Positions 1 to 51,904 of a DNA stretch of 51,904 nucleotides are shown in pieces. The notes beneath the pieces were generated by a model that made no database searches, was not told the origin of the DNA, and saw only the letters and a list, made by a program, of their open reading frames with translations. The position numbers were made by a program, and so were the translations under genes. Position 1 is the first letter of the stretch. Each line of letters opens with the position of its first letter. This DNA comes from Gammaproteobacteria bacterium (lineage in GTDB: Bacteria > Pseudomonadota > Gammaproteobacteria > Steroidobacterales > JABDKV01). Where the stretch lies: NCBI GenBank assembly GCA_013003425.1, contig JABDJB010000111.1, positions 1-51,904 on the forward strand. The letters run 5' to 3'.

Positions 1-1180
1 CGCCGGTGTCGCAGGCATCGCCAATTCCATCGTTATCCTGGTCCGCCTGATCGGTATTGGCAGTCAGCGGGCAGTTGTCAGCAGTATCGACGACCGTGTC
101 GTTGTCGTCGTCGTTATCACAAACATCGCCCTGACCGTCGTTGTCGTTGTCTGACTGGTCGGTATTGGCGGTCAGCGGGCAGTTGTCAGCGGTATCGACC
201 ACCGTGTCGTTGTCGTCGTCGTTATCACAGACATCGCCCTGGCCGTCGTTGTCGTTGTCTGCCTGGTCGGTATTGGCAGTCAACGGGCAGTTATCGGCGC
301 CGTCAGCAACCGTATCGTTGTCGTCGTCGTTATCGCAGACATCACCCTGACCGTCGTTGTCGTTGTCCGCCTGGTCGGTATTGGCGGTCAGCGGGCAGTT
401 ATCCGCGCCGTCGACCACCGTGTCGTTGTCATCGTCGTTATCACAGACATCGCCCTGGCCGTCCTGGTCGTTATCGGCCTGGTCGGTATTGGCGGTCAGC
501 GGACAATTATCGGCACCGTCAGCAACCGTGTCGTTGTCGTCGTCGTTGTCACAAACATCGCCCTGGCCGTCGTTGTCGTTGTCTGACTGGTCGGTATTCG
601 CAGTCAGCGGACAGTTATCGGCGCCGTCAGCAACCGTATCGTTGTCGTCGTCGTTATCGCAGACATCACCCTGCCCGTCGTTGTCATTGTCTGACTGGTC
701 GGTGTTAGCGGTCAGCGGGCAGTTATCGGCACCGTCGGCCACCGTATCGTTGTCGTCGTCGTTATCGCAGACATCACCCTGACCGTCGTTGTCGTTGCCC
801 GCCTGGTCGGTATTGGCGGTCAGCGGGCAGTTATCCGCGCCGTCGGCAATCGTGTCGTTGTCGTCGTCGTTATCGCACACATCGCCCTGGCCGTCGTTGT
901 CGTTGTCTGCCTGGTCGGTGTTAGCGGTCAGCGGGCAGTTGTCCAGACCGTCACCGACCGAATCATTGTCGTCGTCGGCGTCGCACACATCGCCCTGGCC
1001 GTCGCTATCATTATCGGCCTGGTTAGTGTTTGCCAACAGCGGACAGTTGTCTGCAGTGTCGACAACCGTGTCGTTGTCATCGTCGTTATCGCAGACGTCG
1101 CCCTGGCCGTCGTTGTCGTTATCGGCCTGGCCGGGGTTGGCGATAGTCGGGCAGTTGTCAGTCGCGTCAGGAACGCCATC
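1..1180 (-). repeat. Tandem 108-bp repeats encoding thrombospondin type 3 units
   Basis: At least eleven units recur with an exact 108-bp (36-residue) period. The marker CTGGTC (CTGATC in the first unit) or its variant starts at 47, 155, 263, 371, 479, 587, 695, 803, 911, 1019 and 1127. Each unit encodes a calcium-binding Asp-rich loop followed by DNCPLTANTDQAD. The DNA copies are nearly identical, so copy number may vary by recombination and short-read assembly may collapse the array. The array continues beyond the left edge. Confidence 0.95.
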
Positions 1181-3718
1181 AGAGTCGAAATCGTCGTTGC
1201 TGGCACAGCTCTGCGCCAATACACGGAATTCATCGACCTGGCCGTACCAGTCGTCGTTGCCGCGATAACGGAAACACACGTACGCCTGTTGCCCGGCATA
1301 TGTCGACAGGTCGAGCTGCTCGCTGAAGCCGGGCAGGTCGAACGACGCGCCGCTGTCCAGCAACTGTTCAAGTACGAGGTCATAGCTGCCAACGGTTCCG
1401 GCCGATGGCGCCTGGGTTCCGACCAGCACAGACAGCGAGTCGCCTGCATCGGGCGGACCATCAATCTGGTAGTTGTGCAGGAAGCGCAATTCCGGTGCCG
1501 TGGCAGTTACCAGGTTTATTGCCGAGCTGCACAGGTAAGCGTCAATCTGACCGGCAGACCCGGCGTCCGAATCGATACATGCCGCAACACCGCTGCCGCC
1601 GGTAAAATTACCCTCATCCGTGGACGGATTACTGTTGCAGACACCATCATCGGAAGTGCCCCAGTTCTCGTTGCGCGCACCGGTATTGAAAAGTGTCCAG
1701 CCGCCGAGGCCTCCCTCGAAGTCTTCAGTGACACACAGCTCCGGTAACAGGCTGCATGAACTGGGCAGGCGGGCACCGGGCGGCGTACCATCCAGCGTAA
1801 CCTGGTCCAGAAGGAACCGGCTTGTTCCGACGCCGTAGGCCTCTGAATAAAAACGCAGGTCGTGTGGACCACCGTCGGCAAAGGCGGTGATATCGGCATT
1901 AGCCGTAGCGTAGCTTCCACCAAAACAGCCCGGATCGCCGCTGTCAAAGCGATAGACTTCGACACCGTCAATAGTGGCTTGAATGAAATCTGCAGGGCCA
2001 CCGCACTCCGGAGCGACGAAGTCGAAACTCAGCGTAGTCGCATCACTCGGGATAATGAGGCGCTGCTCGACAAAACCGATTTCACCGTTGGCGCCGCGGC
2101 CGCCGAAGTAGGAGAACCAGCTGCCAGTGCCTGAGGGAAGACCGAACTGGCACAGGCCCTGCGTGCAGACCGGTGAGGTGTAATTGGTTGAAAACTCGCT
2201 CCAGACGGAGTTGGGCCTTCCCAACTCGAAGCTGCCGTCCTCCAGCCGCCGCTCGGTCGGCACAGTACATTCGTACCCGACCTCGACCTGGCAGGTAGCT
2301 GAACAACCATCCCCGCCAACGTCGTTTCCATCATCACATTGTTCGCCATTGGTCATGCGGGCATCACCACAAACGTCTGCGAACGGATCGATACCTTCCT
2401 GCAGCAGTGCGCCGGAATTGTCCGGGTCGAGCCAGGGCTGCAGTCGTTGCGTATCGTTGGAACCGCCGTTCCAGGCGCTGGAAACCTTGCCGTAGCAATC
2501 ATTGCCACTCGGGTTGGCACAGCTCGATGAGCCGCCGGACAAGAACCCGATGACTCTTTTGTTCTCTGTGTTCCACAGCGCGGAACCGGAAGAGCCTGGT
2601 TCTGTAATCCCGTCTTCCCAGTTGAGCCACCAGAAGCCGTTTGACCAGTTGGTGCCGGCAATACAGAAACCCTGGGAGAACGGACCGCCAGTGTCTATAG
2701 AAATTGCCTTTTCGTCACCATTCGGATGGTGGATGCCCACCGTTCCATCGGGGGTCACCCCGGTGGCATCCCAACCGGCGTAATAGACGTTGAACGACGG
2801 GTCCGGCAGCTCCTCCAGTTCCACCAGGCTGAAATCGATGTTCTGCCGGCTGGCACGATAAATTGTGCCGATCTGGAAATCGCTCAGCGACCCGCCACTG
2901 AGCTGGCCACAGCTTGGCGACTCGTAGTTCCAGTAGAGCACCATCGACTGCGGCGCATTCGGGTTTTGTTCGTTCGGCCCGCAATGCCACGCGGTTAACA
3001 AATACGGAGTCAGCGTGCCGGGAACATCGGCAACCAGCTGCCCGGTGCACAGGAAGGTGCCACCCGGCAGGCTGATGGTGTAACGCGCGACACTGCGCAA
3101 TTCGGTACGCCAGGGGTCAGCCTGTTCACAAGCCACGTCGATATTGCAGGTATCCTGACGTGTGAGATTCGGCTTGCCCGTGATGCCAAACATGTCGCGG
3201 TATCCCGCATTGACCTGCATCAGGCGCAGCGCGGACACCTGAGGAGCGGGTGCTACCGCCGCGCTTTTCCCGGCCCGCTCTCCAGCCGGTTTGCGCAGCC
3301 TCAGCTCTATGATAGCGGCATCACCGGGCACCACCGGCGTCCACAGTTCGCCGTGTTCACGGTTTTTCGCCGCGGTAAATGGCCCGCGGACATAGAGCCT
3401 GTCTTCATCGTAAACGTACAGCTCTGCGCCAGGTGGCAACGCGTAGTTGTCAAACGCTACGCTCAGCTCGGTTGCGCCGGGCACTTCGACGCGGTGACGC
3501 CAGACAAATCTTCCATCAGTCAGCGTGAATTTTTCAGCTTCCGGCCAGATTGATACCGGGTAGTCAATGGCAACCCGCAGCGGCACCCCGGCGGGCGCGC
3601 GGGCATCTTCTGCAAGAAGCGCGTCGGCGTCGAGTGGCGCAAGCACTGTGGTCTCCATCGCCGCGAGCGGTGCTGTAAAGAGCGTGGCAATGACCAGCGT
3701 GGCTAATGTTGTTTTCAT
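1..3718 (-). CDS. Exported trypsin-like (lysyl endopeptidase-type) serine protease with TSP3 array, 3' end outside window
   Basis: The reading frame is open from the ATG at 3718 to the left edge (about 1239 codons seen); the C-terminus is missing. A signal peptide (MKTTLATLVIATLFTAPLAA) is followed by a pro-region and an S1 protease domain. The triad is visible: His245 in LLTAWHCG, Asp295 in NIDFSLVEL and Ser377 in EPGSSGSALW. GIHHPNGDEKAIS is typical of the lysyl endopeptidase (Achromobacter protease I) branch. Next come a DUF4215/Myxo-disulfide motif (EQCDDGN...GDGCSATC, about residues 448-478), two probable jelly-roll domains (about 495-830), and from about residue 840 calcium-binding thrombospondin type 3 repeats. 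AGGAGA lies 4 bases before the ATG. The last domain (PEP-CTERM, dockerin or other) cannot be seen. The protein is probably secreted and calcium-stabilised. Protease assignment is firm; Lys specificity is inferred. Confidence 0.9.
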   Translation of the reverse strand, partial: MKTTLATLVIATLFTAPLAAMETTVLAPLDADALLAEDARAPAGVPLRVAIDYPVSIWPEAEKFTLTDGRFVWRHRVEVPGATELSVAFDNYALPPGAELYVYDEDRLYVRGPFTAAKNREHGELWTPVVPGDAAIIELRLRKPAGERAGKSAAVAPAPQVSALRLMQVNAGYRDMFGITGKPNLTRQDTCNIDVACEQADPWRTELRSVARYTISLPGGTFLCTGQLVADVPGTLTPYLLTAWHCGPNEQNPNAPQSMVLYWNYESPSCGQLSGGSLSDFQIGTIYRASRQNIDFSLVELEELPDPSFNVYYAGWDATGVTPDGTVGIHHPNGDEKAISIDTGGPFSQGFCIAGTNWSNGFWWLNWEDGITEPGSSGSALWNTENKRVIGFLSGGSSSCANPSGNDCYGKVSSAWNGGSNDTQRLQPWLDPDNSGALLQEGIDPFADVCGDARMTNGEQCDDGNDVGGDGCSATCQVEVGYECTVPTERRLEDGSFELGRPNSVWSEFSTNYTSPVCTQGLCQFGLPSGTGSWFSYFGGRGANGEIGFVEQRLIIPSDATTLSFDFVAPECGGPADFIQATIDGVEVYRFDSGDPGCFGGSYATANADITAFADGGPHDLRFYSEAYGVGTSRFLLDQVTLDGTPPGARLPSSCSLLPELCVTEDFEGGLGGWTLFNTGARNENWGTSDDGVCNSNPSTDEGNFTGGSGVAACIDSDAGSAGQIDAYLCSSAINLVTATAPELRFLHNYQIDGPPDAGDSLSVLVGTQAPSAGTVGSYDLVLEQLLDSGASFDLPGFSEQLDLSTYAGQQAYVCFRYRGNDDWYGQVDEFRVLAQSCASNDDFDSDGVPDATDNCPTIANPGQADNDNDGQGDVCDNDDDNDTVVDTADNCPLLANTNQADNDSDGQGDVCDADDDNDSVGDGLDNCPLTANTDQADNDNDGQGDVCDNDDDNDTIADGADNCPLTANTDQAGNDNDGQGDVCDNDDDNDTVADGADNCPLTANTDQSDNDNDGQGDVCDNDDDNDTVADGADNCPLTANTDQSDNDNDGQGDVCDNDDDNDTVADGADNCPLTANTDQADNDQDGQGDVCDNDDDNDTVVDGADNCPLTANTDQADNDNDGQGDVCDNDDDNDTVADGADNCPLTANTDQADNDNDGQGDVCDNDDDNDTVVDTADNCPLTANTDQSDNDNDGQGDVCDNDDDNDTVVDTADNCPLTANTDQADQDNDGIGDACDTG

Positions 3719-3800
3719 GTTCTCTCCTGCGCCGCGGACAGCTGCGCACATCGCTTCATCAATTGAGACAATCTGCTGCAGTCATATTTTCTTTGTGCCC

Positions 3801-3828
3801 GGAGCCCGGCCGAATTCGGCCGGGCTCC
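3801..3828. terminator. Perfect 28-bp palindrome between two protease genes
   Basis: Two 14-base arms (GGAGCCCGGCCGAA and its exact complement) meet with no spacer, 10 bases after the stop of the subtilase gene on the minus strand. It could act as a terminator or mRNA-stabilising hairpin. It has no clear T-tract on either side, so intrinsic termination is uncertain. The rest of the 120-bp gap to the next gene start (3718) carries only that gene's ribosome binding site. Confidence 0.55.
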
Positions 3829-3838
3829 AAGGGCGTTG

Positions 3839-6800
3839 TTATTGAGCAATTGCGCTCGGACCCGGTGACTTCAGGAACAGCCCGCGCATGATCTCCAGGT
3901 CATCCATGTCGACCATGCCATCGCCGCTCAGGTCACCCAGCGCTTCTGTCGAGCCGTACATAAATCGCATCATGGCAACGTCATGCAGGTCGACCATGCC
4001 GTCCTGCGTGAAGTCGGCATCACAGGCGTTACCGAAGCCATCGCCATCGGTATCGACCTGATCGGGGTTGTGATGCATCAGGCAGTTGTCACCACCGTCG
4101 CTGATGCCGTCACTGTCGGAATCGGCGGCCAGCTGGAATACAACCTGTGTCATTTCCTCACGCGCGCCGGGATTAGTCACCACGCTGAATACCTGGTGCA
4201 CAACTTCACCGGAAGCACCTGGTACCGCACGAATACGGTAGTCCAGCGTTTTCACACTGAGATCAGGTCCGAGGAAGTCATAACAGATCATCAGGCCATC
4301 ACTGAGCGGCCCGGTGTACTGGGTGCCCAGGCTGCCGTTGAGGTTTTCGAGACCGGTGGTTGCATCGCTCCAGTCGCCGACGATGTTGTCGTAGGCCAGC
4401 ACGATTTCAAAGTCATTGGGCCGGTCGCTCACCACGCCATTGATAACCACTTCGAAATCAATCCGGTCGCTGGTCGAACCAGCCGGCCACGGCTGCATGT
4501 CGTCGTATTCGATGACGCTCAGGTTACGGCCGGGGGCAGAAACCGTGACGCCGCTGTTGCTTGCTGTGTCGTAGACAATCTCGAGATCCTTCCACGCCAT
4601 TGCGATCATGTCATTTGGCTCAGCCTCGTTGGGAATATCGGTGTTTTGCCATGGATTCGGGCCCAGCCCGGAAGCAAAAACGCCAAAACCATCGTCGGTG
4701 AATGTGAAACCGGTCTTCGGGCTGCCATAGAACGGCAGGTTCTGGCCCTCGAGGGCGACGAATGATACGTCGTTACCCGAAATGGTCGGATTCGCGGGTA
4801 CACCAAACACCTGCAGGTTGATGTAGCCGCCGAAACCCGTATCGCAAGCCGGGTTGTACATCGGGTCGGAGGTATCGACATTGGGCCCGTTGATAGCCGG
4901 CACATAGTTTCGCGGTATGTTCAGCAGTGACGGATTGTCCATTACCCAGACGATCATGTTGTTGATGAAGTAAACCTCGCCTTCAGCCGCGCTGATGGAA
5001 CCAGGGACCAGCTCAAAGCCATCAGGGATCTCGGCGCCTACGACATACATCATGTCTTCCGGCGTGAGGTTCGCTTCGACCTCGATCTGCATGTCGACCA
5101 TTTCGCCGACTTCGATCTCCGTTGCCGATGCGCTGGCACGGACGTCGTTGGCGAGGCGGGTAAGCTCAACCGGAATCAGCGCCAGGCTGCTGCCATTGGC
5201 CGAAACATCAATTGCACCCACGTACACGTCACCTTCCTGAAGATCATCAAGATCCCAGCCGACGCGAACTTCCCACGGCTGACCCGGCTCGATAACCGGC
5301 GGCGGCGCGACGCTCATGCTGCCGTCATCCGGCCCGACTGAATACACTTTTAACTCGGTGGTATCTGTCGGCAATTCGCTTGCTTCGAAAGAAACGACGG
5401 CCACCCAGAAACTGCCGCCCTGCGTAACAACATCGCCGGACAGCACGCATGATTCGATGTCCGCGGGGTTACCACTCTCGCAAAGTATTTCGTCCTCGGA
5501 AATTTGCCCGTCGCCATTATTGTCGCGACCAACAAACAGGTCGACGTCCGGCGCCGTGCTGTTGGAGGTGCTGGCGGAAAACAGTATCGAGTTTGCCGAT
5601 ACATCGTAGAAGCTGATATCCACACCGGTGGAGGTAAATGGCGAGAACTCCCCGCCATTGTCCCCCTCGATCACGACCTCAGAGAGCGCAGCCTTGCTAA
5701 GTGCAAACGGCGCGATACTCAGGTCGGAAATCTCCCCAGTGGTAAACCCGCCGGCCAGCTGGGTACCCGCATTGCGGCGAATCTTGAGCTTCAGCTCTTC
5801 CGGCAGGATTCCGGCAATCGGGTTCACCGCCAGCGGCATCGCCTGTGGCGACACTACGGGGTTATCCGGTGTCAGGTGCACCCAGCCAAAGGCCCACTCT
5901 TGCAGCGGCAGGCGCTGCGCATCGGCCGTTACCGTGATCGTCGCAGTATCGCCCTCGTTGAGCGTAAAGCTGGCTGGCGATATCTCGATGCCAAGCCCGT
6001 TGTTGACGCTCTCGCCAACGGCGGTCCAGGTAGCGCTTGCGGTCGCCCGCACCGTGCGTTCCCACGTACAGACTTCGAGACACGAAGCGTCGCCAAAGGA
6101 CGGCAGGTTCAATGTAGTCGGGTCGCCATCCAGCGCCGGATTAGCCGCCTGGAAGTTCTGCGTGGTCTCGTGCATTACCAGGCCGGCGTTGGCAGCGACA
6201 TCCACCCGGATACGGCCGCCACCGTAATCGAACGGCGTTGCCGGCAGGTCGTCTTCCTCGCGTGTCATTTCGCGTACGCCGGTCGATGCCAGCGCCGAGT
6301 GAATTTCGGCTGCACTCCAGTCGGGGTGCACCTGGCGCAGCAGCGCCCCGGCGCCCGCGGCATGCGGGCTGGACATGGAAGTGCCGCTGATTGCGATGTA
6401 CTCGATTGGTGTCGCATACGGTGCATACACGTCAACCCCCGGCGCGGAGATGTTCGGGCTGATGATATCGGGCACCGAGGCATTCGGCCCGCGACCACTG
6501 AAACCGATGACTTCATCAGCCAATGCCATGTCGGTAGTTATCGTGGTTGCCGTGACGGTACCGGTGTGACCGGTACCGCTTGCCAGCCAGTCGCGCAGCG
6601 GATCCCCGAATTCCTGGTTCATCTGGATCCCGGGTATCACGTAGCTGATATCGAACAGGCCCTGCGCAGACGTTGCCGTCGTCGCGATGATTACGCCGCC
6701 GGCACCACCGTCGGCTGCGCTCTGAGCCTTGTCGACAAGCGCGAATCCGCCGCGATCGCACAACACGATCTCGCCGTTAAAGGTGCCTGCCGGAAACTCA

Positions 6801-8287
6801 CCCAGCGGGCACAGCGAGTCGCCGTAATCACCCGCGTAAACAATCGCAGCAGGGCCATAGCCGCCAGTCGCACTGCGTCCGGGCAGATCGCCCGGCGCAG
6901 CCGTGTCACCCCCTGAAAGGTCGGTGACCATCTTTTCTGAGAACGCACGCTGATGGGTGCTGGCCGCTACCGAGGTAAGCCAGGGCGCGTCAGCAGGCGA
7001 GCCGACGGTCGAGGCACCTGGTCCGCTGTTACTGGCCGATGTCGCCACGAAGATCCCGGCATCACGTGAACCGAGGAATGCCAGGCTGTCAGCATCGCCC
7101 CACGGGTTGGTCGGGCCGCCACCGATTGAATAGTTGATGACATCGACACCGTCTGCCGTGGCCGAGTCGATTGCTGCGATCAGATCGCTACCCGGGCAGC
7201 CGCCGTCGCCACAGGCCATGTAAGCGGAGATGTTGGCGCGCGGTGCGACGCCGGTGATCTTGTCCATGGTTATGCCGGTCGGATTGCCGCCGAAATCAAC
7301 CAGCGGCACATCCAGTACCAGGTTGCCACCTGATGTACCGGCGGTGTGAGAGCCGTGGCCGCTCCAGTCTTCGGCAGTATCCTGGCCGACACTGGCAGCC
7401 GAGGCCGGCAACGCCATGGTTCCGATCAGTTTGCTGTTACACAGCTGCGACCTGCCACCGTTCGGGTTGGTGAACTGGTCGAAGGGTGCGCAGTCGCGTA
7501 AGTAGACGCCGTCACCCAGCGGGTTTTGATGTACGTAGCCGTCACCTGGGGAAATCTCGGCGAACGACGGGTGGTCAGTGTTGATGCCCGTATCGATTAT
7601 GCCGATCAGCACACCCTCACCGCGCGCTTCCAGGCCACCGGTTGCACTGCCGTCCCAGACCAGGTCTGAACCAATCAGTTCGACGCTGTTCGTGGTATCG
7701 ATCTGCCGTATAAAGTCGCGCTGCACTGAAGCAACGCCCGCCATGCGGGCGATGCGAGCAGCCTGCTGCTGGGTCATGCGCACCGTCATGCCGTTAAAAG
7801 CATGGCGATAGCGGTGCATGACTTCGGCCCGGCCCAGCTCCTTGCGCAGCTTTGATTCAAAGCGCGCATGCTCACGATCGAGGTAGGCCAGGTAAGCCAC
7901 GCTGGCGGCGCTGCGTGTATCCAGTTTTACTCCACCCGAAACTGCGGTGGTGCCGGCCGCACTGCGGGAAGCGGCACGTACGGTATCAGGGTTGGTCGCT
8001 GCCAGGCCGGCAATACCGCCGCGGTAGCTTGCCAGCGGTTCGTCCGTCAAACGGATGATATAGCGATGCTCGCCGGTCAGGCCTTTCTCCCACTGGAAAC
8101 CGGCCTGCTTCACGTTGCTCAGCACTCGTACCGGCAACGCCTGCATGCCCGATGCAACCACCGGCTGTGTTTTCGGCTTGTCCCATTTGGCCGCGATTCG
8201 GCCAAATGACCATGACGCGTTGGCCGTGCTGCCGGCCATGAAAGCGAGTGCGGCCGCAGCCGTCGCAGCAAACAACTTAGTCTTCAC
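3839..8287 (-). CDS. Exported subtilisin-like protease (S8) with PA insert, TSP3 unit and C-terminal dockerin-like module
   Basis: 1482 residues with a GTG start. An N-terminal signal peptide is followed by an I9-type propeptide (about 75-190) and a subtilase domain. Catalytic residues are Asp232 (GIIDTGINTDHP), His311 (SGHGSHTAGT) and Ser637 (SGTSMSSPHAAG); Asn420 is the likely oxyanion residue. A PA (protease-associated) insert lies at about 480-580. Long beta-sandwich regions follow, then one TSP3 unit (1389-1424) and a dockerin-like pair of calcium loops (about 1424-1474): DFTQDGMVDLHD and DLSGDGMVDMDD, each followed by a helix. The protein is probably secreted, plausibly by T2SS, and calcium-dependent. 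It lies downstream of the cohesin-like PEP-CTERM gene on the same strand, 282 bp away. The start is approximate: GGGGATGGG lies about 9 bases upstream, and no ATG fits the frame. Confidence 0.9.
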   Translation of the reverse strand: MKTKLFAATAAAALAFMAGSTANASWSFGRIAAKWDKPKTQPVVASGMQALPVRVLSNVKQAGFQWEKGLTGEHRYIIRLTDEPLASYRGGIAGLAATNPDTVRAASRSAAGTTAVSGGVKLDTRSAASVAYLAYLDREHARFESKLRKELGRAEVMHRYRHAFNGMTVRMTQQQAARIARMAGVASVQRDFIRQIDTTNSVELIGSDLVWDGSATGGLEARGEGVLIGIIDTGINTDHPSFAEISPGDGYVHQNPLGDGVYLRDCAPFDQFTNPNGGRSQLCNSKLIGTMALPASAASVGQDTAEDWSGHGSHTAGTSGGNLVLDVPLVDFGGNPTGITMDKITGVAPRANISAYMACGDGGCPGSDLIAAIDSATADGVDVINYSIGGGPTNPWGDADSLAFLGSRDAGIFVATSASNSGPGASTVGSPADAPWLTSVAASTHQRAFSEKMVTDLSGGDTAAPGDLPGRSATGGYGPAAIVYAGDYGDSLCPLGEFPAGTFNGEIVLCDRGGFALVDKAQSAADGGAGGVIIATTATSAQGLFDISYVIPGIQMNQEFGDPLRDWLASGTGHTGTVTATTITTDMALADEVIGFSGRGPNASVPDIISPNISAPGVDVYAPYATPIEYIAISGTSMSSPHAAGAGALLRQVHPDWSAAEIHSALASTGVREMTREEDDLPATPFDYGGGRIRVDVAANAGLVMHETTQNFQAANPALDGDPTTLNLPSFGDASCLEVCTWERTVRATASATWTAVGESVNNGLGIEISPASFTLNEGDTATITVTADAQRLPLQEWAFGWVHLTPDNPVVSPQAMPLAVNPIAGILPEELKLKIRRNAGTQLAGGFTTGEISDLSIAPFALSKAALSEVVIEGDNGGEFSPFTSTGVDISFYDVSANSILFSASTSNSTAPDVDLFVGRDNNGDGQISEDEILCESGNPADIESCVLSGDVVTQGGSFWVAVVSFEASELPTDTTELKVYSVGPDDGSMSVAPPPVIEPGQPWEVRVGWDLDDLQEGDVYVGAIDVSANGSSLALIPVELTRLANDVRASASATEIEVGEMVDMQIEVEANLTPEDMMYVVGAEIPDGFELVPGSISAAEGEVYFINNMIVWVMDNPSLLNIPRNYVPAINGPNVDTSDPMYNPACDTGFGGYINLQVFGVPANPTISGNDVSFVALEGQNLPFYGSPKTGFTFTDDGFGVFASGLGPNPWQNTDIPNEAEPNDMIAMAWKDLEIVYDTASNSGVTVSAPGRNLSVIEYDDMQPWPAGSTSDRIDFEVVINGVVSDRPNDFEIVLAYDNIVGDWSDATTGLENLNGSLGTQYTGPLSDGLMICYDFLGPDLSVKTLDYRIRAVPGASGEVVHQVFSVVTNPGAREEMTQVVFQLAADSDSDGISDGGDNCLMHHNPDQVDTDGDGFGNACDADFTQDGMVDLHDVAMMRFMYGSTEALGDLSGDGMVDMDDLEIMRGLFLKSPGPSAIAQ

Positions 8288-8509
8288 AATGATTGCCCAT
8301 CCCCAGAGGTTTTCAGTTTCGAAACTCTACGATTGCGTTTGCAGCGACAGATTTTCTGTTCTTGTTTGCTGCTGATCCGGCCGGATAACCTTACCTCGTA
8401 ACAGCGCTGGCCCGGCCCGCTTCGGAATCCGTAAATATACTATTTTTCAAGGTTTTTTTCATCCCGAACAACGCCGGGATGTACAGTGTTTTGTACAGCT
8501 TTGGTGCAT

Positions 8510-8542
8510 AAAAAAACCCCGCACCTTGCGATGCGGGGTTTT
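8510..8542 (-). terminator. Rho-independent terminator after the PEP-CTERM gene
   Basis: Read on the minus strand, a 9-bp stem (AACCCCGCA with its complement, loop of 8) is followed directly by a run of T, 28 bases after the stop at 8570. It should largely separate this transcript from the subtilase gene. The remaining sequence to 8288 holds another small inverted repeat (CATCCCG...CGGGATG, 8460-8481) but no convincing gene. Confidence 0.85.
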
Positions 8543-8569
8543 CCACAACAGGCCTGGAGGCCGTGTTAT

Positions 8570-9346
8570 TTACTTGCGGCGGAAACCGAGCAGCGAAGCT
8601 ACGCCACCGAACATGAGCCACACTGCGGCGGGCAGCGGAATCACGGCGGTGTTGACATCAACGTTGGCCGCGATGAAATTCACGCTTCCGGCCGGGATTT
8701 CGTTCTCACCCGGAGGTCCGGTGTTGAGGAAACCGCCACCCAGGGCGGCAACGACACCGGAGATCGCTGTAAGAGCCTCTGCAGCGTCACCAACGGCGGT
8801 GAAGCTCAGGGTCATCAGCAGGCCTGCATCCGCACCATCGGGCGGGTTAAGGAAATCAGCCAGGATATTCGGGTTGGACAGCTGGCCAGCCAGCAGTACG
8901 TAGGCGTTGGCATTCGGGTCAACGTTACCGTCTGCATAGTTATCCGGGTCGCTGAACGCACCAGCCTGCGGCGGGTTCAGGCAGCCCTGGGTCGTACCGT
9001 TAAACGGGGCATCGTCGCCGGCGCTCCAGCCGACGTCGTTGGTCCCGGCTGATGACAGCGCGGTCGTACAGCTGAAGCCGAGGTCCAGGCTGTTCGAACC
9101 ATCGAAATTCGCCGCTCCGAAATTGTTCAGCGTGATGCGATCGAGCGTTACCAGGTTGGCGTCATAAGTGATCCACATGGCGGCGCCAAACAGACCTTCA
9201 GTAAAACCTGATGCGGATACAGTCACATCAAAAGACTGACCCGGCTCGATTGTGTCAGTGGGGCCCATGAAGGTGATTGTCGTGGCATTAGCGCCGGCTG
9301 CAAGCAGCGATGACATCACCAGAGTCCCGAGAATTTTTCTAATCAT
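8570..9346 (-). CDS. Cohesin-like exported protein with VPLPA/PEP-CTERM sorting signal
   Basis: 258 residues from the ATG at 9346, chosen because AGGGAGA lies 8 bases upstream; an in-frame ATG at 9370 would precede that site. A signal peptide (about 1-21) is followed by a beta-rich domain resembling a cohesin fold: the opening strand pattern TIEPGQSFDVTVSASGF, then AAMWITYDANLVTLDRI, and later LLMTLSFTAVG. The C-terminus has the classic tripartite exosortase signal: VIPLPAAVWL, a hydrophobic stretch, then the basic end GFRRK. Such proteins are cut and attached at the cell surface or matrix by an exosortase. It lies downstream of the exopolysaccharide operon and has its own terminator and a candidate sigma-54 promoter. 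The sorting signal is firm; the cohesin fold is a profile-level inference. Confidence 0.88.
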   Translation of the reverse strand: MIRKILGTLVMSSLLAAGANATTITFMGPTDTIEPGQSFDVTVSASGFTEGLFGAAMWITYDANLVTLDRITLNNFGAANFDGSNSLDLGFSCTTALSSAGTNDVGWSAGDDAPFNGTTQGCLNPPQAGAFSDPDNYADGNVDPNANAYVLLAGQLSNPNILADFLNPPDGADAGLLMTLSFTAVGDAAEALTAISGVVAALGGGFLNTGPPGENEIPAGSVNFIAANVDVNTAVIPLPAAVWLMFGGVASLLGFRRK

Positions 9347-9458
9347 GAGAGAAGTCTCCCTAAATATCATTTGTTATTTCAGACCGGCCCAATGCCGCAA
9401 GTTAACGTAAGTTTTTGATACTGACGTAATCGGCCGTCGCCGCTACGCTGAATGTTAT

Positions 9459-9473
9459 CCAAGTATCGTGCCA
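9459..9473 (-). promoter_or_regulatory. Candidate sigma-54 (-24/-12) promoter for the PEP-CTERM gene
   Basis: The minus strand reads TGGCACGATACTTGG, preceded by T and followed by A. The sigma-54 consensus is TGGCACG-N4-TTGC, so only the last base of the -12 element differs; that base is normally well conserved. It lies 113 bases before the start codon. About 100 bp further upstream is a perfect AGACATGTCT palindrome (9572-9581), a position usual for an enhancer-binding protein. Otherwise the 343-bp region 9371-9713 shows no gene. Confidence 0.45.
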
Positions 9474-9713
9474 ATACTCCAACTTGTTGATTTTCTTGGC
9501 TCAGGTGCGTTTTTGCTTTCCTTTAGGTCCCCGAACTGTAAAAACCGTCGACAGTCTGACCGCGTCTGGCTAGACATGTCTGCTCTGGAATACCCTTCCC
9601 TGAGCGTTCCTGCTGCGCAGGTTAATACAGCCGGAAGTGTGACGCAAGTCAAACTTTTGCTTGTAACACAATGCCTTAACATAATGAGACCCGGCTACTG
9701 CAAACCCTTAAAT

Positions 9714-12140
9714 TCAGAGCAGTTCCAACGTCTCGCGCGCTTTTTCCAGGCCCGTATAGGGCTGGCGCGCCGACACCGCCGCCTGCAGCTCGCGCTTGGC
9801 GACATCGAGACGGTCCTGGCCAAAATAGGCCATGCCGAGATGGTAACGCAGCTGCGGCACCTGACCGGCCCCGGCCACCGCCTCCTCCAGCACCTTGACG
9901 GCGCCCTCGATATCGCCGGTGCGATACATCAGCCAGCCCAGCGTGTCGAGAAAGATCGGGTTGTCCGAGTTGCGAAAGCGTTGTGCCAGCTGCAAAGCCC
10001 GATTGAGGCTGATTTCGTCCTGGCGGTGGTCGGCCACCAGCGCCGCGTAATTGTTAGCTGCCACGTCCAGATTGGGATTACGTTCAATCTCGGCCTCATA
10101 AATGGCAATGGCATCGTCCCAGCGGCTTTGACGCTCGTAAACTGTAGCGCGCAGCAGACGCAGGTCGGGGTTGTTCGGCATGACCTCCAGCGCACCTTCC
10201 GCTGCCTTTTCGGCCGCATCAAGGTCACCCTGCAACAGGTGCAGCCCGATCAGGTTGCGGTAAGCCGGCACCCAGCGGGCATTAATCTCAAGTGCCTTGT
10301 CGTTTTCAGCGATAGCGCGATCGAAATCGCGCAGGCGGGCGAAGACTTCTGCAAGCAGGGTTTGTGCGTGTACGTTGTCGGGATTCTCTTGCTGGAATCC
10401 GAGCAGGTAATCACGCGCCTGCTCTACCTGTCCAAGCTGCACATGACTGCGCACCAGGTTTGTCAGCGGCTCTATTGCCTTGGGCTCCAGTTCAATAGCC
10501 TGTTTGTAAGATTCGATACTCTCGTCGAGATTGCCAGCGGCCGCCTCGATACGCCCCTGCAGGTAGTGGCCGAGTGCGCGGGTTTCCTCGATCTGGAGAA
10601 TTCGTTCGGCCTGCACCTGTGCCGCTTCCCAGTCGGCGACACGCACCAGCGTATCGACCAGCATGCGTGTCATTTCCAGGTCACGCGGAAAGCGCTCGAC
10701 CCCTGACAGCAAAAGAGCACGAGCCTCTTCCCACTGCTGGTCGCGCATCAGCAGCCGTGCGAGTTCACGACGCCCGTCGCGATTACGCGGATGCGCCTGC
10801 ATCAGTTTCTGGTAGCTCTCGCGGGCCAGGCCCTGGTTGCCCGCCAGCGCCTGGGCGCGAGCCATGGTCAACAGCCCGCCCTCTGAGTTCGGGTCATTGC
10901 GCAACACGGTGCGCAGGTTGGAAATTGCGCTGTCTGTATCACCGCCCTCTATCAGCAACGCCGCCTGCATCATCAGGGCCTGGTCGTTCATGGGTGCCTC
11001 TTCCAGCACCTCGGCCACCAGCTGTTCGGCTTCGACCTTGCGCTGTTGCGCTATGCGAATACGCGCCAGCCGGTTGCGCGCGTCCAGGCCTGCCTGGGCT
11101 GTGCCGGTTTCCTCAATGATATTGGTGAGCGTCTCTTCAGCGCGGTCTACTTCCTGATTGCTCAACTGCAGCTCTGACAGCTGGAATTGCAGCTGCCACT
11201 CCTCCGGGGCTTCGCTGATGAACTGGTTCAGCAAGGTCTCTGCCTCCGCTTTACCCTGACTCTGGGCAACAAACTGCACCAATCGCATGCGAGCCTCGAC
11301 ATCTTCGGGGTCGGCGGCGACGATTTCGCGAATCAGTTTCTCTGCGTCATCGTTGCGGCCGATCTCCACATAGAAACGCGCCAGGCCGTAACGCAGTTCA
11401 TTGTTATCCGGGTTTTCCTCGATCAGGGCGTAATACTCCTGCTCGGCATCGGCCAGTCGATTCTGCGACCGCAGCAGTCCGATCTTGAGCACGCGCAGCG
11501 CCGAGCGCGGCTCGGCCGCCAGTGAGCGATTCAGGTAATCCAGCGCCCTGTCAGGGTCTGCACCGGCATAGATGCCAGTCAGGAAACTGGTAACGATGAG
11601 GTCACTGGGGTCGTTGTCGAACTTCTGCCGAAGCTCGGCAAGGGCCGCATCACGGCTGGCTGAATCATCGGCGAAGTCGGCCTCGTGATAGACAATGATC
11701 GGCTCGAGCGACTTTATCGTTTCGTCATCCGGGGCGTAGGACAATGCGGAATCGAGCTGGTCGCGAATCATCTCCAGTACCTGGCCGCGCTCTGGCGAGG
11801 CCATGAATCGCAAATACAGCTGGATAAGCTTGGAACGCGCCTCGACGTTGTCAGGCTGCAGCTCGATTACACGCTGCAGATTTCCCATCATCTCGCGCCA
11901 GGCGGATGGATCGGAAATTATCTTGGTCTCGGCAATACGTGCCAGCAAAAAACGTGCCTCTGCATTCTGCGGCTCGATCTGCAGGGTGTTTTTGGCATCC
12001 AGGCCGGCCTTTACCAGGTCGCCAGCCTCAAACGATGCCTGCGCCCTTTCCAGGTATTTTTGCGCCCTTTCCTCAGCGCTGCTGCATGCGACCAGCACGC
12101 CGAGCAGCAACAAGACAGTGAGTGTTCTGCCCTTGATCAT
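9714..12140 (-). CDS. prsT: PrsT-type TPR lipoprotein of the XrtA/PEP-CTERM system
   Basis: 808 residues. The start MIKGRTLTVLLLLGVLVAC gives a lipobox (LVAC, Cys19) followed by Ser-Ser, suggesting a lipoprotein sorted to the outer membrane. The rest is almost wholly tetratricopeptide repeats (for example QKYLERAQASFEAGDLVKA and LRYHLGMAYFGQDRLDVA). Length, lipobox and location in an exopolysaccharide cluster match PrsT of PEP-CTERM organisms. It is the last gene of the cluster, 41 bp after the ATPase gene. Its likely role is an assembly scaffold for polysaccharide or PEP-CTERM protein export; biochemical function is not shown by the sequence. Confidence 0.85.
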   Translation of the reverse strand: MIKGRTLTVLLLLGVLVACSSAEERAQKYLERAQASFEAGDLVKAGLDAKNTLQIEPQNAEARFLLARIAETKIISDPSAWREMMGNLQRVIELQPDNVEARSKLIQLYLRFMASPERGQVLEMIRDQLDSALSYAPDDETIKSLEPIIVYHEADFADDSASRDAALAELRQKFDNDPSDLIVTSFLTGIYAGADPDRALDYLNRSLAAEPRSALRVLKIGLLRSQNRLADAEQEYYALIEENPDNNELRYGLARFYVEIGRNDDAEKLIREIVAADPEDVEARMRLVQFVAQSQGKAEAETLLNQFISEAPEEWQLQFQLSELQLSNQEVDRAEETLTNIIEETGTAQAGLDARNRLARIRIAQQRKVEAEQLVAEVLEEAPMNDQALMMQAALLIEGGDTDSAISNLRTVLRNDPNSEGGLLTMARAQALAGNQGLARESYQKLMQAHPRNRDGRRELARLLMRDQQWEEARALLLSGVERFPRDLEMTRMLVDTLVRVADWEAAQVQAERILQIEETRALGHYLQGRIEAAAGNLDESIESYKQAIELEPKAIEPLTNLVRSHVQLGQVEQARDYLLGFQQENPDNVHAQTLLAEVFARLRDFDRAIAENDKALEINARWVPAYRNLIGLHLLQGDLDAAEKAAEGALEVMPNNPDLRLLRATVYERQSRWDDAIAIYEAEIERNPNLDVAANNYAALVADHRQDEISLNRALQLAQRFRNSDNPIFLDTLGWLMYRTGDIEGAVKVLEEAVAGAGQVPQLRYHLGMAYFGQDRLDVAKRELQAAVSARQPYTGLEKARETLELL

Positions 12141-12181
12141 TGTCCTAACCTCGAATGGAATTGCTATTTGTTGAATAAAAC

Positions 12182-13045
12182 CTATTGCGGCTCGCCCGTA
12201 CCGGTCTGCTGCGGCGCTTCGTCGTCACGACCTGCAAACAGGCCGCCAGCCTTGCGATCTTTTACGACATCCTTGATCAGCTCTGGCTGTATTTCCCGCG
12301 CCTGCTCGGCGAAGCCGTAAACCAGCGCCGTGTCGCACAGCGAATTGATAACGCGTGGTACCCCACGACTGTAATACCAGATGAGCGAACAACTCTTGGC
12401 CGGGAAAATCGCCGGATCCCCGCCGGCCACCGAAATACGGTGATGAATGTACTTGACCGTCTCTTCAGAATTCAGCGCGTCGAGATGATGACTGACCGAG
12501 ACCCGCTGTGCAAACTGTTTCAGGCTCGGCAACATCAGCATCGAACGCAGCTCGGGCTGACCAACCATAATCATCTGCAGCACCTGGTTCTTGTCCGCAT
12601 TGATGTTAGACAGCATGCGTAACTCTTCCAGGGTCTTGGGCGTGAGGTTTTGTGCCTCGTCGATAATCAGGACGGTGCGGCGGTTGTCGGCATACTCGCC
12701 CACGACAAAGCGCACAAATGCCTCGTAGAGTTCGACCTTTTCCATACCCTTGTATTCAATGCCATAGGCCATCAGCACCCACTGCAGCAGGTCGCCGAAC
12801 GATTCGTGGGTATTGGTGATCAGCCCGACGGTAACGTCTTCCTCGATTTCATCGAGCAGCTGCCGGATCAGCGTGGTTTTTCCGGAGCCGATCTCGCCGG
12901 TAATGACGGTGAAACCGGCATTGTTCATCATCCCGTACTGCAACATCGTCAGCGCCATACGGTGCTTGCGACCCAGGTACAAAAACGCCGGGTCGGGCAG
13001 CAGCGAGAATGGTTTCTCGGTAAAACCGTAAAAAGCTTCGTACAT
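12182..13045 (-). CDS. XrtA-associated AAA ATPase (ExeA/GspA-like)
   Basis: 287 residues. The N-terminus MYEAFYGFTEKPFSLLPDP is diagnostic for the ExeA-like ATPase family found in PEP-CTERM exopolysaccharide loci. Walker A is GEIGSGKTT (50-58) and Walker B is VLIIDEAQN. A late SRGVPRVINSLCD motif is the usual AAA sensor-2 region. The C-terminus is short and Gln/Gly-rich; many relatives carry extra C-terminal sequence. It lies 22 bp after the tyrosine kinase gene, so translation is probably linked. It probably energises or regulates exopolysaccharide export at the inner membrane. Confidence 0.88.
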   Translation of the reverse strand: MYEAFYGFTEKPFSLLPDPAFLYLGRKHRMALTMLQYGMMNNAGFTVITGEIGSGKTTLIRQLLDEIEEDVTVGLITNTHESFGDLLQWVLMAYGIEYKGMEKVELYEAFVRFVVGEYADNRRTVLIIDEAQNLTPKTLEELRMLSNINADKNQVLQMIMVGQPELRSMLMLPSLKQFAQRVSVSHHLDALNSEETVKYIHHRISVAGGDPAIFPAKSCSLIWYYSRGVPRVINSLCDTALVYGFAEQAREIQPELIKDVVKDRKAGGLFAGRDDEAPQQTGTGEPQ

Positions 13046-13067
13046 GCGTTGTCAGTCGGCCTGCGGA

Positions 13068-13901
13068 TCAGTAGTAGTAATAATTGCTCTGGCTTTCGGT
13101 GGACTTATTCAGCACCGTGCCGAGAATGTTGGCCTGCGCCAGCACATCGTGGGCGGCCAGGATCTCTTCCGCCTGCGTTTCACCCTCTTCGACTACCAGC
13201 AGGAACGCGTCGACCTGCGGCGAAAAAGCCAGCGCATCATCGACGGCCAGCACCGGCGGCAAATCATAAATTACAATGCGCTCCGGATAGCGCGCAGCAA
13301 TTTCCTGCGATAACTGTTCCATCTTTGGCGAGCCCAGCAGCTCAGAGGAATTTTCCACCCGGCCGCGCCCCGGCAATACCACAAAGCGCTCGACCGCGGG
13401 ATTGACCAGCAGGTCTGCGAGTTCGACATCACCACTGAGATAGTCGCTGAGCCCCTGCTCCACCTCGAAGCCGAAGAATTCATGCGTGCTGGGCCGGCGC
13501 ATGTCGAGGTCGACCAGCAACACCGTACGATCGACTTCACGCGCCATGCTGAGGGCAAGATTTACTGCGGTCAGAGATTTGCCTTCACCGGTTCGCGGGC
13601 TGGTAATCGCAAGTGAATTCCAACCCTGCTCTTTCATGGCGCGAATTACACGCGTCCGCAGCATGCGATAAGCGTCCGCCACGGCATCGCCGCGACTGCT
13701 GCTGACCACGCGCTTTTCCCGCATCACCACCGGGTCAGGTGAAATAATGCGCGTCTGCGTGTATTCAATTTCCAGTGAGTCAGGCGCTCTTGCCTGTACC
13801 CGTCGTGGGCTCGGCTGGCGCGCCGGTGCAGCAGCTACACTGCCGGCAGATGCCTCACGCTGTTGCCGGGCACGTTCCAGAGCTTCTTTAATTCTTTCCA
13901 T
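13068..13901 (-). CDS. Bacterial tyrosine autokinase of the XrtA exopolysaccharide system
   Basis: 277 residues, a soluble BY-kinase (Wzc/CapB-like) domain. The kinase P-loop is SPRTGEGKS (101-109), Walker A' is LLVDLDMRRP (128-137) and Walker B is RIVIYDLPPV. The chain ends with four consecutive tyrosines (274-277), the expected autophosphorylation cluster. It lacks membrane segments, so it should work with the separately encoded Wzz-like protein just upstream, 26 bp away. Cycles of phosphorylation are known in this family to control chain length and export. Confidence 0.9.
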   Translation of the reverse strand: MERIKEALERARQQREASAGSVAAAPARQPSPRRVQARAPDSLEIEYTQTRIISPDPVVMREKRVVSSSRGDAVADAYRMLRTRVIRAMKEQGWNSLAITSPRTGEGKSLTAVNLALSMAREVDRTVLLVDLDMRRPSTHEFFGFEVEQGLSDYLSGDVELADLLVNPAVERFVVLPGRGRVENSSELLGSPKMEQLSQEIAARYPERIVIYDLPPVLAVDDALAFSPQVDAFLLVVEEGETQAEEILAAHDVLAQANILGTVLNKSTESQSNYYYY

Positions 13902-13927
13902 ACTTCTGTCCGATCACACGTTAATAA

Positions 13928-15679
13928 TTAGATGCCCAGCTTGCGCAGAAGCGTAAACCAGAGAATATCCAGCGGCCGGTACAGGAAATGCACCAGCACC
14001 AATACGAGCAGGATCGCCGCTGCCACACCTGCCGCTATCATCCACAAGGTGCGCTTGTCCCGGCTTGTATCGAGCTCATTGGCAATAAACGGAATAGTCG
14101 CGATTGGCGGCGCGCCGAGCACTTCTGCCAGGCCGCGCGGTCCGTGTACGGACCGGTCCATGCTCTCAGAAACCGCCGTAGTTCCCACCGAGCCCGCCAT
14201 CGACAGCACCAGGCCAAGGAAAAGCAGCGCCAGGCGGTTTGGCGTGTGCGGCAGGGTCGGTAACAGCGCCGGCTCTACCACTTCAAAACGTTCGCCCTTG
14301 CGGCCCTGCTCCAGGCTCTCGGCTACCTCGGCAGCCAGCTGCTTGGCATGAATCTCCTGGTATTTCATCCGGGCGCTTTCCAGGTCGCGGGTGATACCGC
14401 TGTACTCGCGTTCGACCTGCGGTGCGGTGACGATACGTTGTTCATAGTCGTCCAGCTTTTCTTCCAGCTGGGCGTAACGCGCCTGCAATGAACGGGCTTC
14501 AGAATCTGCGGCGGAAAGCTGGGTCTGCAGCGCTACAAAAGCCGGATTTGTGATATTGGGTTCCGTCGGCTCTTTGTCGCTGGCGACCTCGGCCGCGGCC
14601 AGCGCCGAATCGCGTTCGGCGACAAGGCGCTCGTACTGGCGCTCGAGACGCAAAACATCCGGATGGCTGGCACCGTAACGCTGCTTGGCGTCGGTCAGCT
14701 CGGCGTACACCCGCTGCGTTTCGCTTTCCAGGGATGCAACGTCGACCTGGCCAACCTCGCCTTCCAGTGCCTGGATCTGTCGCCGCACCGAGACCACATC
14801 CGGGTGATTCGCACCGTAGGTGGCCGACAGCGTTGTGTACTGCGACTGCAGCGCCATCAGCTGTTCGTTCGGCGGCAGCACCGCACCCTCGCGCGTGTAC
14901 AGCGGCCCCTGGGGTGACTGCGTGGCCAGCTGGCCCTGCAGAAATATTTTCTGCTCGTTCAGCGCCTGGAACTGGCGCTGGATTTCACGCATTTCTGCCT
15001 CGGTGCGATCCATCATCTGCAGGTTAAGTGAATACAGCTCGGGCAGCGCACCGCCATTCTGTTCCTTGAACCGTGCCATGCGCGCCTCAAGCTGGTTAAT
15101 TTCGCGATTCAGTTTTTCCGCCTGGTCAGAAAGAAAGCTGGTGGTTTCCTGGGCGCGCTCGGTGCGGTCACGCAGGTTCTCGTTCAGGTAAAGGTTGACC
15201 AGCCGGTTGGTGACCTGCTGCGCAATCGCCGGGCTCTCGTAATCAAAAGAGACCGTAAACAGAATTGTGGCCTGGGTCGGGCGACCGGTGCGTGGATCGA
15301 TGACGTCAGCGCTCACCAGATCGAGTGAATAGTCCTCACGCATGTCTTCGACAACTTCCGTCGTCGGCAGGCGTTTGCGCTCGTCCGGATACAAATCAAA
15401 ATCGTCAATCAACCGCGCCAGGTTGGCCGAAGTGACAACACGCGCCTGGATTTCCATCAGCCGCTGGTCAGCAAAACTGGTGATGGTCGATGGCACGAGG
15501 TCGCGCGGGATTTCCTGATCGCGAATAAGAATGGTCGCCGTCGAGCGATAGGTCGGCGGCCACAGGAAGGTAACCAGGATCGATAACACCAGCAGGCCGA
15601 GGAAAGTCAGCAACATCAGGTTTTTGCGGCGCTTCAGTACCGCAACGTAATCTCTCAGGCTATTTTCGTTTTGTTCCAC
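13928..15679 (-). CDS. Wzz-type polysaccharide chain-length determinant of the XrtA system
   Basis: 583 residues, GTG start with GAGGTG six bases upstream. It has an N-terminal Wzz domain with a membrane segment (LLTFLGLLVLSILVTFLW), a long periplasmic coiled coil, and membrane segments near residues 465-490 and 540-562, ending in the cytoplasm. The coiled coil holds two copies of a YGA-x-HPDV motif (ATYGANHPDVVSV and QRYGASHPDVLRL), which suggests an internal duplication. No kinase domain is fused; the kinase is the next gene. It acts in the inner membrane to set exopolysaccharide length. Confidence 0.88.
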   Translation of the reverse strand: MEQNENSLRDYVAVLKRRKNLMLLTFLGLLVLSILVTFLWPPTYRSTATILIRDQEIPRDLVPSTITSFADQRLMEIQARVVTSANLARLIDDFDLYPDERKRLPTTEVVEDMREDYSLDLVSADVIDPRTGRPTQATILFTVSFDYESPAIAQQVTNRLVNLYLNENLRDRTERAQETTSFLSDQAEKLNREINQLEARMARFKEQNGGALPELYSLNLQMMDRTEAEMREIQRQFQALNEQKIFLQGQLATQSPQGPLYTREGAVLPPNEQLMALQSQYTTLSATYGANHPDVVSVRRQIQALEGEVGQVDVASLESETQRVYAELTDAKQRYGASHPDVLRLERQYERLVAERDSALAAAEVASDKEPTEPNITNPAFVALQTQLSAADSEARSLQARYAQLEEKLDDYEQRIVTAPQVEREYSGITRDLESARMKYQEIHAKQLAAEVAESLEQGRKGERFEVVEPALLPTLPHTPNRLALLFLGLVLSMAGSVGTTAVSESMDRSVHGPRGLAEVLGAPPIATIPFIANELDTSRDKRTLWMIAAGVAAAILLVLVLVHFLYRPLDILWFTLLRKLGI

Positions 15680-15708
15680 AATACACCTCAGTCATGCCGG
15701 TATTGGCG

Positions 15709-16947
15709 CTACCAGCTCGCGCGGGGGTGCGTGTAATGCACCCGGAAAAATATGGCCGTGCTGTCGGTATCGACACCACTGAAACCGAACGTTGCTTCGC
15801 GGATGCGGTGACGCAGTGTTGTGCTGAACGTCCAGCGTTCGGCAAACCGCCAGCGCAGCGCCGGCGTCGCATACCAGTACTCGCGGCTGAAAGCGCTGTC
15901 ACCGAGTGACTCCGACGACACGTATTCCAGCGACATGTCGAAAAACAGCTTCTCGCGCAGCTGGCGCGAGTATGTAGCTTCGATCTGGTCGGTCTCCACC
16001 AGTTCCTGCGCAAAGGCATCCGGCGTAAGTGACCGGCTGGCCGCCAGCGAGACCTGCCACGTGTCTCCCTCGTAGCCCAGCTGTGCCGAACCGGTAAAAC
16101 CATCCGACTCGTCGGTAAATAGCTCCTGCAAGCAGCCGAAACCGAACAGCAAACAGAAAATAGACTGCTGATCAGCAGGCAGGAACCTGGCTGCAAGGGT
16201 CTCGGTCCGGCGCGCGCCGAAGCCGATCGAGCCGCTCAGCTTTTCGTCAAACTGGCGCAGCAGTGTTATCGAAAGGCCTGTTGAGTCGGCGTCTCCTACC
16301 GTATCGGAATCGGTCTGCCTTGGGTCGATCAGGTCAAAACTGGAACTGTAAACCGCCGACTGCAGTGTCAGGCGCTCGCCCAGCACGCGGATCCAGGTAA
16401 CGTCAAAACTGTATTGTTCGTAATCGCTGAACCGCGGCGAACTGTACTCAGCCTCCAGCCAGTTGCCGCCGACCTGCAGTGAGTTATTCTCGTTGGCGAT
16501 CCAGGTCCAGTAAGGTCGCAGCGAGCGATTCTCGGTGCGCGTGGCTGCCGCAACAAAACCCAGCTCGGCGACTGCCGTGCGGGTCGACTGGCGGCGCAGC
16601 TCGCCGCTCAGCCCCCAGGCCTGCCGCTCGCCATTTCGAGTGTAATCCAGGCCCACGATCTGGTCATCGCTGTCATACAGGTCGTTCGACAAACGATTAA
16701 ATGGCAGCGAGATATTGAGATTGGTCTGCCAGATTGCGCTACGGCCGCGCAGGTTGAGCCGCGGCGTCAGCCTGAGCCCCTCTACTTCTTCCACCCTCGT
16801 GCCACTGCCCATGACGATATTGCTGTCGTAATAGACCTCGGACACAACACTGGGCTGTGCCGACCACTCCGCTGCAGAAGCAGGGATGGCGGCCAGAACC
16901 AGCAATGCCGGCAGAACGGTTTTACGGAACGATAACGACATCGCCAC
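15709..16947 (-). CDS. Outer-membrane beta-barrel protein of the PEP-CTERM/exopolysaccharide system
   Basis: 412 residues with a signal peptide (about 1-25, ending ASA-AEW). The body alternates polar and hydrophobic residues in strands and ends in a terminal aromatic (RASW), as outer-membrane barrels do. Position and length match the PEP-CTERM system-associated outer-membrane protein family. The gene overlaps the end of the export-protein gene by 26 bp, which points to translational coupling. ATG codons at 16947 and 16941 are both possible starts. It is probably the outer-membrane partner for polymer export; pore function is inferred. Confidence 0.82.
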   Translation of the reverse strand: MAMSLSFRKTVLPALLVLAAIPASAAEWSAQPSVVSEVYYDSNIVMGSGTRVEEVEGLRLTPRLNLRGRSAIWQTNLNISLPFNRLSNDLYDSDDQIVGLDYTRNGERQAWGLSGELRRQSTRTAVAELGFVAAATRTENRSLRPYWTWIANENNSLQVGGNWLEAEYSSPRFSDYEQYSFDVTWIRVLGERLTLQSAVYSSSFDLIDPRQTDSDTVGDADSTGLSITLLRQFDEKLSGSIGFGARRTETLAARFLPADQQSIFCLLFGFGCLQELFTDESDGFTGSAQLGYEGDTWQVSLAASRSLTPDAFAQELVETDQIEATYSRQLREKLFFDMSLEYVSSESLGDSAFSREYWYATPALRWRFAERWTFSTTLRHRIREATFGFSGVDTDSTAIFFRVHYTHPRASW

Positions 16948-17482
16948 TCTTTAAAATGATGTTGTTTTGCAGGTTACGGCCATCTTCCACATCGGAATAA
17001 CGGAAATTGATGGCACGCTGGCGCCCGTCTGCATCGCGGCGCAGCACCTTGATCTTGTTGCCAGCAGCAAACTGGTTCAGCCCGCCGGCCATTGCCAGCG
17101 CCTGCATGACATCAATCGAGCTGGTTGCGGTGAATTCGCCGGGCCGCAGCACTTTGCCGAGCACATAAATCTTGTTACCCGCGACGTTGATGATCGCCAC
17201 TGTTGCCTCTGCGTCCGGAATGTATTGCTCCAGGCGCTCGACGAGTTCCGCCTGTACATCTTCCGGTGTGCGGCCGGCTGCACTCACATGTCCGACCAGT
17301 GGAAAATTGATTTTGCCGTCGGGACGCACCAGGACTTCGCGACTCAACTCCGGTTCGCGCCAGATTGATACCTGCAGGATGTCGCCGGCGTTGAGGCCAT
17401 AGCCATCGCTGTTATCTTGTGCAGCCGCAGCGCCGCTGAAAAACAGCAACAACAAAGCAACCGGCGTAATAAGTGTCCTCAT
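16922..17482 (-). CDS. XrtA-system exopolysaccharide export protein (Wza-like, Poly_export/SLBB)
   Basis: 186 residues from the ATG at 17482. TAGGAGC lies 8 bases upstream and a clean signal peptide follows (MRTLITPVALLLLFFSGAAA), so this start is preferred over an in-frame ATG at 17554. A Poly_export domain (YGLNAGDILQVSIWREPEL and VRPDGKINFPLVGHV) is followed by an SLBB domain (IYVLGKVLRPGEF). No lipobox is present. As first gene of the operon it probably forms the periplasmic or outer-membrane part of the polymer export channel. Confidence 0.88.
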   Translation of the reverse strand: MRTLITPVALLLLFFSGAAAAQDNSDGYGLNAGDILQVSIWREPELSREVLVRPDGKINFPLVGHVSAAGRTPEDVQAELVERLEQYIPDAEATVAIINVAGNKIYVLGKVLRPGEFTATSSIDVMQALAMAGGLNQFAAGNKIKVLRRDADGRQRAINFRYSDVEDGRNLQNNIILKSGDVVIVP

Positions 17483-18107
17483 GGACCAAGCTCCTAACGT
17501 CAGATTCAGGGTGGACAGGGGAACGCTCCAGCGTACAGAGATTGACCATCTCACGCAATACTAAAAGCTGAAGAAAGCCCGCTTAAGTGCCCGAAAAATA
17601 ACGGGTAAAGCGACCTCCTGTCCGTCGTCTGCTGCATCCGCCGTGGTTGCAGAAGACGCTTGTCCCGGTGACTGCCTGGCGCGCCGTACGCCGCGCAATC
17701 AACCCGACCTCAGTGATGCCTGTCCAGCGCCGGCCGACAGGCTGCAATCCCCCAGGATCGATGCCGCTGAAGTTGCATGTTTCGGGCCAGATTGACTGTG
17801 CCATATATGTATCAGGCACTTAGCTGAAGGGGCCTGGTACCCACTTTGGCCGTCTGTAAAAAATCCCGACGGATCATTGCCTTGCGTGCGACATAAGCGG
17901 TCATGCTATGTCATGTCGCCTGCTCCGCACGGGCGTGGCACCCGCTGCCGGGTCTTGCCTGACCTGGTACGAACAAGCAGATGCGCATTCGCGGCCAATG
18001 TCGGTCGACCAGCAGGCCCGGCAAACCCCCTGCCTGGCATCCACAGCTGGCCGACGTTGATAGTGGCTTGCACGCGACGCGCCGGAGTCGGAGAATCTCG
18101 CGTCCAC
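17483..18107. other. Gene-free 625-bp region upstream of the exopolysaccharide operon
   Basis: No convincing coding sequence is seen; short open frames here lack ribosome binding sites and recognisable proteins. It should hold the exopolysaccharide operon promoter (minus strand) and, at its right end, the tRNA-Ser promoter (plus strand): TTGCAC at about 18069 and GAGAAT 17 bases later are a weak -35/-10 pair. Confidence 0.6.
17775..17789 (-). promoter_or_regulatory. Weak candidate sigma-54 element upstream of the exopolysaccharide operon
   Basis: The minus strand reads TGGCCCGAAACATGC, two bases away from TGGCACG-N4-TTGC. The GG and GC doublets are both kept at the right spacing. It lies 293 bp before the first start codon, implying a long leader, so confidence is low. 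Confidence 0.3.
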
Positions 18108-18197
18108 GGAGAGGTGGCAGAGCGGTTGAATGCACTGGTCTTGAAAACCAGCAAGGGCTAGCGCCCTTCGAGGGTTCGAATCCCTCCCTCTCCGCCA
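18108..18197 (+). tRNA. tRNA-Ser, anticodon UGA
   Basis: A 90-nt class II tRNA. The acceptor stem GGAGAGG pairs with CCTCTCC, then G and an encoded CCA. The anticodon loop CTTGAAA sits between ACTGG and CCAGC arms, giving anticodon TGA. A long variable arm (AGGGCTAGCGCCCTT) is characteristic of Ser tRNAs, and the T arm GAGGGTTCGAATCCCTC is intact. It lies 2.6 kb from the end of serS, which encodes its synthetase. Confidence 0.97.
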
Positions 18198-18436
18198 CTC
18201 TTGCATATGAAACGGGCCCATCTGCGGCCCGTGTCTTATGCAACAACGGAGAGATTCGGAGCCTCCAACTCTAGACAACCCGGGTTCGGGCCGAGGCCGG
18301 CCCGGGCCGGCCGCGACAACGCGGGAGCGCAGCGACCGCGGCCCTCTGGGGTCCGGCCCGGCAGAGCCGGGCGTTCGCGGGCAAAATCGACACGGTAGTT
18401 CGATTTTGCTCCCGCTCACCCCTCCCTCTGCGCCAC
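18198..18436. other. GC-rich spacer bounded by a partial copy of the tRNA-Ser 3' end
   Basis: At 18420-18436 the sequence repeats the last bases of tRNA-Ser with one change (CCCTCCCTCTGCGCCAC against CCCTCCCTCTCCGCCAC), 238 bp away. Between them are an ACGGGCC/GGCCCGT hairpin (18212-18232, possibly the tRNA terminator, with no T-tract) and a 10-bp perfect stem GCAAAATCGA...TCGATTTTGC (18391-18419). No gene is present. The layout resembles a small integration or duplication footprint at a tRNA 3' end. Confidence 0.55.
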
Positions 18437-18494
18437 TTTCCGCAACAACGTTACCCGGCTTTTATTGTCATAAGCGCCCCGATACACTGCGCGC

Positions 18495-22499
<4,005 letters not shown>

Positions 22500-22539
22500 C
22501 GCCGTCTCCCTGTTGCCAGCCGCGGATGATACCGCTTTA

Positions 22540-22929
22540 TTATGCACCGGGCCCGGGCAGCCGGTTTTCGACCCGGCGGCACCAGTCGCGCAGCACGGTT
22601 TGCACCAGCAACAACCCGGCGATTACGCCGGCAATATTGGCTGCGATGTCCTTGAGATCGAAAGTGCGAAATATACTGGCCGCCTGTGCCACTTCAATGG
22701 CAATGCCCACTATCACAATGCCGGTGGCAATCAGCAGGTGGTGGCGCGCCGGGTAGATACCGCCGAACCACAACATCAGAACCATGTACTGCAGGGTATG
22801 AGCAGCCCAGGCCACCCCTTCCGGCATGGCTGGTGGCGTCGGAACCAGTCCGAGCACCACGATGACGAGCAGCTGCAGCCAGCCCAGGATGAGCCAGCCA
22901 AGGCGATAACGCAGTGCAGGTGCGCTCAG
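22540..22929 (-). CDS. VanZ-like membrane protein
   Basis: 129 residues if translation begins at CTG 22929, which overlaps the lolA TGA and has GGAGG nine bases upstream. A GTG at 22860 would cut off most of the first helix (RYRLGWLILGWLQLLVIVVL). The protein has about four membrane segments and VanZ-family features: LGLVPTPPAMP after helix 1, a His-containing segment, and IEVAQAASIFRTFDLKDIAAN. Function is unknown in most bacteria; a link to teicoplanin resistance applies only to distant Gram-positive relatives. It occupies the place where Pseudomonas and E. coli have rarA. Confidence 0.75.
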   Translation of the reverse strand: MSAPALRYRLGWLILGWLQLLVIVVLGLVPTPPAMPEGVAWAAHTLQYMVLMLWFGGIYPARHHLLIATGIVIVGIAIEVAQAASIFRTFDLKDIAANIAGVIAGLLLVQTVLRDWCRRVENRLPGPGA

Positions 22930-23564
22930 GGGTTAAAGCCTCCGGCCTGGATTACATCGACACCTGGCGGCGGGATGAACACGAACAGAGCATCTTCTAC
23001 CGGGCTGTTCTGTTCGATACTGCTGAACTCGATACGTGTGGTTTGCCCGAGCTGGTCGTCGAGCTCCATCGCGACCAGGGCCGCGCCGGCAAACCCGAGG
23101 CGCACGCTGCGAAAATCCCGCTGCTTCTGCTTCGGTGCCAGCTCCACCCATTCTGTCGCGCCGCTGTGCCAGGTGCGGACAGTCTCGAACGCGTCAGCCG
23201 CTGTACCGTCGCCGGCCAGCAGTGCTGCCGGGTTGCCAGCCAGTGTTTTGTCCTGTGATGCCACCGTCGCGTTCTCCAGGGCGACGTCGTAAGACCAGAT
23301 CTGCTTGCCGTCACCGAGCACCAGCAATTCGTCGGGACTGGTGTAGTGCCAGCGGAACCGTCCCGGCCGTTTTATTGCCATCGTGCCCTCACTCTCCGAC
23401 AGCACCTTCCCCTGTGCATCTGTCAGCACCTGGCTGAACTGGCCATTCAGCGTGCGGGTGGCGTCGAGAAACTGCTCGATCCTGGACGGATCGGCGTGCG
23501 CTGTGGCGCCAAGCAGCACCAGCAGTACGACCGGTAACCCGGATTTTTGTGGCAACAAACTCAT
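22926..23564 (-). CDS. lolA: Outer-membrane lipoprotein carrier protein LolA
   Basis: 212 residues from the ATG at 23564 (GGAG five bases before it), with signal peptide MSLLPQKSGLPVVLLVLLGA. LolA features are QFSQVLTDAQGKVLSESEG, FRWHYTSP and DGKQIWSYDVALENATV, followed by the unclosed beta-barrel strands. It carries lipoproteins from LolCDE to LolB across the periplasm. It lies 10 bp after ftsK, the widely conserved order. An in-frame ATG at 23690 lies inside ftsK and is unlikely. Confidence 0.93.
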   Translation of the reverse strand: MSLLPQKSGLPVVLLVLLGATAHADPSRIEQFLDATRTLNGQFSQVLTDAQGKVLSESEGTMAIKRPGRFRWHYTSPDELLVLGDGKQIWSYDVALENATVASQDKTLAGNPAALLAGDGTAADAFETVRTWHSGATEWVELAPKQKQRDFRSVRLGFAGAALVAMELDDQLGQTTRIEFSSIEQNSPVEDALFVFIPPPGVDVIQAGGFNP

Positions 23565-23574
23565 TGAAACTCCG

Positions 23575-25863
23575 TCAGTCTTGCGGCGGTGGCGGCGCGA
23601 GCACCTCGCGCGCGCCGTTCGACTGCAGCGGCCCGACCAGGCCGGCAAGTTCCATCTGCTCGACCATCCGGGCAGCACGGTTGTAACCAATCTTCAAGCG
23701 CCGCTGCACCCCTGAGATGGAGGCCTTGCGGGTTTCGGCCACAACGCGTACGGCGTCGTCATAAAGCGGGTCCTGCTCCGCATCGTCCACGCCGGATTGC
23801 GCCGATTCGCGCAGTCCTGGTATTGGACCAGCCGGGCCCGACAAAATTTCATCGATATAAGAAGGTTCCTCACCCTTGAGATCGCGCACGACAGAATGAA
23901 CTTCCTCGTCGCTGACAAATGCACCGTGCACCCGGTCTGGCAGCGAGGTGCCGGGGGGCAGGTACAGCATGTCACCATGACCGAGCAGATGCTCGGCGCC
24001 GATCTGATCGAGTATCGTGCGCGAATCGACCCGCGACGACACCTGGAATGCAATCCGTGCCGGGATATTGGCCTTGATCAGGCCGGTAATAACGTCAACC
24101 GAGGGACGCTGCGTCGCCAGGATAAGGTGTATCCCGGAGGCACGTGCTTTCTGTGCCAGCCGTGCAATGAGCTCTTCGACCTTTTTGCCGACAAGCATCA
24201 TCATGTCGGCCAGTTCGTCGATGATGACGACAATAAAAGGCAGAGGCGTCAGCGGCTGCGCAATACCCTCCCGGGTATCGTCAGGCTGGAACAGCGGGTC
24301 AAGAATCGGCTCACCCGCTTCTATTGCATCGCGCACCTTGCGGTTATAGCCGGCGATGTTGCGCACGCCCAGCGCCGACATCAACTGGTAGCGTCGCTCC
24401 ATTTCCGCCACACACCAGCGCAACGCATTGGCAGCCTCTTTCATATCGGTCACGACCGGGGCCAGCAGGTGCGGTATCCCTTCGTAAACCGACAACTCCA
24501 GCATCTTCGGATCGATCATTATCAGCCGTACATGCTCGGCACTGGACTTGTAAAGCAGGCTGAGAACCATGGCATTGATCGCCACAGATTTACCGGAGCC
24601 GGTGGTGCCCGCAATCAGCAGGTGCGGCATGCGTGCCAGGTCGGCAACGACAGCCTGGCCGCCGATGTCTTTACCCAGCGCTACCGATAACGGCGAACGC
24701 ATTTTGTCATAGGTTTCCGAACGCAGAATTTCGCCCAGCGTGACCAGCTCGCGGGTCTGGTTGGGAATCTCCAGACCGATGACCGGTTTGCCCGGGATGA
24801 TCTCGACTACCCGCACGCTGATGACGGACAGTGCGCGGGCGAGGTCTTTAGCCAGCCCGGAAACCTTCGCAACTTTTATTCCCGCTGCCAGCTTGAGCTC
24901 GAAACGCGTCACTATGGGCCCCGGATGAACCGAAACCACTTCGACCTCAATGCCGAAATCCATCAGCTTGAGCTCGACCAGCCGGGACATGGCTTCAAGT
25001 GACTCCTCGGAGTAGCTGCCCACGGTCTCTGGCGGATCAGAAAGCAGCGACAATGCCGGCAGTTCATGATTAGAAGAACGTTCGAACAACGCCACCTGGC
25101 GCTCGCGCTCGACCCGCTCGCTTGGCGGTGGCGGCGCGAAGACCGGCTCGATCCGCGGTGCGGGGCGCTGACTGACTTCGCGCGATTTTTCCCGCACGCT
25201 TTCCAGCCGCGCAACGCGTACCTTCTCGCTGGCACGGCGCTGGCGGAGCTGCTCGAGCCAGTTGTGCAGTCGTTCGGCGCCACGCAATACGGCGCGCCCG
25301 GTTACATCCATCACCGCAAACCACGAGATATCAAGGAACAGTGAGATCCCGGTGAGCCACAACGCGATGAGAAACAGTGTGGCACCGAGGAAACTCAGAC
25401 CACTGGCAAGCCCCAGGCCGAACAGCTCGCCGAGAATGCCGCCGGCACTGCTTGGCAGGTCCGGGGCAGCAAAGTGCAGTGTTGCCAGCGCAGCACTGGC
25501 GGCCAGCGTGGCGACAAAACCCAGCGTTCGAACCGTGACCACGGGTGCAGCAAGCCCTTCGCCACCCTGTGCACGGAAAATAAACCAGCCGGCTGCGGCG
25601 ATCATGAACGGGAACAGGTACGACGGCTTGCCGAACAGCATGAACAGCAGGTCCGCCAGCCATGCGCCCACCGGGCCGATAGCGTTGCTGACCGAACCCG
25701 CTTCGCCGGTGAAACTGAAACCCGGGTCAGCCGGGTTATAGGTAAACAGCGCGGTAAACACCAGTAGCGCAATTGCGCCACACAGCCAGAACGCGCTTTC
25801 GCGTAGTGCGCGCACGATCGAGTCAAAAATCAGCGATTCGCGATGCTGAGCAGTCGTATGCAA
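23575..25863 (-). CDS. ftsK: DNA translocase FtsK
   Basis: 762 residues, TTG start with GGGGGAT upstream. Four or five N-terminal membrane segments (about 25-185) are followed by a short charged linker (about 200-280), far shorter than in E. coli. The RecA-like motor follows, with Walker A GTTGSGKS (419-426) and Walker [13 protein letters not shown]. The gamma winged-helix domain that reads KOPS sites is at the end ([20 protein letters not shown]). It pumps chromosome ends at the division septum and activates XerCD. Confidence 0.95.
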
Positions 25864-25955
25864 GGCCCAAATCCCCCGCCGGTAATGGGAATGCCGGCTC
25901 CGAGATTAAACCATTGCACAAAAAACAGCAATTAACTTTCTGATACTTATTGAGT

Positions 25956-27020
25956 TTACTTCATCAGCGCCGGGTGCACGACCTGCCCGGCATCGACGTT
26001 TATGCCGCAGCGCAGCGGCTCATAGTCACGCCAGCCTGGCCGCGCCAGCCGGGCGGCATAGGGCGCGATCGCCGCTGACAGCGCCTGCGAGGCAGTCCGC
26101 GGCACAGCTCCCGGCATGTTTGTGACACAGAAATGAATCACATCGTCGACTTCGTAGGTTGGATCCGCGTAGGTGGTCGGCCGGGTCGTCTCGACGCAGC
26201 CGCCCTGGTCCACTGAAATGTCGACGACAACGCTGCCTGGCGTCATGCTGTGGATCATCTGTTTTGATACGACATGCGGCGCCCGCTCGCCGGTGACAAG
26301 TACCGCGCCAACGACTATGTCGGCGGTGCTTACCGCTTCCTCGACGTCAGCAATGTGTGGATAAAGACCGGTCACGTTGGCGCCGAGCGCGCGGGCCTGC
26401 TCCAGCTTGTCGCGATCCATGTCGAAAACGGTCACCTCTGCGCCGAGACCGGCAGCGACTACAGCCGAGTTACCGCCGGCAACTCCGCCACCGAGTATGA
26501 CCACCTTGCCGCGCTTGGCGGCCGGCACGCCGCCGAGCAGTATGCCCTTCCCACCCTGCGGCTGGTGCAGGAGATGAGTACCAACCTGGATGGCTATCCG
26601 CCCGGCTATATCGCTCATCGGCGCGAGCAGCGGCAGGTGATGGCCCAGGCTGTGGTCTTCCACAGTCTCGAAAGCAACACAGGTTGCACCTATGTCACAC
26701 AGGCGTTGCGTCAGTTCCGGCAGTGCCGCCAGGTGCAGATAACAAAACAGCAGGTGATCATCGCGCAGGTGCTCAAGATCCGGATCGACCGGCTCTTTGA
26801 CCTTGACGATCATCTCGCCCCGTTCCCACACTTCGGCCGCATCTGCAACAACGGTTGCTCCGATCTTGCGGTATTGCTCATCGTGGTAACCGGTCTTTTT
26901 CCCGGCACCGGATTCCACAAAAATTTCGTGGCCTTCGCCGATCAGACTGGCACAGGCTGCAGGTATCAGCCCTACCCTGCCCTCAAGCGGTTTGAGTTCC
27001 CGTGGTACGCCAATACGCAT
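25956..27020 (-). CDS. ald: Alanine dehydrogenase
   Basis: 354 residues from the ATG at 27020 (GGAG five bases upstream); a GTG two codons earlier is the alternative. It has the opening [16 protein letters not shown], Lys75 (VKVKEP) and His96 (CYLHLAAL), which match the catalytic pair of known L-alanine dehydrogenases. The Rossmann motif is [21 protein letters not shown] and a late [14 protein letters not shown] is conserved. It interconverts L-alanine with pyruvate and ammonia using NAD. It sits between ftsK and a divergent trxB, the slot of lrp in E. coli. Confidence 0.95.
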
Positions 27021-27105
27021 TGTCACTCCGGTGTGCTTTTCCAGCGCTTTTTACTATAGTACGGCAGCGTTCAGACTGTAGTCTCCGACGCGCCCCCCTA
27101 TTTGA

Positions 27106-28110
<1,005 letters not shown>

Positions 28111-28123
28111 CCGGTAGTTCGAT

Positions 28124-29275
28124 TTGTCAGCTGCAGACGCATACCGCGTCGAGGTTGCCGGCGACATAGCCAGCATCGATGCGGTTCAGTGGGACAGGCT
28201 GCTGCCGGACGAGCAGCCATTCATCAGCCACGCTTTTCTCAGCCTGCTGGAACAGCACAACTGTGTCGGTTCAGAGGCGGGCTGGTTACCGCAGCACCTG
28301 GTGGCCCGCGATCGCGACAATTCCATCGTGGCTGCAATGCCGCTTTATGCGAAAGACCATTCCTGGGGCGAATTCGTTTTCGATTTCGCCTGGGCCCAGG
28401 CCTATTCCCAGGCGGGACTCGAGTACTACCCCAAGCTGGTAAGCATGGCGCCCTTCACACCGGTCAGCGGTGCCCGCCTGCTCGCAGCCCCCGGTCATGA
28501 AAAAGCCGGCACGGCTATGCTCAGGTTTGCACGTGACCTGGCAAAAGATTCAGGCGCGTCTTCCATTCACGTGCTCTACCCGCTGGCAACCGAACTTCCG
28601 GCACTGGAAGACGAGGCGATGATGCTGCGTGAGGATGTGCGCTTCATGTGGCAAAACCACGGCTACCGGGACTTTGACGATTTTCTTGCGACGTTCTCGG
28701 CCAGCAAACGCAAGAAATTGCGACGCGAGCGACGCCGTATAAAGGAACAGGGTATTGGCGTGACCACGGTGCCGGCGGCAAGCCTGTCGCCCGGCGAATG
28801 GCAGGCTGTTTACGATCTGTGTAGCGCTACGTTCTACCGGCGCGGCCATGCACCCTATCTGTCGCTGGAGTTTTTTTGCGAGCTGGCTGGACAGCTGCAG
28901 GAACAAATGCTGGTCAACCTGGCGCGGATAAACGAACAGCTCGTTGGTGCCGCAATTTTGTTCCGCGACAACAACACCCTTTACGGGCGCTACTGGGGCG
29001 GAATCGAAGGCCTGGATTGCCTGCATTTCGAAACCTGTTACTACCGCGGTATCGACTATTGCATCGAGCACCAGCTGCAAAACTTCGATCCTGGCACCCA
29101 GGGTGAGCACAAGCTGCGCCGCGGCTTTGCCCCCACCACCACCTGGTCGGCACACTGGATTGCCGACCCACGCTTTGCGCTGGCAATCGCCAACTATCTG
29201 CGACAGGAGCGCGAGCACGTAGCCCGCTATGCGGCGGAGCTGCAGCAGCACCTGCCATTCAGGCGCGACATATGA
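28124..29275 (+). CDS. COG3146/DUF482 family N-acyltransferase (GNAT/FemAB-like fold)
   Basis: 383 residues. Conserved features of the family are FISHAFLSLLEQHNCVGSEA, WLPQHLVARD, the acidic LYAKDHSWGEFVFDFAWAQA, and the later RRGHAPYLSLEFFCEL and QGEHKLRRGF. Substrate is unknown; the fold suggests transfer of an acyl or aminoacyl group. The best start is TTG at 28124; no ATG lies in the conserved N-terminus and the ribosome binding site is weak. It overlaps aat by 4 bp (ATGA), so the two are co-translated. Confidence 0.82.
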   Translation: MSAADAYRVEVAGDIASIDAVQWDRLLPDEQPFISHAFLSLLEQHNCVGSEAGWLPQHLVARDRDNSIVAAMPLYAKDHSWGEFVFDFAWAQAYSQAGLEYYPKLVSMAPFTPVSGARLLAAPGHEKAGTAMLRFARDLAKDSGASSIHVLYPLATELPALEDEAMMLREDVRFMWQNHGYRDFDDFLATFSASKRKKLRRERRRIKEQGIGVTTVPAASLSPGEWQAVYDLCSATFYRRGHAPYLSLEFFCELAGQLQEQMLVNLARINEQLVGAAILFRDNNTLYGRYWGGIEGLDCLHFETCYYRGIDYCIEHQLQNFDPGTQGEHKLRRGFAPTTTWSAHWIADPRFALAIANYLRQEREHVARYAAELQQHLPFRRDI

Positions 29276-29985
29276 AACTCACCTGGCTGGCAGAAAACTC
29301 CCCGGCGAATGCTTTTCCCGATATCAGCCAGGCCCTGCAAGAGCCTAACGGCCTGCTCGCCGCCGGCGGCGACCTGTCGACTGCCCGGCTGGTTGCAGCG
29401 TATCGCCGCGGCATCTTTCCCTGGTATGAGGACGGCCAGCCCATACTCTGGTGGTCACCGGAACCGCGCGCCGTACTATTCCCCGGCAACCTGCATGTGT
29501 CGCGCAGCCTGCGACGTACGTTGCGGCGAGAAAATTACACGACCAGTTTTGACAGAGACTTTGCCGGAGTCGTGGCCGGTTGCGCACGCGATCGCCCGGG
29601 ACAGCGTGGCACGTGGATTACCCCGGCGATGGCCGAAGCCTATGTGGAATTACATCGCCAGGGCTACGCGCATTCGGTTGAAGTCTGGCGCGATGACAAA
29701 CTGGCTGGCGGCATCTATGGCGTGAGTCTCGGACGGGTTTTTTATGGCGAATCCATGTTCAGCCGACACACCGACGCTTCAAAAATTGCCTTGCTCGGAC
29801 TGGTCCGGCGACTGCAGGCATGGAACTTTGAGCTGATAGATTGTCAGATACCCTCGGCGCACCTGATGTCACTGGGTGCGGAGCTGATTCCACGCGAACG
29901 GTTTCTTGCAATGAACAGGGATCTCGCCAGCGACGCGCCTGCCGTCCAATCCTGGCGCGAGGAGCCGCCCGGACTGGCGTTATAG
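29272..29985 (+). CDS. aat: Leucyl/phenylalanyl-tRNA-protein transferase
   Basis: 237 residues. Family motifs are GLLAAGGDLSTARLVAAYRR, GIFPWYEDGQPILWWSPEPR, GTWITPAMAEAYVELHRQGY and GGIYGVSLGRVFYGESMFS. It adds Leu or Phe to proteins with N-terminal Arg or Lys, making them N-degrons that ClpS hands to ClpA. clpS and clpA lie only 0.3-3 kb away, as in E. coli. Confidence 0.97.
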   Translation: MKLTWLAENSPANAFPDISQALQEPNGLLAAGGDLSTARLVAAYRRGIFPWYEDGQPILWWSPEPRAVLFPGNLHVSRSLRRTLRRENYTTSFDRDFAGVVAGCARDRPGQRGTWITPAMAEAYVELHRQGYAHSVEVWRDDKLAGGIYGVSLGRVFYGESMFSRHTDASKIALLGLVRRLQAWNFELIDCQIPSAHLMSLGAELIPRERFLAMNRDLASDAPAVQSWREEPPGLAL

Positions 29986-30054
29986 ACATTGTGTCATTGC
30001 AAAGCGCCGTGTGATTCTGCAAACTCTGCGTGTTTTTGATCAACTGAGAGGCGA

Positions 30055-30273
30055 ATGGCCAAAGAAGAAGCAATTCAGATGGAAGGCAAGGTTGTTGAAA
30101 CCCTGCCCAACACTACGTTCCGGGTGGAGCTGGAGAACGGTCATGTTGTGACCGCCCATATTTCCGGCAAGATGCGCAAGCATTACATCCGCATTCTGAC
30201 CGGTGACAAGGTCACCGTTGAGCTCACCCCTTACGACCTCAGCAAAGGCCGCATCGTCTACCGCGGCCGCTAA
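30055..30273 (+). CDS. infA: Translation initiation factor IF-1
   Basis: 72 residues, a single OB-fold ([50 protein letters not shown]), nearly identical to the universal bacterial form. The ATG is preceded by GAGAGG. It binds the 30S A site during initiation. It follows aat by 69 bp and converges on clpA. Confidence 0.97.
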
Positions 30274-30284
30274 TCACACGATTG

Positions 30285-30313
30285 TCGATCGCGGCAGGAT
30301 GCCGCTCCCACAA
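30285..30313. repeat. Single REP-like palindrome between convergent infA and clpA
   Basis: GCGGCA-GGA-TGCCGC followed by TCCCACAA has the same design as the units of the 41841 array and the 48720 cluster (GCGGC-N4/5-GCCGCTCCCAC). In a convergent gap of 47 bp it could act as a two-way terminator or transcript stabiliser. Confidence 0.6.
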
Positions 30314-30320
30314 GCCCGCC

Positions 30321-32594
30321 CTACACAGCCTCGGGTTCCGGCAGCCCACGGGTTTTCAGCGTCAGCTCATCGTCTTCAACTGAAATGTGGACATGACCAC
30401 CGTTTGTCAGCTTGCCGAACAGCAGCTCTTCGGCCAGCGGTCGCTTGATGTATTCCTGAATGACACGCGCCATCGGCCGTGCACCCATCTTCGGATCGTA
30501 ACCACGAGTCGCAAGCCACTCACGCGCTTCGTCGTCCAGTTCGACACTGACGTTCTTGTCGACCAGCTGGCTTTCGAGCTCGACAATGAGCTTGTCGACG
30601 ACGCGGGCAACAGTCGGAGGATCAAGTGCATCGAACTGGATTGTGGCGTCGAGCCGGTTGCGGAACTCCGGCGTAAACATGCGGCGTATCGCCTCCATGC
30701 CGTCCGACGTATGGTCCTGCGTGGCGAATCCGATAGAACGGCGACTCAGCTCTTCCGCACCCGCGTTTGTCGTCATCACGACAATCACGTTACGGAAGCT
30801 GGCCTTGCGCCCGTTATTATCAGTCAGGGTGCCGTGGTCCATAACCTGCAGCAGCAGGTTGAATACTTCCGGGTGAGCTTTCTCGATTTCGTCAAGTAGT
30901 AGCACCGCATGCGGGTTACGTGAAATAGCCTCGGTCAGCAGACCGCCCTGATCGTAACCGACGTAACCTGGCGGCGCGCCAATCAGCCGCGAGACGGTGT
31001 GCCGCTCCATGTACTCCGACATGTCAAAACGCACCAGCTCGATACCCAGCACGTGCGCCAGCTGACGGGTTACCTCCGTCTTGCCAACACCGGTGGGGCC
31101 CGCAAACAGGAACGCGCCGACCGGCTTCTGTTCTTCGCGCAGCCCCGAGCGTGCCATCTTGATGGCGGCGCCGAGCGCCTCGATCGCGCGATCCTGACCG
31201 TAGATCACCAGCTTCAGGTCGCGCTCCAGGTTTTTCAGTACGTCCCGATCCGAAGCCGATACGCTCCGCGGCGGAATACGCGCCATCTTCGCGACGATAG
31301 ACTCGATATCGTCTGCAGAGACAGATGCCGCACGATCGTCGGGCGGCTGCAGGCGCAGGTTCGCACCGGCTTCGTCAATTACGTCAATTGCCTTGTCTGG
31401 CAGGTGGCGATCATTGATATGGCGGGCTGACAGCTCGGCCGCCGCGACCAGCGCGTCGTCATCGTACTTGACGCCGTGATGCGCCTCGAAACGGGAACGA
31501 AGGCCCTTGAGTATGTCGATAGTCTCGGCAATAGTCGGCTCCGGCACATCGATCTTCTGGAAACGGCGTGCCAGCGCGCGGTCTTTTTCGAAAATACCGC
31601 GATACTCGGTGTAGGTGGTTGAGCCAATGCAGCGCAGCTCACCGCTGGCCAGCACCGGCTTGATCAGGTTCGATGCGTCCATGACACCGCCGGACGCCGC
31701 ACCGGCACCAATGACGGTATGGATCTCGTCAATGAACAGGATGGCCCCCGGGCGCTTGCGCAACTCCGCAATTACGCCTTTCAAGCGCTTCTCGAAGTCG
31801 CCGCGGTATTTGGTACCGGCAATCAATGCGCCCATATCCAGCGCATAGATCACACTGTCATTGAGCACGCTGGGCACCTTGCGCTCGTGGATGAGCCGGG
31901 CAAGGCCCTCTGCCAGTGCTGTCTTGCCCACGCCGGCCTCACCGACGTAAAGCGGGTTGTTCTTGCGCCGGCGACACAGGATTTCGACGGTACGCTCGAT
32001 TTCCATCTCACGACCAATCAGCGGATCGATCTTGCCCTCTTCAGCCAGGCTATTGAGGTTGGTGGCGTACTGCTCGAGCGGATTGGCAGCGCCGGGGTCG
32101 ACTTCTTTTTCAACTTCGGTTGCCTCCGCCTGGCCGGCAGTACTGCCCGGAGACTCGCCGCCCACTTTGGACAACCCATGCGAGATGTAGTTGACAACAT
32201 CGAGCCGGACGATGTCCTGCATATTGAGCAGGTATGCGGCATGCGACTGCTTCTCGCCAAAGATCGCCACCAGCACATTGGTTGCGGTGACTTCTTTTTT
32301 GCCGCTCGACTGCACATGAAAAACGGCCCGCTGCAGCACCCGCTGGAACCCCAGCGTCGGTTGCACGTCCTGATCATCGCCATCGGGCAACCGTGGTGTG
32401 GTCTCATCGATAAAATCGGACAGGTCCTTGCGCAACCGGTCGATGTCGGCGCCACAGGCTCGCAGCACTTCGCCCACCTGCGGCACCTCGATCAGTGCCA
32501 GCAACAGGTGCTCGACCGTCATAAATTCGTGGCGCTTTTCACGTGCACTTTGAAAAGCTTCGTTCAGACAAAATTCCAGTTCACTGCTGAGCAT
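30321..32594 (-). CDS. clpA: ATP-dependent Clp protease, ATPase subunit ClpA
   Basis: 757 residues, the normal ClpA length. It has double Clp_N repeats (1-145), AAA module D1 with Walker A GEAGVGKT (218-225), and D2 with Walker A GPTGVGKTE and the arginine-finger region. The ClpP-docking loop reads SIGFATQ (IGF, where E. coli ClpA has IGL). It unfolds N-degron substrates and feeds them to ClpP, which is not in this window. It follows clpS by 19 bp in one operon. Confidence 0.97.
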   Translation of the reverse strand: MLSSELEFCLNEAFQSAREKRHEFMTVEHLLLALIEVPQVGEVLRACGADIDRLRKDLSDFIDETTPRLPDGDDQDVQPTLGFQRVLQRAVFHVQSSGKKEVTATNVLVAIFGEKQSHAAYLLNMQDIVRLDVVNYISHGLSKVGGESPGSTAGQAEATEVEKEVDPGAANPLEQYATNLNSLAEEGKIDPLIGREMEIERTVEILCRRRKNNPLYVGEAGVGKTALAEGLARLIHERKVPSVLNDSVIYALDMGALIAGTKYRGDFEKRLKGVIAELRKRPGAILFIDEIHTVIGAGAASGGVMDASNLIKPVLASGELRCIGSTTYTEYRGIFEKDRALARRFQKIDVPEPTIAETIDILKGLRSRFEAHHGVKYDDDALVAAAELSARHINDRHLPDKAIDVIDEAGANLRLQPPDDRAASVSADDIESIVAKMARIPPRSVSASDRDVLKNLERDLKLVIYGQDRAIEALGAAIKMARSGLREEQKPVGAFLFAGPTGVGKTEVTRQLAHVLGIELVRFDMSEYMERHTVSRLIGAPPGYVGYDQGGLLTEAISRNPHAVLLLDEIEKAHPEVFNLLLQVMDHGTLTDNNGRKASFRNVIVVMTTNAGAEELSRRSIGFATQDHTSDGMEAIRRMFTPEFRNRLDATIQFDALDPPTVARVVDKLIVELESQLVDKNVSVELDDEAREWLATRGYDPKMGARPMARVIQEYIKRPLAEELLFGKLTNGGHVHISVEDDELTLKTRGLPEPEAV

Positions 32595-32613
32595 TGTTTT
32601 AACCGTCAGTTGG

Positions 32614-32982
32614 TCAGCTTTCTTCCATTGTGCACAGCAAAGGGTGCTGGTGCTGGCGTGAGTAGCTGTTTACCTGGGATACCTTGGTCTCCGCTATTTC
32701 GTATGTAAAAACTCCACAAACGCCTTTTCCGCGCGTGTGAACCTCAAGCATGACCCTGGTGGCCTTGGTCCGGTCCATGCCGAAGATATTCTGTAAAACG
32801 TCGACGACAAATTCCATAGGAGTATAGTCATCGTTCAGCAGCACAACTTTGTACATCGGCGGCCGTTTCAGTCGCGGTCGCGCCTCTTCTACGATCAGTC
32901 CGTAATCGGATTTTTCGTGCTGATCAGTCACGGTACGCGGTGATCTGACTCGGGATCCACAAGGCTCATGTTCTTTTGACAA
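32614..32982 (-). CDS. clpS: ClpS N-degron adaptor
   Basis: 122 residues if begun at TTG 32982. The core is [37 protein letters not shown] and [11 protein letters not shown], including the Asn/Asp residues that hold the N-terminal Leu or Phe of substrates. A GTG at 32931 would give 105 residues, closer to E. coli (106), and neither start has a good ribosome binding site. It delivers N-degron proteins made by Aat and similar pathways to ClpA. Confidence 0.93.
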
Positions 32983-33059
32983 CCGATATCGGTTTTTTCG
33001 CCCGGGCGGATGCGCCGCATGAACATCGGATGCAACTGATTCGATGTCCCCGACCTATA

Positions 33060-33096
33060 GGTATAAAGGTAATCGCATCCGGAAACAAGTCTTGTT
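33060..33096 (-). promoter_or_regulatory. Candidate clpS-clpA promoter with overlapping palindrome
   Basis: On the minus strand TTGTTT (33083-33088) and TATACC (33060-33065) are spaced by 17 bp. A 13-bp palindrome AACAAGTCTTGTT (33084-33096, plus-strand reading) covers the -35 element and could be an operator. It lies about 78 bp before the TTG start. The rest of 32983-33202 shows no gene. Confidence 0.35.
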
Positions 33097-33202
33097 CGAC
33101 GCATCAAGTCATGGTACCCGTTGTGACGTTCATTATGGCATCTAATGTTATGCCAAATAAGCGCTTAGGTCACGAACAGTCGTCCCTGCCGGGCACTCCG
33201 GA

Positions 33203-35425
33203 CTACTTGGTCTGGTGAGTAAACACGCCGTCCCAATCGTCGCCCGGCGGATTGTTGCGATAGTAGGCAATCCGGTCCAGGTAAGTCTGGAAAATATCGC
33301 GCCCCGGGTGTGACTGGTGCAGGTTGAACAGCGCCTGCTCGGCGGTATCCCATTCGCCCGCCCGATACATCTTCAGCGCGCGAGCGTGTTGTTTGAGCAT
33401 GGTCTTGTGCTTGCCGGACAGCTCGCTTAACGGCCCAAGTGGTTCGTAGATGGCTACCGGACGGTCCTTGCCCTTGACCCGTACCAGGTCGATTTCGAGA
33501 AATGCATGATCCGGGACCGCTTTTACGGTCGCCTGGCCGACGGCGATACCAATGCCGTATTTTTTCGTCAGCCCCTCGATGCGTGAACCGAGGTTCACGG
33601 CATCCCCCATCACCGTGTACGCCATGCGAAATGCCGAGCCCATATTGCCGACGCGCATGATGCCGGAGTTAAGGCCAATACCAATCTTTATCCTGGGCCA
33701 CCCGCGACTACTGAATTCCTCATTAAGCTGATCGATATCGACCTGCATCTGCAATGCCGCTTCGAGGGCGTGACGCGAATGGTCGGGATCTTCGAGGGGC
33801 GCACCCCAGAACGCCATGATGGCGTCGCCCATGTATTTGTCGATGGTGCCGCGATGACTGTGAATCACCCGCGTCATCGGTGTGAGGTAGTCGTTCATGA
33901 GCGTACTGAGATCACGCGGCTTGAGCGACTCGGAAATTGTAGTGAAGCCGCGAATATCGCTGAACAGTACGGTCATCTCACGGCTTTCACTCTTCATGTC
34001 GAAAAAGCCGTGATTCTCGTCCATCTCCTCGACCAGCTCGGGCGGAACATACTGGCCAAACATGGTCGACAGCTGACGCTTGCCGCGTGTCTCGATGACA
34101 TAGCCGTAGATCAAATGGAACAGGTACAGCACGAAGGCCAGCGTCATTACCGGGGCAAGCGGCACAACAAAATTGGCCTTGTCCCACAGCAACAGGTTGA
34201 CCGATGCCAGGCTAACCAGGACCAGGATTGTAAAGAGCGTGCCGGTCACCACGTTGGCACGCGCCATGACCCAGGTAACGAGCAGCGCTGTCAGCAGCAG
34301 CAGCGTGAATTCCACACCCTGCACATAGTGCGGGTGATGCTTTATGCGTCCATCGAGAATTCCGGACACTATGTTGGCGTGAACTTCGACACCGTTGTAC
34401 TTCTCACCGACCGGCGTGACACGCAGATCCAGCAGGCCCGGCGCGCTGGTACCAACCAGGGCGATCGCACCCTTGAGCGGATACATCGGCGCGGTGCCGT
34501 TGAGAATCTTTGTAGCCGAGATGTAGGGAAAGCTGTACTGAGCACCGCGATACGGCACCAGCACCGTGGCTTCACCGTCAACGGGTATCTGGTACGGCCC
34601 CACGTTCAGCCAGTCGAGATTGAGGCTGTCGCGCTTCTTGTCGCCGGAATGAAAAACAAACTCGATGTCGGGAAAGCCCACGGCAGCTCGTGTAACTGCC
34701 AGAGCCAGGGACTCGTATAACTTGCCGTCGAATTGCTGCAAGACCGGCACACGCCTGTAAACGCCATCTTCATCGACTGTCGGGTTGTCAAAGAATCCAC
34801 CGGTTAAAGCAGCATTCTGCAGCACCCCGTAATTTCCTGTGTGCGCCTTTGGCGTGTGGAAGTTAATTTCGTTTCCGGCACTGTTGAGCACCGGCGCCGG
34901 CAAGCCTCCGATCGACGCTGTGGAATTGTCCTCGCGAAAAACGTAGCCCATGACCGTGGCACGCTCATTCAGGGATCGGGCAAAAATATTGTCCCAATCC
35001 AGCGAATCGCGGAGTTGGGGCAACTGTTCGATGAATTCGGTGTCAGTACTTAATGATCCCTCTGCGAGGCTGGCCAGTACGGCCAGGCCGCTGCCCCGGT
35101 CAGGCTCCGGGAAAACCACGTCAAAGCCGACAACTTTGACCTGGTACTTGTCGAACAGGTTGTTGACGAGCTGGGCCAGCTTGTTACGGCCCCAGGGCCA
35201 CTGGCCTTCGGCGGTCAGGCTCTCTTCGTCGATATCAACGATGACCACGCGGTCATCGGGTGTCTGCGGCATGGTGAGCACCAGGCGAGCGTCATAGGCA
35301 AAGGCCTCCAGGCGCTCAAGCGCAGGGATGATGACATCGCCACGGTTGTGCAGGACAAACGGCGCCAGCACCACCAGGCTGATCAGAATTCTTATGATGA
35401 GGCGTATATACAATGCGGGCCACAA
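33203..35425 (-). CDS. CHASE2-domain class III adenylate/guanylate cyclase
   Basis: 740 residues. A short N-terminal membrane segment precedes an extracytoplasmic CHASE2 sensor (about 30-360; VVIVDIDEESL, GQWPWGR, IALVGTSAPGLLDLRVTPVG). Three membrane helices follow (about 372-440), then a cyclase domain (about 480-650) with metal ligands Asp490 (LFSDIRGFT) and Asp534 (YMGDAIMAFWG) and VMGDAVNLGSRIEGL. The C-terminus has a TPR-like tail. It makes cAMP or cGMP in response to an unknown outside signal. Start is TTG, poorly supported. It is divergent from gspC, 180 bp apart. Confidence 0.9.
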   Translation of the reverse strand: MWPALYIRLIIRILISLVVLAPFVLHNRGDVIIPALERLEAFAYDARLVLTMPQTPDDRVVIVDIDEESLTAEGQWPWGRNKLAQLVNNLFDKYQVKVVGFDVVFPEPDRGSGLAVLASLAEGSLSTDTEFIEQLPQLRDSLDWDNIFARSLNERATVMGYVFREDNSTASIGGLPAPVLNSAGNEINFHTPKAHTGNYGVLQNAALTGGFFDNPTVDEDGVYRRVPVLQQFDGKLYESLALAVTRAAVGFPDIEFVFHSGDKKRDSLNLDWLNVGPYQIPVDGEATVLVPYRGAQYSFPYISATKILNGTAPMYPLKGAIALVGTSAPGLLDLRVTPVGEKYNGVEVHANIVSGILDGRIKHHPHYVQGVEFTLLLLTALLVTWVMARANVVTGTLFTILVLVSLASVNLLLWDKANFVVPLAPVMTLAFVLYLFHLIYGYVIETRGKRQLSTMFGQYVPPELVEEMDENHGFFDMKSESREMTVLFSDIRGFTTISESLKPRDLSTLMNDYLTPMTRVIHSHRGTIDKYMGDAIMAFWGAPLEDPDHSRHALEAALQMQVDIDQLNEEFSSRGWPRIKIGIGLNSGIMRVGNMGSAFRMAYTVMGDAVNLGSRIEGLTKKYGIGIAVGQATVKAVPDHAFLEIDLVRVKGKDRPVAIYEPLGPLSELSGKHKTMLKQHARALKMYRAGEWDTAEQALFNLHQSHPGRDIFQTYLDRIAYYRNNPPGDDWDGVFTHQTK

Positions 35426-35530
35426 ACTACGGGTATTTGCGGCAGTCTAACCAATGCCCCCGGCGCACCATGTGCGGTATTCCACAAAAAACCGCAGCAT
35501 TTCAGCAAGTTTGTCCCTGTAACGGGGTGC

Positions 35531-35593
35531 GCCGGCTGGCTGCAGCCCGTATGATTCGCAGGGTCGGGCGTCCATGCGCAGGCGCCAGCCGGC
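35531..35593 (+). promoter_or_regulatory. Inverted repeat in the gspC leader
   Basis: GCCGGCTGGC (35531-35540) and its exact complement GCCAGCCGGC (35584-35593) flank 43 bases and end 12 bases before the gspC ATG, which lacks a ribosome binding site. It may be an operator or a leader hairpin. Confidence 0.35.
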
Positions 35594-35605
35594 AAACGAA
35601 AATTT

Positions 35606-36538
35606 ATGTCAAATCGCATATCTGAACTTCGCGGCCTATCCGGAGAGCAGCTGCTGGCGCGTGCTGGCGAGCTGCTGCCGCCATGGGTAGTGCTGTTGCT
35701 GGTACTGGCCATTGCCTGGCAGCTGGTCAGGCTGACCTGGCTGTTGCTGCCGGGTGAGCAATCCGTCGCAGCCATCAGCCCGACACCGGCGATGGCTACA
35801 ACAGCGTCTCCCGCCACTACCGTCAACTACGACCTGTCCGCGATCGTAAATGCCAACCTGTTCGGCGAGAAACCCGCGGCCGCCGTGGCGCCACCGCCAA
35901 CCGAGAACTTCGACGAGCTGGACGAGACCCAGCTGCAACTGATTTTACGCGGGACGATCGCTGCTACTGACGATCGCGTGGCGCTGGCAATTATTGCGGG
36001 TGACAACGGCGAGGAGAGGGTCTACGCGATCGGCGAAGCGGTCAGCAATGGCCGCAAACTGCATTCGGTGCTGCCGGACCGGGCCATCCTGAACAACAAT
36101 GGCGAACTGGAATCACTGAAGCTGCCGAGAGACTACGAAGCGACAACCACCAGTCGCACAACAAGCCGGCGCACCACGACGCGCACGAACACCGCGCGCG
36201 CCGGTCGCCAGCTGCAGCGCACGCTGTCGGAAAACCCGGCCAAGCTCACTGACCTGATCCGTCCACAGCCGGTGTTTTCCAACGGCAAGCAGCTTGGCTA
36301 CCGGGTATATCCGGGCCGGCGCCGGCAGCAATTCGTGGCACTCGGCCTCAAGCCTGGTGACCTGGTGACTGAAATCAATGGCACACCGCTGAATGACCCG
36401 GCCAAAGGCGCCGATATTTTCCGTTCGCTCGGGGAATCCAACCAGGTGACAGTTACCGTGGAACGCAATGGTGCACCTGAAGTGCTGGTGCTCGATACCG
36501 AAGCAATAAACAACATGGAGGGTGGGAAGCGGCGATGA
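35606..36538 (+). CDS. gspC: Type II secretion inner-membrane protein GspC
   Basis: 310 residues. One membrane segment (WVVLLLVLAIAWQLVRLTWL), a periplasmic homology region (LSAIVNANLFGE, LQLILRGTIAATDDRVALAI), a Thr/Arg-rich linker, and a C-terminal PDZ-like domain (YRVYPGRRRQQFVALGLKPG, VTEINGTPLNDPAKGADIF). It links the inner-membrane platform to the secretin. First gene of gspC-D-E-F; no clear ribosome binding site. Confidence 0.92.
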   Translation: MSNRISELRGLSGEQLLARAGELLPPWVVLLLVLAIAWQLVRLTWLLLPGEQSVAAISPTPAMATTASPATTVNYDLSAIVNANLFGEKPAAAVAPPPTENFDELDETQLQLILRGTIAATDDRVALAIIAGDNGEERVYAIGEAVSNGRKLHSVLPDRAILNNNGELESLKLPRDYEATTTSRTTSRRTTTRTNTARAGRQLQRTLSENPAKLTDLIRPQPVFSNGKQLGYRVYPGRRRQQFVALGLKPGDLVTEINGTPLNDPAKGADIFRSLGESNQVTVTVERNGAPEVLVLDTEAINNMEGGKRR

Positions 36539-36594
36539 TGACCGGTATCCTTGCCCGCTGGATGGCCGTACCCGGCACATGCAAAAGGCAACCT

Positions 36595-38562
36595 ATGAAT
36601 TCAGAAAACCCTGCCCGGCTCGGCCCGGGCCAGCTGGCCCGACTGGCGCTCGCGATCGCGATGCTGTCACTTGCGCCTGTGCTCGCGCAGGCTGAAGGCG
36701 AACTGATCACGCCAAACTACAAAGATGCCGACATCCGGCAGATTATCGAAGCGGTCAGCGAGGTAACCGGCCAGAACTTCATCATCGATGCGCGAGTAAA
36801 GGCGCAGGTGACGCTGATTTCCTCGACCCCGATGACCCCGGAGGCCTTTTACGAGACGTTCCTGTCGGTGCTGCAGGTTTACGGCTTTGTCGCCGTGCCC
36901 TCCGGCAATGTAGTAAAGATCCTGCCCGACACCAATGCACGCCAGCTGCCAGGCAACGACCTGCCGCGACAAATCAGCAACTCTGACGAAATCGTTACCC
37001 AGGTGATCGAAGTGCAGAACGTGGGCGCCGCCCAGCTGGTGCCTATCCTGCGTCCGCTGGTGCCACAGTATGGCCACCTCGCAGCGCACCCGGCATCAAA
37101 CATGCTGATCATTTCTGACCGGGCTGCAAACGTTAACCGGATGCTGCGGATCATTCGACGCATCGACCAGGCCGGTGACGACGATATCGAGGTGATGCGC
37201 CTCGAGCACGCCACTGCCGGCGATATGGTGCGCATCCTGACATCATTGAGCCAGAGCGCGGCGCGCGCCGATGGCGGCGCATCGTCTTTGCAGCTCGTTT
37301 CTGACGATCGCACCAACAGCATCCTGATCAGCGGCGACAAGACAGCGCGGCTGCGTTTCAAGGCACTGATCGCGCACCTGGACACGCCGCTGGAAGAAGG
37401 TGGCAATACCCAGGTTATTTACCTGCGCTACGCCGACGCCGAGGAACTTGCCGGCAAGCTGAAAGAACAGGCCAACCAGTCGACATCGGCGCCAGGTCAG
37501 GCACAGCCGGCCGGCAGTAATGTCGTCATCTGGGCAGACACGCCAACCAACGCGCTGGTGATTACGGCTCCGCCAAAAGTTATGCGGTCGCTGCGTTCGG
37601 TGATCGACAAGCTGGATATACGCAGGCTGCAGGTGCAGGTAGAGGCTATTCTCGTTGATCTGACGGCCGACAAATCCGCCGAACTCGGCATCACCTGGGC
37701 AGCAGACTCCACCCGGGACAGCGCTTCGGCCGGGCTGACCAACTTTGGCGGCGCGGCAAACGTCAGCGAGGTCATCGGGGCTGCTGCCAGCGGTGTAGAC
37801 CCCGCAGCCGGGTTGGGCTTCATCCAGGACGGCCTCACGTTCGGGGTCGGTCGTATCAAGGACAATGGCACCAACTTCGCGGTGATCCTGCGAGCGCTGG
37901 CCGGCGATGCAAATACCAATATTCTTTCGATCCCCAGCATCGTCACGATGGACAACGAGGAAGCGGAAGTAAGCGTCGGCCAGGAAGTGCCGTTTCTTAC
38001 CGGCAGTTTCAGCAATTCCGGTGGTACCGTCGGCGCGGTAAACCCGTTCCAGACTATCCAGCGTGAAGATGTCGGGCTGAAACTGAAAGTGACGCCGCAG
38101 ATTAATGAAGGCGACGCAGTAATCATGGAAATCGAGCTGGAGGTTTCAAGCCTGGGCCAGGGCTCCACCGCAGCCGTGGATCTGATTACCAACCAGCGCA
38201 CCATCCGTCAGAAAGTCGTGGTCGAAGACGGCGGCATTATCGTACTTGGCGGGTTGATTGACGAAAACCTGCTGGAAAGCGACAACCGCGTCCCGGGGCT
38301 GGGGCGTCTCCCGATTATCGGCAATTTGTTCAAGTCGCGTACCACGCGCAAGGTCAAACGCAACCTGATGGTCTTTATCAGCCCGACGATACTGCGTGAC
38401 GCAGCGCAGGCGTACCGGGCGACAGACTCCAAGTACCAGTACATCCGCGAATTGCAACTTGGTGGCGACGGCAGGATTCAGCTGATGCCGCGTGAACAAC
38501 GCCCGACCATGCCGCAAATCGACGAGTTCGCAACACCACCGCCCGAGCTCGATGGATCCTGA
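36595..38562 (+). CDS. gspD: Type II secretion secretin GspD
   Basis: 655 residues from the ATG at 36595, which gives a proper signal peptide (LARLALAIAMLSLAPVLAQA) and has AAGG upstream; an ATG at 36535 overlapping the gspC stop is the alternative. N0 and N1-N3 domains (about 37-330) precede the secretin pore. The secretin signature is VPGLGRLPIIGNLFKSR. It forms the outer-membrane exit channel, probably for the exported proteases of this genome. Confidence 0.95.
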   Translation: MNSENPARLGPGQLARLALAIAMLSLAPVLAQAEGELITPNYKDADIRQIIEAVSEVTGQNFIIDARVKAQVTLISSTPMTPEAFYETFLSVLQVYGFVAVPSGNVVKILPDTNARQLPGNDLPRQISNSDEIVTQVIEVQNVGAAQLVPILRPLVPQYGHLAAHPASNMLIISDRAANVNRMLRIIRRIDQAGDDDIEVMRLEHATAGDMVRILTSLSQSAARADGGASSLQLVSDDRTNSILISGDKTARLRFKALIAHLDTPLEEGGNTQVIYLRYADAEELAGKLKEQANQSTSAPGQAQPAGSNVVIWADTPTNALVITAPPKVMRSLRSVIDKLDIRRLQVQVEAILVDLTADKSAELGITWAADSTRDSASAGLTNFGGAANVSEVIGAAASGVDPAAGLGFIQDGLTFGVGRIKDNGTNFAVILRALAGDANTNILSIPSIVTMDNEEAEVSVGQEVPFLTGSFSNSGGTVGAVNPFQTIQREDVGLKLKVTPQINEGDAVIMEIELEVSSLGQGSTAAVDLITNQRTIRQKVVVEDGGIIVLGGLIDENLLESDNRVPGLGRLPIIGNLFKSRTTRKVKRNLMVFISPTILRDAAQAYRATDSKYQYIRELQLGGDGRIQLMPREQRPTMPQIDEFATPPPELDGS

Positions 38563-40072
38563 TCCGCAAGAACTGGAGCTGGTTGAAGCAGAGCAAGGCA
38601 AGCCGCTCCTGTCTTTTGCCTTTGCCCGCCGTCACGGCATTCTGATCAGCGGCTTTACCGATGGAAAGGCCGACACCCTGTACCGGCCCGGCCTCAATCC
38701 GCGAATCCTGGCTGAGGTGCGCCGCTTCGCCGGCACACCGCTACAGCTGGTCGAGGTAGACGAGGCGGTGTTTGACGAAGCGCTGACCACCACTTATGAA
38801 AGTGGCGGCCGCAATAACGCCATGCAGATGGTTGAAGGCTTTGACGACAGCACCGACCTGTTCGAGGTGGCGCAGGCATTACCCGAACCTTCCGATCTGC
38901 TCGAAAGCGATGACGATGCGCCCATCATCAAGCTGATCAACGCAATCCTTACCGAAGCGGTAAAGGAAAACGCCTCCGATATTCACATTGAGCCGTACGA
39001 GAACCGGCTGGTAATCCGTTTTCGTGTCGACGGCGTGCTGCGTGAAGTGCTGCAGTCCCGTCGCGCGCTGGCACCGCTGGTCGTGTCACGTGTGAAAGTC
39101 ATGTCAAAGCTCGACATTGCAGAAAAACGCGTGCCGCAGGACGGCCGCATTTCGCTGCGGATTGCCGGGCGTGCCGTCGATGTGCGTGTATCGACGCTGC
39201 CATCCGGTGAACGCGGCAGTGAGCGTGTCGTGATGCGTCTGCTCGACAAGCAGGCCGGCCGGCTCGACCTGTCCTCGCTGGGAATGGACGAGAAAACCCA
39301 GCGGCATGTGCACTCGCTGATTCACCGCCCGCACGGCATCATGCTGGTGACCGGGCCTACCGGTTCGGGAAAAACCACGACGCTTTATGCCGCGCTGGAA
39401 CAGATCAATGACCGTGTGCGCAATATCCTGACCGTCGAAGATCCGATCGAGTATTACATCGACGGTATCGGCCAGACCCAGGTCAACACCAAGGTCGAGA
39501 TGACTTTTGCGCGGGGATTGCGCGCCATTTTGCGTCAGGATCCCGATGTAGTGATGGTTGGTGAGGTGCGCGATCTGGAAACTGCTGAAATCGCAATCCA
39601 GGCCAGCCTGACCGGTCACCTGGTGCTGTCTACTTTGCATACCAATACCGCCGTCGGCGCCGTTACCCGGTTGCGTGATATGGGCCTGGAACCATTTCTG
39701 CTCTCATCGAGCATCATCGGCGTGCTGGCGCAACGGCTGGTGCGCGTACTCTGCCCGGACTGCCGTACACCGTACGCCGCCAACGAGCAGCAGAAGGCAT
39801 TGCTCGAAGTTGGCGACGTCGACCTGCAGCTTTACCAGGCCGCCGGCTGCGAGCGCTGTAACCGCACCGGTTTCCGTGGCCGCACCGGCATCTATGAACT
39901 GCTGATTGTCGACGATACGCTGCAGTCGATGATTCACGACGGCGCCAGCGAGACAGATATGGAGCAGTTCGCCCGGACACTGACACCCAGTATCCGCGAC
40001 GACGGCCGACGCAAGGTACTCGAGGGTGTCACAACCCTGCACGAGGTACTGCGCGTGACCGACGAGGGCTGA
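38552..40072 (+). CDS. gspE: Type II secretion ATPase GspE
   Basis: 506 residues from the ATG at 38552, overlapping gspD by 11 bp; an ATG at 38492 is less likely. Walker A is GPTGSGKTT (268-276), with the Asp and His boxes VEDPIEYYIDGIGQTQV and HLVLSTLHTN. The zinc site is CPDC...CERC (about 396-440). It powers pseudopilus assembly from the cytoplasm. Confidence 0.96.
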   Translation: MDPDPQELELVEAEQGKPLLSFAFARRHGILISGFTDGKADTLYRPGLNPRILAEVRRFAGTPLQLVEVDEAVFDEALTTTYESGGRNNAMQMVEGFDDSTDLFEVAQALPEPSDLLESDDDAPIIKLINAILTEAVKENASDIHIEPYENRLVIRFRVDGVLREVLQSRRALAPLVVSRVKVMSKLDIAEKRVPQDGRISLRIAGRAVDVRVSTLPSGERGSERVVMRLLDKQAGRLDLSSLGMDEKTQRHVHSLIHRPHGIMLVTGPTGSGKTTTLYAALEQINDRVRNILTVEDPIEYYIDGIGQTQVNTKVEMTFARGLRAILRQDPDVVMVGEVRDLETAEIAIQASLTGHLVLSTLHTNTAVGAVTRLRDMGLEPFLLSSSIIGVLAQRLVRVLCPDCRTPYAANEQQKALLEVGDVDLQLYQAAGCERCNRTGFRGRTGIYELLIVDDTLQSMIHDGASETDMEQFARTLTPSIRDDGRRKVLEGVTTLHEVLRVTDEG

Positions 40073-40076
40073 GGCC

Positions 40077-41291
40077 ATGGGTGCCTTCGAATATGTTGCC
40101 GTCGATGCCGGCGGCCGCGAAAAAAAAGGCCTGATAGAAGGCGATACCGCGCGGACGGTACGCCAGACGCTGCGTGACCGACAACTGCTACCGCTGAAAG
40201 TTACCGAAGTGGCCGGTCGCGAGCGCAAGGAACGCAGCGCTTTCACCCTGCGCCGCTCTATATCACCGCTGGAACTGGCGCTGGTTACCCGTCAGCTGGC
40301 GACCCTTGTGCGCTCCGGCATGCCTCTCGAGGAGGCCCTGCAGGCGGTTTCGGAGCAAAGCGAACGACCACGCCTGAAGAGCATCATGCTGGGCGTACGG
40401 GCGCGCGTGATCGAGGGTCACCCGCTGGAAGCAGGCCTGTCTGATTTTCCGCAGGCGTTTCCGGAAATCTATCGCGCAACCGTTGCAGCCGGAGAACAGT
40501 CCGGTCATCTGGACGGCGTGCTCGAACGGCTGGCCGACTATACGGAGAGCCGTCAACTGCTGCGGCAGAAAGTGCAGCACGCAATGATCTACCCGACCAT
40601 CGTCACCATTGTGGCGGTGTTGATTGTCGCCGGACTGCTGACCTATGTTGTGCCGCAGATCGTAGGCGTGTTTGCCAACGTCAACCAGCAGCTGCCTCTG
40701 CCAACCCGAATATTGATCGGCCTGAGTGACTTCCTGCGTCAGTGGGGGCTGTGGCTGCTGGTCGGGATGGTTGCCGGTTACTTTGGCTTTCGCTACCTGC
40801 TGCGTCGCGAAGGGCCGAAGCGGCGCTGGGACCGGTTCCTGTTACGCCTGCCGCTGATCGGCCGTCTCAACCGCGGTATCAACACAGCACGATTCACCAG
40901 TACGCTGAGCATCCTGGCCGGTAGCGGCGTACCCGTTCTCGAGGCGCTGCGCATTGCCGGTGGTGTTGTTACCAATGTGCCCATGCGCGAGGCTGTTCGT
41001 GAAGCGGCCATCCGCGTGCGCGAGGGCGCACCGATTGGCAAGTCCCTGGCGGCGAGCAGGCTGTTCCCGCCAATGACTATTCATCTCATTTCCAGCGGCG
41101 AGTCCAGCGGCGCGCTGGAAGAAATGCTGGAGCGCTCGGCAAAAAACCAGGAGCGTGAAATGGACAGCCTGATCGCTACAATGCTCGGAACGCTGGAACC
41201 GATAATGATCCTGGTCATGGGGGTTATCGTGCTCGCCATTGTGCTTTCCATTTTGTTACCAATCTTCGAGCTAAACCGCCTGGTCAGCTGA
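40077..41291 (+). CDS. gspF: Type II secretion inner-membrane platform protein GspF
   Basis: 404 residues, two GspF domains (about 70-195 and 270-395). The motif LVTRQLATLVRSGMPLEEAL and its second copy FTSTLSILAGSGVPVLEALR mark the repeats, and three membrane segments are present. It starts 4 bp after gspE. No gspG or later gsp gene follows here. Confidence 0.96.
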   Translation: MGAFEYVAVDAGGREKKGLIEGDTARTVRQTLRDRQLLPLKVTEVAGRERKERSAFTLRRSISPLELALVTRQLATLVRSGMPLEEALQAVSEQSERPRLKSIMLGVRARVIEGHPLEAGLSDFPQAFPEIYRATVAAGEQSGHLDGVLERLADYTESRQLLRQKVQHAMIYPTIVTIVAVLIVAGLLTYVVPQIVGVFANVNQQLPLPTRILIGLSDFLRQWGLWLLVGMVAGYFGFRYLLRREGPKRRWDRFLLRLPLIGRLNRGINTARFTSTLSILAGSGVPVLEALRIAGGVVTNVPMREAVREAAIRVREGAPIGKSLAASRLFPPMTIHLISSGESSGALEEMLERSAKNQEREMDSLIATMLGTLEPIMILVMGVIVLAIVLSILLPIFELNRLVS

Positions 41292-41435
41292 ACACCGTTC
41301 GCTATTCACCATAATTAGCGGCAAACCCGCCGCAATCTCTAAAGTGTGACCACGATCAAGGTCGCTGGAGTCCATACAGCGATAAATAGTCGTGTCCAGC
41401 CGTTACGAGGGACGGCTTCCCAGCGGAGAGTAGCA

Positions 41436-41693
41436 ATGAGCACAGACGACATCGATTACGACGAGGAACTGTACACCGACACGTCAATGTTTGACGCAGA
41501 CGAGATCGTGCGCAGCGTCGAAGAAGTCGCACAAAAGAAAAAGGATGATGAGAAAAAACTTTCAGCAAGGAAGCGGTTTGAAATGATGATGGAGGATCGC
41601 AAGCTGGCTGAAGAGCTCGGCGATGCGTTCGACGATGACTGGTCAGACGACTGGAATGAAGAATGGTGCGAGGCAGAGGAAGAAGTTTCCTGA
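41436..41693 (+). CDS. Small acidic protein, function unknown
   Basis: 85 residues from the ATG at 41436, with GGAGAG six bases upstream. The N-terminus is acidic (DDIDYDEELYTDTSMFDADE), the middle is a basic helical segment (KKKDDEKKLSARKRFEMMME), and the end is very acidic and Trp-rich (DDDWSDDWNEEW). No signal peptide or membrane helix. It resembles small PA3496-type proteins in general build, but I do not assign a family with certainty. A good ribosome binding site and a strong terminator support it as a real gene. Confidence 0.65.
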   Translation: MSTDDIDYDEELYTDTSMFDADEIVRSVEEVAQKKKDDEKKLSARKRFEMMMEDRKLAEELGDAFDDDWSDDWNEEWCEAEEEVS

Positions 41694-41746
41694 CCTCGGG
41701 CGCAGCAGGGTTTTGACGCGCAAACATTGCGACAGAAAGATCCACG

Positions 41747-41777
41747 AAAAAAGGCGGCCGCATGGCCGCCTTTTTTA
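41747..41777 (+). terminator. Strong bidirectional rho-independent terminator
   Basis: A run of A, then GGCGGCC-GCAT-GGCCGCC, then six T. It lies 60 bp after the small acidic gene and could also stop transcription coming from the right. Confidence 0.93.
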
Positions 41778-41840
41778 TTCCCATACGAAAGGCTGGGAGC
41801 CGATAAGGAATGCCGGCTTCCAGGCTCGCCGCAGGTAGTC

Positions 41841-42110
41841 GCGGCTAAAGCCGCTCCCACGGGAACAAATCCGGCGAGATTCTGGTGTTCGCGGCTAAAG
41901 CCGCTCCCACGGGAACAAATCCGGCGAGATTCTGGTGTTCGCGGCTAAAGCCGCTCCTACGGGAACAAATCCGGCGAGACTCTGGTGTTCGCGGCTAAAG
42001 CCGCTCCCACGGGAACAAAATCTGGCGAGATTCTGGTGTTCGCGGCTAAAGCCGCTCCCACGGGAACAAAATCTGGCAAGATTCTGGTGTTCGCGGCTAA
42101 AGCCGCTCCT
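41841..42110. repeat. Six-copy tandem REP array, 50-bp period
   Basis: The palindrome GCGGCTAAAGCCGC recurs at 41841, 41891, 41941, 41991, 42042 and 42093. It is followed each time by TCC(C/T)AC and then a nearly constant spacer (GGGAACAAATCCGGCGAGAT and variants). Units are 50-51 bp. Both strands carry long open frames only because the period is regular. It lies between a terminator and the end of dnaE2. Confidence 0.95.
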
Positions 42111-42145
42111 ACAGGCCACAAGGGCGTCAGGCTGCTGCAGAAACG

Positions 42146-45100
42146 CTAACGAAAGTTGCGCGAGCGTGCCGGCAGTGCACCCAGCAGGTGACTGTCATCA
42201 GCCAGCGCATGCGCGACGACATGCATCACATCGCCCTGCTTCTGCAACTTCCCGTGCACGGTCAGCAGACGCGAACCAAGCAGCACCCGCCGCTGCCGTT
42301 CGGCAGTACGCTCCCAGACGATGAGGTTAACGTGGCCGGTTTCGTCTTCCAGCGTGACAAAGGTCACGCCTTTGGCCGTGCCCGGACGCTGCCGTGTAAT
42401 CACCAGCCCGGCCGTGCTCACGCTGGCTCCGTCAGGCAGTTCCCACAGCCGCTGTGCGCTGCTGATGTTTTTCTCATCCAGCTGTGCACGCAGAAAACCC
42501 ATCGGGTGACGCCCCAGGGTCAGCCCGGTGCTCTGGTAATCGGCCACTACATCTTCGCCTTCGGTGGGCCGTCGCAGCATTGGCTCACCTTCGCGGATTT
42601 TTATCTCCGGCAGCAGCGGCAGCGGCGCTTCCACCCCGGCAACATCCCAGCGCGCGCGGTGACGGTTACCGGTCAGGGTACGCAGGGCGCCGGCGGCCGC
42701 AACGGCCTCGAGATCGCCGCGATCAAGTTGTGCCCGCGTTGCCAGGTCCTGCACGTCGGCAAATGCCTGCGCGCCGCGGGCGGCCACCAGCCGCTCGCAG
42801 CCGGCCGCGGAAAAGCCCTTGACCAGGCGCAACCCCAGGCGAATGACCGGCTCCCCGTCGGCACCGCGCTCCAGCGAGCAGTCCCGGTCGCTGTACAACA
42901 CGTCGGCCGGCCGCACCTTCACCCCATGACGCTGCGCATCCTGGATCAGCTGCGAAGGCGCATAAAAACCCATCGGCTGGCTGTTTATCAGCGCGCACGC
43001 AAACACTGCCGGCTCATGACACTTGAGCCAGGCAGAAACATAGACCAGCAATGCAAAACTTGCAGAATGCGATTCGGGAAAACCGTATTCGCCAAAGCCC
43101 TGGATCTGGCGAAAAATCTGGTCGGCAAACTGCTCGGTGTAACCGCGTTCGCGCATGCCGTTTTTCAGCCGCTGCTCGAACGGTCCCAGCCCGCCACGCC
43201 GCTTCCACGCCGCCATGGCGCGGCGCAGCTGGTCAGCCTCGCCCGGCGTGAATCCCGCCGCGACAATAGCCAGCTGCATCACCTGCTCCTGGAAAATGGG
43301 TACACCCAGCGTGCGTGACAACACATCACGCACCGCCTCGCTGGGAAATGTCACCGGCTCTTCGCCGCTGCGCCGACGCAGGTATGGATGGACCATGTCA
43401 CCCTGGATCGGGCCGGGCCGTACGATCGCAACTTCGATAACCAGGTCGTAATAGCAGCGCGGCTTCAGGCGCGGCAGCATGGCCATCTGCGCCCGTGACT
43501 CGATCTGGAATACACCCGTGGTATCGCCCTTGCAGATCATGTCGTAGACCACCGGGTCTTCCGCCGGCACCGTGGCCAGGCTCAGCCTGCGGCCGTAAAA
43601 ACCTTCAATAAACTCAAAGCTGCGGCGAATGGCGCTGAGCATCCCCAGGCCCAGCACGTCGACTTTCAGCAGTCCGAGCGCATCGAGATCGTCCTTGTCC
43701 CACTGGATCACGGTGCGATCCGGCATCGATGCGTTCTCTACCGGCACCAGCCGTGCCAGCGGCCCGCGCGAAATCACAAAACCGCCAACATGCTGTGACA
43801 GGTGGCGCGGAAAACCCATCACGGTACGCGCCAGCGTCAGCACCCGGTGCACCACGGGACTGGCCGGATCAAAGCCGGCTTCGCGCACCCGCTCGTCCTG
43901 GACCTCCCCTTCCCACCAGCTCAGGTTCCGTGCCAGCCGGTCGACCTGCAGCGCATCCAGCCCCAGTGCCTTGCCGACATCGCGGATTGCGCTGCGCGCG
44001 CGGTAGCTGATAACCGTGGCAGTCAGCGCGGCGCGGTCGCGGCCATACTTTTCGTAGATGTGCTGGATCACCTCTTCACGTCGCTCGTGCTCGAAATCGA
44101 CATCGATATCCGGCGGCTCGTTGCGCTCACGTGAAATGAACCGTTCAAACAACATCGACATGCGCGCCGGATCAACTTCGGTGATCCCGAGGCAGAAACA
44201 CACCGCCGAATTAGCCGCTGAACCGCGGCCCTGGCACAGGATGCCGCGGCCGCGGGCAAACTCGACGATCTCGTGCACGGTAAGAAAATACTGCTCGTAC
44301 TTTAATTCGGCGATCAGTTCGAGTTCGTGCTCGACCATGTTGCGCACCTTGTCGCTGACACCCCCCGGCCAGCGCTTTTGCATACCGGCTTCGGTCAGCC
44401 TGCGCAGGTGGCTGGCCGGGGTTTCGCCGGCCGGCACCAGCTCGCGCGGATACTCGTAGCGCAGCTCTTCCAGCGAAAAGCTGCATTGCTTCGCCATATG
44501 TACCGTTGCGGCCAACAACGCGGGCGGATAAATCCTGGCCAGCGTCTCGCGTGGCCGCAGATGACGCTCACCGTTGGGAAACAGCCACGGCACTGCTGCA
44601 GCAACCGTGCTGCGCAGGCGTATAGAGCTGACGGTGTCCTGCAGAGCACGGCGACCACGTACATGCATGTGCACATCGCCACAGGCGACCAGCGGAATGT
44701 TCAGCGCCAGGCTCACTGCCTGCAGGGTGGCCAGGCGCGCGGCATCATCGCTGCCGGCCAGCAGCTCCACACCAATCGACAGCCGGCTGCCAAACACCCC
44801 GCGTAACCAGTTGCCCTCGGCTTCGACGGGTTGTGTGCCCGGCAGCCAGATCGCCAGGCAGTCAGCCACGCCACCGGCCAGGTCAGCGCGATACAGCTGG
44901 TACTGGCCTTTCGGCGCGGCGCGACGTGCCTGCGTGATCAACTCGCACAGATTGCCGTAACCGTTGCGGTTAGTCGCCAGCAACACCAGGTGGATGCCCT
45001 CCTCCAGCCGGAACTCGCTGCCGATAATCAGCTGCACGTCGAGTTCGCGCGCAGCCACATGTGCGCGCACGACACCCGCTACGGAACATTCATCGGTGAT

Positions 45101-45223
45101 GGCTATGGCGCAATAACCGAGCTTGTCAGCCTGCGCCACCAGCTCTTCGGGCTGCGACGCACCACGCAGGAAACTGAAACTGCTGACGCAATGCAGCTCT
45201 GCGTATTCACTGATCAGGTTCAC
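42146..45223 (-). CDS. dnaE2: Error-prone DNA polymerase DnaE2 (ImuC)
   Basis: 1025 residues, GTG start. An N-terminal PHP domain ([20 protein letters not shown]), the C-family polymerase core with [17 protein letters not shown] and [16 protein letters not shown] carrying the catalytic acids, and a C-terminal OB fold ([18 protein letters not shown]). Length and lexA-imuA-imuB context fit DnaE2 rather than replicative DnaE1. It does damage-induced translesion synthesis with ImuA and ImuB. It is separated from imuB by an unusual 240 bp. Confidence 0.95.
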
Positions 45224-45439
45224 TGGTGATCAGCGCTGTTCCCGGCCGGCGTCGTGCAGCGGAGGCAGGAACGCAAAGAGCGGCGGCGGCCGGATTTGAG
45301 TGAGGCAGGGTGAGCGACGGTTTGCGCGGTAGCGCGAAGCCCGGGCACCGCTCGGGCAGGAGCGAACGTCGCCCGGCTGCCACCCGAGCGGCCGGGCCGG
45401 CCGAACAACATCAAGCCGGTGAGAATACGCTGATCACCA
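45224..45439. mobile_element. Possible 216-bp non-coding insertion with 12-bp terminal inverted repeats
   Basis: TGGTGATCAGCG (45224-45235) and its exact complement CGCTGATCACCA (45428-45439) bound a very GC-rich, non-coding stretch between imuB and dnaE2, which are usually nearly adjacent. An internal stem (CCGCTCGGGCAG against CTGCCACCCGAGCGG) is present. The layout is MITE-like, but no target-site duplication is evident, so the mobile nature is a guess. Confidence 0.4.
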
Positions 45440-45463
45440 CTACCGGTTTGTCCGGACGGGCAA

Positions 45464-46990
45464 CTAACCGAAATAGCCATGCAGGTACCAGTCATGCGGC
45501 GCGCGGCGCTCGCGGTAAATCCACAGCCGCCACCCGCGTGTGTCACGCGCGATGTAGTAATCGCGAGTGACATCGTCACCATCCCACCAGCCGGTCTCAA
45601 TGCGTTCGGGACCGCTTTCACGCAGCAGCATGCCGTCGTACTCGGGCCGGCCCCCTGTCGTCTGCAGGCGTTGTGGCTGCGGCAACAGCCACAACGGGCG
45701 TTCTGCGGCCGGTTCATGATCCGACACCGACGCAGCATCCGGGCCAACCGGTTCCTCCCGGCGCCAGGACAGCTCGGGACGATAGTCAGCAACGCCGCTG
45801 ACACGGTAGATCGCTGTCACACCCAGGCGGGTACGCAGGTTTTCCAGCAGGTCGGAACGGTCGGTTGTATTGCCGGCCTGTGCAAACAGGCTGCGTTCAC
45901 GACAGGCCAGCGTGGTTATGCTGCCACTGGCAAGCGTTACCGCGATGACCGGCGCCGTTAACGCCAGCTCATCGAGCTTCAGCTGCACCAGCGTGAGCAT
46001 GCGCCGGGCATCCTGGCTGTACTCGAGCAGGCCGACCTGCACGCGCGTCGCCGGCTGGTCAGCGTGCAGTAACTCGAAAGCAATTTTCTGCACCCCGGCC
46101 TGGCGTGCAACCAGGTAATTACCAAGTTGGTCCAGCAGCTTTTGTGCCGCAATAAAAACCTGCCCGGTGTCGCTGGTCTCCGCCGGCATCTCGACCGTGC
46201 CGGTAAAGGCCGGTGGCGCGCTGTATGACGGCCGCGGATCAGGCAGGCGTCCCAGCGCGCGATCCAGTTCAGCCAGGTAACGCCGGCCGAAGCGGCGGGC
46301 AAAACCGTCACGCGGCAATCGCAGACAGTCACGCACCGTATAAATACCCATGCCACGCAATGCTCGCCGGGTTTTTTCCGGCCACTGCAGGCAGCGCAGC
46401 GGCAGCTTGCCCAGCTGACCGGCCAATGCCTGCGGCCCGGTCAATATGACCTGTTGTTCCAGCTGCGCAAACCATTGTGCTGCCAGCGGCGTTGGCGTTA
46501 TTGCCAGCCGTGCTTCATGCCCGATTTCAGCACCAACCCGGGCGCAAAGTTTTTCCGCGCCACCGAAAAGCCGCAGGCTGCCGCGCACTTCCAGCAGCAG
46601 GTCGGCCGGCGGGTTGATGTTGACCCAGGGAGTAAAGCGCGCCGCCCACCCTGCCAGTTTTTCCAGCCGGGCCTTTTCGCGGCGCAGGTCGCGTGACCGC
46701 GCGTTTAACTCCGGGCACAGCGCATAAGCGGCATTGAGACCGAGACCCGGCTGAATACCCCATTGACGTGCAGCGGTACTGGCGGCGTGTACGATGCTGC
46801 GGCTGCCCTCGCCGTCGACGACTACCACCGGGCCGGTATCTGCCGGCAGCACCTCGAGCGCAAGACATGGCAGGTGAATAGCCAGCCACAGGTGCGGAAA
46901 CTGCGGCGTGTTAAGCGCAGCCGGCGGTGAATTTTTTTTCGTCGCAGGCAGCGCGGCGAACAGCCCGAACGTGGTGCCCGGTGCCGCCAT
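45464..46990 (-). CDS. imuB: ImuB, Y-family polymerase-like mutagenesis protein
   Basis: 508 residues. Y-family fold (WLAIHLPCLALEVL, VVVVDGEGSRSIVHAAS, LRGMGIYTVRDCLRLPRDGF). The active-site acids of true Y polymerases are absent (LLEVRGSLRLFGG where the second motif should be), as expected for ImuB. The C-terminal part, including RPLWLLPQPQRL, is probably the clamp and partner binding region. It serves as the hub joining ImuA, DnaE2 and the sliding clamp. It starts 3 bp after imuA. Confidence 0.93.
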   Translation of the reverse strand: MAAPGTTFGLFAALPATKKNSPPAALNTPQFPHLWLAIHLPCLALEVLPADTGPVVVVDGEGSRSIVHAASTAARQWGIQPGLGLNAAYALCPELNARSRDLRREKARLEKLAGWAARFTPWVNINPPADLLLEVRGSLRLFGGAEKLCARVGAEIGHEARLAITPTPLAAQWFAQLEQQVILTGPQALAGQLGKLPLRCLQWPEKTRRALRGMGIYTVRDCLRLPRDGFARRFGRRYLAELDRALGRLPDPRPSYSAPPAFTGTVEMPAETSDTGQVFIAAQKLLDQLGNYLVARQAGVQKIAFELLHADQPATRVQVGLLEYSQDARRMLTLVQLKLDELALTAPVIAVTLASGSITTLACRERSLFAQAGNTTDRSDLLENLRTRLGVTAIYRVSGVADYRPELSWRREEPVGPDAASVSDHEPAAERPLWLLPQPQRLQTTGGRPEYDGMLLRESGPERIETGWWDGDDVTRDYYIARDTRGWRLWIYRERRAPHDWYLHGYFG

Positions 46991-46993
46991 TAC

Positions 46994-47674
46994 TCAGACG
47001 CCGTCGCGTATCCGGCCGGCTGCCTCGCGGGTAAGCGCTGCGCCCAGTGATAATTGAACTTTGCCGGGCCGGCCACCACGTGCTTTGAGCACATCTATAT
47101 CCAGCCCGGCCGGAGTTTGGCGCAGCAGCATACGCACGGCCGCCGGCGACGGGTTATCCAGCACATCGACCGGGCGAAATATCACACCAAAAGTGCCGCC
47201 CTCGCTGGCGGCAAGCTGCAGCCGTCGCAACGCGGCAACCGGTGCACTGGCTGTCCACGACAACACCGCCGCACAGTTACCGGAACGCAGGGACTGTTCG
47301 GTAGCCCACAGGATCTCTTCGGTGGTCTCGGCACGCACGATGAGCAAACGCGCCAGGTCGATACCGGCGGCTGACAGTGCCGGCGCGTACGGCACCCACG
47401 GCGGTGCTACCCAGATCAGGCAACGGTCGTCGTCGTTCTGATTGAGCTTTACCAGTGCCGGCAGCAGCAGCCGCAACTCACCCTGGCCGCGACGTTCGAG
47501 CAACAGTTCGTTCAGCGCACTGGCCGGCCAGCCACCACCGGGTAAAAGCTTATCCAGCCCGTCATGGCCCGTGGGAATGATGGCCGTCTTGTCGTTGTTG
47601 TCACAAGCACGCCAGATATCCGGGTGATGCAGCAGCTCGTACAGCGGTTGTTTTTGTTGTTGCGATTGCCCCAT
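46994..47674 (-). CDS. imuA: ImuA, translesion synthesis-associated RecA/SulA-like protein
   Basis: 226 residues with the ImuA opening LHHPDIWRACD, then a RecA-like core (IPTGHDGLDKLLPGGGWPAS, LRLLLPAL, LIWVAPPWVPYAPAL) without a canonical Walker A. Part of the lexA-imuA-imuB-dnaE2 operon. The ribosome binding site is weak, and a 49-bp hairpin ends 11 bases before the ATG. Confidence 0.92.
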   Translation of the reverse strand: MGQSQQQKQPLYELLHHPDIWRACDNNDKTAIIPTGHDGLDKLLPGGGWPASALNELLLERRGQGELRLLLPALVKLNQNDDDRCLIWVAPPWVPYAPALSAAGIDLARLLIVRAETTEEILWATEQSLRSGNCAAVLSWTASAPVAALRRLQLAASEGGTFGVIFRPVDVLDNPSPAAVRMLLRQTPAGLDIDVLKARGGRPGKVQLSLGAALTREAAGRIRDGV

Positions 47675-47684
47675 CTTCGCAGTC

Positions 47685-47733
47685 GGGGGACAGTTTGCTT
47701 TTTTGCTGCGGAGACAAAAAACAAACTACCCCC
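47685..47733 (-). promoter_or_regulatory. 49-bp hairpin between lexA and imuA
   Basis: Read on the minus strand, GGGGGTAGTTTGTTTTTTG pairs with CAAAAAAGCAAACTGTCCCCC across a 9-base loop, with few mismatches. It fills the lexA-imuA gap and sits next to the imuA start. It could attenuate read-through or hide the imuA start. The TGTCCCCC ends also resemble common intergenic palindromes. Confidence 0.55.
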
Positions 47734-47742
47734 GTTGCCCCC

Positions 47743-48345
47743 TCATGCGTGTTGCCTGATTACACCTACAACAACACCCTCTATAACCATGGGTTCGTTT
47801 TCGAGATCGACATGGATCGGCTCGAAATCCGGGTTTTCCGGCAGCAGCCATACTTCATGGCCCTTCTGCTTGTAACGCTTGACGGTCACTTCGTCTTCCA
47901 GGCGCGCCACGATGATCTGCCGGTTGCGTATATCCGGCGTGCGATGCACCGCTACCAGGTCGCCGTCGTAAATACCGGCATCACGCATACTCATGCCGTG
48001 CACCTGCAGCAGGTAGTGCGGCTTTTGCGCGAACAGACCGGGATCAAGCCGGAAGTGCGTTTCAATGTGCTGCTGGGCCAGCATCGGCTGCCCGGCGGCA
48101 ACCCGCCCGACCAGCGGTACCCCCGGCTCGACGCCATCGCAGATACGAATGCCGCGGGAAACCCCCGGGATCAGTTCGATAGCGCCCTTCTTCTGCAGCG
48201 CCCGCAGGTGCTCTTCGGCGGCGTTGGCCGACTTGAAGCCCAGCTCGGCGGCGATTTCCGCGCGTGTGGGCGGCATGCCGGTATCATCTATAGCCGCTTG
48301 AATTAAATCAAGAATTTCGGCCTGGCGGTCGGTCAGCTCCTGCAT
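47743..48345 (-). CDS. lexA: LexA SOS repressor
   Basis: 200 residues. The N-terminal winged helix ([29 protein letters not shown]) is followed by the S24 self-cleavage domain: cut site Ala84-Gly85, Ser119 (HGMSMRD) and Lys156 (TVKRY), the same numbering as E. coli LexA. Two SOS boxes precede it, so it represses itself and probably imuA, imuB and dnaE2 downstream. Confidence 0.97.
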
Positions 48346-48356
48346 GTATCACCATA

Positions 48357-48372
48357 CTGTATGTCTGAACAG
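48357..48372 (-). promoter_or_regulatory. SOS box 1 (LexA operator)
   Basis: CTGTATGTCTGAACAG, the CTGT-N8-ACAG LexA consensus, 12 bp upstream of the lexA ATG. Confidence 0.88.
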
Positions 48373-48375
48373 GAC

Positions 48376-48391
48376 CTGTGATTATAAACAG
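48376..48391 (-). promoter_or_regulatory. SOS box 2 (LexA operator)
   Basis: CTGTGATTATAAACAG, a second CTGT-N8-ACAG site 19 bp centre-to-centre from box 1. Tandem spacing like that before E. coli lexA suggests cooperative autorepression. Confidence 0.85.
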
Positions 48392-48470
48392 ATATGGTCT
48401 GGTAGCAAGCCCCACAAATGGCAATGAACTGGCCGGGGGCACCTCGCCCAACCCGGATTGGTTACACGAA

Positions 48471-49065
48471 TGCAGATGGAGCAGACATCGCCGGGAGGCG
48501 ATGCTGCTCATCTGCTACTGGCTGGGTAACGTACCGGCATCACCATCGCCCGAGGGCCACCCCGTCGGGGAAAAGGGTGGGTTCACGCCATTCTGCGCGG
48601 TAATAGCTTCGGGGAAGCGCTCCACTGGACCGTTAGAGCTGGCATTGCCAGGGGCAATGCAGCTCAACTGCTACGGACAGTTGAACGTGCCATCTTTTCC
48701 ACCGAACCTGGTCGCAGGTAATTCGCGGCTGGAAGCCGCTCCCACCGCCGGTCCGAAACCTGGTCGCAGGTAATTCGCGGCTGGAAGCCGCTCCCACGAA
48801 GCCGCTCCCACCGCCGGTCCGAAACCTGTTCGCAGGTAATTCGCGGCTGGAAGCCGCTCCCACGAAGCCGCTCCCACGAAGCCGCTCCCACAAAGCCGCC
48901 CCCACCGCCGCTCCTGCAAACAGGCTGAACACGCAGGGTGGCGCTGGTGGCACGTTTTCCAATGAGTAGCAGATGAGCAGCATCGCCTCCGGCGATGTCC
49001 TTAGTGGAACCACCCCAGATAAGCAGCATCGCCTCCGGCGATGTCTGCTCCATCTGCATTATTGG
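48471..49065. repeat. Mixed cluster of two REP families
   Basis: Family A, with core CATCGCC-GG(G)A-GGCGATGCTGCTC, occurs on the plus strand at about 48485, as a diverged copy at about 48640 (CATTGCC...GGCAATG), and inverted at about 48968 and 49026. The outer copies share a long match (AATGCAGATGGAGCAGACAT onward) as an inverted repeat about 590 bp across. Family B, GCGGCTGGAAGCCGCTCCCAC, occurs at about 48725, 48777 and 48843, with extra half-units to 48900. No gene is credible in 48392-49197. Confidence 0.85.
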
Positions 49066-49120
49066 TACTTAACAATTTGGGAACGAAAGCCCAGCGAAAT
49101 TGTGGCATTATAGTGATGTA

Positions 49121-49159
49121 CCGCATGAAGTAATTATGGTAAATGCTTGGTTCATGCGG
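49121..49159 (+). promoter_or_regulatory. Inverted repeat upstream of the GGDEF-EAL gene
   Basis: CCGCATGAA and its exact complement TTCATGCGG are separated by 21 AT-rich bases, ending 38 bp before the start codon. It could be a repressor site covering the promoter, or a leader hairpin. Confidence 0.4.
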
Positions 49160-49197
49160 GCCGGCGTTAAAAAAACATCTGACACAGGGAGCACTGC

Positions 49198-50940
49198 ATG
49201 TCGCACCAACCGGGTGCAGAATTGGCCGACGCTGTGGTGAGTTGGCCGGGCGCTGCAAAGACTATTGCTGACGATACAACGCTCAACCTGCCGTTGAGCA
49301 CACTGGAACACAACCGCGATGCGGTCATCCTGATGGCGCCGGTCAGTGGCCAGGCGGACCCGTCTATCGTGTACGTCAACGAAGCTTTCGAATCTATGAC
49401 CGGCTATTCGCGCACGACTGCGCTGGGTGCCTCGCCACGCATCCTGGTGGGAGAACGCGGCCAGTTTGGCTGGGTCGGCAGGTTACGCCGGCGCATGCAG
49501 TCGCAGCAGGCGTTCCGTGAACGCTGCATGCTCCGCTGTGCCAATACCAACCCGCTGGCAGCCCTGGTCGAAGCGCACCCTATTGGTGGCGCTGCCGGCA
49601 TTGCTTACTGGCTGGTCAAAATGCATGACCTGGCCGGTGAACCGATCAGCGGTGAACTGGCACGTGCCATGCACTCGTCGACACACGACGAACTGACTGG
49701 CCTGATAAACCGCGCCGAATTCGAACGCCGGCTGGAATCCGCACGCGGACAGCTGCCGGACAACGGCCGCGAGCATGTGCTTTGTTATCTCGATCTCGAT
49801 CAGTTCAAGGTGGTCAATGACACCTGCGGCCATGCCGCTGGCGATGAACTGCTGCGCCAGCTGGGCGAGATACTGCCGGGCTGCGTACGCGAGTGCGACA
49901 CTATTGCGCGACTCAGTGGCGACGAATTCGGGGTGCTGTTTGACAGTGCCACCGTGCCCCAGGCCCGGCTGCTGGCCAACCGCCTGCGTGACAGCATCGA
50001 AAAGTACCGTTTTGCCTGGCACAACAAGATTTTCAGTGTCGGCGTCAGTATCGGCCTGGTGTCGATCACCGACACCAGCGAGGGCGTGTCGCAGCTGCTG
50101 AGTGCGGCCGACACTGCCTGTTTTGCGGCCAAGGATCTGGGTCGCAACCGCATCTACGTTCATCATCACGAAGACGGCGAAATCGCCCGCCGCCATGGCG
50201 AGATGGAGTGGGTTACCGAGATCCAGGCGGCACTCGACCAGGAGCGGCTGCAGCTGCATTTGCAGAGCATCAAGGACCTGACCGCAACGACTCAGGGCAA
50301 TCACTACGAGGTGCTGCTGCGGATGCAGGCCGAGGATGGCACGCTGATTTCGCCCGAGGCTTTCCTGCCAGCGGCAGAAAACTATCACCTGTCCACGCGC
50401 CTCGATACCTGGGTGGTCGGCAGGGCTTTTGATTATCTAGCCAGTCGTGAAGTGCGCGGCGATGACGGCAACCTGTGCTGCATTAATTTGTCCGGCCATT
50501 CGATTACCGATGCCGGTTTCCTGCAGACGATTATGGCTCGCCTGGGGCGCGCTCCAGAGGCTGCCAGCGCCATCTGTTTCGAGATTACCGAGACCGCGGT
50601 AATTGCCAACCTTGGCCTGGCGACACACTTCATTCGCTCGCTCAAACGCATGGGCTGTCGCTTCGCACTGGATGATTTCGGCAGCGGGCTGTCATCTTTT
50701 GCCTATCTCAAGAACCTGCCGGTCGATTTTCTCAAGATTGACGGCATGTTTGTACGCAACATGACGCGTGACCCGATCGACCTCGCCTTCGTGCGCTCGA
50801 TCAACGAAATCGGCCACGTGATGGGCAAGAAAACCGTAGCGGAGTTTGTCGAGGACCAGGACACCCTCGATGCGTTGTGCGAGATGGGGGTCGACTACGC
50901 GCAGGGGTTTCACATTTCGCGCCCTGCCCCGCTGGTCTGA
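49198..50940 (+). CDS. PAS-GGDEF-EAL cyclic-di-GMP turnover protein
   Basis: 580 residues, ATG with GGGAGC upstream. The N-terminal PAS domain (about 35-150; IVYVNEAFESMTGYS) is followed by GGDEF (about 160-325) with the signature as SGDEF (240-244) and metal acids Asp199 and Asp201. EAL (about 335-580) has EVL (371-373) in place of EAL, with Asn430, Glu462, Glu465, Asp492/Asp493 (DDFGSG), Lys513 and Glu549 all kept. The phosphodiesterase therefore looks active and the cyclase possibly so. No membrane segment, so it is cytosolic. It may control matrix production, but no direct link is seen. Confidence 0.93.
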   Translation: MSHQPGAELADAVVSWPGAAKTIADDTTLNLPLSTLEHNRDAVILMAPVSGQADPSIVYVNEAFESMTGYSRTTALGASPRILVGERGQFGWVGRLRRRMQSQQAFRERCMLRCANTNPLAALVEAHPIGGAAGIAYWLVKMHDLAGEPISGELARAMHSSTHDELTGLINRAEFERRLESARGQLPDNGREHVLCYLDLDQFKVVNDTCGHAAGDELLRQLGEILPGCVRECDTIARLSGDEFGVLFDSATVPQARLLANRLRDSIEKYRFAWHNKIFSVGVSIGLVSITDTSEGVSQLLSAADTACFAAKDLGRNRIYVHHHEDGEIARRHGEMEWVTEIQAALDQERLQLHLQSIKDLTATTQGNHYEVLLRMQAEDGTLISPEAFLPAAENYHLSTRLDTWVVGRAFDYLASREVRGDDGNLCCINLSGHSITDAGFLQTIMARLGRAPEAASAICFEITETAVIANLGLATHFIRSLKRMGCRFALDDFGSGLSSFAYLKNLPVDFLKIDGMFVRNMTRDPIDLAFVRSINEIGHVMGKKTVAEFVEDQDTLDALCEMGVDYAQGFHISRPAPLV

Positions 50941-51002
50941 GGCGACAACGCGCGTCGGATACGGTTAAAATTTGACGGTAAATCACTGCCGGTAGACTCT
51001 CC

Positions 51003-51611
51003 ATGAGCGTATTCATTTACGGCCCGCCGCAAAGTTCCTACGTCCGCACGGTGCGTATGACCTGCGTGGAAAAAAACGTCCCGTACGAACTGAAGGACGT
51101 CGAGTTTGGTTCGGTCGAGCACACCTCGCTGCATCCGTTCGCGAAGATTCCGGTCATGCGTCATCGTGATTTTATCCTGTGCGAATGCAGCGCTATCACC
51201 CGTTACATCGACCAGGTGTTTGACGGACCGGCGCTGCGCCCGGAGCAGGCGCGCGAACGCGGCCTGATGAACCAGTGGATCAGCACCACGATGGATTATT
51301 ACTACGATGTCATGATCCGCTCGCTGGTGCTGCCGCGGCTGGGCCTGGCAGAGCTCGATGAAAAGAAAATCGAGGAAATGCGCCCGCACCTCGAGCACCA
51401 GCTTGGCGTGGCGGACAAGGCGCTTGGCTCCAACGAGTTTCTGGCGGGCAGCGATTTCACGCTGGCGGACCTGTTCCTCGCCCCGATAATTGCCCTCGTT
51501 ATGAAAACTCCCGAGGGCGGCCGCGCCGTACCGGGTTATGCAAACCTTGTACGCTGGATGCGGGACATTATGGAACGTGACAGTTTTACAAGCACCTCGC
51601 CGCCCCTCTGA
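51003..51611 (+). CDS. Glutathione S-transferase family protein
   Basis: 202 residues. An N-terminal thioredoxin-like fold (FIYGPPQSSYVRTVRMTCVE, with Ser12 or Tyr13 as the likely glutathione activator, and cis-Pro in AKIPVM, then ECSAITRYI) and a C-terminal helical domain (FLAGSDFTLADLFLAPI). Substrate unknown. It follows the GGDEF-EAL gene by 62 bp; a weak ribosome binding site. Confidence 0.9.
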   Translation: MSVFIYGPPQSSYVRTVRMTCVEKNVPYELKDVEFGSVEHTSLHPFAKIPVMRHRDFILCECSAITRYIDQVFDGPALRPEQARERGLMNQWISTTMDYYYDVMIRSLVLPRLGLAELDEKKIEEMRPHLEHQLGVADKALGSNEFLAGSDFTLADLFLAPIIALVMKTPEGGRAVPGYANLVRWMRDIMERDSFTSTSPPL

Positions 51612-51613
51612 CG

Positions 51614-51619
51614 TATAAT
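51614..51619 (+). promoter_or_regulatory. Possible -10 element for the terminal gene
   Basis: TATAAT, a perfect -10 hexamer, lies 94 bp before the start at 51713, but I see no good -35 at 16-18 bp. Low confidence. Confidence 0.3.
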
Positions 51620-51712
51620 TAAAGATTGATTCGGCTGCCTGGGGGCAGTCGCGGCGCAAGCCCATAACAACAAGCAGCGCCGCATTCCTGCGACTGAAAA
51701 ATGGAGAGCGTA

Positions 51713-51904
51713 ATGCCACAGCGCCTGGCAGCGGCAGCCGCCGCAATTGTTTTACTGGCAACCGGTACGGCCTCGGCCCAGGTGGTGTTTGAAAGCGGCC
51801 CGGTGCGGCCGCTGGCGATGACGCCCGACGGCACACACCTGCTCGCGGCAAACACACCTGGCAATGCGCTGGAGATTTTCGCTATACGCAGTGACGGGTT
51901 GCAG
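51713..51904 (+). CDS. Exported beta-propeller (YncE-like) protein, start only
   Basis: 64 codons are in view and the frame is open at the right edge. ATG with GGAGAG five bases upstream. Signal peptide (LAAAAAAIVLLATGTASA), then a first propeller blade: VRPLAMTPDGTHLLAANTPG and LEIFAI, as in YncE/40-residue-repeat proteins. Full length and further domains lie outside the window. Confidence 0.75.
   Translation, partial: MPQRLAAAAAAIVLLATGTASAQVVFESGPVRPLAMTPDGTHLLAANTPGNALEIFAIRSDGLQ

Follow-up and report, generated by a model that had tools for sequence, protein, structure and literature searches.

A block between imuB and dnaE2 in a gammaproteobacterial SOS cassette, explained in large part by a family of small structured repeats

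What separates imuB from dnaE2 in the gammaproteobacterial sequence studied here? In the window, by which we mean the whole stretch of 51,904 nt that was analysed, lexA, imuA, imuB and dnaE2 form an SOS cassette, and a non-coding block of 216 bp lies between imuB and dnaE2, directly before the GTG start codon of dnaE2 on the minus strand. The genes and the ends of the block are as follows.

42146 to 45223, minus strand: dnaE2, error-prone DNA polymerase (PRK05672, 1511 bits)
45224 to 45235, plus strand: left arm of a perfect 12-bp inverted repeat, TGGTGATCAGCG, abutting the dnaE2 start codon (45223, minus strand)
45428 to 45439, plus strand: right arm of the perfect 12-bp inverted repeat, CGCTGATCACCA
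45464 to 46990, minus strand: imuB, Y-family-like (IMS domain PF00817; name from gene context)
46994 to 47674, minus strand: imuA (NF033429, 206.9 bits)
47743 to 48345, minus strand: lexA (TIGR00498, 244.2 bits)
48357 to 48391, plus strand: two perfect CTGT-N8-ACAG words upstream of lexA (48357-48372 and 48376-48391; word search)

A preliminary description of this DNA had reported the terminal repeats, the contact of the left arm with the start codon and an internal stem, and all three are present: the arms are perfectly complementary at a spacing of 192 nt, the GTG stands at 45223, and the stem pairs 45348-45363 with 45376-45391. It had proposed either a small mobile element or a two-arm RNA structure controlling the polymerase. 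More conventional readings can be set aside. LexA control inside the gap was rejected, as the perfect word CTGT-N8-ACAG is absent from the block and from the gap as a whole and two such words stand upstream of lexA. Neither a promoter in the block nor an intrinsic terminator (a stem followed by a T run; none in 44950-45750) was found, and the block was rejected as either. A 194-aa frame running through the block (45220-45804, minus strand) overlaps imuB in another frame and is taken as chance rather than as a hidden gene. TGATCA words occur at 45211, 45227 and 45431 around the dnaE2 start, two in the arms and one in the first dnaE2 codons; the whole window has 22.

The imuB-dnaE2 junction was compared with that in relatives. 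Of 33 loci submitted, 28 were measured, including the window and one duplicate contig, and five were not parsed. Between the imuB stop and a conserved dnaE2 Tyr codon there are 258 nt in the window, whereas 26 relatives have 5-82 nt: 75 and 82 nt in G002 and G003, the congeners measured, and 5-60 nt in the rest. The block is absent from this junction in all 26, and the extra DNA is private to the lineage of the window among the relatives measured. By eye, the gap sequences of the two congeners do not align with that of the window, hence they provide no empty site for this junction.

The arms exceed what chance would give locally. Any perfect 12-bp inverted repeat arose in only 0.45% of 2000 first-order, composition-matched simulations of the intergenic stretch. 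Over the whole window, four perfect 12-bp inverted pairs within 250 nt were counted, where 20 simulations had 0.85 on average; a stretch of 52 kb would therefore often contain one. With aligned flanks of unrelated loci as null (maximum 15), the window arms score 12, which is the 95th percentile. The significance of the arms is modest.

If the arms were transposon ends recognised by a transposase, the 216 bp would have moved as one unit, as a MITE. The perfect terminal repeats and the size of the block would agree with this, and so would its absence from the orthologous site in the 26 relatives. MITEs also have terminal inverted repeats common to several copies and a short target-site duplication outside them, and the block has neither. 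In its own genome a nucleotide search found no second copy of the full 216 bp; the best other matches lie on contigs C51 (66 query nt, 74%, E 7.5e-4) and C41 (50 query nt, 78%, E 0.0014). The arm word has three further exact copies in the genome, every one inside an open frame (by eye, we take these to be ribosomal protein L17, FtsZ and an RnfA-like gene). Next to the arms there is no target duplication, and the sequence reads directly ...GGTTCAC^TGGTGATCAGCG ... CGCTGATCACCA^CTACCGG (here and below a caret marks a junction). In addition, the core described below is delimited separately within the arms, and in other places it is flanked by different ones. The MITE reading is therefore quite improbable.

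The middle of the block gave a different picture. A nucleotide search of 97 related genomes returned several matches to it, adjoining tRNA genes, and a first model built from six sequences, window included, found 25 matches in 16 of the 97 genomes. The covariance model R2 was then based on an alignment of 12 tRNA- or 5S-linked copies, with the window left out and the structure written by hand. R2 matches the window with 69.6 bits and an E value of 7.8e-19 (full model match 45304-45436), and among its three matches in the own genome at E<=1 the window copy is the best. A sequence-only nhmmer profile, which uses no structure, recovers the copy at 3.4e-13. One could still think of a chance assembly of GC-rich palindromic sequence that has no common descent with the other copies, given that the core has a GC content of 0.79 and the window one of 0.60, and that short GC-rich matches are frequent across the order in the nucleotide search. 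Both E values come from models excluding the window, however, and in 357 of the 396 genomes of the order no match reaches E<=0.001, which makes this explanation hardly credible.

In the 12-copy alignment 92.1% of the cells are paired, against 32-40% in slid versions, and changes on both sides are seen in 20 of 33 pairs, against 10.4 in shuffles. Because the structure was drawn on the same 12 sequences, the covariation counts weigh more than the paired percentage. The conserved parts are GGGTGA, a variable stem P2 with one or two hairpins, GAACG, the stem P3 and GGCCGG; in most tRNA-linked copies P3 has GA on both sides. The core measures about 75-130 nt across the family and about 100 nt in the window. 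A known RNA family as the identity of the core was rejected, since Rfam 15 gave for the block only MIR2907 (16.9 bits, E 3.2) and for 20 family loci no match to the core at the gathering score. Hammerhead, HDV and attC readings were dropped after comparison by eye with their motifs. In the literature searched, which covered only a minority of the subscription journals, no title or opening of an abstract describes the family. In the window the parts of the core are:

45304 to 45402, plus strand: diverged copy of the structured repeat core, GGGTGA ... GAACG ... GCGGCCGG (R2 and nhmmer)
45314 to 45318, plus strand: stem P2, 5' strand, with two mismatches to 45359-45363
45321 to 45338, plus strand: hairpin 1 of the core (R2 match and folding)
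45339 to 45357, plus strand: hairpin 2 of the core (R2 match and folding)
45359 to 45363, plus strand: stem P2, 3' strand (R2 match)
45364 to 45368, plus strand: conserved GAACG box (family alignment)
45368 to 45392, plus strand: stem P3, with CC/GA in place of the tandem GA/GA of the family

Both boxes, GGGTGA and GAACG, are present in the window copy, P2 is not intact and the tandem GA of P3 is lost. Because other accepted members also lack an intact P2 or the tandem GA, the window copy can be read, from its sequence, as a decayed member of the family.

Where else does the family occur? The scan of the order gave 60 matches in 39 of the 396 genomes at E<=0.001. At the level of the class 11 of 369 genomes (E<=1e-4) and at the level of the phylum 12 of 398 genomes (E<=1e-5) were positive, the genome of the window included in both cases; nine of the latter lie outside the class. 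All three scans ran with stricter filters, so that weak copies may be missed. An intact tRNA gene within 300/400 nt accompanies 32 of the 60 order matches, in 14 more the left edge carries no more than a fragment of a tRNA 5' end, and 14 have neither, which makes 46 matches with a tRNA gene or a 5'-end fragment; as the R2 training set and this tally start from tRNA-linked copies, detection is biased that way and the shares are not unbiased. Of the 14 with neither, one has a tRNA-like head with one changed letter (G003:C29:24741), another a near-identical head (G235:C76), and a third adjoins a 5S rRNA gene (G077:C13). In other genomes the family occupies hairpin loops, namely the D-loop of tRNA genes or, in antisense, their T-loop, a 5S rRNA gene and hairpins between convergent genes. 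Tandem arrays of two or more units of about 130-195 nt are found by tRNA genes or contig ends (L090, L091, L186, L153).

Comparison of the edges at 39 loci shows in 27 of them a directly repeated stretch of target whose end falls at GG^GTGA or one base from it; the null taken from other loci is inflated for such repeats because the loci have tRNA heads in common. This does not hold for the remaining 12, among them the window block, one locus at a contig edge, the copies linked to hairpins and a number of repeats that are shorter or offset. The left junction is thus usually precise and the right one variable, ranging from the replacement of about 20 nt of loop to the duplication of tens of nt of target, and copies cut short on either side also exist (L104, L133; L105, L109). 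Around a common core the arms differ from locus to locus. In the hairpin-linked copies the inverted-flank scores are 21 (L095), 21.5 (L096) and 32 (L099), compared with 12 in the window and a null maximum of 15; palindromes within duplicated flanks bring four copies linked to tRNA or 5S genes to scores of 14 or more as well.

To look for empty sites, the genes beside the copies were traced to their orthologues in nine genomes of g14, a genus of another bacterial family. At a locus next to an MFS transporter G051 is filled, and G040 has a long hairpin without the core; at a glycosyl hydrolase locus G029 is filled and G060 has the hairpin without the core. Filled and empty sites share their left flank as far as GGAGCAGGG (in G060, GGAGCCGGG) and their right flank from ATGGCGCCTCC onward, and the core takes the place of about 20 nt of the loop. 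Other sequence occupies the MFS-transporter locus in G029, G091, G067, G085, G060, G016 and G074, and the glycosyl hydrolase locus in G067, G051 and G074, where G040 runs into a contig end. At both g14 loci the core was inserted in the loop of a pre-existing hairpin, and because one core stands in two unrelated hairpins, the family both disperses and enters hairpin loops. The earlier idea of a small mobile element is supported for the middle of the block, which belongs to a dispersed family with empty sites elsewhere, and not for the 12-bp repeats as transposon ends. In the folds of the two filled sites (z -5.88 and -7.11) the arms pair beneath the core, and in that of a third copy, L099, they do so too (z -7.46). 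The window block folds in the same manner: its plus strand gives a better fold than 200 of 200 shuffles (z -4.34), in which the 12-bp arms close under the core and both core hairpins form. The minus strand also folds better than all shuffles (z -3.68).

For the window copy, two stretches beside the core, compared with contig C51 of the same genome, are relevant:

45247 to 45309, plus strand: candidate left side of the host hairpin loop; it resembles an intergenic repeat of C51, and the resemblance stops at GAGGCAGG, the core start
45415 to 45433, plus strand: candidate right side of the host hairpin (loop and arm), resembling the part of the C51 repeat that directly follows GAGGCAGG

On the left the similarity stops at GAGGCAGG(G/A)TG, which is the left junction of the core, and the window core starts at GAGGCAGG^GTGA, in agreement with the GG^G junction, weak as the comparison is. 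The right flank is matched as well in 1.2% of 2000 shuffles (p 0.012), and the C51 repeat itself carries imperfect inverted arms (p 0.002). The left flank of 66 nt alone gives E 0.35, compared with E 7.5e-4 for the full block; as an independent repeat, judged on this flank alone, C51 was set aside, and it is used only in combination with where the boundary falls and with the right flank. Singly these signals are weak, but they point in the same direction. As the C51 repeat weakly resembles both flanks of the core, the block is read as a hairpin whose loop contains the core; the window copy being worn, its insertion boundaries rest on this weak similarity. Close to the C51 repeat there is also a one-mismatch copy of the arm word (G000:C51 30202-30213).

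The block is thus probably an intergenic hairpin with locus-specific arms, in the loop of which a small structured repeat was inserted. Its outer part would consist of the 12-bp arms around a loop sequence that is also present, without the core, on C51, and a copy of about 100 nt would have entered this loop at GAGGCAGG^GTGA. We infer for the window copy the same route of arrival as in g14, into an outer hairpin that already existed, with a copying enzyme supplied in trans; neither such an enzyme nor an intermediate was seen. A single mechanism for tRNA- and hairpin-linked copies is an assumption, because the former have target duplications and the latter loop replacement.

Could the block still be a functional RNA that controls dnaE2 in cis, either on the plus strand or as a leader of the minus-strand mRNA? 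The two-arm structure suggested earlier stands as a fold, which is strong on both strands; one arm lies against the start codon, and elsewhere the family structure is kept by covariation. The family structure runs on the plus strand, however, antisense to dnaE2, the block is missing from the junction in the 26 relatives, and the other copies adjoin unrelated genes, mostly tRNA genes. The lack of a promoter or terminator in the block and the decay of the window copy speak in the same sense, and a role in control of dnaE2 is unlikely. The hairpin with an inserted repeat would most likely be a passive insertion with respect to dnaE2, as suggested by the decayed copy and its antisense orientation. 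It would lengthen the imuB-dnaE2 gap and place a stable fold just before the GTG, from which a weaker translational coupling to imuB is predicted.

The window harbours a second copy of the family, beside a tRNA gene:

18108 to 18197, plus strand: tRNA-Ser, anticodon TGA (tRNA search)
18326 to 18425, minus strand: second, single-hairpin family copy (R2, window search; 21.2 bits, E 9.9e-5)
18420 to 18437, minus strand: repeated tRNA-Ser 3' end (AGTGGCGCAGAGGGAGGG), which stops at the start of the second core; its counterpart is at 18182-18199

At the left edge of this copy 18 nt of the tRNA-Ser 3' end are repeated with one mismatch, ending at GG^GTGA. In the genome-wide R2 scan, at the first look of the model, it fell below the threshold, so that its evidence is the window search together with the 18-nt repeat.

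Five contigs of a viral collection carry the motif as well. In three of them the copy starts at the end of a terminase-like gene, to which GGGTGA supplies the stop codon (L158:1922-2047, L159:544-660, L160:8470-8613; the terminase identity is from the library for L158 only), and L157 repeats the arrangement of L158. An autonomous version between two copies on a phage contig was considered and rejected: the interval in L158 contains a terminase gene (PF04466, TIGR01547), that in L159 small unassigned frames. No transposase or reverse transcriptase was recognised among the frames read on the phage contigs, where the library scan covered only the terminase and portal genes of L158. Plasmid records gave no match for L182 (a copy outside the class), L115 (a tRNA-Arg copy) or the window block, and phage records none for the phage-contig copy.

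How does the family compare with known systems? REP hairpins are about 20-40 nt long with a GTAG-type head, and REP/BIME elements go together with a RAYT-type transposase. Like the family, REP/BIME and REPINs are palindromic intergenic repeats in many Proteobacteria; unlike these short GTAG-headed hairpins, the family has a core of about 75-130 nt with GGGTGA and GAACG boxes. Group IIC introns insert next to terminator hairpins, and insertion at hairpins is what they have in common with the family, which is far smaller and in which neither an intron structure nor an ORF was seen. MITEs and other small repeats such as Correia, RUP, RPE and YPAL/RU-2 are, according to the review PMC2229807, likewise shorter than 200 nt, non-coding, dispersed, foldable and mostly intergenic, and YPAL/RU-2 shares with the family internal inverted repeats and a composition that is not A+T-rich. 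The family differs by having no terminal repeats common to its copies, by its pairing of a precise with a variable junction, by its tRNA and hairpin-loop sites and by a covarying multi-stem core. Integrative elements at tRNA genes (PMC9897764) also leave a partial tRNA on one side, an intact one on the other and a direct repeat between; compared with these the family has no genes, is shorter than 200 nt, has its own repeat for each tRNA, 5S or hairpin site and stands in many copies at the tRNA 5' end (D-loop). The RIME of Rhizobium, named in PMC2573895 and in the reference list of PMC2873474, are mosaic intergenic repeats to which the family may be related; the family copies outside the class sit in palindromes. 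Three of these copies (L173, L180, L182) start inside a CTTCTCCCCTTGTGGGG palindrome, at GGGG^TGA.

More generally, and only tentatively, one may think of an undescribed, gene-less structured mobile family of Proteobacteria, present on phage contigs too, whose targets are hairpin loops: the D- and T-loops of tRNAs, 5S rRNA, hairpins at gene ends and palindromes. Its junction, GG^GTGA, would be precise on one side and variable on the other; this reading is possible rather than probable. The asymmetry of the junctions would fit copying from RNA or single-stranded DNA, in which a CCC end could pair with the GGG of a nicked loop in a purely hypothetical target-primed synthesis; if so, the family would be a bacterial counterpart of a SINE. 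Should the family hold up, it would be a class of small structured repeats, widespread yet absent from Rfam, which enters the loops of highly constrained bacterial genes with an intact tRNA copy staying beside. Fragments of tRNAs and odd hairpins in the neighbourhood of tRNA genes would then be accounted for. The filled and empty sites are ready test cases for the movement of gene-less repeats. In the window, a puzzling block would become a decayed insertion that lengthens the imuB-dnaE2 gap of an SOS mutagenesis cassette. The block itself is real, and it is explained in large part by this family.

Two further features were noted. In genus g14 very long hairpins with locus-specific arms stand behind genes (L208, L216, L222); two of the three have a loop sequence in common (GCGTTGGAGCNGGG ... 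GAGCCAGGATGGCGCC), and the third has another loop. In the window itself, a GC-rich repetitive stretch lies between lexA and the next gene (48633-49059, minus strand); it is open in more than one frame, with VGAASSRELPA-like translations.
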